Part shown: positions 1 to 64,000 of the stretch, one piece after another
How the letters are laid out: each line of letters begins with the position of its first letter
How positions within the stretch are numbered: position 1 is the stretch's first letter
Assembly (NCBI RefSeq): GCF_023065955.2
Contig: NW_026622874.1
Location: 25,477,772-25,541,771 of the forward strand
DNA from: Ursus arctos
Taxonomy: Eukaryota; Chordata; Mammalia; Carnivora; Ursidae
Length of the DNA stretch: 64,000 nucleotides
Direction: 5' to 3'
Position numbers and translations under genes: made by a program
The notes under the pieces: generated by a model
The model's input: only the letters and a program-made list of their open reading frames with translations
The model's database searches: none
Told to the model about the DNA's origin: nothing

Positions 1-1715
1 CTTATCCTCACCCCTAGTCTTTCCCGTTTCTGACTTGAATGGTGGGACTTCTCTGGATTAAATTTCTGAAGAAGCAGGAATTATGTCTGTCTTATTCACT
101 GTCATATCTCCAAAAGAGCTTTGCCTATGGTAGTTCATCAACCGACATTTGTGGAATTAATACACAGATGATTTGCAAGAGATCTTGACTGTCAAGTACA
201 TGAATCACCACTTATGGTGGTGGCCCAGACTGAGTTCTAGACATTGCCTGCTAAACCACTCAGGAGAACCAGCCCCCACTGGGAGAGCAATTGCTTAAGA
301 CAGAGAAGCCTACTGTTTCCAGCCTGTGGGCCCTCTCATGTAATTTAGACAACAGAAGGCATCTGCTTTCCCAGTGACATGGATCCCCTAAAAAATAAAA
401 AATAAAAATAAAAAAAATCCTCCTACTCAGTTGATATCTCTTTACACCCAGTAAACAAGTCCAGAACCATATTTTTATCTTTCTGGGATCTTTTGTGACA
501 GGTAGGGCTTATGGTGAGGAGAAAAAAACAGAAATAAACCTGAGCAATGGATCTGCTCCACTATTCAGTGCCCCTGAAACTCTGACCACACCCCCATCCC
601 CCTGAGATTCACTAAGCTAGTAAAGAGAAACAAAAGGAAAGGACAGGAGACAAGCAAAAAAGAAGCGTAGCAAAGCTCAGAAGGAAAGTGAGGAAGTTAC
701 CAGGAGGGTATTTCCAGAATGGCTTTTAGCCCTCGGAAGGTAGATGACATCAAAAGTCGACACCAGCTCATCCAGCTCTTGGTCTTCAGTGACTCAACAA
801 CTGCGCAACACTCAGGGCCCTCTACTAATAAAAACAGGGAGTAATACTTGGTGTCATCAGTTGCTAGGTAAACTAGAGAGACAAAATGGCAGTGCTGACT
901 GCCTTCCAAGGTGACTTTTAACCCTTTATTAGTCTCACACACTGCTTCCTTCTTTTAATGTGCCTGTCTTGACCCAATTCCCAACTTTTAATTATTTATG
1001 GAGCACAGCTATGTGCAAGGCACAGAAAGACTAACAATACCTGGTCCCTTAAGGAGCTCAAAAGAAAAGAAGCCTTTGGTTCTTCACTGGAACTTAGATT
1101 TCACCCAGGGTCAGCATAAAAGTTTCACACAAAGCTCCCAGGACTTGGAACTCCCTGCTCTGGCTTCCTACAATCTTAGACCCCTTTTGTCTGATACAGT
1201 ATGTATCACTGACTGTCCGGTTATTTTTAGCTTGGGTCTATCTTCCTTGCTGCTCTAGTACCCAGCACAACAAGCTCAAAAAATGCTTGTTGAATAAAGG
1301 AAGGCAAGAAAAAGTCCTAAATCAAGATCCGGAGAGGCAGCCACTTGGCTTGCTTGATTAGAAATCCCCAGGATCAAGCTGTGACTACACCATCATCATC
1401 ATCAGGAGAACATGCAGCTTAAGCTTGTCCAGGGAGCTGGGGCACAGGCCCAGATGGGAAAGAGGAAGCAGAGGTGAATGGGAGAGATGAGTAGAGGCAG
1501 GGCCATGAGGCAGGCTGGCTTGCACTGGGGTTCAGGGACCTGGGTCTGCAGGTCCTGCTTGACTTTGGGCAGAATTCCAAATTGCACCAAGACTCAGTCT
1601 CTCCAACTTTAAAAGCAAATCCTGGCATATATTGCACAAGGTTGCTGGAGTATCAGATGAGGTTCTGTTTATGGTGCACCTGGTGGAGCACAGCTGTAAA
1701 CATTGGTTTCCATCC

Positions 1716-2194
1716 GTGGTAGGCAGAATAATGTCCCCACCCCCATCACCTGAAAGATACCCACATCCTAATCTCCAGAACCTGTGAAAATGTTACCTTA
1801 CATGGGATTTAGCAGGTATGATTAAATCAATAATCTTGAGATAGGAGATTATCCTGGATTATCTGGGGCCAATGTAATCACAAGGGTCCTTATAAAAGGA
1901 AGGCCAAGGGGTCAGATTCAGAGATGTGACAATGGAAGCAAGATCGAAGGGATGCCATTGTTGAAAGGGGACCTATGCCAAGGAATGCAGACAGCCTCTA
2001 GAACTGGAAAAAGAAGGAACAGAGTCTCCCCTAGGACCCCAAGAAGGAATGCAAGCAACCCTCTCAATACTTTGATTTTAGCTCATGAGACCCATTTTCA
2101 AACTTCTGACCTCCAGAACTGTAAAATAATACATTTGTGTTGTTTTAGGTCACTAAATTTATGGTCACTTGTTACAGTGGCAATAGGAAACTAT
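1716..2194 (+). mobile_element. solo LTR of MaLR type (MLT1-like)
   Basis: The sequence runs from GGTAGGCAGAATAATG, through the motifs CCTTACATGGGATTTAGCAG, GATTATCCTGGATTATC and CCAGAACTGTAAAATAATA, to a terminal GGCAATAGGAAACTA. This is the familiar layout of an old mammalian MaLR LTR. No internal retroviral sequence is attached. The family name is from memory and approximate. Confidence 0.6.
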
Positions 2195-2381
2195 TTGTCT
2201 TTCATTTCCCCAAAGAAAAAAGAAGCCAAGTAATGAAATTAATATTTGGCGACCTCTCAGCCCCTCCTAGCACTTTCTCTTCTCAGATGTTTGTATTCTT
2301 TCTTCCTTTCCTTCTTCCTCCTCTCCTTTGTTCTTCCCTCTGTTCTTCATTTAAAAATGCATTTTAAGAAGTGGAATCGCT

Positions 2382-2560
2382 GGGGGCGCCTGGGTGGCTC
2401 AGTCATTAAGCATCTGCCTTCTGCTCAAGATATGATCCCAGAGTCCCAGGACCAAGCACCCCCCCAGTGAACCCCCCCAGAATGGAGACCCACCCAGGAT
2501 GGAGCCCGCTCCCCCTGCTTGTGCTCTCTCTGTCAAATAAATAAATAAGATCTTAAAAAA
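2382..2560 (+). mobile_element. SINEC (CAN-SINE), sense orientation
   Basis: It has a GGGGGCGCCTGGGTGGCTC head and an AAATAAATAAATAAG-ATCTT poly(A) tail. It is flanked by a GTGGAATC target-site duplication, once before the head and once after the tail. The middle is diverged compared with younger copies in the window. Confidence 0.9.
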
Positions 2561-2821
2561 AAAGTGGAATCATTTAACAGTCCTTAAATTCTTAAATAAG
2601 TAGATTTGATGACCTTCAGGATCCTCCAGGACAGGTGAGACTTGCCCCACCCACTAAGCTGGGAGTCACTGGGGTAGGGAAGAGTCCTGCGAATTCTCCT
2701 TGGGAAGAACCAAGCCCTCCCTCTGAGCAATTATCTATCCTTAAATCTCGGGCTGCACTTTTCAGTGTCCTGTGCTTATTTTGTTCACTATGGATCCCTT
2801 TAATTGTGTCTTGGTCATGTG

Positions 2822-2861
2822 TATATGTGTGTGTGTGTGTGTGTGCGTGTGTGTGTGTGTC
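2822..2861. repeat. (TG)n microsatellite
   Basis: About 40 bases of TG dinucleotides are broken by single GC steps. A second, looser TG-rich tract follows at about 3100-3140. Confidence 0.9.
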
Positions 2862-3222
2862 TTGGCTTTTTAATACCTATGTATCATAAGGCCCATCCAA
2901 AGAATCTGACCCATTGGGACGGGTCATCCTCAAAAACCAAAAGACAAATTACCCAGTTTAGCAGGAGGGTCTTGTTTGTTAAACAATGCTATTGTCCATG
3001 TAATCTAGATTATCACAGTCAGTAAATAGTTTCCTCTTGGCTATTGTTAAAAATTCAATCGGTGTGCATGTGCTCAAGCAGGTGTGCCTGTGGGTGAGTG
3101 CTTGGGGGGGGGTGTGTGTGCGCATGGGTATGTGTGTAAAGTCCGATCTGAGCCATTTTCTGTGCTGAGGTAAAAATCCATTTGCTAATTTTTGGAAAAG
3201 GCTAGCCCTTGTGCAAATAGGC

Positions 3223-3412
3223 AGTAGAATAGTGTAGCAAAGAACATGGGTTCAGGAGTCAAACTTGTTTTCAAATGGGGCTCTGCCACTTCCTGCCATG
3301 AGATCTTGGGCCAATTATCAACCTCTCTAAGCCTCAGATTTCTCCTGTGGAAAAGTAGCGTAAGGACACTACCCTCCTTACAGAGTTGTGAGGGTTCAAT
3401 GAGATCCCCAGT
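3223..3412 (+). mobile_element. MIR SINE
   Basis: It matches the MIR layout: GTTCAGGAGTCAAAC, GGCTCTGCCACTT, a degenerate TTGGGCCAATTATC-ACCTCT core, then TCAGATTTCTCCTG and GTTGTGAGGGTTCAATGAG. Confidence 0.75.
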
Positions 3413-3614
3413 GGCAGCACCAAGAGGTGACTGGTCACTTGTTGGGACTTCAGAGCACCATTATCACACGCACAATCACCACCGGCGCTCTTGAGCCGTC
3501 CCAAATAAACCTGTAGTTTAAGAGAAGACAGTGGGTCTATCTTGTAACCTCAGTTCAAGGCTCCTAGCCCTGGTGTACAAACAAGTTCTAAAACCTGCCC
3601 TATGTAGAAGTTCT

Positions 3615-3817
3615 TTTTTTTTTTTTTAAAGATTTTATTTATTTGTTTGACAGAGATAGAGACAGCCAGCGAGAGAGGGAACACAAGCAGGGGGGGTGGG
3701 AGAGAAAGAAGCAGGCTCATAGCAGAAGAGCCTGATGTGGGGCTTGATCCCATAACACCGGGATCACGCCCTGAGCGGAAGGCAGACGCTTTAATCGCTG
3801 TGCCACCCAGGCGCCCC
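3615..3817 (-). mobile_element. SINEC, antisense, with perfect TSD
   Basis: The element reads poly(T), AAAGATTTTATTTATTTG and so on to GCCACCCAGGCGCCCC. A perfect 15-bp target-site duplication, CTATGTAGAAGTTCT, flanks it at 3600-3614 and 3820-3834. Confidence 0.95.
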
Positions 3818-4488
3818 ATCTATGTAGAAGTTCTGGAGCCACTTCTGAAGATTGTGCATGGATATCACTTAGCACAGTGTCTGGTACATAGTACGTAAAT
3901 GTGAGCAATCGTTGTTACTATGCTTGTGATTACCAGGAGAGAGTCGTGCCCTGACAAATTCATAGAAAACGGTGAAGGTCAACCTGCCCTTCTACAATGG
4001 CTCAAATTCACTGTTTTGTCAAGGAGGCCACTGAATTCCAACAACATATTTTAACTTTTAACATTTACCAATATCCATTCATTCATACGTGCCTAACTTG
4101 CCTTATTCTAGAAAGGATTTAAGACGGCTAACTTTTGATGTAGTTTTTGACTATGTGGTCACTTGGCTTTCTCACTTCTCTTTTTTTTAAATTTTTTTTT
4201 TACTTTTTGTATTTCTGTTATCCAAGTAAAAATTGCCAAATTTTAAATACATTTCCTTTCTTGTACATATAAGAATTTTCTATGTGTAAAAATGTTTGTA
4301 TATATGTAGAAATGTATATATAAGATGAACAGTGTATATATGTATAAATGTATACATAAAATGAACAGTGTATATAAAAATGTATAACATATATACAATT
4401 TTGTCTTGCTATTTTCTACATCTGTCATTACGCACTTTTAAACATTTCTAATAATCATCAAATATATATTCCATAAAGTCTTAATCAC

Positions 4489-4620
4489 CAGGCAATTGGG
4501 TGGCTCAGTCAGTTAAGTGTCTGACTCTTGATCTCAGCTCAGGTCTTGATCTCAAGGTTGTGAGTTCAAGCCCTGCTTTGGGCTCCACACTGGGCATGGA
4601 GCCTACTTAAAAAAAAAAAT
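4489..4620 (+). mobile_element. older SINEC (tRNA head plus short tail)
   Basis: The tRNA-derived head TTGGGTGGCTCAGTCAGTTA and B-box-like GTTGTGAGTTCAAGCCC are followed by a poly(A) tail. A perfect 10-bp TSD, TCTTAATCAC, lies at 4479-4488 and 4621-4630. Confidence 0.9.
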
Positions 4621-4675
4621 TCTTAATCACTTCTTAGTGTTGGGATATATAAGTTGACTAGAATTCCTCCTAATT

Positions 4676-4738
4676 TATTTTTTATTTTTATTATTTTTTT
4701 TATTTTATTTTTTATTTTAATGATTTTTTATTATATTA
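4676..4738. repeat. T-rich (TTTTA)n low-complexity tract
   Basis: TTTTA/TTTAT units make up about 60 bases. Confidence 0.8.
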
Positions 4739-5112
4739 TGTTAGTCACCTCCTTATTTATTTTAAAGCAGTATGTAGAGAGTAAGAGTGGGAGATGTTGG
4801 TAACACCCAAGGAGAGGAAAGAAAACATAACAAAACCACTGTGTGCGTATTTCCTGGGGCTGGGGCTGGGAAACATAGACAGCCATAAGAGAATCAATGG
4901 AAACCAACATAAGTGAATGTTTCCTGGAGTGTTCTAGAACATACATATGTGTATCAGGGTTTTTTAAAAATTAGGAAAATAATGAAAAATATAATACCTA
5001 ACATGTATGTAACACTTTTCTCCCTTACTCTGTGCTGTTTCAAAAAGGATTTAGGGTGAACTCAACAACGAAAAACAACTCAATTAAAAAAATGAGCAAG
5101 GAATTTGAGGGA

Positions 5113-5222
5113 AGCCTGGCTGACTTGGTTGGTAGAGCCTGCGACTCTTGATCTTGGAGTTGGGAGTGCGAGCCTCACATTGGGTGTAGAGACTATGTAA
5201 AAATAAAATCTTTAAAAAAAAA
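5113..5222 (+). mobile_element. old SINEC fragment nested in L1
   Basis: A tRNA-like head (GGTTGGTAGAGCCTGCGACTC), then GAGCCTCACATTGGGTGTAG and an AAAATAAAATCTTT poly(A) tail. The flanks GAATTTGAG and GAATCTGAA look like a worn target-site duplication inside the L1. Confidence 0.75.
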
Positions 5223-5369
5223 GAATCTGAATAGACATTTTGCCAAAGAAGATACACAAATGGTCAATAAGCACACAAAAAGATGGTCAACATCACTAAT
5301 CATCAGGGAAATGTAAAGCAAAACCACAACGAGATATTGCTTCATACCCGTTAGGATGGGTACTATTAA

Positions 5370-5404
5370 AAACAAACAAACAAACAAACAAACAAACAAA
5401 CACA
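5370..5404. repeat. (CAAA)n microsatellite inside L1
   Basis: Eight uninterrupted CAAA units lie inside the L1 body, an expansion of an A-rich stretch of the element. Confidence 0.9.
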
Positions 5405-5536
5405 ATAACAAGTGTTGGAAAGGATGTGGAGAAATTGAAACCCTTGTGCCCTGTTAGTGGGATTGTAAAATGGTGCAGCCACTGTGGAAACAGTCTGGTG
5501 GTTTCTCAAAAAATTAAAAATAGAATTAACATATGA

Positions 5537-5762
5537 GGGGCAACAGCATGGCACAGCGGTTAAGCGTCTGCCTTCGGCTCAGGGCGTGATCCCGGTGTTC
5601 TGGGATCGAGCCCCACATCAGGCTCCTCCGCTGGGAGCCTGCTGCTTCCTCTCCCATTCCCCCTGCTTGTGTTCCCTCTCTTGCTGGCTATCTCTCTCTC
5701 TGTTGAATAAATAAATATTTTCTTTAAAAAAACCCCAAACATTGTTTAATTAAAAAAAAAAA
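5537..5762 (+). mobile_element. SINEC nested in the L1, perfect 15-bp TSD
   Basis: The element starts GGGGCAACAGCATGGCACAG and ends in poly(A). It is flanked by AGAATTAACATATGA at 5522-5536 and 5763-5777. The L1 sequence continues exactly across it, so this insertion is younger than the L1. Confidence 0.95.
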
Positions 5763-7015
5763 AGAATTAACATATGATCCAGCAATTCCACTTCCGGATC
5801 TAGACCCAAAAGAATTGAAAGTAGGGTCTTGAAGCAATTTTTGCGCACCTATGTTCACGCATCATGATTCACGATAGCCAAAATGTAGAGGGAACCCAAG
5901 GGACCACGAATAGATGAATAGATAAACCAAATGTGGTATGTTCACACAACTAAATCTTATCCAGCCTTAAAAAGGAAGGAAATTCTGACACATGCTACAA
6001 CATGAATGTCCTTGGGGACATTATGCCAAGTGAAATGAGCTGATCACAAAAAGACAAATACTGTATGCGTTCAGTTACGGGATTCCTACAGTAGTCAAAT
6101 CCACAGATGCAAAGTAGAATGGTGCTTGCCGGGGGTGGGGGGAGCGGAGAATAGAGAGTTGTTTAATTGGTTAGAGTTTCGTTTTTATAAAGATGAAAAG
6201 AGCTCTGGACATTGGTTGAGCAGCACTGTGAGTGCGCTGACCACTACTGAACAGTATACTTAAAAGTGGGGAAGATGGTAAATTTTGTTACTTGTGTTTT
6301 ACCACAAGGAAAGCATTTTTAACTACTTTTAAAAAAGGATTTAGGGTACTTACAGTACCCCCTACTTTCCAAAATGCTTTCACATTCAACATCCCACTTG
6401 ATCTTTAAAACAACCTAGTGAGGGAGCAGATGAGATATTTTTATTCATTTTAGAGTAGAAGAGATTCCCTTGTAGGGTGTCATGGGGCCTCCACAGCTTT
6501 TAGGCGAAAGGGATGGCTCCGGTCTACCCTGGAACCTTTCATGACAGGTTGCGATTCCGTACTTTCTGATCCTCATTCTCATCTAATCTGTGGCCTACTG
6601 ACCTGAACCTGGCCCCCAGCAGGCTCCCTCCGTCACTCACTCTTCTAACTTTGCAGACTCACTCCGAGACCGGAGTCTGGAAGCCCTCTTGAGGCTGTAC
6701 AGAAAACTCAGAGATGGCGTGGTAGCCTCTTCCAGCAAAATGAACAGAACCAAGTGTTATAGTTTAATGAGTTCTAACAAAGGCATATAACTGTATAAGC
6801 CACACTCTTATCAGGATATAGAACATTTCCATTGCCTCAGAAAGTTTCCTTTCCCAGTCAATACTCCCACCCCAAGGCAACTACCGTTTTGATTTTTTAT
6901 TCCAGGAGAATTTTTAATTCTTTTGTTTTTTTGGCAGGGGGTTGGGAGGAGAAGGCTTTTTGCTGAGTATTCTTCCTGAGTGATTGTTTATGCCAGGACC
7001 CGGGGCCTATTAAAC

Positions 7016-7040
7016 CAAAAAAAAAAAAAAAAAAAAAAAA
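7016..7040. repeat. poly(A) tract
   Basis: A run of about 24 A bases is followed by an A-rich AAAAGAAAAG stretch. Confidence 0.9.
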
Positions 7041-7204
7041 CACAACAGAAAAGAAAAGAAAAAAGAAGTAGCTTCCTTTTTTCTCCCTCATTTTAATTAT
7101 AGCTTTCCTTTCCATGGGGCCTGTCTGTCCCACCAATCTGAGAGTCCCCTGAAGGCAGGGACCAAGCCTATTCATCTCTGTGTCCTCAGTGCCTAGCAGC
7201 CATA

Positions 7205-7430
7205 AGAGCGTAACAGGTACCAGGCACTGTTCTAAGCACCTTTCACACATTAATTCATTTAATCCTTGTGATGCTCTATGAGGAAGGTGTTAGGATGCAG
7301 TCCATTTCACAGATGAGGACAGTGAGAGATTTAACAGCTTGCCCAAGATATCATAGTCAGGAAGCCGCAGAATTGAGATTTGAACTCAAGCCATCTGGCT
7401 CCAAGCATGGCTCTTAATCAGTATTCTCAT
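7205..7430 (-). mobile_element. MIR SINE, antisense
   Basis: The antisense MIR landmarks are in order: CAGGCACTGTTCTAAGCACC, TTCATTTAATCCTTGTGATG, CACAGATGAGGACAGTGAGA, GCTTGCCCAAGATATCATAG and TTTGAACTCAAGCCATCTGG. An L2 3'-end-like piece precedes it (about 7115-7200). Confidence 0.8.
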
Positions 7431-7607
7431 CTGCCCCCAATTACATGTGTTTGTTGAAAGAATGAACAATTCTTTTTTGCCTTCCCATCTCAATATGTCC
7501 ATAGCCAAAGTAAATGGTTCTCTCCCCAAAACTTCTTTTCCCCATATCGGACCTCACTGTTCCTCCTGGGTCTCAAAGAAACATGGAGAGTCACTCTTAT
7601 TTTATTT

Positions 7608-7799
7608 TTTAAAAAAAAGATTTTATTTATTTATTTGACAGAGAGAGAGAGAGAGAGACAGCACAAGCAGGGGGAGCAGCAGGCAGAGGGAGAAGCAGGC
7701 TCCAGGCAAGCAAGGAGCCGAATGAGGGATTCAGGGCCAGGGCCCTGGGATTGTGACCTGAGCAGAAGGCAGACGCTTAACCAACTGAACCACCCAGCA
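7608..7799 (-). mobile_element. SINEC, antisense, diverged
   Basis: The order is A/T-rich tail complement AAAGATTTTATTTATTTATT, a (GA)n tract, GAAGCAGGCTCC, then CAGACGCTTAACCAACTGAA. The GGCGCCCC head is truncated to CCACCCAGC. Confidence 0.85.
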
Positions 7800-7904
7800 T
7801 GGAGACTTCCACCTCTCTCCTCCCCAGCCTAATTTACTGCCTACCTGCCTACCTGTTACACTCACTAATCTTTGTCTTACATTTTCCCTTAAGCTCTTCT
7901 TTCT

Positions 7905-8104
7905 TTCTTTTTTTTTAAAGATTTTAATTTATTTATTTGACAGAGAGAGACAGCCAGTGAGAGAGGGAACACAAGCAGGGGGAGTGGGAGAGGAAGAAGC
8001 AGGCTCATAGCGGAGGAGCCTGATGTGGGACTGGATCCCAGAACGCTGGGATCACGCCCTGAGCCGAAGGCAGACGTTTAACGACTGTGCTACCCAGGCG
8101 CCCC
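7905..8104 (-). mobile_element. SINEC, antisense, perfect 15-bp TSD
   Basis: It runs from poly(T) to CTACCCAGGCGCCCC. The target-site duplication TAAGCTCTTCTTTCT is at 7890-7904 and 8105-8119. Confidence 0.95.
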
Positions 8105-8144
8105 TAAGCTCTTCTTTCTGGCTTACCTCTTAGGCACATGAAAA

Positions 8145-8635
8145 CCCAAAACCACCCCTCCAGTGATGGTGAAGGCCCTGATAAGACCTTCCACCAGCCC
8201 AGACCACCTAGACCTTTTGAGCTAGACCCCCACTCATGGCTGCGTAGATGGACCATGGAGTGACCACTGGAATGACCTACAACTACCTTTATTTCATCAT
8301 AATTCTAAAATATTGGCTCAAGGAGGAGACTTAGACTCATTTACATAACATACAATGCACATATCGGCATGTTTCCTTAAGGCACTTGGGCAACCTTATG
8401 CCCGCCTCTAGCCTCTACGTAGGAACAAGGCTTCCCTATCTAAATATTCATCCTCACCCTAAACAAAAGGAACCCGTTCACCCTCTCTTGGGGAGTCAAG
8501 GCTTCGGAAGCCATTCCCCTTGATCTCCTTATCTGCGGCAAATAAAAGTTTTCTTTGTGAGACAACGTGGTTCAGTTTCTGACTTACCAAGGAGCGAACC
8601 CACATTGGTTTGGTTGTACCTTTACAATTGCTTCC
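8145..8635 (+). mobile_element. LTR-like element, copy 1 (partner inverted at 23351-23945)
   Basis: This stretch aligns end to end with the reverse complement of 23351-23945. Shared blocks include TGCGTAGATGGACCATGGAGT, CATTTACATAACATACAATG, TATTCATCCTCACCCTAAAC and CTCACATT-like ends. It carries a poly(A)-signal-like GCAAATAAAAG near its 3' end, as an LTR would. I cannot name the family, and no retroviral coding sequence is attached. Confidence 0.6.
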
Positions 8636-8794
8636 CCACTCTTTGGGGGCCTTGGGGCTTACATGCGGTATTATTTAACCTTCAGATAATCCACAAGCTA
8701 AATATTACTATTCATGTTTTGTAGATGAGAAACCAAATAATAGAATCCAGGTTCAAACAGGGTTTGTCTGGCTTTTGAGGACTCTTTCATCTCC

Positions 8795-8960
8795 AAAAGG
8801 ACTGGTGACCTTGAGCAAGTCACTTAACCTCCAAGAGTCTCAGATTTCTCATTCGTAAAATGGGGATAATAATGGTAATTACCTCATTATGAGAGCAACT
8901 AAGATAACAGCACAGTGCCTGACACAGGTAAGTGCTGGGTGATAATTAGCAATTAAAGTT
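8795..8960 (+). mobile_element. MIR SINE fragment
   Basis: Sense MIR motifs: GACCTTGAGCAAGTCACTTA, CTCAGATTTCTCATTCGTAA, AATGGGGATAATAATGG and AGCACAGTGCCTGACACA. Confidence 0.8.
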
Positions 8961-9676
8961 CGCAAAGGCTATAGCATACACAGCATGAGAGCTGGCTAAT
9001 TGCTGTGACCAAAACGCTATCTGGAAGGGCTCTTGAAGTATAGCTGGGAAGAAATTGCCGTACCTGGCCCCTTCTTAGACTCTCAGAGGAGCTCTCTCCA
9101 GGGAAGCACTGTAGGCTGTATGAATTACCTTATTGCTCACTTGCAGGATACGCAGCAATAGGAAATACATCCAGTCTAGTGGAGAGCACACAGAACCTGT
9201 GACTCCACCCTGTCCAGGGTGTGACCCCAGGAAATCTTGAAACCTCTGAACTTTTGTCATTTACGAATTGTAAATAATACCTTCCCACCAGGAAAATTGA
9301 GATAATGCACATGGCAGCCTTTAGGGCATTGGGGACACAAGTAAGACCTACAAAAAGGAGGTGTGCAACATTATCATTGTCAGATAATGTATGTAAGCGT
9401 GATTTATTGCAAGGACAAGATAGATTTATAAATCATATGTCATCAAAATCAAGCCTTAAAGGTACAGGAAAGGTAAAATGATTGTACAAATCAGGTACTA
9501 GTGCATACCTTGAAAACCTAATTGCCCCCCATAAGGCAACAAGCAGCTCCTCCCCCCAAGCCTGAGTGGGGAAGGTGGGGGAACACTGACTCTCGCCCAC
9601 CCGCCTCAGAGCCCCGCCTCCAGGGTTGCGTGACGCGGCGCCCAAGCCCCGCCGACGGGGGGTGGGGCTGGCCCTG

Positions 9677-9686
9677 GTCACGTGAG
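9677..9686 (+). promoter_or_regulatory. E-box, 9/10 match to the CLEAR motif
   Basis: GTCACGTGAG differs at one base from the palindrome GTCACGTGAC bound by TFEB/TFE3. The core CACGTG would also suit USF or MYC/MAX. It lies in the STX6 CpG island, nine bases upstream of an ETS-type site. Factor identity is inference. Confidence 0.5.
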
Positions 9687-9694
9687 ACCGGGTG

Positions 9695-9702
9695 CGGAAG
9701 TG
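9695..9702 (+). promoter_or_regulatory. ETS/GABP-type site
   Basis: CGGAAGTG matches the core used by GABP and other ETS factors, which often mark TATA-less CpG-island promoters near the start site. Confidence 0.5.
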
Positions 9703-10023
9703 GTGCAGCGGGCCGCGTCTGTGGTTGGCCGCGGCCGCGGGTCCCGGGGCGGGGTCAAGCCGGCCAGACGCGCCGGGAGGAGCCGGGGGAGGAGGCAGGC
9801 GCAGGGGCCGGCGTCAGAGTCGGGGATTTGGTCTGCGAGGTAATCGAGTGCTGGACCGGCGGCGGTCCGGTGCGCCCCGGCCTGCGCGCGCCAGTTGCTT
9901 TGGGTTCCCCAGGCCGAGGCGCCGGCGGCTGCGGCAGACCGGTAGGGTGGGCAGAGAGAGGCTTGGAGGGCGCGGGCGCCCTGTGCGCGGAGCAGGCGTG
10001 AGGCAGCCGGTTGCCGGGACGCC

Positions 10024-10058
10024 ATGTCCATGGAGGACCCCTTCTTTGTGGTGAAAGG
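10024..10058 (+). CDS. STX6: STX6 coding exon 1
   Basis: It encodes [11 protein letters not shown] plus two bases of a glycine codon, then a canonical GTGAGT donor at 10059. The first ATG has G at -3 (GCCATGT). A second in-frame ATG two codons later has a weaker -3 (TCCATGG). The first is the start used in the known protein. Confidence 0.97.
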
Positions 10059-13000
10059 GTGAGTGTCCCCGTGAGCTCCACTGGAGGAGGAGGTGGCCGT
10101 GCTGCCAGCCCGCACCTCCCCGCTCTTCTCTCTGGAGGGGGAGGGGAGACAAGTGGAGACTAGGGAGGGGACAGTGAGGACGGCTTAGCTTGCAGGGCCA
10201 TGACCAAGCGTCCAGAGGCATCCCCTCCCCGTACTACCTGGACTGTGAAAACCGTGCCCCCAACCAAGCCCCTGGGGAAGGGGATTTCTTGTGGGCTGTG
10301 CGTGGAGATACAACTTATTTGGGGTTCAAGGAGATCAGCAGCTCTGCAGGTGGGGCGGGAGACACGCGTCCCAGCCCACACTGGGGCTCTAGTGGAGCAC
10401 GGGGCCCTACTTCGAAGGAGGGAAAACAGCATCTGGGCAGGAAAAGGGAAATGGCCCTCCTGAGCTTTGTAGTTGGCGTTGTTGGGGGTGAGCTCCCATT
10501 GTCCATTGAGTTTGGAGCGCCGGCCCGCAGAGTGGTGAGACCACAACACGCCCAGAGGCGTCTGAGCACGTTTGCAGGCTGGGCTGCGGGGGAGCAGGGC
10601 TCCGGAAGACAACTCAATTCAGTGGGGGCGTTTTTACTGAGTAATGTGAGGGGAGGAAAGCAGTCGTTCGAACTCGGCGATGATGTTGGAAGGAAAACAA
10701 AATGAAATCAGCCAAACTAAACTTTCCTCAGCTTTCTATTAGCAACTGGGATTTTCCCACAGTGCTAAAGGAAGTGAGTGCTTTCTTTTTAACTCCCTGA
10801 TTTCATCCAGGCTCTTTGACAGGTTTCCCCCATTTCTTATCCAGCCTTTCGGAACAGAACTGCCTTAACTTATTTTTCCCTGTGAGCTGTCCTGACTCCA
10901 TCTTTGATTGCTCGATTGTTTGTTTGGAGATAGAAACTTCATTTGCACTTTGCCATATTATCTTTGTAGCCATTAAACAAATGCAAAAAAGGTGGATTCT
11001 CATGCTATTGTAACTTGTCAGCTTTATGTTTTAAATGTCGGACATAAACAAATCTGGGAACTACAAAGTTCCCAGATCAGTCCTATTAACCACGAAGCGT
11101 CCCTCTGCTTGGAGCTAGTTGCTAGCTTCCTATTTCTGCCTGACCAGTTGGTTGAGTGTGTGTGTGTGTTTTAAGGATTCTTCTCAGAGAATTTACATGC
11201 TACTTTAGGTGAAGTACTTTGTTATCCATGATACAGTAAAATATATTTATATACTTCTTAACATTTTCCTAAAAGGATTTTTTCTTCATCCTACTTAAAG
11301 TAGGATGCTACTACTTAAAGGAAAATGCTGTGTTGCAGATTGATTGGTAATATGTGGCTCTCTACCTGGAAAATGTGTTATTTGTTAGAAAGATTAGTTT
11401 AGGGGTTAATTTTTAAATGTTAAAGCCGTGCATCTTTTCCTCCAATGAAAATTCTTAATGCTTAGGTTGCAAAGGTTATCTCTGGCAGTGGAAACCAGGG
11501 ATAATCAGAAATTTTTTGTTTGTTTGATTTTTAATGGAATCTGTGAAAATGCGAAATTGCTCTGACATCTTGGCCTTTTTTTCCTGATAGTATCCAATAT
11601 AGTCTACCAGTGCTCGCTCACTGATTAGATATCACTGCTGTATTGGAATATTGGCCTGGATTCTTGGTTGACTTTTATATCATTTTAGCTCATGTCCTTA
11701 AGGTGTCTGAAGGAAGAGATTGGCGAGACCTTCTGCTGAAAAAGTATAATTGGCCACATGGGTGGCTGTGACAGAATATTTGGAGAGCCGTGTACCCCTA
11801 TTTATTAAAAGTATTGAAAATGCATTGCACGATATGGAAAATTAGATGCCTAAGTTGTAGCCCTTAGCCTAGCAGCTGATGGCTCTGAGAAACAACTCAC
11901 CCCAAAATAAGTAGAAATGACAGGTGATAAATTAAGCGATAAAGCAAATGTTACAGAAGATTAAGTGCCCCAGTAGTTCTGAGAAAAGCAACTCATTAGA
12001 AATGGTTATGATTGGAAAAGCTTTTAGAAGTAGTAGTAGGTCTTGAATTAGGTTATGAAGATGGGTAGAATTGAGATAATTCAGGCCTGTGTCTCTCTTA
12101 ATTGGTCTGCCTGTTTCTAGTCATCTGCCCTTGGTTCTGTTGGATCAGTGCTGTCTGAAATATAATGTGAGCCATATATGCCATTTTACATTTCCTAGTA
12201 GCCATGTTAAAAAGTAGAAAGGGGCACCTGGCTGGCTTAATCAGTGGAGCATGCAACTCTTGATCTCCGGGGCATTGGGCATAGAGGTCACTTAAAAAAA
12301 AAGTGAAAAGAAACTGGTAAAATTAGGGGCGCCTGGGTGGCACAGTCGTTAAGCGTCTGCCTTCGGCTCAGGGCGTGATCCCGGCGTTCTGGGATCGAGC
12401 CCCACATCAGGCTCTTCTGCTGGGAGCCTGCTTCTTCCTCTCCCACTCCCCCTGCTTGTGTTCCCTCCCTCGCTGGCTGTCTCTGTCAAATAAATAAATA
12501 AAATCTTAAAAAAAAAAAAAGAAACTGGTGAAATTAATTTTAATGTTATCTTTAATATATTCAGAATATTTCAGCATGTGGTTAATATGAAGTTTATAAT
12601 GGGATAGTTTACTTTTTTGTTTAAAGTTTTCAAATTTGGAATATATTTTATATGTATAGCACATCTCAGTTTGGACACTAAATTTTCATCACGAATATTT
12701 GATCTGTATTTAGAGTTCATTAAATTTACAGTTGAAAAAGTAGATTCACGGGGCGCCTGGGGGGCACAGCGGTTAAGCGTCTGCCTTCGGCTCAGGGCGT
12801 GATCCCGGCGTTCTGGGATCGAGCCCCACATCAGGCTCCTCCACTATGAGCCTGCTTCTTCCTCTCCCACTCCCCCTGCTTGTGTTCCCTCCCTCGCTGG
12901 CTGTCTCTGTCAAATAAATAAATAAAATCTTAAAAAAAAAAAAAGAAACTGGTGAAATTAATTTTAATGTTATCTTTAATATATTCAGAATATTTCAGCA

Positions 13001-16000
13001 TGTGGTTAATATGAAGTTTATAATGGGATAGTTTACTTTTTTGTTTAAAGTTTTCAAATTTGGAATATATTTTATATGTATAGCACATCTCAGTTTGGAC
13101 ACTAAATTTTCATCATGAATATTTGATCTGTATTTAGAGTTCATTAAATTTACAGTTGAAAAAGTAGATTCACGGGGCGCCTGGGGGGCACAGCGGTTAA
13201 GCGTCTGCCTTCGGCTCAGGGCGTGATCCCGGCGTTCTGGGATCGAGCCCCACATCAGGCTCCTCCACTATGAGCCTGCTTCTTCCTCTCCCACTCCCCC
13301 TGCTTGTGTTCCCTCTCTCGCTGGCTGTCTCTGTCACATAAATAAATAAAATCTTAAAAAAAAAAAAAAAAAAGTAGATTCACATACCCAAACATTCCAA
13401 ACATATTTAAAAATTTTCCAGTAACGGAATTGCATATCAGGTTTTAAATTGAACTGAAATAAGAAAATTAGTTCCTTAGTCACACCAGTGCATCGCAGGC
13501 GTTCTGTGGTCACATGTGGAGCCCACGTTGGGTAGCAGAGGTATAGCTCTTCTAGAACTCAAGCAGGGGTTCCGTACTTAACATCATTTAGTGGCTGCCT
13601 GTTGCCTACAGAGTAAAGTCCAAACACTTCATGACCACCGTGATCCAGCCGTCCTTTTCCCCTCTCCCCACTCTGCCTACCCTCAGCACAGAGCCCCAGC
13701 AAGGTCAGACTTGGTAAGTTCTTGGTAAGTATGACTTGGTAAGTTCTTGGTAAGTATGACTCCATCCTGGGTGCTCTTACTCCACGGACTCCTGCTCTGC
13801 CTGGGTCACCCACTAAGCTTTGAAGATTCAGTGTAAGCATCTGCATTGCCTCCAGGAAGTGCTTCCCTTGGCACTCATAACGCATTATTGCACCTCTTCC
13901 TCTGGCTGTCTTTCATTATTAGACTATGAGCTCTGAGGGTTGGGACTGTTTATTTTCCCTGTATTTCCAGCCCAGCACCTTGAATATACAGCATAAATGT
14001 TAAATAAATACTCGTGGTGGTGGTGCGGGTGGTTAAGGAGTAGTGATTCATGGGTGGGAACATTGCCAGCAGATGCCCTGAGATGGGCATTGTGTATTAG
14101 AAATGATCAAGGAGAGCATCCCAGGTGGTGTAGGAAGTTTATTTAAGGGAAGTAATAATAATAGCTAACATTTTAAGGATGCAACTCCTATCCAGGCATT
14201 TTGTGCTACGTAAGCACTTTATAAAAAATTTCACTTGATGGGAACAGCTCTGTGATGTGGGCACTAGCCCCATTTTAGAGATGAGGAACTGAGGGAGCAC
14301 AGAGGGGTTAAGTTATTTGCCTGGGGTCACACAGCTAATAAGTGGTAGACCCAGGATTCAAATTTGAACTGCCTGATTCTACTCACACTGTTAAAATGTC
14401 ACAATGCAGGTAGAATAGGGTCAAGGAGAGCCTCATTTTGAAGCCATTGGAGATTTTTAAATCTGGGAAGTGGAATGAAATGAACGTTTTTAGGAATATT
14501 GATTTGGTAGTACTGTTGGATGCATCAGTGTGAGGAAAGATTTAGAAGGGGACTAGTTAGAAAGCTGTGTTAATCGAAATATGCAGTTCTTAATGCCTGG
14601 ATGTTTGAGGCTGGTTATGTGAGGTTTTGACACTATCAGTGTCCTGTTCAGAGCAGGATCCCAGGACACAGAGAAGAAAACCACCGCAGTGGGGCAGCTG
14701 AGCTCTCAGGGCACATGTGGCCCCTACCTGGCGTAGACATTCACAGTGGTATTTACAGCACCAGAACTCGGTCCCTGAAACTCCAGGCTCTCCTAAATCA
14801 CCTCTGGCCTGCCCTTAACTCGTAGCCTCTCTGGTGGATCCTCTCCATGTGCTCTCACTGGGAGCTTGATTATGCCCATTGTGTCAGGTACTCCCTGTGT
14901 ACCTGAGCACATCCTGGTCACTCTGGCCCCATTCTCTCCCCTCCCTACAAACGCCTGACCAGACTTTCCTCCTCTTAGCCCTCCACTCCTGACTCCCCAT
15001 TCACCTTCAGTCTCATGTCCACTTGATCATCGTGTCCTATCAGTGCCACCCCTTGGATATTTCTAGAATCTTCTCTCCCTCTCTAGCTATGGTTCTTCTA
15101 CCCTAGCGCATGTCCTCGTTCTCTCTCACCTGGACTCCTGTAAGCAACTTCTTCAGCAAGCTTCGCACTGCTACAGATGTATCCACACAGACACGATCAG
15201 GTCATTTCTCTATTCAGAATCCTCTATTCTGACATCCTTATTGAGTGTCTGTTTTTGTGTGCTGGGAGCTGAGGGTACAGCAGTGAACAGACTAAATCCC
15301 ATCCTTATGGAGCTTGCATTCTGAGGACAGGAAACAGACAAATAACGTGATATGTCAGGTGGTGATAAGTTCTGTAAGAATAAAGAGGGTTAAAGAGAAA
15401 GGAAAAGTGGATTCTGGGTGTAATTTTTCTTTTTATCTGACTTCAGGAGGCAGCGAAGTTTGCTGAAAGAACTGTTTTTTTGGTAATCAGGCTGACCTAA
15501 CATTGGGATCTCACCTTTCAGTTACTTGGTGTAACTTTGGGCAAGTTAATTCTCTTTGAACCTATTTGTACAAAATGGGTTAGCAATGTACAAAATTGGC
15601 TTAAAAATACCTGCTTTATTGGTTATAAGGATTAAATGAGTTAATGTATGTAAATTACCTAGCAGTTGGGGGCACATACTAAATGCCCAATAAATACTTT
15701 CTTTTAAATGTCTGTTTCTATGTTTCCATCCAAATAAGCTGCCCTTTCTGAGAGGAGAGACCATGTCTTACTGGTTTTTGAGTAACATTTAAACTAACGT
15801 TAAATTAATATATGCTTATTTTAGAAAATCTAGGAAACAAAAATATAAGAAGGAGAATAAAAATTTATTGAAATGCCACCATCCAAAAAGAATTTGTTAA
15901 AATTTTGGTGTCTTTTGATCTTTATTTCTATTAATAGTTTTAGGCAGTCCTTTTCATCAGTTTTTGATCTCAGGATATATCAGGCATTGTGCTAAGAACC

Positions 16001-19000
16001 TAACAATAATTACTATTATTTTTTTAAAGATTTTATTTATTCAACAGAGATAGAGACAGCCAGCGAGAGAGGGAACACAAGCAGGGGGAGTGGGAGAGGA
16101 AGAAGCAGGCTCATAGTGGAGGAGCCTGATGTGGGGCTCGATCCCATAACACCAGGATCACGCCCTGTTATCACGCCCTGAGCCGAAGGCAGAGGCTTAA
16201 CCGCTGTGCCACCCAGGCGCCCCAATAATTATTTTTTTTAATCCTTATAAAGTAAGTACTGGTGCTATTATTATCATTAAAAAGAAGAAAATGAAACTTA
16301 GTAAAAAAAAAAAAAACAACAACAAAAACACAGAACTTCAGGCTTATAAGTGAAAAGGCCAGAATTTATATATGTGTGTATTATTATTATTGAATAATTG
16401 TTTCAGAAGTTGGCATGATACTATATTATAATCTTTTCCTCTGTTATTTTTTTTTCCATTGAGGCGTTTTATTTGCACATATGTATCCCTAGAAAAAGGA
16501 TCCGAGGATTTTCCCTCCTGTGTGCTTTCATCTTGCTTCTTCATGGTTCGTGATGCCATTGGTTGTCAGAGGTTGATTGATGCCACAGGTTGTCAGTACA
16601 ACGAAACCAAACTGGTGGGATGGGAGCAGATTATTCTGCCATTTTTCTAGATCTTTGGGTTGTACATCAAATCTAGGACTGATCACTCCACACTTGTTTA
16701 ACTTGCCCGTGAGGTTCACAACAATTTTCCCCGCTCTGTGAACGTTACTGATTTCAAATTCGCCAGTGTAACCATGCTTTATCATCATGGTTAGAAACTG
16801 GATGATGACTTTGGAGCATAGCCTAATAAGAACCTGACATTTGCCTCTTTTCAGCATTGTTAATGCTCTTGAGAGCATCTGCCAGGACATTCTCGTGCAC
16901 ATATGGCAGCGCGGAAAGAGGATGGGAGGGCTATCTGTATTTTTTTATATCCTTAAAATGTCTTCAGTGGGAGGGCTTTTAATGACTGCATTGTATTTTG
17001 TCATAGAAATGTAATATAAATGAGGGCACCTGGGTGGCTCAGTCGGTTAAATGTCTGCCTTTGGCTCAGGTCATGATTCCTGGGTCCTGGGATTGAGTTC
17101 GAGTTCCGGCTTCCTGCTCAGCGGGGAGTCGGCTTCTCCCTCTCTCTCTGCCCCTCCCCTCTGCTTGTGCTCTTTCTCTCTCTAGCATGCTCTCTCTCTC
17201 AAATAAGTAAATAAAATCTTTTTTCCAAATGTAATATAAATGATTACCTAGGATGACAGTTAAGATATTTCTAATTTATCACTATTACAAATAAAATAGT
17301 GGCAAGGAGAATGAATGCCTGACAGGTCTTTATTGCTGCTTCTATTTCCATAGCCTGTATTTCTTTAGCAGATTTGCTAATTGAGAGAGTAAGCACATTT
17401 TCAAAGCTTCTGATGCATATTACCAGATTGCCCTCCAGAATACACGCCTATCTCCTCTCTATCTCCCACCCGCACCCATTTCCCCTGATCTCTTAACAGT
17501 CCTGGGATTCTCATTTTAAGAAATCATATTTGAGGGCACCTGGGTGGCTCAGTCGTTAAGCATCTGCCTTCAGCTCAGGGTGTGATCCCAGCATTCTGGG
17601 ATCGAGCCCCACATCAGGCTCCTCCGCTGGGAGCCTGCTTCTTTCTCTCCCACTCCCCCTGCTGTGTTCCCTCTCTCGCTGGCTGTCTCTCTGTCACATA
17701 GATAAATAAAATCTTAAAAAAAAAAGAAAAAAAGAAATCATATTTGAGGGGCGCCTGGGTGGCACAGCGGTTAAGCGTCTGCCTTTGGCTCAGGGCGTAA
17801 TCCCGGCGTTATGGGGTCGAGCCCCAGATCAGGCTCTTCCGCTATGAGCCTGCTTCTTCCTCTCCCACTCCCCCTGCTTGTGTTCCCTCTCTCGCTGGCT
17901 GTCTCTATCTCTGTTGAATAAATAAATAAAAAATCTTTTAAAAAAATCATATTTGAATCCTGTTGTTTTCATCTTTGTATTTTGTAGGGACTCATGCGGT
18001 GCTTGTTTGATGAGTGCATCCATTTTGAGTTTTGGGTATTTTTCCCTATCTTGCTGTAAGCCTTTTAGAACTTGCAACTTCCAATTGAATGGCCAAGAAA
18101 ACTACAAAATTGAGCATTGGAATATGAGAGTCTGTTGGTACCAAGTGAGCTTCTTCTGTAGGTGAAAGGCATGAATGTTGCGGCTCTTTACTATGTTGTT
18201 GTTTTGGAGGCTTTGTGTGCCTGAGTAAGGATAGTTTCCAGGTTCTTGGCTGTGGATCAATGTTGAAATAATGGCCTAAGTAAGCAGATGAGCAATATGG
18301 TATATGTTGTATTCTTTAACCAGCATTTGTCCGCATGTGCAGTCTTCTTAACTCTAGATTATGAGTTCCTTGCAGGCAGGCGTGTGCATTTTATTCACAA
18401 TGTTGAGAGAACTGTTTCTTGGTCTAATCACTGAAAAAGAAATCACATGCCTGCAAGGTAGTTTTAGTCTAATACAAATGAATGTAAGTCTAATCTCAGT
18501 TCTCTTTTTTAAAGTCAGAATCAGATGTTTCACTGTAAAAAGTTTGCAAACGTTTGTTATAAATTTATTGAATGCCTAATACTGTATTTGGCTGAAATTG
18601 TAGTCTGGTTGGACAACACCATGCAGACACCCGGAGTATAGGCGAAAGACAATGTGCATTGTGTGGAAGATTTCAGAGTAGAGTTGAGATGTTATGAAGA
18701 CTGAAAAAAGGAAAGACCCCAGTGGGAATGTTGGTCAAGGACATTTTAGTGAAGCAGGTAATAGGGTCTCATTCTAGCCCTTAAAGAAAATGTCTACTTT
18801 TCATTTGCAGAGATGTAGGGACTCTTGGCTGGGAAAGAAGCGACCAGAAGTCTAGAGCCAGGAATGAGAAAGGGGAGGGTGGGAAGGAGAACTGCCAACT
18901 GACACAGATTTTGTTTCAGTAAGAAATCAGGTTGGATATTAAAGTGGGCCAGTTTGGGGGAGGAAGATGTGGAATACCCAGCTGAGAAGTTTAAATTTAA

Positions 19001-22000
19001 TCTGTTTCCTATTGTAAATTCTTAACCAGGTGGCAGTTTTAACTAGCAGTTACTGTTTACTAGCCTGTGGGCAAATCAGGTCTTCTGATTCCACAAAAGA
19101 AATAGATTTGTCTGAAGGCTTAGCAAAGATAGGATTGAATAGGTCTTGGTACTGGAAGGCACCTCATAGAGTCGGAAGCATTTGAGGCAAACAGCCTAGA
19201 TGCCTAAGCTCCAATTCTCCTGTTTGTTCAACGAGTGCAGACTAGATATCTTGAAAGTTCCTTCCAGATCTAAAATCCAGTGACTGCACTTAAGTAGATG
19301 TTGTGCAAGGTGAGAACTTTTAAGAGGAAGAGTGTCTAGACAAGTTTGAAATCTTGGAAGATAGAGGCACTATTGACTGAAAGGGGGAAGCTAGAGAAGG
19401 AAGCAGACTTTTTCTCTGCTTTATCTTTATCTAAATTTTAAAAATTTTTTAAATTAATTAATTTATAGGCAGGATAAGATCAGTTTGGTTTTAGGCAAAT
19501 GGAATGGTCCTATAGGCAGCTAAAAATAAAGGAATTAGTCCTGGTGAGTGACTAGGGTTGGTAATGCGGTTGGGGAGTCAACAGCTGAAAGGGATCTTTT
19601 GAACCTGTGAGTATTGATGAACGCCTAGAAGCTATGAAAAGTGCTAGGAAACACTAGGACCAAATAGAGGAAAAGGAAAGAGAAAACTGGTAGAAACTAG
19701 AAGACCACAATGACACAAAAACAAAGGAAGTGAGAGTTTCAAGAAAATAGCTCTGAAGGCTGTAGTGGCAAGTACATTGAAAGTGAAGACACATTCAAGC
19801 CATCATGACTTTGATCTGCGGTGTCGTTGGTAGCAGTAGCACTATCCCAGGGGGGTTGTGGAAGCAGCAGCAAATTGAGGTCAAAATTGTATATAACCGT
19901 GGGTAACTAAGTAGAGTCAATTTTCCCCCCACAAGAGTAATTGCAAAAGGTATCACCGTACAGTTGAATTTGGAAATGACAGCGAGGTCAAGTGAAAGGA
20001 GTGTGTGTGGTTTTCCCCTTAAATACAGAAGATGTGAGTGTGGAAGTCAAGCAGTAACAAGAGCTCCTCCCTTACCTAGCACAAGGGATTGGTAGTGGAA
20101 AGAGGCTGGTAGGCTAGGGGGCCGGAGGGGGGATATGGTTGCAGAGGCTTGCACAGCCTGGGTTTTTCAGGTTTCGTTACTAGAATGGAAACCATTTGCC
20201 TTTCCTAGCCTCTGAGTATATTGATGAAACAGGAACCTCTCTGTAAAGAGTCGTGCAGAAGGAGCACTGCCCTAGATACTGGTCTTGGGGCCGATTGTCT
20301 TTTTCTAAAGGTGGCCACCCCGGTATATATCCTGCCCCATTTGCTTTTCTTAAATTGTGAAGCTGGCATTCTTCTATCAAGCTGGGATCCTAATTTCTTT
20401 CCCTGGGACCTGGGAAGACCTTTGTAATTGCCTCAACTGACAGAATGAGTCAGAAATGACACTGCTTGACTCCTGAAGCTTAAGCCCTAAGAGACAGCCA
20501 GTACAGCTTCCACCTGCATCTTCCTGACTCGGGATGCAAGGCTGGGGTGTCCTGAGCTAACATGTGAGAAGTCCAGCTACACCGAAGCCGCTCTGCTAGA
20601 GAGATCATGTGGAGAGACACAGACACAGAGACACTACCGAGGAGCCTATGTTTTTGCAGCCACAGACACTGTGAAGCAGGGACCAGCCATTTCTTCTGTG
20701 TTTGGCACGATTTCCCGACCCGCAGAATCCATGAGCGTAATAAATGCTTGTTTTACTCCACTACGTTTTGGGGGGGTGGTTATACAGACACAGTGACTGG
20801 AACAGATGCCAGTTCGGAGTCTATCAGCATGATCAAAGAAGAAAGGAGAAATCAGTAGGCTGATGGAGGTTTCAGCTACAATTATTGTGCAACTTGTTGG
20901 CATAGCTGAATGACAGATTCTGCAAAACCAAAGCTTCTTCATGGTTGAGATACTCCTTCCTCAAACTTTACTGAGAAACTTGGCAAGATCTAGATAAGAA
21001 AACTTGGTGATTTTTATGGACATCTGGATGTATTGCCTTTAGCCCTAGAGGTTGGTTGGGATGGTGGGCCCTTACGCATGGTGGAACAGACTAGAATGTT
21101 GTACGGGAGAGGCTCAGCTAGCAATGACAGAGGGTTAGTGTTTGACTGGCTTTGGAAACAAGCTAGGTTAGTTCTGACAGTGTCAACTTTTTATTTATAA
21201 TGAATGGAAGAACCTGGTTTTGAAAGCTTTGATGACTTCATTTTTGCCGAAAAGATATATTCTTCAAAGATGTAGACTGTGTTTTCACTCTTGGCAGTTG
21301 CTTACCAGTAGTTCCCTGGGCTTTGAGGCGGACTGCAGTGAAGGACCTTCATTCTGGTGTTCATGGAGTTTAATCCATGAGGATATGACAGGTCCCTTGA
21401 TTTTGATAGACCATTTGGTAGACAGCAAGGTGGAAGATCTTCACCCTTAGGATTTTCCAACACTGTGACTCTTGTTGCCACAGACTGTGTCAGACAGAAC
21501 TGACTTTGGAAACATCTGTAACAGATGTGGCAGCAGAAAATCTGTTTGACTTTTGTGGGCACTTCTCAGGGTCAGCAGCTAAACCTGTACTACCTAGGAG
21601 AGTAAACAGCAAGTTTTTGGTGAAATGGTGCCAGACAGGATTCCCAGAGCTGTTGGTGAGCAGATGGTTAACCAAGAAGTTTGTTAAGCTGAAGAGCTCC
21701 AAAAATTCAAGGTATACCTGGCCCCTCATGGAAAGTTCTGGGCATCAGATTTCAGTCATTCCCTTCACATAGTTGAAAGAAAAACCTCAAACAAGTAAAC
21801 CAGACTTCACAGGAAAAGGAAAGCAGTGTTTTGTGATTTTGACCTTTCTGGAAACTATACACAAAAGTGGCTCTCTGTCACCTAAGGAGTCAGCAGCTGC
21901 TGCTTTCTGGTCAGGGTGCTGCGCTCCTCACAGGGCGCTGTGCTCACATGGGCTGTGCAGAGCTGGCAGTGCCGGGCATGTGGGGCGGGGGGGGAAGTGC

Positions 22001-25000
22001 CTAACTAGCCGCTTCTCACAGAAACAGCTCCCTTGCCCTTCCTGAGAAAGTAGTGTGAAGAAAATTCAGTGAGTGGGTTCTTCTCCTTCTCTTGTTAAAA
22101 CCCTCACAAATCTCAAACAGATGACACTGTTATATGGTCCTCCGTCTTTTTGTTGTTCTCTGTCCTGTTAATTGATTTACTTGGAATGCCTAGTGATTTT
22201 AAATATTTAGTTCCAGATATTTACAAATGGTTCCTAATTGAAGAAGTTGTCTCACTAGAGTCTCACACATCATTAGCTGTGTCTCGTGGCTCTTGAAACT
22301 GATCAGGAATCCCAAGTTCTCTTGAAAATTCTGGTTACCATTAATATTTGGCTAGTTTGTGACACGTGATGTTTTCTACTCTCCTTTCATGCCTTCTTTT
22401 GCAGGCTAGCACTAAGCTGAAATGAAGTCGGGGGATGTTTTAAACTTTGAGGGACCCCACATGCTGCTATTAAAATAGGGTTCCTTGAGACACTGTAGGT
22501 TCTGGCTTTGAGATGTGAACCATTGCTGATAGTTCCCACCTTTGTAATTCCTTGAAATGTTTGTCTTAGAACTGCAAAGTAATGACTACTTTGCCTTTCT
22601 TATGTATGTGCCACTAACTGAAAACTAAAGATGAAACCTCTTAAAAAATAAGAGCTCAAGAGTGGAATAAGCCAGGTCACTGGCCCGGGCCTGTGGGGTG
22701 TTGAATGTTATCCTGGGATTGCTTTGTGGCATTTTTCTGATTCCTGCCATTTCTTTGATGTCTTTTTCAGAACATGCTTGAGGGCTCCTTGATTTCACTC
22801 TGTGCTGCTAGAATTGAATCCATCCATGTTCCCCTCCTCCCCTCAAGTCTGACTATCAATGTCTTAGGAGGTGTGGTTATGAAAGTGTGGTGCTTGGATC
22901 TCAAGGGATTCTCACCCCTTTCACAGAAGAGTCCCTGAGCTTAAAACGCTTTTCGTAATAACTCAGATGTGGTTTGCTTTTACCATTGTGCTGACATTTA
23001 CACCAATGATTGAAAAAGCGGTGGCAGGTAGAACTGCCTAGGTCAGGGCAGTGGTACCAAACTGACTAGTCGTCATTGTGTTCCTCCCTCGCAGTGAAAA
23101 AGAAAAAAAAGTCATATTCCCTTGAAAGTGTTCTTCATTGAAACAGTAAAAATTATTAATTGTATCAAATCTTGATCCTCAAAGACATGTTCATTTTTTT
23201 AAAGTTATAATTTACCTTCGGTAAAATTGATCCTAATTTTTAGTGTACAGTTCTTCAGAATTTAGCAAATGGATACAGTTGTGTGTAACCACCACCTCCA
23301 CAAATAAGATATAAGACAGATCCATCCCCCTAAAGGTTTCTCTGTGTCCCTTTGTAACCGAACTAATGTGAGTTTGCTCCTTGGTGAGTCACAGATAAAA
23401 ACTACAGCAGGTGATATAATGAGCACTGGGTGTTATATTTAACTGATGAATCACTGAACTCTACCTCTGAAACTAATAATACGCTATATGTTAATTAATT
23501 GAATTTAAATAAAGTCAAATAAAAAAACATACTACATCAAGTAAGTTGTTGGCACAAAGGAAACTCTATTTGCAGCAAATAAGGAGATCACAGGGAATAA
23601 CTTCCAAAGTTGTGACTCCCTGAGCAAGTGTTGGATGGGTTCCTTTTATTTAGGGTTAGGATGAATATTTTAAAAGGGGAGCCTTGTCATATGTAGAGGT
23701 GGGTAGAGGGTTGCACATGTGCCTTCAGAAAACATGCCTATGTGTACATTGTATGTTATGTAAATGAGGCTTGTGCTCCTCCTTGGCTGAAGATTTTAAT
23801 ATTATAATGAAGCAAAGGTAGTTGTTGGTCATTCTAGAGGTGACTCCATGGTCCATCTACGCAGGGTTGAGTTGGGGGTTACGCTCAAACTGGTCTGGGT
23901 GGTCTCGGCTGACTGGAGGTCTTGTTAGGTTAGTCGCTATCGCTTGAGGGCTGGTGGTTTTCAATTTGTGGCAATTATGACTAAAGCTACTATAAGAATT
24001 TGCAGATGGTTGTGTGAATGTAAGTTTTCATGTCACCTACAAGCGAGGTTGTTTGGTCATATGGTAAACATGTTTACAAAAGAGCCACATTATTTTCCAA
24101 AGTGGTTGTATCAGTTTGCATTCCCACTAGAAATGCATGAGAGTTCAGTTACTCCACCACCTGGTCAGCACTTTGGCATTCAGTCATTTGTCGTGGTATC
24201 TCATTGTGGATTTAATTTGCATTTTTCTAATAACTAATGGTAGTGGACATCTTGTATGCTGAGCTGTCATCTGTATGTCATCTTTGGTAAAGTGACTATT
24301 CACATCTTTTGCCCATTTCCCTTACCCCCCACCCCATTTCTTAATTGGGTTTGTTTTAGTTTTGTTAAATTTTGAGAGTTTTAAAAAAATTATATTCTAG
24401 ATAAAAGACATTGATCAGTTTTTTAATTCATAAACGTTTTCTCCCAGCCTTAGTACACATTTTGCTGATCTGCGTGACAAACTGAGAGTATGCCGAAGCA
24501 CTTTTGCTGTATTGTGAAATAAGATGGCTGTCTCTGGGAAAAGCAATTTGTGATTGAGTTGCTAGCTGAAATAGCTCCTTTTTTTCCCTCCACAGACTCT
24601 CATTTTTACTTGAAAGAATGCCTGGCAAACTCGCTATTGCACATGTTCTCAGATTTCACAATTATCTAAAAAGTACTTGAGATATTTTCCCAAAAATGAA
24701 GAAAGTGAACTTGTCACTTAATAGAAAACAATTGACAGGTTTTTTGCTGATGATAAAAGTAGAGCCTTTTTTTAAAAATAAAATTTTGGAAAGCTTGCGT
24801 CAACTCCTATCATCTTATAGGTTCCTGATAGTTAAGTTTTTCTGATGAGATTGGTGGTGATATTATATGATTTGGGATATTGTGTAATGAAAAGAGTCAG
24901 CATTTGCAAGACTTCTGGTCCTCAGTAAACTGATACTTTCCAGATGACCAGTATATGTGATAAAATCAAACATGGGTAGGTAAAAGATCCATTCAAAATA

Positions 25001-28000
25001 CAAGGTAGGGCAATGGATTGTAATATATGAAGAGTTCAAAATGTCTTTGATACAGTTTCAGGTTCCACATTGCAACTAACCTTTAAGAAACTGCCACTTT
25101 ATTGAGTTTTGGTTTAGGGTCAAAAAAGAATATGTACAATTATCTAAACAGTCTATTAAAATATTCCTCCCTTTTCCATCTGTCTATCTGTATGAGGCTG
25201 GATTTTCCTCATATACTTGAATAAAACATGTCAAGAGACTGAATGTAGAAGGAGATATGAGAATCCAGCTGTCTTCTGTTAAACCAGATACTAAAGAGAT
25301 CTGCAAACATATAAAACAGTGTAATTTTTTTTGTTTTGAAAATTTTTTTGCAAAAACATTATATTAACATGTAGGTAGTTCATTATGTTTGATTACTTGA
25401 TAAATACTTTGTAAACATCTGTTTGAATTTCTAATATGGTAAATGGCAATAGATAAAGAGCACACATCAGTCTAGCTTCTTTGGGGTCTTCAGTAATTCT
25501 GAAGAGCGCAGAGGAGCCCTGAGACCAAAAGAGTGTAGGGATTGCTACTTAAGAGAGTTTAATTTGAGGGGCGCCTGGGTGGCACAGCGGTTAAGCGTCT
25601 GCCTTTGGCTCAGGGCGTGATCCCGGCGTTATGGAACCGAGCCCCACATCAGGCTCCTCCGCTATGAGCCTGCTTCTTCCTCTCTCACTCCCCCTGTTTG
25701 TGTTCCCTCTCTTGCTGGCTTTCTCTATCTCTGTCGAATAAATAAATAAAATCTTTAAAAAAAAAAAGAGAGTTTAATTTGAGCATATGGTTGTGTTCTG
25801 GGGGTGGAGAATGTGGTATGCCCTGGCCTGAGGCTTTCTTCGGTTTAAGGCTTCTAGTTCTCAAAAAGGAATTTATATATGTACTTGACAGAATTGTTAA
25901 TTTTTATATTCTTTAAAATGAGATATTATAGATACCTCTTTAACTCTGTCTTCTATTCTCATAATTGATGTTCAACACTTAGAAATAAACCAAGTACCTG
26001 GTATTATGGGAAGATGTGTACCTCTTTCTCTACCAAATCAGCCAGAAACCTTACGAGAAAGTAAAAACACGTACTTAGTCTCTCCCCTTTTTATGTTAAG
26101 AGTTTCTCACTAGCACTGAAAGTATAAGGCTGATGTGGAAGGAACAATGAGAGGACTCTGCTAACCCGTCAGCTGGGTGTTGAACAGACCTGGGGTGATG
26201 TCACTGTTGGCCGTATAGCTCAGTGATGTGTTCAGCCTGACCCCATAGCTGTATTCTCCATTTTAATGGTCTAATGAGTATTCTCAAACTGAAATATTAT
26301 TGTAAGGCACTTTTCTTCATTTTATTAGTGCTTTATCTTCTGGTACTTAAACTGTCAGAGGGAATAGGACGCATACGCAGTTTCTGTCTTAAAGCTGTAG
26401 GCAGCAAACATCCTGAGTGAACACCCAGAAGAACTAGTTAAGAAATCATTGAAGGATCAAAACAGATCTCTTCCTTTCGGTGCATGAAGATTATAATTTT
26501 TGCATACAAGAGACCAAATAATTATAAAATGATTCTTTTTTGGTTTTTATATGCAGTAATAGTCAATTATAACATTTAAATTGTGGCTATCGGCCCATTG
26601 TTAGGAGGCCAAGTTCTTTTTTTGTTTTTCTCTTCTGTGTCGGAAATTTGCATTTCTGAAAAGTTATAGTGTCATTCTCACTACAGCAGTATAGAATGCT
26701 ACCTCAAAAGTGGTTGGTCTTTTTTTTTTTTTTTAATGTGTATCACTTCTATTTATTTTTATTTTATTTATTTATATTTATATTTCTTTTATTTATTTAT
26801 TTATTTATTTTCCAAGTTTTAATTTAATTTTCAGTTAGTTAACATACAATGTAATACTAGTTTCAGGTGTAGAATTTAGTGTTTCATTCTGCTAAATGAA
26901 ACAAGTCAGTCAGAGAAAGACAAATATCATATGATTTCGCTCATATATGGAATTTAAGAAACAAAACAAATGAGCAAAGTTAAGGAAAAAAAAAAGACAA
27001 ACCAAGAAACAGACTCTTAATTATAAGAGAACAAACTGATGGTTACCAGAGGGAAGGGGGGTGGGAGGGATGGGGGAAGTAGGTAAAGGGAATTAAGAGC
27101 ACACTTATCATGATGAGCACTGAGTAATGTATGAAATTGTTGAATCACTGTATTGTACACCTGAAACTCACCTAACACTGGCTGTTAACTATACTAGAAT
27201 TTAAAAAATTTTTTAAAGTCAGATTAAAATCCTTCCCTTCTGAAAGACTAACTGCATGAGTAACCCTTCCTCAGCCCTTTTTACCCTCACTACCCCTCAC
27301 CCCCCCCCCCCCAAAGAAAAGGAAAGCTGTGTTAGGACTTGTTCATGTGAATATAAATTACTGTCACACCAAATGGCAGCATGTGTGAATGTTAGTGGCA
27401 CTTTAGTTGATTTGTAGGATTGCTTCTTATATGACTTTTAAGTATAGGCTGTTCAGAGAAACATTAAATTTTGTCCTCAGTAAACCTGATATAGCATTTA
27501 AGTACTGACTATTTTATTCCAAGATCAGCTGAGAACATAATAGTGTTATTTTAAAGGTTTGAACTTTGGTATTTGTTCACGAAGAGCCTTCTATAAAGAT
27601 CTAAACACACTTTTGGGAATGGTAGTTGCTGAAGATGGTATGTGATCACAAGTGTTAACTTAGGTCAGGCAGTAGTTAACTTGTTCATGGAACATGTTGT
27701 CTGTGATTTCAGCCCTTTCCCCTCTCCTTGATTACAGAGAGGTACAGAAAGCAGTCAACACTGCCCAGGGATTATTTCAGAGATGGACAGAGCTCCTCCA
27801 GGACCCCTCCACAGCAACAAGGGAAGAAATCGACTGGACCACCAACGAGCTGAGAAACAACCTCCGGAGCATAGAGTGGGATCTCGAGGACCTTGACGAG
27901 ACCATCAATATCCTTTTCTATGATGCCTCTGCCTTTGGGGTCAACAGAAAAGTGAACACGTTTTTATCCAGATGTCTCAAGTACATCAATTAGATATTTC

Positions 28001-31000
28001 CTTTTATAATCGATTGATGTTGCTCTTATTTGTACCATGACACTCTTGAAATAATTGCCCAGTAAGCTAAGGTGTAGGGGCCACCTTCTTCTACGGTGCA
28101 TGATAAATCCAGCAACATGGAGACAGTGTGGTGCAGTGGTTATAAGCTCGGACCCTGGGGCAGACCATGTGTTCAAGTCCTGGCTACATCAGTTACTGAT
28201 TGTGTGACTTTGGGCGCCTTGCTCTCTGCTTCAGTTTCCAGACAGTTCCTGTCTCTTAGGGTTGTTGAAAGTTGAGCAGGTAACTGTGGGGCCTGACATG
28301 CAGTGAGCTTCTGTGAGTGTTAGTCATTATTCCATAAAGGTGTATACAGACCAGTGTCCTACATTGTTAATTAGAAACCAAAAGAAAATCCTTTTGTGGA
28401 CTGTCATTTTCCTGGTCAAGAAGTGGTGTTACAATGCCAGTGTCCATGAGAGAGGTATTTTGTACCATGAAACTGCATTTAGTAAAGTCAGGTCTGTTCT
28501 GTTAAGTCATGCTATCAATGGGAGGTCTGCTGACCTGACTGACAAACCAGAGAATGATGACCTTTTTTCAGCTGGAAAAATTCCAGTTAATCAAAAATTT
28601 TGAAGATATGCCAGTTGTGTGTTCTCAGTTCTCTCTTGTTCTCTCTGTAAGTGTAATCTAGGAAACCAGCTTTTCAGGTTCATAGGCAGTTAATAAGTGG
28701 AGGGCATAATCTATTTATATTTCTATTCATCATAGTGACCCTGGGTGCATTTTAAATTATTTAAAAAGTGTATTGATAAAAATTAGTGGAACAAAATGTG
28801 CGAGTGGGTGGGATCAAAAGCACAGGTACAGGGAGATACGTTGAGATGGAGGGAAGAGAAGAAGACTGGAGAGACAGAGAAATTGTGAGAGAAAGGGCAG
28901 AATAACAGATACATGCACACCTTGGAGATACTGAGGGTTCGTTTCCAGGCCACCACAGTAGGGTGAGTATCTTGGTCTCAGTAAAGTGACTCAAGTGAAT
29001 TTTTTGGGTTTCCTGGTGCATGTAAAAGTTGTCTGCTCCATACTGTAGTCTGTTAAGTGCGCAATAGTATTTTGTCTAAAAGCAATGTATATACCTTAAT
29101 TTAAAAATACTTGATTGCTAAAAAAGTCTCGTCATCATCTAAGCTTTCAGTGAGTCACAATCACAGATCACCATAACAAGTATAATAATGAAAAAGCTTG
29201 AAATACTGTGAGAATTACCAAAATGTGACAGAGACAGGAAGTGAGTGAATGCTATCGGAAAAATGGCGCCCATACACTTGCTCGACACAGGGTTGCCAGA
29301 AGCCTTCAGTTTGTAAAACACACAATGTCTGCTAAGTGTAGTAAAACAAAGCACAATAAAATGAGGTATGCCTGTGTATTCATCATTCATTCAGCAAATA
29401 ATCATTGAGTGTACTATGTGTTGGATATTTTGTTAGTTACTGAGATTGGATTGATAAAGCAAAACAGTGTACCAGCCCTCATAGAATTTATGGTGGAGTA
29501 TAGTGAGGGGCTCAGGGGACAGGGGAACAGACATTAATAACAACCCTATATATTTGCAGACTGTAAGAGAAAAGACCAGAGAGCCATGTGAGTGTCTGAC
29601 ATGGGGCAGCAGGACCAGGCTGGGAGTGAGGAGATTCGGGGAAGCTTTGCTGAAGAAGCCTCAACCTCTAGATTAATAAGCAGGGTTAGCTTCTTGACAT
29701 AAATGGAATGGTTTGGAGCAGCAGATGAAAAAGGCTTGCAAAGCCGTCATGGGAAAGGCGATCTAGAGTCAGAAGAGAGTAGATAAGAGTGCTGGCAGGC
29801 ATCTGGAAAAGCCCAGCTCAGCTGTGGTCAGCCCGCCATGGGTTTGTAGTGAACCCAGTCGGCAGGGGCTGTGTTTCTTAATCTGGTGGGTCTTCTCCAC
29901 TCAGAGGCACAGAGATCTTCACAGCTGTGAGAGGAGAAAGTTTGAGAGTGATGTGTGTCGAGTTGACTGTGTTTTAAGAAACATCAAGCCAGATTTTATT
30001 GCTTACCTGTGAGAGATTTTGTGGTTTGTTAGGTTTTTAATGATGAAATTGCTTTCCCTTGACTTTTTGACCCACGCATAGTTGAAGCAAACCCTAGAAA
30101 ATTCAACCTTGATGCGACTGAATTGAGTATAAGAAAAACCTTCATCACAAGTACTCGGCAAGTTGTCAGGGTAAGGAATATGAGCTTATTGTGGTATTTT
30201 TGCAAGAAGTCGCCACACTTCTCAGAACTCTTTTTCTTAATTATAAACTAAGGGGTCAACTCTGAAACTGCTTTTTAGTATGCCAGTTTCCCTCATAATT
30301 TCTCTGATTCAAATAAATTTGTTTTTAGTATTGTCTGGCTTATTTCTTGGAGCAAAAATGAGAGTAGATGACTGGCTTTGGGGAGGTTACTTGTCCATTG
30401 CTCTCGTTTCTCCAAACCATTTGTCTTTTTGCCTCTTTATTTCACTGTATACTGTATTTTTGGACAAAAGGAAGAATTACTATTGTAGAAACCATTTGGT
30501 TTCTTGATTGATTGGTAATCACTTTGCATTGTGAAGAGTGACTCTTACCCAGTTTGGATAGCGGCCTCTTCCACCATCTGAATTGCTTCTGGAACTTTTG
30601 CAACCCATGTTACTGACATTTCTATATACAAGTGCTTGACAGCCTTTCAGGAGCTGTCTAGAGCAAGCATCCATCAGAGTGTAAAACACCACTCCAAGTG
30701 AACAAGTCTCTAGTCTCAAATTATATAGCTAATAACCTATTGTTAAAAAAAAAAACTGAGAGAAAATATCATTTAAGTCAAATCTCGTCTCCTTGAGATA
30801 TGTTTGTATTTTGAAACTATATGGCTAAGCCATTTGATTAGCATAACTAGATGTAAGAGAACCAGCTGTCTTTAACATATGTACTAGAAAGCAGCTTCCT
30901 TGAATAAAGAAACTTGGGATCAGACCAGCGCTAACATATGGCTTTTTAGGAGTCATCTCAGGCAGGAACCTTGGTATGTGTTTGCCAAAGACTTTGTGTC

Positions 31001-31083
31001 ATGTGATTTCCTTTTGAAATTATTTCAAATGGTAGGTTATCACTGAACTTTAATTCTTAAGTCTTCTTTTATTCATTTGTTGC

Positions 31084-31124
<41 letters not shown>

Positions 31125-34100
31125 AATTATTGTTAAATAAGCCCATACTTTGATGGGCCAGTAACCTTTTTGGACCTAGGTACACCATCTGTATACACTG
31201 AGCATGTGTGTTAGACACTCCTACTTTCTAGCCAGTTCAGAATGCTGTTCTGATAAAAAAGCCCCTTATTCCATTAAGGTAAGTCCCCAAATTATTTATT
31301 TTATAGATACAGTTTGCTTTTTTATTTTTTCTAATAGGTTTTCTGAAAGACACTGCTGTAGAGGCGGGTATTTAAGTGGTACCTGGCGGCGAAGCATAAA
31401 TTCTTGAACTCAGTCATTGTATTTATTCTTTTTGCAAGATAGTACCTGTAAATTTTGCAAATTGAAATTCAGAGGTAAATACATTGAAAGTTAAGTTGGT
31501 TGATATAATTGGAAGTAGAAACGAAAGTTCATTTTCTAATACCTGAAAAGGTTTTTTAAGTTCATGCTTTGAAAGAAGTATTCTAAATCAAGTCCGCACT
31601 TCACACATAGTGTTGCAGTCCTTCTAGAGTTGAGGTCTAAATCATACTCAACTGTATAATCCAACTGAGTAGTTTTAGTCATTCCTGTTTTAATTATGAC
31701 CCCGTTTTGGGAAGCTATTGTTGGCTAGTTGTAGGTTAACAGCACCTGAGCTGTGGTGATTCTTTATGTGTGTAAATAGCCTTCGATAATTTTGAAGTAA
31801 TCATTTTTACATTTGTGGAGTTATCTACACACCAGCAATTTTGCATGTGGGATTTTTCTGTTATGGAAATATGTTCCAGGAGTGACCTCGTTTTAGTTTC
31901 GTAGTGGAAGTTTTTGCAGTGTGTGGCAGAGGAATGAGCTGTTCGGAGACCTGAGTTCTAGGCTCATCTGTGACCTTAATAAATGTTCATCACAGCAAGT
32001 CAATTAGCTTCTTTGGTTCTGTGTTTTCTTTATCAGTTAAATGGTCCTCGCTGACATTCTCAAACTTAAACTTTCAAAGGAATGAGAACTATACTTCCCT
32101 GTGGGGGAAAAAGCCCAACTTGTCCCAACCCAAAAAGTGTTCACATTTCATTCTAAGTCAAGACAGACATGGTTAACCAAAAAGGGTGAGGTGTATGGTG
32201 TGCGTACAGAGGACATTGGGGCGTGAGACCTCTGAGTGGGAAGAACTGGGATATATAGTGTCCCGTTCTTTCAGTTTGGAAGACACCATGAGATGGGAAC
32301 AGGAGCATAAATAACCAGGACATTTATTGTTCTTTTGAGTTCTGAACCAGATTGTATTGGTACGGCTTCTTGACTGCTGGTTCTAAGTTTCATGTGTTAG
32401 AAAAATGATTGATTATGTTTTTGGCCTGACAGGTTATCACAGAATGCTTACAACTGTTTAGTAACTTAGCTTAAAATTCTAAATCCTAATAAGAAGGTAA
32501 TCTGTTGCATGGTATCTCACAACTTTTAACGTCCGTAGAAAAAATGCCATCCTGGAAGTGAAAGCCTGGTGCTTTACCTGCTGCCATGGCCACACACAGG
32601 ATGCACACCACATAGCTGTTGGAGAAGTCATGGCCAGCGGGGCTAACTGCCCCTCCCCCCACACATGTATTTTATTAAGCAGAAACTTTAAAAACTGGAA
32701 CTTTTTTTTTTTTTAAAGATTTTATTTATTTATTTGACAGAGATAGAGACAGCCAGCGAGAGAGGGAACACAAGCAGGGGGAGTGAGAGAGGAAGAAGCA
32801 GGCTCATAGCAGAGGAAGGAGCCTGATGTGGGGCTCGATCCCATAACGCCAGGATCACGCCCTGAGCCGAAGGCAGACGCTCAACCGCTGTGCCACCCAG
32901 GCGCCCCTAAAAACTGGAACTTTTAAAATATGTATTTCATGAAAGTAATGCATGTTCATTAAAGAAAATTAGAAAAATGTTAATAAGAGGAAAAAATAGA
33001 AAAAGAAGCCTAAGCTCAAATCTCATAGTCATTTTCTTAACGCGTGACAGTTGTATTCTTACATCATTGTGATCATACTGTTAAGCAGTCATAAGCATTT
33101 TTTATTTTCCTTCTTAAAATTAAAGGTAATCCATACTTGCTGTTTTTAAAATGCAGATAATTTTGCTGTATGAGAAGGGTGCAAATTCCCCCCCTCCATT
33201 CTGTAATTCCACTCCCTAGAAATAATCACTGTTAACAGTTTTACATATTATCTCTAGCCATTATATGACCCTGAAATAGGCTCTTAAAGGAAATGACACA
33301 TTATTCTGGGTTTACTCTAAGATACTATTTCTTGTTTGGATCTGCTGCTTATTTCTGTTTCTCTTTCATATTATAAATAACACTGCAGTGTACATCTTTG
33401 CTTTGTTGTTGTTATTGTTATATATTTTACGTGGTCTTTTTTTTTTTAAGATTTTATTTTTAAGTAATCTCCACACCCAACATGGGGTTCTAACTCACAA
33501 CCCAGAGATCAAGAGTCACACGCTCTACCGACTGAGCCAGCCAAGTACCCCTTTTATATTGTTTTCTTAAAATAAATCCTAGTAGTGGAATTGCTAGGTC
33601 AAGGCCGTGAATATTTGATACAAATATCACAGCTCATGACACAAAATGTCAAGTTTTTTCAGATCCAGTTCACCTTCCAGCCATTGTTCCAGAACAGTAG
33701 TGTTTTGTTGTTTTTTACATTTTTATTGAAGTATAACAATAGAGAAAAGTACATGTATCCCAAAAATACAGCGTGAAGAGTTTATAAACTGATCACAACC
33801 ATGGAAACAGCACCCAGAAGCATTCCAGAACACTCCCGGCACCCCCTGGAAGCTTTCTTGTGCCCCCTTACAGTCTTTAATTCCCTGCCATTGTCCTGAC
33901 TTCTAACAGCAAAAACGCATTCTACAGCTGAAGTTCAAAGTTTAATTGAATTTCAGTTACTTTTTCCATACACGTGTGTTGATATTTTCATTATGCAAGT
34001 AATGTTCATTGTTTTGAAAAAAGACTATTATAAAATGTATTAAGTGCATTTTTTAAAGCATATATTATCCAAACCAATGAACATTTCAGATATTTGCTCT

Positions 34101-37100
34101 GCATAGTTAATAATATATATAGGATTGTACTATTATTTTTGTTTGATTGAATATCGGAATGTCATCTTAAACTCTAATTGGTAATTATTGGGACCCTGCA
34201 GTCCAGGAGATATTTATTAGGTGACAGGCTCACTTTAAGGCTTCTAGAATCTAGACCAGAGCAGCTCAAACTTCAGTATTCATAAGACTCACCCGGGGAC
34301 TTGTTAGCTGTACCTGAGTAGGTCTGGGTGGGGTCCAGGGACCTGCATTTTTTCCTTTTTTTTAAAAGATTTTATTTATTTATTTTGAGAGAGAGTGTAG
34401 GTGCAAGTGGGGGGCGGGAGCAGAGGGAGGGGGAAGGAGAGAATCTCAAGTGGCCTCCATGCTGAGCATGGAGCCCTTGGGGCCCAATCTCAGGACCCTG
34501 AGATCATGACCGGAGAAGAAACCAAGAGTCAGACACTCACCAACTGAGCCACCCAGGCGCCCAGGGGACCTGCACTTCCCCTCAGGTGACTGAGTTAAGC
34601 AAATCTCACATAATTAAGAAATATGGCTGATATCACTGAGTTTCCTTTGTTTTAAATATGCTAGTATCTATATCTTTATTTTTGTGGTGGATCCTTTCTT
34701 TTACTAAGTGTTTTTTTCTCAGTTTCTATGGGTGGGCTTTTAGTTTTTGTCTTTTGAGGTTTGTGAATGGATGAAATAGAGAATCCTAGAATTTCTGGGT
34801 CAGACCCTAGAGGAGCACCCCTCAGATGCGCTGCATACCCAGTGTCATTTCCAAGGGCTTACGTATCCTCTTGTTGAAGGCCCCCAACAGCAGGGAGCTT
34901 GCTCCATCTGGATGTGCCCTTTCTTTTTCTTTTTTTTTTTTTAAAGATTTTATTTATTCATTTGACAGAGAGAGGGACAGCCAGTGAGAGAGGGAACACA
35001 AGCAGGGGGAGTGAGAGAGGAAGAAGCAGGCTCCCAGAAGAGCATGGGGCTCGATGTGGGGCTCAATCCCAGAACCCTGGGATCACGCCCCGAGCCAAAG
35101 GCAGACGCTTAACGACTGAGCCACCCAGCGCCCCATGCATGCACCCTTTCTTATCTGGGGCAGCACGGGTACTTTGGGAAAGGTTATTGTAAAAGGATCT
35201 CTTTACTTTTGCTCTGCTTGATTAACATTTTTTTTCTACAGAAAAACCAAAGTAAGCTTCTAAAACAGGAACCAGAATACTCCATGGCCCTGCTTCAAGT
35301 ACCTTAAGGCCTTCCCATTGCCTTTGCACAGGGGCCTGCCGTCTCTGTAAGAACAGTTTTACATTCTTTAAAGGATAATTAGAAAACACACACACAACAA
35401 AGACTGTATGACAAGGACCGAATACTTAATATCTACTCCTTATCAAACAAAGTTTGCCAACCTGTGCCTCAGGACGAAATCAAAGCAGCCTGAAGACCCT
35501 GTGTGTTTGGCCAACCTTCTCTTCTTTCCCCTGCCCCTGAACACGTACTTGGCTCCTTCAGCCTCCCTGGCCTGCCTTTGCCAGAGCTAAAGGCCCTGAG
35601 CTTTTTCCCGCCTCCAGGCTTTTGTACTTGCTGTTCCCTTTGCCTGGAATCCTCAGCTTTCAGCTCTTTCTGTGGTTGGCTCATCTTGTGCTTCAGATCT
35701 CGATTCCAGTGTTACCCCATCCTTCTAATGTCCATCCCTCACTCAGTTCCAGCCCTGGTTATTCCCTTCCTTCCCAGCACAGTCATCACCCTGTTGACGT
35801 GTCTGTGGGATTACTGTGTGCCCCTTCTCCACCATGGTACGTGCTCCACGTGGGCAGGGGCCTTGCCTGTATTGCTCACTGCTCTATGTGAGCATGAATT
35901 AGGCTTCAGCAAGCATTTGCCGAATGTAAAGATGTGCTTGGAAAGTCGAAGCAAGGTGGTGGTTATTCAGATTCACCACAGTAGGGATTACAAAAACTGT
36001 GGCACTGTCCAGTCTGCTATTGACCTGTCATAGGTCTTGGAAGAAGTTTCTTTTTTTTTTTTTAAAGATTTTATTTATTTATTTAACAGAGAGAGACAGC
36101 CAGTGAGAGAGGGAACACAAGCAGGGGAAGTGGGAGAGGGGAGAGGAAGAAGCAGGCTCCCAGCGGGAGAGCCTGATGTGGGGCTCGATCCCAGAACTCC
36201 AGGATCACGCCCTGAGCCGAAGGCAGACGCTTAATGACTGAGCCACTCAGGCGCCCCTTGGAAGAAGTTTCTAAGAGCCTAATACCTCAACATTTGCATC
36301 TATAAAGTAGCCTACTTGCCAACAGAAAATTATAAGTATTTTTTTTAAGAAAATTTGTATTACAGTAATCGTGTATTCAGTTCAAATCATTTTAAAGTAT
36401 ATTGGGTTGTAGTTAAATATAAGGAAAAGGCTTATATTTAATAAAGTGTTTTACTTCAGATTAAGTAATGGATCCATTCATTTTTCTTTCTATACAAAAT
36501 TATTTTTGGTACCGCTCTGGAAATTCACTCTTGTGTTAGAAATAGTCTATACTGGGGGCACCTGGCTGGCTCAGTCAGTAGAGCATGTGCCTTTGGTCTT
36601 AAAGGTTGTAAGTTCAAGCCCCACCTTGGGTGTAGAGATTATGGGAAGGAGGGAGGGAGGAAGGAAGGGGAGTCCATACTACACATGAATTCAACTCAGA
36701 AATTAAATAAGTAAGAATACTAGAAAGTGTTCTCTGATGTTTAATGGTAAATGTACTTGATCCCAAAGTGTGTGGTGTTTCACGTGTAGTGTGTTTGAAG
36801 ATGCTAGCTCTTGACAGACTTCTGTGTTTGTGCCCCAGGATTGCCGTTTAGTGACTGTGTGACATTAAGAAAGTATCTTAGCCTTTTTAGATCTCAGTCT
36901 TCTTACCTGTAAAATGGAAATAACAGCAGCTTCACAGGGTCGTTGTGAAAATTCAGTGATAAAGTGTGTAAGTGCACAACGGTGTTGCAGCCTGTGGTAG
37001 GTACCCAGGACATTAGTTCCCTTCCTCTTTCTTCCTGTTTGAATTTAGTGTCCAGGTTACTCTCTTTTAAGGGAATATGAGTCTCTCTATTTTATTTCCT

Positions 37101-40100
37101 TTATTTTTGAGACTTAGACGCTAAAGAATGCTGTCTTTTCGTTTTAAAAAAATCCATAATTATGTGTATTTTGTTAGCCTGTAAAATGTTAACCATGATT
37201 TTATTTTCGTTTGTTTTCTGGTCTTCTACTTGTCTCGTTTAGGACATGAAGGATCAGATGTCAGCTTCATCTGTGCAGGCATTAGCTGAGCGAAAAAACA
37301 GACAGGTGAGTAAATAGCTGAACACACAGTATCAATCAAAATAAATAGTGTGGTTAGATATTTGGAATTAAAAAATGCTGATGTCTGTGTGTTGTGTGTT
37401 CACGCAGAAGACCTGTACGTGCTGAGCCTGGAGCGAGGCTGGCAGGTGTTGTGAAAGTCTGGTCAGCTTGCCCCAGTGCCATCCTCCCCGTCCCTCCCTC
37501 CCTCACACCCTCTGCTTCTCTCGTCTGGGCCCCCATCGCACCCTCTGCTTATCCCCGCAGGCCTTACACAGCCGTTCACTCTGCACATGCTGCCCCCATT
37601 CCGTGTGCCGGGCTCTGGGAGGTGCCGTAATTGCTTTGTCTCCTGTCTTTCTCTGCTGAACCCCAAGCTCCTTGAAAGTGAGGAGCAATTTTGTCATAGG
37701 CTGTTTTTAACTCGCTAGCTGCTATTCCATTACCCATAGAACTTAATAGACATCTAACGAGTGAAATTTTATGTAGACGTTGGAAGAACTTTAAATGTGT
37801 GTTAAATTAAATCTTTCATTGTTTTAAGTATTTTTTTGAGATGAAGTCCAGTTTTTATTAGTTATTACAGGTAAATTATGAAACCTGATTTCAGAAACCC
37901 AAGCACAGATAATGACATATCAAAGATAAAGCTAAAAGAGACCAGTCCTTGAATTTAAGTACCTTTTTTAAAATTTTTTATTTTTTAAAAAGATTTATTT
38001 GAGAGAGAGAGAGAGTGAGCATGAGCAGGGAGGAGGGGCAGAGGGAGAAGCAGGCTGCCTGCTGAGCAGGGAGCCTGATGGCGGGGCTCAATCCCAGGAC
38101 CCTGAGATCATGACCTGAGCCGAAGGCAGCAGCTTAACCGACTGAGCCACGCAGCTGCCCTGTATCTTTCTTCTTCTTCTTTTTAAACATTTATTTATTT
38201 ATTTGAGAGAGAGAGAGCGCGTGCATGCACTTGCAAGTAGGGGGAAGGGTAGAGGGAGAGAATCTCAAGCAGACTCCCTGCTGAGCATGGAGCCGGTCGC
38301 AGGGCTCCTTCTCACGACCCTGAGATCATGACCTGAGCCAAAACCAAGAGTCAGACACTCAACTGACTGAGCTACCCAGGTGCCCCTTAAGTGTGGCTTT
38401 TTAAAATTAGACAGTTTGGATAGAAGTTCCCCTCTGATAAAATCCTTTTAAAAAATATACAACAGTCACCTAAAATTTAGATTTAACTTCAGTTCTATTC
38501 AGACTCCATTAAATTACTGAGAGTCCACTAAGTAGACTCTTAAGAAACAGCTCATCATTATTAACTAGGAATCGGTTCATCCTTACTTTAGACCTGCAGG
38601 TGTTTGTTGACCCATTACATTTGAAAATAGTATTATTAGAGTTCAAAGAAAGGGAGGGGCTCTCCAGATATCACCTAACTTAATTTTCCTGTTTCTTTTC
38701 CCTGCATTTCATTCTTCATGTCACTGTTGTAGTTTTTCTTCCTGTCTCCCTCCCTTCCTCTTAACAGTGCAGCGAGGAAAAGCCAGGAGCTAACCCGGCC
38801 CATCTGGCACTCACTCTCGAAAGAAGCTAGGACATGGCCGAGGCTGGCAGTTTGAGAGTTCCCTTTTTGTCTCCACTGGAGCTTACAGAAGTTGAGGGAT
38901 GGTACCTGAAGCGATTTACACCGAACTTGAATTGTTTTATTCTCTAGATAGTGAAAGTTGAACTACCGTGAATAAAATGTGTTCTTACACATTGCCTTTC
39001 CAAGTGTGGCTTGGGATTTTGTTTTTGGCGTGGAGTGAAATGTCATAGAGTCCCAAATTCTCGGGGAATGGCAGGACCAGTTTTCTCTCACACACGAGCA
39101 GGCCGAGTCTGCCTCACGGCTTCATGCCAGGACCAGGTGCTGTGCCACGGCCTGCTCAGCCAGGACTCCCGCTCTGGCACCTGTGCTCAGGCTGGCCTTT
39201 AGCGCTCTGGGCCCTCTCCATCTTCGTTCCTGGAAGTCAGACTGATGACATCTAATCTGCTTCACAGTATAGACAACTCTTAACAGCGTGACGTGTGTCC
39301 ACCTAAGTGCAGACCACGAATAGACTAGAAAAAATAGTCCCTACTGTGACCCCAGGAGTGCACAAGGCTGGTGGAGCCCCCAGTTCTCTGTCAGTAGCCT
39401 AATGATGCACTATATATAGACTTTTTCTGACCTTGAAAAAATTGTCACTAGGCCTCCAGTGTCCTCTGTAGAGATTCTTAGAGTCTTTGCCTCAGAATGA
39501 GCAGGATCTTTTAAACTTGACAGCCCTAAGATCAGGTTGGGCAGAGCCATCTACAAAAGCCTTGGGTCTGCTTTATGCCAGAGACAGTCCCCATCCAGCT
39601 TCTTGGCTGGACCGAGGCCCTGGGCTGCCGGCAGCTCTCCTGACTCCCTCTGAGCTTGGGCTCTGCGTCCCGAGCTTCCCTGAGCCCCATCCCTGAAGAG
39701 TTGCCGTTTGACTGAAGTCGCCTTTGAACATCAGGCCAGGAGGTCCACGTCCGTATTGAGGGGCTGTTGAAAGGCTTTTCAGACAGAAAATCAAGTAACC
39801 AGTTAGGCTTTTAACAGTTCCAGGGAGATCAGAAGTACCCGGTAAGAAGATCTGGCAACTCCACAAGGAAAAAGAATCTTAGCAGCATCTGGTTCTTTGT
39901 GCAGGGCTCGTGCGAGCGGTAACTTTGACCAACTAGTTAGACAAGCTTGTGGGGCTCCCGGTCAGAGCCCAATACCGAGAATGAGCTCTCACATTCCTGG
40001 CCGGCCTCTTCATGTAAGGGAGACTTATCCTTTTTCCAGACTTATCCTGTTCTGGCTGCGAACTTCCTTGAATTCATATTGAGAAAGCTGACCCTGGGGA

Positions 40101-43100
40101 AGAGTTCTGGCTTCGGGACCAGCACTTGCCTGGGTTATCAGGGTCGAGCGCTCATTTGTGACCATGCCTGCCTCCGAAGCAACCCCCGGTTCCTATTTGG
40201 GAAGCCTGTAGCCTTTCAGTTCAACCCAAGAGTACTGGGATTGATTCATGGGTTCAGTTGAACACACATTGGTGGTTCTGGTGTCTTCTGTACGTGAGGG
40301 GCTGTGACTGGGCTTGTTGTCGTTCCAGGGAGCTCTCCCAGCCTCCTTCCGAAGAAACCCAGAAACCTTCCTGGCTCATGCTTGAATAAAAAGGACCCTA
40401 GACCTGTGGAATCAGATTAGAACCTGTGGGTCTCTGATGAACTTCCAAGGGTGCTGGGGAGAGCTGGCCTGAAGAGACCAAGTGCTTTTAGATTGTAAAG
40501 CCGTGTATAGATGGCTGTTTGTTGATTTAAAGTTGACCTTTATTTGTGTTTTAATGGGACAAAGCCCATTTCTGAGCCCCATTGGGAGAGCTTGGAGGCA
40601 GCGGGTGCCCTTCCTGGCATTCCTGAAATTGTGCCACGCAGGCACCAACCTACACCACTGCACAAAAGGCTGACCCGGTGGAAAATGCACTGTGAGCAAT
40701 ACGTGAACTCTTTATGTCACTGTGGTGGAGCGTTTGTTCAGAAAGTAACAGCTTGTTTCCCCTGACCCGGCTGCCCCCTGCCCCGCTCCTGCAGGCCCTC
40801 CTAGGGGACAGTGGCGGCCAGAACTGGAGCTCGGGAACGACAGACAAGTACGGGCGCCTGGACCGCGAGCTCCAGTTAGCCAACTCCCATTTCATCGAGG
40901 AGCAGCAAGCACAGCAGCAGGTACCCGAGAGGCCAAGGTGGGAGCGGGGCACTTCCCTCGTTCCTCTGCCGGCCATGGGGCTTTGTGACTGGTGACAGCC
41001 AGCGGGACCAGAGCTCGCCTGCGGCCGCCTGTGTCTACATGGGCAACGATTGTGTAGATGAAGGGTTTGTAAAACCTCCTTCAGAGCACGACGTTTTCAA
41101 GAGAACCAAGCTTGATTAGCTCTCTTAGGAAAAGCAGGCCAGACATCCAAATGGACAGACAAGGCCATTGATTTTAAAAAAACAAAACAAAAAAATACCC
41201 CAACAACCTCTTCCCCCGCCTCCACTTGTATGCTCAGTTTTTTGTTCATCTCAACAAAGGCACTTTCAGAAAAACTGAGTCCTTGTTTTTTTGTTGCAAA
41301 TTATTGTTGGTTCCCTTATACGTAAAAATGATTACTTTGGTGGAGGTTGTAGGGTAGAAGGAAAGTGAGGTCGATTATGTTTATAATCGTGGCATTTGAT
41401 ACATGCTGTATTTTAGAAAGGAAGCTAATAATAATGCATCTGGGGATTTGAGGATTATCCATTGAAACTACTGGTTCTTAAATATTATGTTTTATACATG
41501 TAGGGTTTGTGTGTTCTTTTTCCATTAGCATGTCTGTTTAACCAATTGTCCATTTAAATTGCAATTAATCAGGTAAACTTTTTTTTAAAATAAAAAACGA
41601 GAAGGCTACACCACAATTAAAAGTAATGATTTATCACTAAGTAGTTGTCCTTGAGGCAGTTTACTGCCACGGGGCCTCCTCTAGTTTGTCCTTGAGGAGG
41701 AAGGAAAGGACTCTATACGCAGTTTTGCCACATTCACAGATTTGCTGGCCTCTCTCGTAGTCAGGCCGAGGCAGTCTGTTGTGGATTGAGACCTTGACCC
41801 TGGCGGTGGGCTTCCTCTTCCCCAACATCCCGTGTCTCAGTGGTCACTGCACAGGTGCGTTTGCCCCTGCCTTGTTCCCTTGTTGGACTTGAGCCAATCG
41901 GAGAAAATCGCTCTTGGTGGTTTCCGGGCCTGCTGACTGTTCACAAGTTGGATCAGCAGGAAGTATCAGTAGCTTGACAGCCCAGCCTTTTGAGCAGCGT
42001 GTTCTCAGAGGCAATGGTCTGGTCCTTCGATTTCTGGGCTTTGCTTCTGAATGAGAATTGTCCCAAGTTGGCAAAGAAGCTAGCAGCTGCTAGAGTACTG
42101 GGCTTGGAACCAGGTAAGATGGATTTTAATTGCTTATTTCCCATTTCTCTGGCACCAGTTGATCGTGGAACAGCAGGATGAGCAGTTGGAGCTGGTCTCT
42201 GGCAGCATCGGGGTGCTGAAGAACATGTCCCAGCGCATCGGAGGGGAGCTGGAGGAACAGGCCGTGTGAGTACTGACACGCCCCTCGCGCTGCAGTGAAA
42301 TTGAGGGGCAAAGCCATCTCACGAGACCCCTAAAAAGCCTGACAGTTCTATGGCTAGTAAACCCAAAAGCTGTTTTACTTCTATCGCTGCATCTTTATTC
42401 TGTCTTACAGACTAGCCTCCCCTAAAGAAGCACATTTAGCAGATAAAATTTTCAACAGGGTTTGGGCAAAGTTATTAGCATGATTACTTTCACACCCTGC
42501 AAAAACAGATACAGATTCCTCTGAGCGGATTCTCAGAGTGTTGTGACGAATGGGCACGTGAGACAGGGCTGTGGAACCTCCCTGGAGATTTGGGTCCCGA
42601 AGAGGATAGGACATGAGCTGACTTCCCTCTGTCATCCCAGGACTCTTCTGCTCCATCGAACAGAACTTCTTGCTCTGCATCTTGAACTTTAACATAATGG
42701 AAAAAAGTTCATAAATTAACTTCAATTAATACAAAAAATCTTCCCTCTCAAAAAGTAAAAACAAAGCAAACGAAAACATAACTGGGTTTATTTGGTTTTC
42801 CTTCAGCACAGTCTCCTTTTGTGCTCAGAAGTCGGACACCAAAAGTATCATTCTTAAATGCTTTCATTTTACAAATTTCTTTCTGAAAAAATAAGACCAT
42901 CCACTAGGATATTTCAGAACCTCTCCTATCTCAGTCTTGAGTTCAGCCTTATACATTCATTCTTCAGAAATTCAAACTCGGTATCTGTTCTGCTGGGAGG
43001 TCCCTGGTTTCCATAGAGGAGCAAACAAAACAGACTGTGTCTCTACCATCAGAGAGTTCACCAGTTACTACATAGAACAGGCGTTCTACAAATAGTGCAA

Positions 43101-46100
43101 GTCAGTAAGAGGTGCAGAGAAGTAAGGGGGCAGAGTGTGGGTCCTTGAGAGCCCTCACTCAGCTCAAGCTGCAGACCTGACTTAGCCCAGGTCCCTGAGA
43201 AGATGTGTGGAACTGGAACCTGAAGGATGAGTGGAAGGTGGCCCGGGGAAGGGGTGACGGTGAGGGGAGGGTTGACCAGGAGTTAGAGTGAGAGAGTGCA
43301 TGGGACAGAAAGGTCTGGTGTATGTAGAGGAGGGTTGCAGAAGTCAAGACTGCGAGGCCGAGAACAGAGCAGGGAGGCCTTTGAAGCCCCTTCAAGGGGT
43401 TAGGACTTTCTCTCTGAGGGTGATAGGAAACCATGAAGGTTGTGTTGGGAGTAATGCCATGGACAGGTTTACTTTTGGGGCAGACCTATCTAGCTGTGGT
43501 TTAGATGACAAACAACAGTGGAGCAAGACTGGAGGCAGGGAGACCGGGGGGGAAGCTGGAAGAATGGGAATCTAGGCGTGCATGTTGAATTTCTGTCTAA
43601 AATGCATTCTTCCCTTAAAATTTCAGTTTGCGGATGGAAAAGGACTAATTGCCTGGACTCCCTGGGGTTTGGTAGGTGATAGAGAAGCCTTCAGTTACAG
43701 ATGGCTACTTGCACACACCGAACACACCCTTTTTCTCGCTCCTTCGCTAGAGCCCTAGGCTTCTTCCTTAGAGCCCACTAGGGCACTAGCAGAGGGATCT
43801 TTTTTAAAAACTGGCATAAGACCTATGGGGACATAGAACATGAAATAAGAAGCAGTAACCATAACATTTTGGGTCCTGGAAAGTAGGAAAATGAATGGTT
43901 ACTGGCTCAACAGACCGGAGAAAGCTGAATCCTCCACCAGCTGGGGGGGGGGGGGGGGCGCCAAGGAGCAAGCACATTTCCCGCCCTGGGCCACCGGCAG
44001 GGGGAGAGCATTCACTCGCCATAGTGTGAGTCCCGAAGGGCGCTCATCAGGTTGCGACATAATCAAACTGCAAGGAAGGGGGAAGAGAAGTGGGATGGAT
44101 GCAGAGATGGGGAAGGAGGTGGGAGCAGGGCTAAATCCTAGCTTTTTTAGAATAGAGCCAGTAGGACAGGATTTCTGGTGTGAGCGTGTTCGTTGAACAC
44201 ATAGAGAAGGCACCCAGGGAATAGTGGGAGGGGTTGGCAGCAATTGTCCCAGGGGACGGGAAACAGCCGTGGTTTGTTTTATAAAAAGCCTGAACACGCT
44301 GTTTAGCTCTTTAAACTGTGTCTCACTGTGGTAAAAATAATAAACTAAAAAGAAAGCACCTGGGTCTTGGACTTTGACCTGTGTTATCCAGCACTGGTGA
44401 CCACTGGCAGCTGTGGCCAGTGAATACATAAAATGTGGTCAGTCTGAATAGAGATGTGCCCTGAGTATAAATGCACACCAGATTTTGAAGACTTCCTATG
44501 AAAAAAAAATGTAAAGTAGCTGTGAGTGATTTTTTTAATATTAATTACATGTTGGAATGATAATATTTGGGATATATTAGGCCAAATAAAACAGATTATT
44601 AAAATTTCATCTTTTTGTTTTAAATGTGGCTACTAGCAAATATTAAATAGCATATCGAACTCACAGTCTGCTTCTTTTGGACAGCACGAGTTAGCTAGAG
44701 CTGGGCTAGAAACCTAGTTTTGTGGGTGTCCTTGAGCTGGAGGTTGGGTGACTGGCCTTTTTGTCCTCGGTAGGAAAAGTCATGCCCAGCATACAAAGGT
44801 GCCTCTTGTTTTTCAGTATTTGGCCCTGTCTGGGTAGGTCTGCAGCTGCAGGCCAAGATGCTACCAGGATCTTAGATGAGCTAATAATGTGTTAATTTGA
44901 AATTTCAGGTATGGGACAAAGATCTGTTTATTTAGTTGTCAACATGGAGTTTATTGAATAATCGACTTAATGAGGAGTTGGTTGCCCCGAGTCCTGCAGG
45001 CGGTCAGGTGCCTCGTGTGGGCACAGACCCAGCCCAGTCGTTTCTAGCTTCCGTTGATGCTGTCAGTGTAATAAAGCCTTTTTAATAAGACCTCTGGTAC
45101 TAATTGGTATGTTAGGTTCCATACTCGGGATAATCATATGTTAACCCCAAGTTGAAAAGTCTGGAATGTTGAGTCATTTATGAAATGAACACCGCTGGAA
45201 TAAGAGTATTTCGGTGTTTTCCAGCTGCAGCTTGGACAGCACATAGTATTCGATTCCTAGAGCGGCTTCTCTTAGCAGGCAGACACAGACCTCTCTGTGG
45301 GTATAGACGAGCGTGCACGGTCAGGAGTGTCAGTCCCAGGGCCTCCCAGCTCTATGACAAAGCACAGAGCACATTAAAGGAGATTATTATATGATTAAAG
45401 TGTAACTCCTATTGCCATAAAGCGCTTTGTGTTATGACCTGGTGCCCACAAGACCCCAGCAGGGGAGCTACCCCATTTTACAGACGTGGACACAGTGCCA
45501 AAGTGGGGTGCTTTGTCAAGGTCACAAGGTAAGCAAGTGGCAGAGCCTGGTTGTCGGGCTTCACTTGTCTTCCTTCTCGTATGCTGCACTGCCCCTGACT
45601 TGTGTTCTTATATAGTCAGGTCCATGCTTGCCTGGTATACGATTCTAAAGTCTAGAAAGCGCTAAAAAATCTTTAATATTTATTTTTTTTAAAAGATTTT
45701 ATTTACTTATTTGACAGGGAGACTGCCTGCGAGAGAGGGAACACAGGCGGGGGGAGTGGGAGAGGAAGAAGCAGGCTCCCAGCAGTGGAGCTTGATGCGG
45801 GGCTCGATCCCAGAACGCCGGGATCACGCCCTGAACCGAAGGCAGACACTTAATGACTGAGCCACCCAGACGCCCCGCGCTAAAAAATCTTAAAAAAAAA
45901 AAGTTTTCAGCAAGCTCCTACTACAAAAAACCTGACCTGAACTGACTGCAACCATAATTCCTCATAGTTTTCTCTGCAGAAATATTACCATGTTTGATTA
46001 TGACGCTGCCCCAGACCTGCTTGAGGGTGTTGACTAATATACAGCACATGTAACCTAGTACTTTTTAAAATTCCCTAAAATTCTGAAATCAAAAACATAT

Positions 46101-49100
46101 CTTGTGCTAAGGATTTTGGATAATAGATTGGGGACTTGAATCCCAAAGTAACCTGTTTTGGGTTTGCTAAAACTGAGCTGTAGATCATGTTATCATTCCA
46201 TGGCCAATGCATTGCCAAGACTTTGTGCTGACCAGCTACCCTTCTGTGTCTGCTTCTCTTTCTAGTATGTTGGATGATTTTTCTCATGAGCTGGAGAGCA
46301 CTCAGTCTCGGCTGGACAATGTGATGAAGAAACTTGCAAAAGTATCTCACATGACCAGTGGTATGTATGGTATTTAAAGCTTAAGAATTCCTACTTAATT
46401 CTAGAAACACAGTCTACGGGGTTCTGATAGGTGTGTGCCTTCCAATCTGTCCTGTGGCGCATTTTGGGTTCTGCTTTCTGGTCAGAGAAGGGAGACTGGT
46501 AACACGGGCCTGTCTGCCGCTTGTGGCCTGCACTGGAGAAGTGGTCTTTGTGTTCCCACGCTGCACAAGGCTGCTGGTGTGGGTGGCTTTTCTCCTGGCG
46601 GATCAACTCTCTTTGCAGTTAGAAAATCCTTTCTTATTTAATTTTAGTTTTTCTATTTCCTTGCCGAAGTAGGGAACTTATTATAAAACAGTGATTAAGA
46701 AGCCAGTTACTGTTTCTCCTGGACTATCTTTTATTGAGAAACTCCTACCGTTTCAGAATAAGATGGCCTTACAGATCTAATTTAAATTGTTCTCATTGAA
46801 ATCTGCAGTGAAATACTCCAGAAGCTTTGCACCAAGATGGGGATGAAGAAGTAACAGGTTTCAGATCAGCCACTGTGTAGGAAGATACGTTCCAGTGACT
46901 CTGTTTTTTTTTTTTATTGCAACAACCCACCTCCCCTAGTACATTAGAAATAATGTGTTTTATTTTATTTTTAAGATTTTATTTATTTATTTGAGAGAGA
47001 GAGCGCAAGTGAGCGAGAGAGCACAAGCAGGGGGGAGAGGCACCGGGAGAAGCAGACTCCCTGCTGAGCAGGGAACCCAATGCAGGGCTGGATCCCAGGA
47101 CCCTGGGATCATGACCTGAGCCGAAGGCAGACGCTTAACTAACTGAGCCACCCAGGCGCCCCAGAAATAATATATTTTAAATCAAAGAAAATCCAGTATC
47201 TCCTTTTTCCTTTAGTTGTTGGGGGTGACTTGGTGAAGGGAGGACCTGAGCTGCTCCTTGAGGTGATGTAGGTATTCTTGAACCAGAGCACCCAGCTTCC
47301 CCTGGAACCTCCCCTATTTCTTGACACAGGTCGTTCTTTGGGTTTCCTCCCATCAGGTCTGTGTTACGGGATCTAATAGTTCAGCCTTTTGAGCTGAAAC
47401 TTAAATACAAATGTATATTTGGGTTCCAGCACTTCAACTCATAGTCAAGTTCTAGAACAGTTGTCTGGGGCTCAGCTTCTTACCTGTTAAAAAAAAAAAA
47501 AAAGGTTGATGCCTTCCTCTCAAGATCATTGTGAAGATTAAATGAAATAATAGTAATTAATGTACAAGTGTCTAACAGTGTCTCCCATATATTAGTATTT
47601 AGTAATATGTGTTTTAAAAAAATAGTAAGGCAGAATATGGCCCTACGGGACAAAGGACCTGTTCAATCCTAAACAGAGGGAAGCTCACAGCCAGACTTCC
47701 TTCCTTCTCTCTCTCCGGGGACAAATACCTTTATGCTTCCAGCAAGTCATTGCCTGAAGCAGACACCAGCTTAGTTCTTCTCTCACACACTTCAGAGTAA
47801 GGTTTGCAAAGCCGCCTTCCGTATTCCTCTGTGGTCTCTCCTCTCCCACCTTCACCTCTCTACTTAAAAAAAAAAAAAAATTAATGAAGTATTATATAAC
47901 CAGCTGAAACACCAGGCCTCTCACTAGTGTATGTATTAGTCACAAAGTCAAGTAGCTACTTCAGCCCCAGTGTTGTTTGGGGAAGAGCAAAGAACAAAGA
48001 TGCACTGTGTCTTTGTTTCTCAGCATTCCGGGGATGAATAATTTAGAAAAGTACTTGCATTGTGATAAGCCGTTCAGTGTGTATAAATAGCACTGAGTCT
48101 TACTTATGCTTTATTCTACTTTATCCTGAAAGAAAAGTTTGGGGAGCAAAGTGGGGCCTTCAATTATGTTTGTCTAAGAAAAAGAGCCAGGAAACAGAGC
48201 ATTCAGCCTGAAAGGCCCTTCAGTTTGGACAGCTTGCCTGGGGTTTTCATTTTAATCTTTGCTCTCTCTCAAAAGAAAGCTCGCTCAGGGCCTCCCGCAC
48301 GATGGTGCTGGCTTCAGTCTGACAACGAGGCAGTTTGTATTTGTCTCTGTTCTCCTCCATAACTTTTGGGCAAGTTCACTACCTTTTAATCTGTTCTTAA
48401 AGTATATTAAGACACACTGAAGTTCGGTGAGGAGGTCACTGAGCGCGCACCGCACAGTTCTGGAGAGGAGGGCGCCTGCCCCCTCCCTGTGGCTGGCGGC
48501 TCCACGGAAGAGAGCAGCCAGGATGTCACACCTGCCTTTTCGAGTGACCCAAGGAAAGTGTGTTCTTCTGAGTGGGTATGGAGGTTTTCTTCCCCTCGTT
48601 TTCCAAAATTCTGTTGTTTATCTTTTCTCTCTGGGGAAGAAAAATATACTGGAAGGGGGGGAAAAAACCTGCCATTGGAATTCCCTTTGTTCCCATCTGA
48701 CTTTTTGAGGCAGGTCTTGACCTTGCTGAGCTGGTTAGGTTTTTCACTTGAGAGCACAGGAGCCTTTGTGGTCAGTACGCACCCTTCTGGGGAGAAGTCA
48801 GCTGGGGAGCAGCTCCCAGAGGTTACCTGGTTCGTGCTTCGAGCTTAGCACTGCCGAGGAAGATGGCTTTAAAAGGGCGTTCCTGGGTTGTGCTGGCTTG
48901 TGTGACCAACTTCTCGACGGAAACCCCCTGTCTAATGCCGTTGTGGAAGAGCCAGTGATCGGAGGTGGGAGGGGATTGGGTGGTGACTGATGGAAAGCCA
49001 AAAAGTGGAAAACTGGTTCAATATTGGGAATCTGGGCTTGAGAATGGCAGGGTGGAGGGAGGGGCAGGGATCTGTATGAGGCTGGGGGGGTGGTTACAGA

Positions 49101-50693
49101 GCAGTTACCTTGACTGTTTTGTCCTGGAAGAATACTGACATTTTAATGTCTTTTTAAATTATTGTAAACATTTTTAAATAGATGAAAAAATGCTAGACAC
49201 TTATGTTTTCCTGGCCAGTGAAGCAATAAACAGATTGAAAATATTATCTGGGTAGGCCGAGTCGGCCTCCCATGCCCATTGGACTAGTCCCTGTTGAGAT
49301 AAGGACGTGACAGACTTGGGGTCTTTGCCCTCATCACAGTGAGTTTCTGACACAACTGAAGTAGAACAAGGTGACGGCCACTAAGAAGGTACTTGCTTGG
49401 CTTACTGTCCGTTGGCGGCAGTCTCTTGGCCGGTTCTAAGATTTTGTTCTCCATAAGATTTAAATAATTTAAGTGCTTGGTGTGTGGACTTAGCACTGCT
49501 TTGTAGAAAGTTTGGCAGTCTGTTTACCTAGATCCAGACCTTTCTATAATGTGAGTCTCAATAGCTACGGGGTGCCCCAGTCTGCAGGCTTTCCAGTAAA
49601 CTTTCGATGCATCAGCATACCTTTATAGCTCTGTTTAAACGGAGTGATCATTTCTAGCCGTTGAACTGCATTTTCATAGGCCAGTGAAATTCTGTTCTAT
49701 CAGTCTGACCCTTTGTGGAAAACGCAGGACTCGTCTACGGAAAGACCGCGTGTTCTTTCTACACCGACATGAGTCAAGGAGGCATCCTGGCAGTGGCAGC
49801 ATCCTGGGCCACACGGCCGGCCTGGCCCAGAGCATGTGAGGGATTCCGTGTTCACTCGCACAAAGCCCCGCCAGGCAGTCCCTGTGCAGCGTGAGGGCCC
49901 GCAGTCAGGGTTGTGGGTGCAGCTTGGGCTGCCCTGGGACTGGTGTGGGCCCTCCTGCCCCTTGAGCCTCCTAGCTCTCGGCCATTCAGATGGACTCTGG
50001 CCACTGTGCTTCCGGTGCTGGTCCTCAGGTGTCGGTAGGGCGGAAAGTCCAGAGAAGACATTCCGCTTCCACTGACAGGTAGGCTGTGTAAGTTCCTGGC
50101 GAAGTGATCTTTCTTCTTTCCTGACTGGGTGTGGGGTCCTGCTGATCGTGCTCTTGCTCCCCAGAGCTTGCTTTTTCAGCTCTTCGTTTCCTGAGGTGAC
50201 CAGCAGGCGCTTTTTTCCCCTCTCCATCCTCCCATAGCTCTCACTGAGCAAAGGGCGTGATTATTGTTGAATGAAATGATCTGACTTCGGTGGGGGATGA
50301 AAGCCAGCGGGCTTGGACCTGGAACGCCGATACCAGCACCTTTCCAGGGACATGGTACCCACCAGCAGCAAGCCGAGAGCCACAGATTTTAATGAAAGGC
50401 TTGAGCTGCAAAGCTTGTACTTACAGGAGGCCCGTTTCAGGAGCCGTGGCCACACACGCAGTGCAGGCCGGGATACCCGGCCCCCCGGGCAGCTCCGGAG
50501 CCTCTGTGCGCCAGTCATGCGCACATTCTGTCCCCTCTCGGCTTCAGGGCTTCTCCGTGACTGTACCTTGGGGACCGCGGAGTCATGAGTGCTAACCCTT
50601 GTGTCCTGCCTTCCAGACCGGCGCCAGTGGTGTGCCATAGCCGTCCTCTTTGTGGTCCTGCTGGTTGTCCTCGTCTTCTTCTTAGTGCTGTGA
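10024..50693 (+). CDS. STX6: syntaxin-6 (eight coding exons)
   Basis: STX6 is a Qc-type SNARE of the trans-Golgi network and endosomes. It takes part in endosome-to-TGN and TGN-to-endosome vesicle fusion with other Q-SNAREs and an R-SNARE. Joining 10024-10058, 27738-27907, 30076-30170, 37243-37305, 40795-40920, 42159-42265, 46266-46360 and 50617-50693 gives 768 nt and 255 residues, the human length. The protein shows an N-terminal Habc-type helical bundle (about 1-110), the TGN-sorting tetrapeptide YGRL (140-143), a SNARE coiled coil (about 163-228) with the likely zero-layer glutamine at Q197, and one C-terminal membrane anchor (about 236-255), so it is tail-anchored with the SNARE domain in the cytosol. 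Only a few substitutions separate it from the human protein as I remember it. Intron 2 is AT-AC; the others are GT-AG. No disruption was seen. Confidence 0.97.
12221..12302 (+). mobile_element. short old SINEC fragment
   Basis: GGGGCACCTGGCTGGCTTAA, then ACTCTTGATCTC and CATTGGGCATAGAGGTCAC, ends in poly(A). The element lacks the central part. Confidence 0.75.
12327..12520 (+). mobile_element. SINEC copy A (upstream partner of a duplication)
   Basis: A full young SINEC. Its TSD is AGAAACTGGTAAAATTA before the head and AGAAACTGGTGAAATTA after the tail. Diagnostic bases that separate it from copy B are TTCTGCTGGGAG in the middle and CCCTCCCTCG plus GTCAAATAAAT near the tail. Confidence 0.92.
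12521..13368 (+). repeat. 424-bp tandem duplication, two units, made by SINE-SINE recombination
   Basis: Unit 1 (12521-12944) and unit 2 (12945-13368) are nearly identical; each holds about 229 bases of old repeat-like sequence plus a SINEC. The few differences include CATCACGAAT against CATCATGAAT and tail variants in the SINE. The middle SINE carries the 5' half of the downstream SINE and the 3' tail of the upstream SINE, which is the product expected from unequal crossover. Confidence 0.93.
12750..12944 (+). mobile_element. chimeric SINEC (copy B head, copy A tail)
   Basis: Its left flank is the copy B target site (GTAGATTCAC) and its right flank is the copy A target site (GAAACTGGTGAAATTA). 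CCACTATGAG near 12841-12850 is B-type; CCCTCCCTCG at 12888-12897 and GTCAAATAAAT are A-type. The switch therefore lies between about 12850 and 12892. Confidence 0.92.
13174..13373 (+). mobile_element. SINEC copy B (downstream partner)
   Basis: It is flanked by GTAGATTCAC on both sides (before 13174 and after the poly(A), at about 13374). Its tail differs from copies A and the chimera by CCCTCTCTCG and GTCACATAAAT. Confidence 0.92.
13560..14010 (+). mobile_element. L2 LINE 3' end
   Basis: It has L2 landmarks: GTGGCTGCCTGTTGCCTACA, AGTAAAGTCCAAACACTTCA, GGAAGTGCTTCCCTTGGCAC, AGACTATGAGCTCTGAGGG and a TTAAATAAATACT end. Another L2-like stretch lies at about 14760-15230. Confidence 0.75.
13709..13758 (+). 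repeat. 25-bp tandem duplication carrying four GGTAAGT motifs
   Basis: The 25-bp unit at 13709-13733 is repeated exactly at 13734-13758. Each unit has two copies of CTTGGTAAGT, so four perfect GGTAAGT 5' splice-site consensus strings lie within 50 bases of sense-strand intron sequence. Confidence 0.9.
14185..14395 (-). mobile_element. MIR SINE, antisense
   Basis: GTAAGCACTTTATAAAAAAT, CCCATTTTAGAGATGAGGAA, GTCACACAGCTAATAAGTGG and AGGATTCAAATTTGAACTGC are in antisense MIR order. Confidence 0.8.
15470..15705 (+). mobile_element. MIR SINE
   Basis: Motifs GTAACTTTGGGCAAGTTAAT, TAAGGATTAAATGAGTTAAT, and ACTAAATGCCCAATAAATAC are in sense order. A short duplicated block of TACAAAATGG/TACAAAATTG lies in the middle. 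Confidence 0.75.
16018..16223 (-). mobile_element. SINEC, antisense, with a small internal duplication
   Basis: The order TTTTTTTAAAGATTTTATTT to CCACCCAGGCGCCCC is complete. It contains ATCACGCCCTG twice in tandem (about 16157-16180), a duplication not seen in other copies here. Confidence 0.92.
16446..16921 (-). pseudogene. RPS15A: RPS15A processed pseudogene
   Basis: Read on the minus strand, this begins with a 5'-UTR-like CTTTCCGCGCTGCC, passes through a diverged RPS15A coding sequence, and ends with CCCTAG stop context, an AATAAAACGCCTC signal and a run of A (T9 on the + strand at about 16446). No introns are present, so it arose by retrotransposition. Recognisable peptide blocks are [35 protein letters not shown] and [13 protein letters not shown]. 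It is broken: a one-base loss near the start codon, a two-base loss in the AEKRGK region, and a roughly 30-base local duplication near 16560-16595 just before the C-terminal end. The parent gene encodes a 40S ribosomal subunit protein; this copy is not expected to make it. It lies antisense to STX6. Confidence 0.93.
17024..17226 (+). mobile_element. SINEC, perfect 17-bp TSD
   Basis: It starts GGGCACCTGGGTGGCTCAGT. The TSD AAATGTAATATAAATGA lies at 17007-17023 and 17227-17243. It belongs to an older subfamily with TCATGATTCCTGGGTCCTGG. Confidence 0.95.
17534..17734 (+). mobile_element. SINEC, first of two serial insertions
   Basis: GGGCACCTGGGTGGCTCAGT to poly(A). It is flanked by the 13-mer AAATCATATTTGA at 17521-17533 and 17735-17747. 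The poly(A) is interrupted by single G bases. Confidence 0.95.
17748..17943 (+). mobile_element. SINEC, second of two serial insertions at the same target
   Basis: GGGGCGCCTGGGTGGCACAG to poly(A). The flanks are AAATCATATTTGA at 17735-17747 and 17944-17956, so it shares its left duplication with the right duplication of the neighbouring SINE. Confidence 0.95.
20385..20800 (+). mobile_element. MaLR-type LTR (MLT1-like)
   Basis: Motifs TAATTGCCTCAACTGACAGA, GCTTCCACCTGCATCTTCCT, GTGAGAAGTCCAGCTACACC, GAGCGTAATAAATGCTTGTT and GACTGGAACAGATGCC match an old MaLR LTR read in sense. The family name is from memory. Confidence 0.55.
23195..23345 (-). mobile_element. old L1 fragment, antisense
   Basis: AATTTACCTTCGGTAAAATT, TAGTGTACAGTTCTTCAGAA and GTGTGTAACCACCACCTCCA follow the antisense order of an L1 3' region. 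Confidence 0.6.
23351..23945 (-). mobile_element. LTR-like element, copy 2, inverted relative to copy 1 and split by an L1 tail
   Basis: Its reverse complement follows 8145-8635 throughout, for example CATTTACATAACATACAATG, the TGCGTAGATGGACCATGGAG block, and the CACATT...GGTTAC end. An L1 3' end sits at about 23405-23530, between GTGCCAACAAC-like and CACCAAGGAGC-like blocks. Confidence 0.6.
23405..23530 (+). mobile_element. carnivore L1 3' tail inserted in the LTR-like element
   Basis: TGAGCACTGGGTGTTATATT, TGATGAATCACTGAACTCTA, CTCTGAAACTAATAATACGC and a TTGAATTTAAATAAAGTC poly(A) end match the carnivore L1 3' terminus. Confidence 0.85.
23960..24430 (-). mobile_element. L1 ORF2 fragment, antisense
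   Basis: Antisense L1 landmarks in order: GTCATATGGTAAACATGTTT, TTCCAAAGTGGTTGTATCAG, TTTGCATTCCCACTAGAAAT, GGTATCTCATTGTGGATTTA, TTTTGCCCATTTCCC. The open frame on the + strand here is only a by-product of the repeat. Confidence 0.85.
25568..25765 (+). mobile_element. SINEC, perfect 17-bp TSD
   Basis: A full young copy flanked by AAGAGAGTTTAATTTGA at 25551-25567 and 25766-25782. Confidence 0.95.
26721..26890 (-). mobile_element. L1 3' tail, antisense, with T/A-rich low-complexity end
   Basis: A poly(T) run and (TTTAT)n tract lead into CAGTTAGTTAACATACAATG and TTTCAGGTGTAGAATTTAGT, the reverse of the carnivore L1 terminus. Confidence 0.75.
26890..27220 (+). mobile_element. carnivore L1 3' UTR, sense
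   Basis: TCAGTCAGAGAAAGACAAAT, ATCATATGATTTCGCTCATA, AACAGACTCTTAATTATAAG, the G-rich AGGGAAGGGGGGTGGGAGGG, and CACCTGAAACTCACCTAACA. It directly abuts the antisense L1 tail to its left. Confidence 0.85.
27738..27907 (+). CDS. STX6: STX6 coding exon 2
   Basis: It begins after TTACAG with the last base of a glycine codon, then GAG GTA CAG (EVQ), and covers much of the N-terminal Habc-type bundle, ending in DLDETI plus one base. It cannot end at a GT donor: the expected junction has ATATCCTTTT at 27908. An open frame continues 28 codons into the intron to a TAG at 27991-27993. Confidence 0.97.
27908..27917 (+). promoter_or_regulatory. STX6: U12-type 5' splice site
   Basis: ATATCCTTTT pairs with U11/U6atac snRNA in the minor spliceosome. 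There is no GT at this exon boundary. Confidence 0.95.
28118..28315 (+). mobile_element. MIR SINE in the minor intron
   Basis: ACAGTGTGGTGCAGTGGTTA, GTTCAAGTCCTGGCTACATC, GTGTGACTTTGGGCGCCTTG and TTAGGGTTGTTGAAAGTTGA follow the MIR consensus order. Confidence 0.85.
28912..29376. mobile_element. Tigger1-like DNA transposon, internally deleted
   Basis: The ends are inverted: CATGCACACCTTGGAGATA on the left and, read from the other side, CACAGGCATACCTCATTTTA on the right. TA dinucleotides flank both ends (28910-28911 and 29377-29378), the TA target duplication of Tc1/mariner-type elements. The body keeps Tigger end sequences such as TTTTTTGGGTTTCCTGGTGC and GAGAATTACCAAAATGTGAC. The transposase gene is gone. 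Confidence 0.85.
30055..30063 (+). promoter_or_regulatory. STX6: U12 branch-point site
   Basis: TCCCTTGAC matches the U12 branch consensus TTCCTTRAY at eight of nine positions. The branch adenosine is 30062. Confidence 0.9.
30076..30170 (+). CDS. STX6: STX6 coding exon 3
   Basis: It starts with GC completing a serine codon, then [18 protein letters not shown] and so on to VVR. It is followed by a GTAAGG donor. Phase 0 at its end. Confidence 0.97.
31088..31122. repeat. (GT)n microsatellite
   Basis: About 17 uninterrupted GT units. Confidence 0.95.
32706..32907 (-). mobile_element. SINEC, antisense, perfect 17-bp TSD
   Basis: The TSD TAAAAACTGGAACTTTT is at 32689-32705 and 32908-32924. The body has a small insertion giving GAGGAAGGAGCC. 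Confidence 0.95.
33437..33551 (-). mobile_element. old short SINEC, antisense
   Basis: TTTAAGATTTTATTTTTAAG, CCACACCCAACATGGGGTTC and CTACCGACTGAGCCAGCCAA are the reverse of the older SINEC type. Confidence 0.8.
33710..33900 (-). mobile_element. old L1 fragment, antisense
   Basis: TTTTTATTGAAGTATAACAA, AACAGCACCCAGAAGCATTC, TTTCTTGTGCCCCCTTACAG follow the antisense order of an ancient L1 3' region. Confidence 0.65.
34255..34600. mobile_element. MER5A-like DNA element split by a SINE
   Basis: GAGCAGCTCAAACTTCAGTA, CACCCGGGGACTTGTTAGCT and CAGGGACCTGCATTTTTTC, then GACCTGCACTTCCCCTCAGG after the SINE, resemble a MER5-type hAT element. The SINE occupies 34356-34562. Confidence 0.55.
34356..34562 (-). 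mobile_element. SINEC, antisense, nested
   Basis: It runs from poly(T) to CACCCAGGCGCC, with flanks GGGACCTGCA repeated before and after (the TSD). Confidence 0.9.
34930..35134 (-). mobile_element. SINEC, antisense
   Basis: Poly(T), AAAGATTTTATTTATTCATT to CCACCCAGCGCCCC. The flanks TGCCCTTTCTT and TGCACCCTTTCTT resemble a slightly altered TSD. Confidence 0.92.
35275..35935 (+). mobile_element. L2 LINE 3' half
   Basis: CCTTTGCACAGGGGCCTGCC, CTTTTGTACTTGCTGTTCCC, TTTGCCTGGAATCCTCAGCT, CCACGTGGGCAGGGGCCTTG and GCATTTGCCGAATG are in the L2 order. The long open frame through it (35503-36033) is a by-product of this repeat. Confidence 0.75.
36051..36257 (-). mobile_element. SINEC, antisense, perfect 14-bp TSD
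   Basis: TSD TTGGAAGAAGTTTC at 36037-36050 and 36258-36271. Confidence 0.95.
36554..36670 (+). mobile_element. old short SINEC, sense, with purine-rich tail
   Basis: GGGGGCACCTGGCTGGCTCA, GTTGTAAGTTCAAGCCCCAC and TTGGGTGTAGAGATTATG. The tail has become (GGGA)n. Flanks AGTCTATACT and AGTCCATACT are a near-perfect TSD. Confidence 0.88.
36845..37015 (+). mobile_element. MIR SINE fragment
   Basis: TGTGTGACATTAAGAAAGTA, TCTTACCTGTAAAATGGAAA, GGTCGTTGTGAAAATTCAGT match sense MIR. Confidence 0.75.
37243..37305 (+). CDS. STX6: STX6 coding exon 4
   Basis: It encodes [20 protein letters not shown] and Q, flanked by TTTAG and GTGAGT. It spans the linker after the N-terminal bundle. One residue (A in MSASS) differs from human as I recall it. 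Confidence 0.97.
37970..38160 (-). mobile_element. SINEC, antisense, older subfamily
   Basis: AAAAAGATTTATTTGAGAGA, GCTGAGCAGGGAGCCTGATG, CCGACTGAGCCACGCAGCTG. Confidence 0.88.
38180..38386 (-). mobile_element. SINEC, antisense, older subfamily
   Basis: AAACATTTATTTATTTATTT, CTGCTGAGCATGGAGCCGGT, GACTGAGCTACCCAGGTGCC. It sits about 20 bases after the previous copy in the same orientation. Confidence 0.88.
40795..40920 (+). CDS. STX6: STX6 coding exon 5
   Basis: 42 codons from [11 protein letters not shown] to IEEQQAQQQ, between CTGCAG and GTACCC. It contains YGRL (residues 140-143), the tyrosine-based motif known to sort syntaxin-6 to the TGN. Confidence 0.97.
40921..42158 (+). other. STX6: STX6 intron 5 (1.2 kb)
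   Basis: GTACCC donor and CACCAG acceptor. No young SINE is present and I see no other feature in it. Confidence 0.9.
42159..42265 (+). CDS. STX6: STX6 coding exon 6
   Basis: It runs from [12 protein letters not shown] to GGELEEQA plus two bases of Val, and makes up the first half of the SNARE motif, including the likely zero-layer glutamine (Q197). The GTGAGT donor follows. Confidence 0.97.
43943..43958. repeat. G16 homopolymer
   Basis: An uninterrupted run of 16 G on the + strand. The length may be affected by sequencing error. Confidence 0.85.
45678..45876 (-). mobile_element. SINEC, antisense, perfect 15-bp TSD
   Basis: TSD GCGCTAAAAAATCTT at 45659-45673 and 45877-45891. Confidence 0.93.
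46266..46360 (+). CDS. STX6: STX6 coding exon 7
   Basis: It completes Val199, then [20 protein letters not shown] and on to MTS plus one base. It is the second half of the SNARE coiled coil. GTATGT donor. Asp at the fourth position of this block replaces the Glu I recall in human. Confidence 0.97.
46361..50616 (+). other. STX6: STX6 intron 7 (4.3 kb)
   Basis: GTATGT donor and TTCCAG acceptor. It holds one antisense SINEC, a MIR fragment with a poly(A) expansion (about 47440-47600), and no recognisable gene. The minus-strand frames over 48400-48760 and 49700-50250 have no similarity I can name. Confidence 0.9.
46963..47162 (-). mobile_element. SINEC, antisense, near-perfect TSD
   Basis: Flanks AGAAATAATGTGTTTTA (46946-46962) and AGAAATAATATATTTTA (47163-47179) differ at two bases. 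Confidence 0.92.
50617..50693 (+). CDS. STX6: STX6 coding exon 8 (membrane anchor and stop)
   Basis: It begins with AC completing Asp231, then [20 protein letters not shown] and FLVL-TGA. The ~20 hydrophobic residues form the C-terminal tail anchor. Several Ile/Ala to Val changes against human keep the hydrophobicity. Confidence 0.97.
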
Positions 50694-51573
50694 CGGTGGC
50701 CCGGCGTGGCTCCTGCGCACGAACCCCAGGGGAGGCGGGAAGCAGCACCCCAATGTTGCCGTCTCCTTACACTCCTCTCTGGAAAACACAGCCTGCACTG
50801 ACTTCCCTCCTTGTGACCCCACCACTGAGACAGCTGCTCCGACCCAGCGCTGGCGGGGCCGCTGGGAAGAGGAAGCATACGACTGTGCGCTCCTGGCGCC
50901 ACCTGTCCTGTTCTGAGGACGGCTCGCCACTGCTTCGCCCCCGGGGCCTCAGGCCCCCAGGACAGCCTCTGAGGAATCCAGAGAAGTTTGCAGCTCAACC
51001 AGCGCTTGCTGTTGTCATTCCACCCATCTTGGGCAGCTCTTTCCCCCAGCCAGACCTTCCCCCGGCTCAGACAGCCGCCGCTGTCCCGTCCCAGAGAGCG
51101 CCGTCGGGAGTGCGGGCTCCGGGCAGGTCTCATTTCCCATTGCAGCAGCGGCCCGTGGCCCCCGAGAGCTGGTTGCTAATGGGGACGAAAGGCCCAGGAG
51201 CAGTTTGTGACAGAAAACGCAGTGATCCATTTTTCAGGGATAAGTGCTGGGATAAAATTGTTTTCCAGGCTCATTATTCTGTGGTAGAAATACCTAATGG
51301 AAAATAATGGGAAGCACTAGGCTTTGGAGGTGCCAACAGCTAGTGGCTTGAACCGAAGGGAGGAGAGGGCAGCAGGACCCAGGGTTTGCACAGCTGAGGG
51401 AAGGGTGGGTGAGGTTGCCGGAGGTCAGAGCCTTGCCGAATTCATGTGGCTATCCCGGTGCAACTCGTATTTTTCGGACGCCCCTTACCTGTATGGCTGC
51501 TGCGCAGCTCAGCCGCCCACTTGGATGGTCTGGATTCAGGTGGCTGGTTAGGTCATCCCTGTGGACTCTGCAT

Positions 51574-51595
51574 GGGGGGTGGGGGTGGGGTGGGG
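51574..51595 (+). other. G-quadruplex motif in the STX6 3' UTR
   Basis: Four G-tracts of 6, 5, 4 and 4 G are separated by single T loops, on the mRNA strand. Confidence 0.85.
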
Positions 51596-52221
51596 TGCTT
51601 AGTACATTGGCAATGCAGCCACGCTCACTCAGAAACCGTAATGACCAAAAAGGCTAGTTCTGGACCGGACTTCTCTTACCCTGTGAGTAATGGCAAGAAT
51701 GGGTAGGTGCACTTGGGTGGGGTTTTTTTTTTCCCCTAAGATGACAACTCAGTTTTTCATTACCCATTCAAATAACTGAGCCAATCCAAATTTAAAGAAC
51801 GGATGCTTTAATTGAGTTTTAGTAGCTGAAACTGCTGAGATGCTAAACTTCAAGCTTCCGATTACTTTTTAAACGCCTCCAGCGTCCTGGCGTCTGTAGG
51901 ATATTTTTGTAACCTCCCCGATGCCGTCACCAATGTTGAAGTGGCAGCTGACCCGGAGCCCGGGGCAGCGGCCACGCTCTCCCCACTGCCTCCTGCACTC
52001 GGAAAGCACAGCAACGTCTGGATAGAGCTCTAGCTTTGACTTCCTGTTTCCTCATCTGTTGGGGCCCATTCCTCAGCAAACTTTTTTCTTTTTCCTTTTT
52101 TTCATGTTTCGTCTATTTCTTGGGGGGTTTTTTGTTGTTTACTTGCTTTGGGCTTTCCCCCCCCTTTTTTTGTGATTTGCAATGATGTACTCGCCCAGCT
52201 GACTTATGAATTGCACTTTTT

Positions 52222-52227
52222 AATAAA
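52222..52227 (+). terminator. STX6: STX6 poly(A) signal (proximal)
   Basis: AATAAA in the context TTTTTAATAAATATTTG, about 1.5 kb after the stop codon. The downstream sequence includes a T-rich element (GGGTATTTTCTC). Confidence 0.7.
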
Positions 52228-52395
52228 TATTTGTAACAATTTTTTAAAGAAGGGTATTTTCTCATGGTTAGGATCATGATAGGTAAGGAAATCTGCCTCT
52301 TGACAAAAGCTAAAAGCAGATTTGTAAAACTAAGGGTGGTTGACATCCACGTTTACACTTAACTCTATTTGATATATAAGTTATTTTTTTCAAAT

Positions 52396-52431
52396 TAGCA
52401 AAAAAACTAGCAAAAAAATTAGCAAAAAAAG
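52396..52431 (+). repeat. 12-bp tandem repeat, three units (TAGCAAAAAAAN)
   Basis: TAGCAAAAAAAC, TAGCAAAAAAAT and TAGCAAAAAAAG lie in exact tandem. Only the last base varies. Confidence 0.92.
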
Positions 52432-55400
52432 ATTACTACAAAGGGCTTCAGACGTAGGGTACTAGATTATTTGTTTCACAAGTTTTGAGATTCATTCAAA
52501 TAGTCTTCTCTAAACTTAGAACAGGGATGGTCCTTAGATTTGCATTAAAATGTACAGGCCTTTGTTCACAGTAAATGGGGACCTTGTCTCAGTACTGTAA
52601 TCCACACTCCGCATTACAAGAGGCAGCCGGCAGCCTAATGACCTATATTGACCTATACGATCATGCCATTTCAAAGCCATGCTATTCTGCTATTCCCAGG
52701 TTTACTGTGCCCTGCACAACTGTCGTGTGTGTCCGTGGGGCTTGTTGGGAACGGAACGGCCTGGTCGTTTATGAGTAAGATGCTTCCCTGAAGTCGGGGG
52801 TGGGGAGGGTGGGGGCGGCAAGTGTTGTGACCCAGAGACTTAATGTCTGGATAGATTTGGAATCGGCATGATGACCTCACTTAATTTCAAGTGTTTGCTA
52901 AACAGTGGCTATTGTAGACCAGACTCTCGGTGAATCTGGGGAATTATTTAGGAGTTTACTTCAGTATACAAGCAGTGCCGGCCTTCTCCCCGCGGGTGCC
53001 ACTGTCTCCGCGCCTGCGCCTCGAAGGAACTGCTTTTTGACAGGCAGCCTCTTACTGGAATGGTCCGCGCCGGCTCCGCCCCCAGCAGAGCTCCTGGCCC
53101 AGGGGCGTGATCCTGGGTCAGACCCCTTGTGCCCGCTCAGAAGGCAAACTGGGGCAGTCCGAGGGAACCAGCCAGGGGCGTAGGTTGATTTTTGAGGACA
53201 AATGTTTCCTCATCTGCGATCCTAACACTGCCAGGCTTTCGGGGCACCTCCGTGGTCCCCCTGCCCATAAAATGGGGAGAGAAGTAGACCCTGGTGACCC
53301 TCTGCCCTGCTCAGAGGCACATCCTGTAGCATATGGGCTTGTTCCTGCAGCCTCTGCGCCTCGGCACATGCTTATCATGTCTAAGGAACTGGCAGAACGT
53401 GATGGATAGAAGAGAGATCGGCTTACGTTTGTCGGCTTATTGGAAGAACTTTTTCTAATCAGCTGATTTGGGGGTAGATTGGGGGAATGAACCATTGAGA
53501 GGCATTGAGAGAGTTTGCCAGAGTGGGGATCCAGCTGGAAAACTGAAATACCTTTAGTTTTCAGTCCTGATCTCTCATCTTGCCTTTGTGTGGGCTGCAC
53601 GCGCGCCTCGCTCTGGGTGCCCGCCGCGCGCGGTAATTGGAAGTCGCAGCGTGGGTGTTACACCAGGATCTTCACGCCAGAGCCGAAGGGGGAGAAACTT
53701 GGTCGCTTGCCCATTATTCTCTGCTTTTAGCCAGAGTTAAACAGACTGATGGGTCTGGTAGCCAACCACTTGGCAACTCCCACTCCTTCTCACCTCGTGA
53801 GATGCAGGGCTGTGAAGAGAAATCTAGTCTAACTCCAACAGAAATCTGTCTCTGTGAAGCGTTTTACCTTCTGTAAGTGAAGGTGGCAGAGCCAAGATCT
53901 TTCTTTTGGTAATTTCCCCGGCTATAAAGTGAGACTGTTACCTTTCTAGAGAATTCATAGCGTTTGAAGATGTAGGAACCGAGTTATACGGAGGAGCTGC
54001 TTTTCAGCGCCCTGGGCTTGGACTGCCGGCTTCACCTCGAGCTGCGCGGTGAACTTGGAAGCCGAGCCGCAGGGGACCGGCCCCGGAAGCGGAAGTTGTA
54101 AAGCACGGCTCACACCGCCTCGCTCTTTGTCTTCCTCTCGCTGGCATTTCTTTCCCTCCCAGGTTTTTTAAGAATAACGTTTTCGAAAAACATGTTCTTA
54201 CTCCATCAAGAGCAGAGAGAGGTGAAACCGGGGGGCCCGCAGACTTCCAGGCCCTCTGACGTGCGGCGCCGTCCCCGACCAGAGTCCGTGCGGGAAGACG
54301 GCGGGGGCGCAGCAGCGGGCTTCTCCCGGGGCCTCTGCTTCTGAGTGGGGGGCAGCTGCGTCACCAGGCTGGTCTGTCCGGCTGCCCTTGCCCGGCTCCC
54401 GGCCTTCACAGCCATGCTTGCGCTTAAAGCGAGGTCTTACTCTCGCCAGGCCCGCGCCAGTCCTTGTACGGAGGCGTGGACACCGGCCTCACCGTGGTTC
54501 CTCTCTGCGAAGCTGCCGTCGGGTGCCGGGTCCAGAAAATCAAGACAGTTCTGAGTAGAACAGCCGTTGGGACAGACTAGAAGAGCAGTGCGGTGAACCT
54601 CCAAGAGAGGTTCACTCAGCTCTTGTTTCAGAGATGAGCCGAGCACAGCTCCCCCAATAGACGCGGGGGTCATGGGCTGCGCAGCGTTCTGGACTTGGCC
54701 CCAGGGAGCGCGTGCACGGTCGGCAGCAAGTGACCTTGGCAACGTCACAAGGTAGGCTGGTCACTGTGACCTGCCGTGCGCACCCCCCACCCCAGCCATT
54801 TGGCGTTGTTTGCTTTTGGACAGACACTGAAGCTCTGAAGGCTCCCGAGGGTCCTTGGCCGTCTTGCTGCCTCTACCTAAGGCGGGAGTTCTTCATTCTG
54901 TTCTAGTCTCTACCGATACAGGTGTGTGGCGAGGTGGGGAAGAAAGAGAAAGAAATTGGTTTCCCTGGGACATAAGCTAATGTGTTGGTGCTGTTTTCCT
55001 TCCCATGTGACCTTTGTCCAGAAATGCCCTTCCCCAAGGCTGTGTAGACGGGAACTGTGCTGAGAGGGTGATTGTCCCCGTCACCTGCCTGGCTGCTTGG
55101 CATGGACCTATGAGAAAGTGTATTTTATCCTTTTTTTTTTTTTTTTTCAAGTTTATGAGTTCTTGAACCCAAAAGCCACTCGATTATCTGGGGGGTGTTA
55201 GAACTAAGACCACCCAGCCTCATTGTTCACTGAGCAAAGCTCTGGGGCTTTGTGCACCCCCTGGTGGCAGCCCGGCGCTCCACAGGAGCCGGGCGTTCGG
55301 TCAGCCCTGGCCTGAGACCACGCGCACCGTTCTTTCTGCACTGCAGAAAGTAGGTTTTAGCTGAGACCCTGCTCCTCAGTGGGAATTGCAGCCCTGTAGG

Positions 55401-56170
55401 TAAAATCCGCCCTGGGAGAGGCAGACATCCGAGTCCTACCCGTGGAGGGCGGGGAGAGGCCAGCCAGGTGTCCCCCACTAGAATAAGTTACTGGAACTTG
55501 CTTGTAAGCTTGACGTGGCTCCGTCCTAGCTTGACCCAGGCTGGGAGAATGCCCTGGGTGAGGGTGGCCTGGAAGCCAGGAAGGGGCCAAAGACAGCAAG
55601 CTATAAATGATTGTGGATTCGTTTTTTATAAGTGGAAAAATATGCTTTCACTGGCTCATTTGTAATCAGAAATTAGTGTAATGAAAAAAATCCAGTGTGT
55701 GATACGTGGCCGTACTCGCAGGACTAAAGCATTGTATTTTTCGTCGAAGGATAAACAACCTACAGTGTTTCATTTTTAAATAAGGAGAAGGTACAAACTA
55801 AAGAAGTGAGATCAAAAATTAGAATTGCAAATGCCTGGGGGATTTCCAGATGGTGCCCCCCCCACCCCGCCCCGCACCCCAGTCCCCAGTAGAGGAACCC
55901 GGTGGTCCTGGTGTCAGTTTACGCCTCTCGCCACAGGTAGATGCATTCTTGCTTTTTCTGCAGGCCAGGTCTCCAAGTGTGGTGTGGGCCTAGCCAGGGC
56001 GGCATCACCCCCCGAGTTTGCAGGAAATGCAGGTTCTCAGGCCCCCCTCAGCCCTGCTGAGTCACAAACTCTGGGGAGTTCACAAGCCCTCCAAGGGGGT
56101 TCTGACGCCCAGTTTCAGAATCACTGCTACTGCATCGTGGAATTTAGGCTACAGTAAGCCATCCCTGCAT

Positions 56171-56176
56171 AATAAA
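56171..56176 (+). terminator. STX6: candidate distal poly(A) signal
   Basis: AATAAA in CTGCATAATAAAACCTC. ATTAAA follows at 56384-56389, before a TTGTCTTGGGTTGTTGTTTT-type GT-rich stretch, so either could end a long STX6 transcript. Confidence 0.4.
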
Positions 56177-56884
56177 ACCTCTTCCACAGCTTTGCGTGTA
56201 ATCCTGACATTAAACAAACTGATGACACTATACACTTGAAAACTTTTTAAAAATACTTGTGTAAGAAAAATCTCAACTAGCCGTCTTTCAAAGTGGTATT
56301 TTTACACCCTGAAGTCTATCAGTAATGTTTCTTACTTCTGCTCTTGAAATCGTGTTACAGCTGTACAAAGAATACTGTTCAGTATTAAAAGAGAAATGGA
56401 GAGACCATGAACCTTTGTCTTGGGTTGTTGTTTTTAAGTTCTGTTGGTTTTGTTTTTGTCTTTGTTTTTCTTTCCTTTCATCCCTACACACAGTGCCCTC
56501 CTTCTGCCCCCCCCCATAAACACAGACATGTGCGTACGCCTGCGGTGGGGAAAGTGTGTGGCAGTTGGAAGATCTGAATTATAAATTGTGCTTTCTTTGG
56601 CTGGGCAAGTCACATGAATTACTAAACCCCAAAATAACCACACTATGTACAGCACAGTTTCAGTTGGGACAAGGAGTGTGTGGGGAGCAGAGAAACAAGA
56701 GCACAAACAGACCTGAGTCTTTTATTCCGCCCCCCCCCCCCGCCACCGAAGTGATGGCCAGCAAGAATATTGGCCATCCCAGTTGGCAGTTGAAAGAACC
56801 TGCCTTCAGTTCTGTGTGGGACAAGGTGACGAGGCTACAGAAGCTCCTTAAGGACACGGACCTTCATCATTCCATTTGTCGTCA

Positions 56885-57095
56885 TCCTCACTCCTATTAA
56901 CTGAACACCTTCTATGTGCCTGGCACCGTTCTAGGTACTTCGTCTGTGCTAATGTTGATGATTGTTAAAACGGCTGTATGAAATAGTGAAGTGTCCTCAG
57001 CTCATACTATCTCGGATGTGCAGATGAGGAAGCTGGGACACAAGTAATTTCTGAAGGTCACACAGCTGATGAGAGGCAGAGCCACTTACTACGCC
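56885..57095 (-). mobile_element. MIR SINE, antisense
   Basis: CTTCTATGTGCCTGGCACCG, GTGCAGATGAGGAAGCTGGG and GGTCACACAGCTGATGAGAG follow the antisense MIR order. Confidence 0.8.
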
Positions 57096-57892
57096 CCCAG
57101 TACCTAGCACAGAAATTGGGACATCAGTCCTTCGTCAGGCCCCAGCTTGACTTCCCCAAATGTAACAGGGAGGAGGATTAACGCAAACCAACCTATAACC
57201 AGCCTTGCTGGAGGGATGAGGGCTTATTTTGAGAGGTCTAGTTAATATTTGAGGAGGAAGGGATTTAGGAGGAAGAACTGGTTTTGTGTGCCCCCTGGTA
57301 AAAGCAAATCAGCCCCACCCCAGCCCGAGGAAACGTGGACTGTGTGGTGTGGACAAGGGAAAGGCAGGCAGCTACAAGGCTGAGGGTTCTGGGCCGGCCA
57401 GCACCTTGACCCCACTGGCGGCTCTGCTGTGCAGCAAAAGAACGATTTGCTGTCTTTCAAAAGGTCCCCACTGGCTACAAATCTTACATAAAACTCACTG
57501 ACGATACAAGAGCAGACCTGAGGCAGAAATGAAACTCGCAGGAAGGGAAGGCTTGCGCGTACTGCCGCAATGTTGCACAGTCCATAAACTGATCTACAAA
57601 CCGTGATCCTTGGCACCGCTGGGGTGTCACTTGCCCAGAAACACCTTCTGCCCAGGTGACACTGATAGTTCCATTATCAGGGGCGCCTCCATTTGGTGCA
57701 AATGCAGGCAGAGCCTGAGCGCAAACATCCCCACCAATATACCTCTCAGCCAGTGATGTGTTCCAGAAGCTTGGATGTGAGAAATCCAAATCCAACCTTT
57801 CTGACCTCTGTAATGATACTCCCTTTCCTCACCGCACCATTCGATGCATCCTGTCTGCTTTCACAAAAGTTCCCACTAAGATTGGCCAGCCT

Positions 57893-58094
57893 GGGGGCGC
57901 CTGGGTGGCACAGCGGTTAAGCGTCTGCCTTCGGCTCAGGGCGTGATCCCGGAGTTCTGGGATCGAGCCCCACATCAGGCTCCTCCGCTGGGAGCCTGCT
58001 TCTTCCTCTCCCACTCCCCCTGCTTGTGTTCCCTCTCTCGCTGGCTGTCTCTATCTCTGTCAAATAAATAAATAAAATCTTTAAAAAAAAAAAA
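57893..58094 (+). mobile_element. SINEC, sense, perfect 15-bp TSD
   Basis: The TSD AAGATTGGCCAGCCT is at 57878-57892 and 58095-58109. Head and tail are intact, so it is young. Confidence 0.95.
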
Positions 58095-60849
58095 AAGATT
58101 GGCCAGCCTTTGGGAAGGGGTCATCAACTCATAGGAAAACATTTCTCAAATTTTATATCTAATTAGCAGCTGAGACTCCTAGCTCACACTTGATGAGAAT
58201 CTGATGGGCTGGCAGGTCTTTGACCAAGGCATCCGGGACACGATGAGGAGTGAAATTTCTGTCTTCATTTAAGTCCCACAACCCCATGAGGGAAATCCTG
58301 TCGGGGCCCACTTTATACCTGAAAAAAGGCATGGAGCAATTAAGAATTTGCCCCAGGGTTCTGTGAGGAAGTGGTAGTCAGAATGCGTTTGGACCCTTAT
58401 GAGGCCAGCCTCCCTTCAGACAAAAAAGGCACCATTCAGATTTGAAGGGTGGCAAGCATCTCACGAAGCCGTCTTTCCAACTGGAGGAGCGGCAAAGCCG
58501 AGGCGAGGACAAGGAACCGGAAGAGCTGTAGTGCGAGTCAGCGGTGGGTTGAAGCGCGAGCTAGGAGTGCCGAAGGTGAAACCTGGACACCAGGTGCCTT
58601 GGACTTGACCACGTCTCCAATCCTAGAGGCCCACTGTAGAGTTCGAGAAGTCTACTCATCAAGGACCTCAAGCAGGTTAGCCTTGCCGATAAGATGTTTT
58701 GGAGCTTTTATTTGGCTGAAAATGTGCAAAAAGTAAGTGAGCCAAACTCATCATATAAACTCAGAAAAGCCTGGAGACGCAAGCTGAGGAGCCCAGGGTG
58801 AGAAGCAACGCTGTGGCGTCTGAACGCCGCCGTGAGCGCCCGCGGCTGCCAGCGTTCCCTTGCTCCTGAGCTAACACAGAGCTTGGATGGAGGCTGGTGA
58901 GCCCATGGCTGGCTCTTCTGGGAAGCTTTCTGCCCACCAGGTGGAGTGGGGCCTCCTGCCTCGGGCTTCCATTGTAGCCCTTGGCACACTGGTTTGTCTC
59001 TTTTCATAGCTGTAGCTGTCTCCACCCTGGGGACACAGGCATCCCAAGGGCAGGGCAGGCCTCTCCCCAGTACCTGGCACCTGGCCAGACCCCTAAGGAC
59101 AGCCCCACACTGCGAGTTGGGGCCTAAGCCCAGATTGCAGAAGGACAAGACAAAGGCAGGCCCAGCGGGCAGCCAGGCAGCCACAGGAGAGCCCCGGATG
59201 TCCTCCAGGCCTGGCAGGGCAGCTGTTACAGCCTGGCTCCGTGGGCAGAGATTCAGAGCCAATGCCAGCAGCCCCTTCCTCGGGGCCCAGGACTCCGACC
59301 TGGCCAAGCCCACAGCCTGAGAAAGCGGGGCAGCGCTTCTTGCCAAGGAGGGCTGTTGCCATTTCTAAGCAGGTGCTCTGGCTCTATGGGAAGGAGGGAA
59401 ACTTCAGAGAGGATGGGTGGGGGGCGGGGCGGGGGGGGAAGGAAGGGGATCCGGTGACAGCAGGGCCTTTTGAATAGCTCCAGAACCAGCCTGGGGATTT
59501 GGGGTGGGAAATGGGTTGAGCAGATGGACGAGGGAAGTCCAGTTGTTGCCAGGTGAGTTTGGTGGAGGATAAGCAAGAAATTCTATTTGAAAAGAGCCAG
59601 AGTAAAGAGCACTTGTACTTGATTATATGGGAGCTAAGGAAAGGGGGCCAAAGTCAGCATGCAGGTGTCCTGGAATGATTCCCAGGACACGCACCTCTGA
59701 CATTTCTGAAGGTTACCAGGGAGTCCAAGGTGGACGAGGGGAAGGATGTTCCAGCAAGGGCCCGAGTTCCTGCTGACAAATACCCACCAGGGAATCCCAC
59801 TGCACCCACGCCTGTTTGGAGGAGCAGGAAGTCCAGTCACATCATTATACCCTGCCGCTGGGACACGGGCCTCTCAGCAACAAGGGTGTAGGATCAAGAA
59901 TGCCCCTTTCCTCGGGGGCCAGGCACACTCAGCCCAGGAACGTTTCCACAGCCTCCTGACTCAGGGCGCCACCCCAAAAGGTCCACCTGTGGAGTGTGGG
60001 GTATTGGAGGCAGAGGCCAGAGGCAGCCTCCCCCAGCTTTAGCCCCAAAGGCGTGTTTCTGTGCCCTCTGGAGCAGGGTCTTAATGACCCTTTAAATTAC
60101 AACTCAGGACACCCCGCCCCCACCCCCACTCCCCTGGAAGAGGCGGTTCTCAAACAAAACCTACGCTTGCCTTGTGCAAAGCACTGATACATTTTTTTTA
60201 ATGTTTGTCTCAACTCACAAAATAGATTTTGTGACCCACGAGTGGGTTACGACTGCATTTCCGAAACACTGTTCTGAGAAGTGATCTGCCCCCCCTCCTT
60301 CCTCCCGCCCCCTGCGGGGAGGTGGGAGCACCAATGCCAGTTCCCCGAAGGAAAACTGAAGCAAATCCCTCAGCCCGCCCTGGTGAAGGTCAGCGGCAGG
60401 GTGGGCCCAGCAGGGAGCCCTGGGCCACCTTTGCACCCTGCCATCTATGAGGGCCAGGATGGGTGCTGGAGGGCTTCCCGGATGAGGTGAGCCCCACAGG
60501 GTCCCAGGAGGGAGGACTCGGGAAGGCTGGCAGTTGCGGAGGGCTGGGTTCAAATCCAGCCTCCGCTAGTTATTCAAATGACCTTGAATAGATAAGTAAT
60601 TTACCCTGAATCTCTGGCCCCTAGTTTGTAACCCGAGGTAAGTATTCCCTCCCTCGAAGAGTTACTGGAAGGATTCAGAATTGAATCCTTGATGTCCCCA
60701 GGAGAGCTCTGGAGTATTTGAGGAGCAGACAGAGCAGGCTGGGAGATGGCACAGCGACTGCACCCCTTCAATTAACCTTGATTTCCAAAAATCGGTTTCT
60801 CTATCCAGTCTGAGACTCGGGACACTGCGCGCACCGGGTCCCCATTCCT

Positions 60850-61560
60850 GTGCCACCCCCATGCGTTTGGGTCCTGAGTCACCTCCCATCCCGCCCGCCA
60901 GCTGCATCCAGCCAGGCGCGGTCACCATGCAGTCCTCCGGGCTTTCCGCCCCCCACCCCCGCCCTCCCAGCCGTGCGTCCCTCGAAAGCAAAGTCGGGGG
61001 GGGGGGGCAGCCTCTTCCCGGCCTCCTGAGGCCAGTAAGGTGTCCTACGTCTGTTGGGGGCTGGGGGCGTCTAACCGCCCCCCCTCCACGCGCCCCGAGC
61101 TTCTGGCAAACCCGGCTGCAGCCATCCTGCGGCTGTAACCAGTGCGCCCGCAGCCCCGGCCCCCGCCGAGGCCTGGAAGGACAGCGCGGCGACGGCGGCG
61201 GGAGGGCGGGAGGCGCGCGACAGAGCAGGAAGGGCGCCACCTGCGAACTGCGGGTCCCCGCGGGGCCGCCCCTTGCCGCCGGTCGGGACTTGCCCGCGAC
61301 CCGCGCTCTGAGCAGAGAACCCGGCGGGGAGGGCGCGGGGCGGGTGCCCGAGCACAGTCGCCTCCTGGTCGCTCGCCCGCGACCGACTTCGGTCCCCCCT
61401 CCCAGGTCCCCCGGCGCCGGCCGCGCGCTGCGTGGAGATGGGCTCTGGCCTCCCGCCGGCCCCTCGCCCCCGAGAAGAGGCGCCCTGAGGAAGCGACGGT
61501 GGCAGCGCGGCCGGCCCACGACGGCCCGTCCCTCGCAGGCCCGCGCGCGCCCCACGGCTT
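60850..61560. promoter_or_regulatory. CpG island without an assigned gene
   Basis: About 700 bases are dense in CpG and GC, with strings such as GGCGGCGGGAGGGCGGGAGG. It resembles a promoter island, but no TATA box, recognisable first exon or open frame with known homology is attached. The long frames on both strands are expected from high GC content. Confidence 0.6.
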
Positions 61561-64000
61561 CTGCTGCTCACCCTGCTCCCCACCCCCACCTGTCACCCTA
61601 AGGATATTGTCCTGCCACTTGCTGTTCTGTGTAGTCCCTCCGTGGGCCGCCTGCCGTCTGTGGCGAGATGCCGGGCACAGAATACCAACAGCGTGCCCTG
61701 GGGTGGGCGTGGGGCTGTAGGTTAGAAACGGAAAAAGCCACACCTTCGCACAGGCTGTTTATTTGTCCTTTTCCTCATCCTTCCTGTAAGTTCCTACTCA
61801 TGTTACAAACCCTGCGTGGGTGCCCCTTGTCGGTAAGCCTCCCTCCTCCGCGATGGCTGACCTACCCCAGGCTGCCCCTGCCAGGCTGCCTCCTAAGGTT
61901 TGCGTCTCCCCTAGACTGTGGCCACTTGAGCCTGACCTTCTCATCCCCTCGAGCTCCTGTCTTGGGCCTGGCTCCTAGTTAATACACTAGGAGCATTCTG
62001 ATGGTTGTGCGGGTGACACAGGGCCAACCTGGCGAGGAGTTCCTGGGGCAGAGCAGATGGGGACGGTTGGACAGGTGTCCCACCCACACAAGTCAGGGAC
62101 CCTGGCACCACTCTACTCAAGAACTGCAGGTCTACTGCCCACACAGTCCAGAGTGTCTACTCCCCTCTGTCAAGCCTTTTTCTGGGATGTGGGAGGGGCA
62201 GCAGCAGGAGTGGGCCCTGAGTCAGAGACACCAGGTCTGAGGGCCCTGTCATTGTGTCAAGGATCGCCATCTGTGTAAAGGAAGATAAGACACACAGAAT
62301 ACCAGGCAGGTCCGTTTTTTAAGGACTAAATGAGATGTGTGGAGAGCCTGGCCCTGCCTCCCCCCCCGGGGGGGGGGGTAATAGAAGCAGATGCTCAGGA
62401 TTCCTCAGAGAACTTTCCTGGCCTTGTCCCAGCTGAAGCCCCCTTCTTCTCTTTCCAGTTGGAGCCGGAAGGGCATATTATCCATGATCACCATCCAGGG
62501 AAAACAGAGGTGCCTTTGCCCCAGAAGCTTTAATCCAACATGGGAACTTCATGACCTCAAGGCCAGAGAAGGAGCTGCCACTGTTTCCCCACGACTGTAG
62601 TTTCTGACATGGGGCCATTCCCAAGTTTTGGGGGCCCAGGGTGCTCTCTGAGATGTCCCAGCACCCTCTTCACACCCTGCAGGCCCAAACGCTTGTTCCC
62701 ACTGCCTCCCCTGTTCACCTGCTGGCTCCTCCCAAACCTCCCACGTTCCCCACCCCAGGCGGCTCAGTCTCCCAGTCCCGCCCTCGCCTCCAGGGGGCAG
62801 TAAAGAGGGGTTTCAACGGGCTCCGGCAGGTAAGGCCTGGAACTGGAGAACACCACTACACACTCTGCAGCACTGCCTGCCTCCTGCCCCATCACCTTTC
62901 CCTCAGGCCACACGTGCCTTTCAGTGACCTTGCCCACTGGAAGCTGCTATGACACTCATTTTAGTGAAGGCTGTGTGTTTTACAAGTTCTACAGCAGCCT
63001 TCAAGCTGCCCTCTGCATGCCCCCCCGACCGGCCCCAGGATCACCTACCCAAAGCCCCTAGCTCCATTCTGTCTTCCGTTCAGAAATGCACCTTGCCCAC
63101 GGCTCCTCTCCCAGCCAAAGGGCTGTCTCTGGAGGCTTCTGCATCTACCCTGGCTGTCACCCCAACCCCAGGTGACTGTCCCGGCCTTCCGCTCTGGCAG
63201 GCCCAAAACAGCTCACTGCTGTGCCCGTGTCCTCCCTCCCTCTTCCCCCATCCCAGGCCCATGCTCTCGGCCATTCAAAGTCAAGTGAGCACCCAGCCCA
63301 GAATTTAGCGACTCCGAGTGAGAGAAGCTTCAGCTTTGCTTTTTAATAATTTAAGACTGACACATGGCCATCCACTCCCAGAGAGTCCCAACCCTTTGGG
63401 CCTAGAGCTGGGAAGCACCCGGGTGGACAGTCCATCCCCCTGCCTGTACCCTGTCATTGCCCTCCCTGCCGACCCACCTGCAGGTGCCACCAAGGAGTCT
63501 GGGCAGAGAGCTGGTGGCTGGGGACAGCCTGGCACAGCTGCAGGCTCTACCCATACTCCACCGGAGAAGGCAGGCCCTTCCCCCAGCGCCAGCCTCGTCC
63601 CGGGCAGAGGCAGAGGGCAGGGGAATGGGGGAGGGGTGGGCCAGACCCACTGGCCACGGCTGCACTTCCCTGACATTGGTCTTGGGTTCATTTTTTTTCC
63701 CCTTCAACTTTATATATCACAAAAATTTCCCAGAGATTCTTAATATTCTGGCTACCAGATAACATCTCCCAGATGTTCTCACGCCAGACCACATGTTCCA
63801 ATTTTTTGTTTGGAATATATGGCCAATGGCTGTAAGGCTGTTACGCTAGGACACTTTGCCCATTTCCAGAAAAAGAGCAAAGGTGTCGAATGGGACATGG
63901 AAGACATGAGACTTTAAAAGCAGGCTCAAGGCCAATATGGCCAAGCACTTTCTTTGGTTCTGGAGTGTGGAGAATCTCTCTCCTCCTCCTGCCGACAAAT

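Follow-up and report, generated by a model that had tools for sequence, protein, structure and literature searches.

INTRODUCTION

The AT-AC, U12-type intron of the syntaxin-6 gene (STX6) is already known and was published no later than 2010. In Table 2 of Lin et al. 2010 (PMC2831892) the intron of CG7736/Syx6/STX6 is entered as AT-AC and U12-type in both fly and human, and the passages that accompany this table state that in human these introns retain the subtype seen in fly, and that the fish syntaxin-6 intron switched from AT-AC to GT-AG. That comparison was built on U12DB with manual additions, and its table places the intron as number 1 of 2, with the human intron number absent from the entry; we have taken ‘intron 1 of 2’ as the numbering of the fly gene. 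Syx6/STX6 is also counted among the 19 fly U12 genes in the sections of Pessa et al. 2010 (PMC2952598) that treat them, and STX10, the paralogue of STX6, appears as a minor-intron gene in the relevant parts of two papers. The terms CG7736, syntaxin and Syx are absent from the main text of PMC7644725.

RESULTS

Structure of STX6 and position of intron 2

By exon joining in the window (the whole 64-kb stretch of DNA analysed here), eight coding exons on the + strand were found to make up the complete STX6 coding sequence between 10024 and 50693, a span of 40.7 kb, and when joined these exons comprise 768 nt including the stop codon and encode 255 residues. Exon 1 (10024..10058, from the ATG) is followed by the donor GTGAGT, exon 2 (27738..27907) ends in ACC ATC A with TCA as its last bases at 27907, and exon 3 (30076..30170) begins with GC ATA GTT; exons 4 to 8 lie at 37243..37305, 40795..40920, 42159..42265, 46266..46360 and 50617..50693, the last of them with the stop codon. 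Intron 2 (27908..30075, + strand) has a length of 2168 nt, interrupts the reading frame in phase 1 (A|GC) and is the sole STX6 intron of the seven without GT-AG ends. The remaining six introns are all GT...AG, and no second U12-type intron was found in the gene.

STX6 is flanked on both sides by long open frames in the window. Eight matches to a SINE head with at most three mismatches were counted against 0.11 expected, at window positions 4512, 7764, 17770, 25590, 33511, 34524, 35096 and 38346; we presume this head to be of the carnivore type, and together with the close match of the syntaxin-6 model from Mirounga these copies suggest that the DNA is from a carnivore. The stretch 28120-28200 within intron 2 resembles what we take to be a MIR repeat.

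Splice signals of intron 2

U12-type introns have the donor consensus RTATCCTTT and the branch-site consensus TTCCTTRAC, and their branch adenosine usually sits some 8-20 nt before the end of the intron. A preliminary description of this DNA had claimed that intron 2 is an AT-AC intron with a U12 signature, that the exon 2 boundary has no GT, and that the branch adenosine lies 13 nt from a CCCAC end, and all of this was confirmed base for base. The intron begins at 27908 with ATATCCTTTT (27908..27917), which matches the donor consensus; the branch-site match TCCCTTGAC (30055..30063) has one mismatch to its consensus and places its A at 30062, 13 nt from the last intron base and within the usual range; and the intron ends with GACCCAC at 30075, of which the acceptor dinucleotide AC occupies 30074..30075. 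Donor, branch site, branch distance and AC end, together with the correct protein junction, all agree with the U12-type AT-AC class.

The donor and branch motifs by themselves are not rare, and it is their position that counts. In the window, RTATCCTTT occurs once (1.41 expected), RTATCCTT three times (3.67 expected) and the branch motif with at most one mismatch 30 times (40.8 expected). The signals of intron 2 nevertheless exceed chance because both sit at a boundary that is fixed independently by the protein: the probability that chance alone places a donor at one of the seven boundaries and also a branch match within a 13-nt range close to the end of the intron is ∼3e-7, a simple product of both positional chances over seven introns with independence assumed.

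Protein junction and alternative splices

Joining of 27907 to 30076 produces the junction ETISIVEANP in a protein of 255 residues. This junction is identical in the best PDB matches, the syntaxin-6 chains 4J2C and 1LVF, which are presumably the human and the rat protein, and the next match, syntaxin-10 (4DND), carries ETIGIVEANP. Near the ends of intron 2, 54 donor/acceptor pairs of five dinucleotide classes were in frame and free of stops, and ETISIVEANP came from 27907/30076 only among the 25 of them that were listed. The earlier claim that only this splice gives both the serine-isoleucine-valine junction and 255 residues is thus upheld for the junction, among the in-frame pairs listed, and falls for the length, as 255 residues are obtained from four pairs.

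Among these alternatives we considered an AG at 30080..30081, 6 nt downstream of the AC, which with the same AT donor would swap S-I-V for a single I and give a protein of 253 residues, two residues shorter, beside the main form. This AG keeps the frame and lies 19 nt from the branch A, and a second TTTTTGAC places its own A 11 nt before the end of the AG; against such AT-AG use, the resulting ETIIE form occurs in none of the best 120 relatives (of 1442), and we regard it as improbable.

Junctions in syntaxin-6 relatives

Of 2174 candidates, 1442 were relatives, and the 120 examined are the best matches only, clustered at 90% identity, so that the rows are not independent. Their junctions were of SIV type in 82, read ETINIL in 34 and were otherwise odd in four (P0068, P0093, P0114 and P0116). 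The closest relative, P0001, has 306 aa on a contig of 2681 nt and equals the window protein except at residue 134. Since the coding sequence extends over 40.7 kb in the window, this contig must be spliced, and P0001 thus represents either a spliced message of this or a closely related species or a copy of such a message. Its upstream extension of 51 residues resembles the translated 5′ leader of the window, which has a stop in that frame.

A group of 11 relatives with the source label ‘lgn’, which we assume to denote assembled sequencing runs, was chosen by hand from the best 120; one of them, P0012, is also in nr. The SIV junction was present in all 11, on longest contigs of 1041-8653 nt, which were taken as RNA assemblies from their shortness and might include retrocopies.

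The ETINIL sequence is the translation of A|ATATCCTT, i.e. of the intron start (27908-27919) read as coding (ATC AAT ATC CTT); with a GT donor, S would stand in place of N. Beyond NIL, the 34 models continue with S in 19, F in 11, W in 2, L in 1 and P in 1, and they rejoin exon 3 at differing points. In 9 of the 34, S-L-T stands three or four residues ahead of IVEANP; these nine models seem to translate the branch site as well, because TCC TTR AC is the branch-site consensus. P0076 (Varanus) is a tenth SLT model, outside this pattern with SLT one residue further off. Some of the ETINIL entries among the best 120 of 1442 are from NCBI or UniProt.

These junctions look like annotation errors that arise from the missing GT, and they are most simply read as GT-AG introns made up by gene finders that do not allow for AT-AC sites. 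That the absence of AT-AC sites disturbs gene prediction is known in general, from the relevant part of a source on Arabidopsis. The read-in gene models suggest, moreover, conservation of the AT donor among mammals, birds and lizards, by a route that is blind to species with a GT donor.

In some vertebrates, a major-type GT-AG pair nested just inside the AT-AC pair might instead serve as an in-frame fallback, yielding a near full-length syntaxin-6 if minor splicing is weak. ETINILFC-VEANP is found in the Pongo, Chinchilla, Spermophilus and Cavia entries P0084, P0102, P0104 and P0108, and ETINILS-ANP in four bird entries (P0064, P0082, P0085 and P0112). The scan of GT/GC-AG pairs found no equally close nested GT-AG pair in the window's lineage; such a fallback seems improbable in our view, and annotation error is far likelier.

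Another reading is that intron 2 is truly GT-AG and is removed by the major spliceosome at nearby cryptic sites, as many public models draw it. The 34 relatives of the best 120 in which exon 2 runs on beyond the AT donor would agree with this, as would the AG 6 nt after the AC, but none of the 11 ‘lgn’ relatives has such a junction (Fisher p 0.03 versus the other 109, rows not independent), the AT-AC junction is present in the PDB chains 4J2C and 1LVF, and among 135 GT/GC-AG pairs with donors in 27800-28060 and acceptors in 30000-30160, 20 were in frame and 0 of these 20 restored ETISIVEANP. We therefore consider a true GT-AG intron very unlikely.

Consequence of intron retention

Upon retention of intron 2 the reading frame would meet a TAG at 27991..27993 (+ strand), and recomputing the translation gave, as had been claimed, a product of 96 residues, 68 shared and 28 new. 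In the model P0011 from Mirounga leonina (elephant seal), FVDKIFPF stands against YIN-stop-IFPF in the window, i.e. a sense codon replaces the stop. Because P0011 is without the retention stop, conservation of the truncated 96-residue product is unlikely; decay or nuclear retention would be the expected fate of a message that retains intron 2.

DISCUSSION

We are highly confident that intron 2 is the conserved AT-AC, U12-type intron of syntaxin-6, which the minor spliceosome would remove to join ...ETI to SIVE.... Its assignment to the U12-type AT-AC class is supported by sequence, and the fly and human orthologues are classed alike. Counted against this explanation were the one mismatch in TCCCTTGAC, the 34 of the best 120 relatives drawn with another splice, which we read as errors, the four with other odd junctions, and the Syx6 signal in fly mutants, which is not lost. 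Removal of an AT-AC intron by the major (U2) spliceosome, as for SCN4A intron 21, is a reading to which we give almost no weight, since although such introns exist, the sodium channel AT-AC introns all have G at +5 according to the passages on them in Lin et al. 2010 (PMC2831892), whereas position +5 of STX6 intron 2 is C and both its donor and its branch site match those of U12-type introns.

The minor spliceosome consists of U11 and U12 together with U4atac, U6atac and U5, whose roles are established for the U12-type class. In STX6, U11 would pair with the donor ATATCCTTTT and U12 with TCCCTTGAC, and the assembled complex would excise 27908-30075, so that removal of intron 2 in this species would depend on the minor spliceosome. 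Failure of minor splicing would then lead to retention, to truncation inside the N-terminal domain and probably to message decay, with loss of functional syntaxin-6.

A sensitivity of STX6 to minor-spliceosome loss, as proposed in the preliminary description, is plausible as an inference. The only direct data found are from arrays of fly U6atac mutants, as given in the sections of Pessa et al. 2010 (PMC2952598) on this experiment: one of five Syx6 probes was significantly up in the second instar and two of five in the third, and none was down. The same sections point out that the array cannot separate spliced from unspliced message; by RT-PCR, unspliced U12 introns were increased in each of the three response classes, for genes that those sections leave unnamed. 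Those authors describe most effects of the U6atac mutant as relatively mild, and infer that most genes with raised or neutral signal have functional message at about the wild-type level or somewhat lower. A search of main texts found no report on retention or sensitivity of mammalian STX6 when the minor spliceosome is lost, and the relevant papers in it were the two of 2010 alone.

STX6 also counts among the risk loci for progressive supranuclear palsy, and in the parts of the literature consulted the linkage block spans introns 5 to 7 of the human gene and not the AT-AC intron. For the risk SNP rs1411478, one paper gives intron 4 in its methods and, in its results, the block of introns 5 to 7. 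A link of the AT-AC intron to this SNP was considered and is unsupported by these sources.

Working from raw sequence, the present analysis confirms a minor intron that is already known, common to fly and human, in a gene for a trans-Golgi SNARE, to which the apparent errors in ETINIL gene models are a modest addition. For users of public syntaxin-6 sequences, comparisons across residues 68-70 are unreliable in the 34 of the best 120 that appear to have a wrong junction.

The comparison with orthologous introns that the preliminary description had proposed finds the same AT-AC U12 class in human, and in fly, in the relevant table of Lin et al. 2010 (PMC2831892). As far as that source describes them, the introns of fly Syx6 (CG7736) and human STX6 are like the window intron in gene, in AT-AC termini and in U12 class, and differ from it by species, with no further difference seen. 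The fish syntaxin-6 intron, in the same source, is orthologous and U12-type as in the window, but of the GT-AG subtype. The paralogue STX10 resembles the window gene at the protein level, where its junction ETIGIVEANP aligns with ETISIVEANP.
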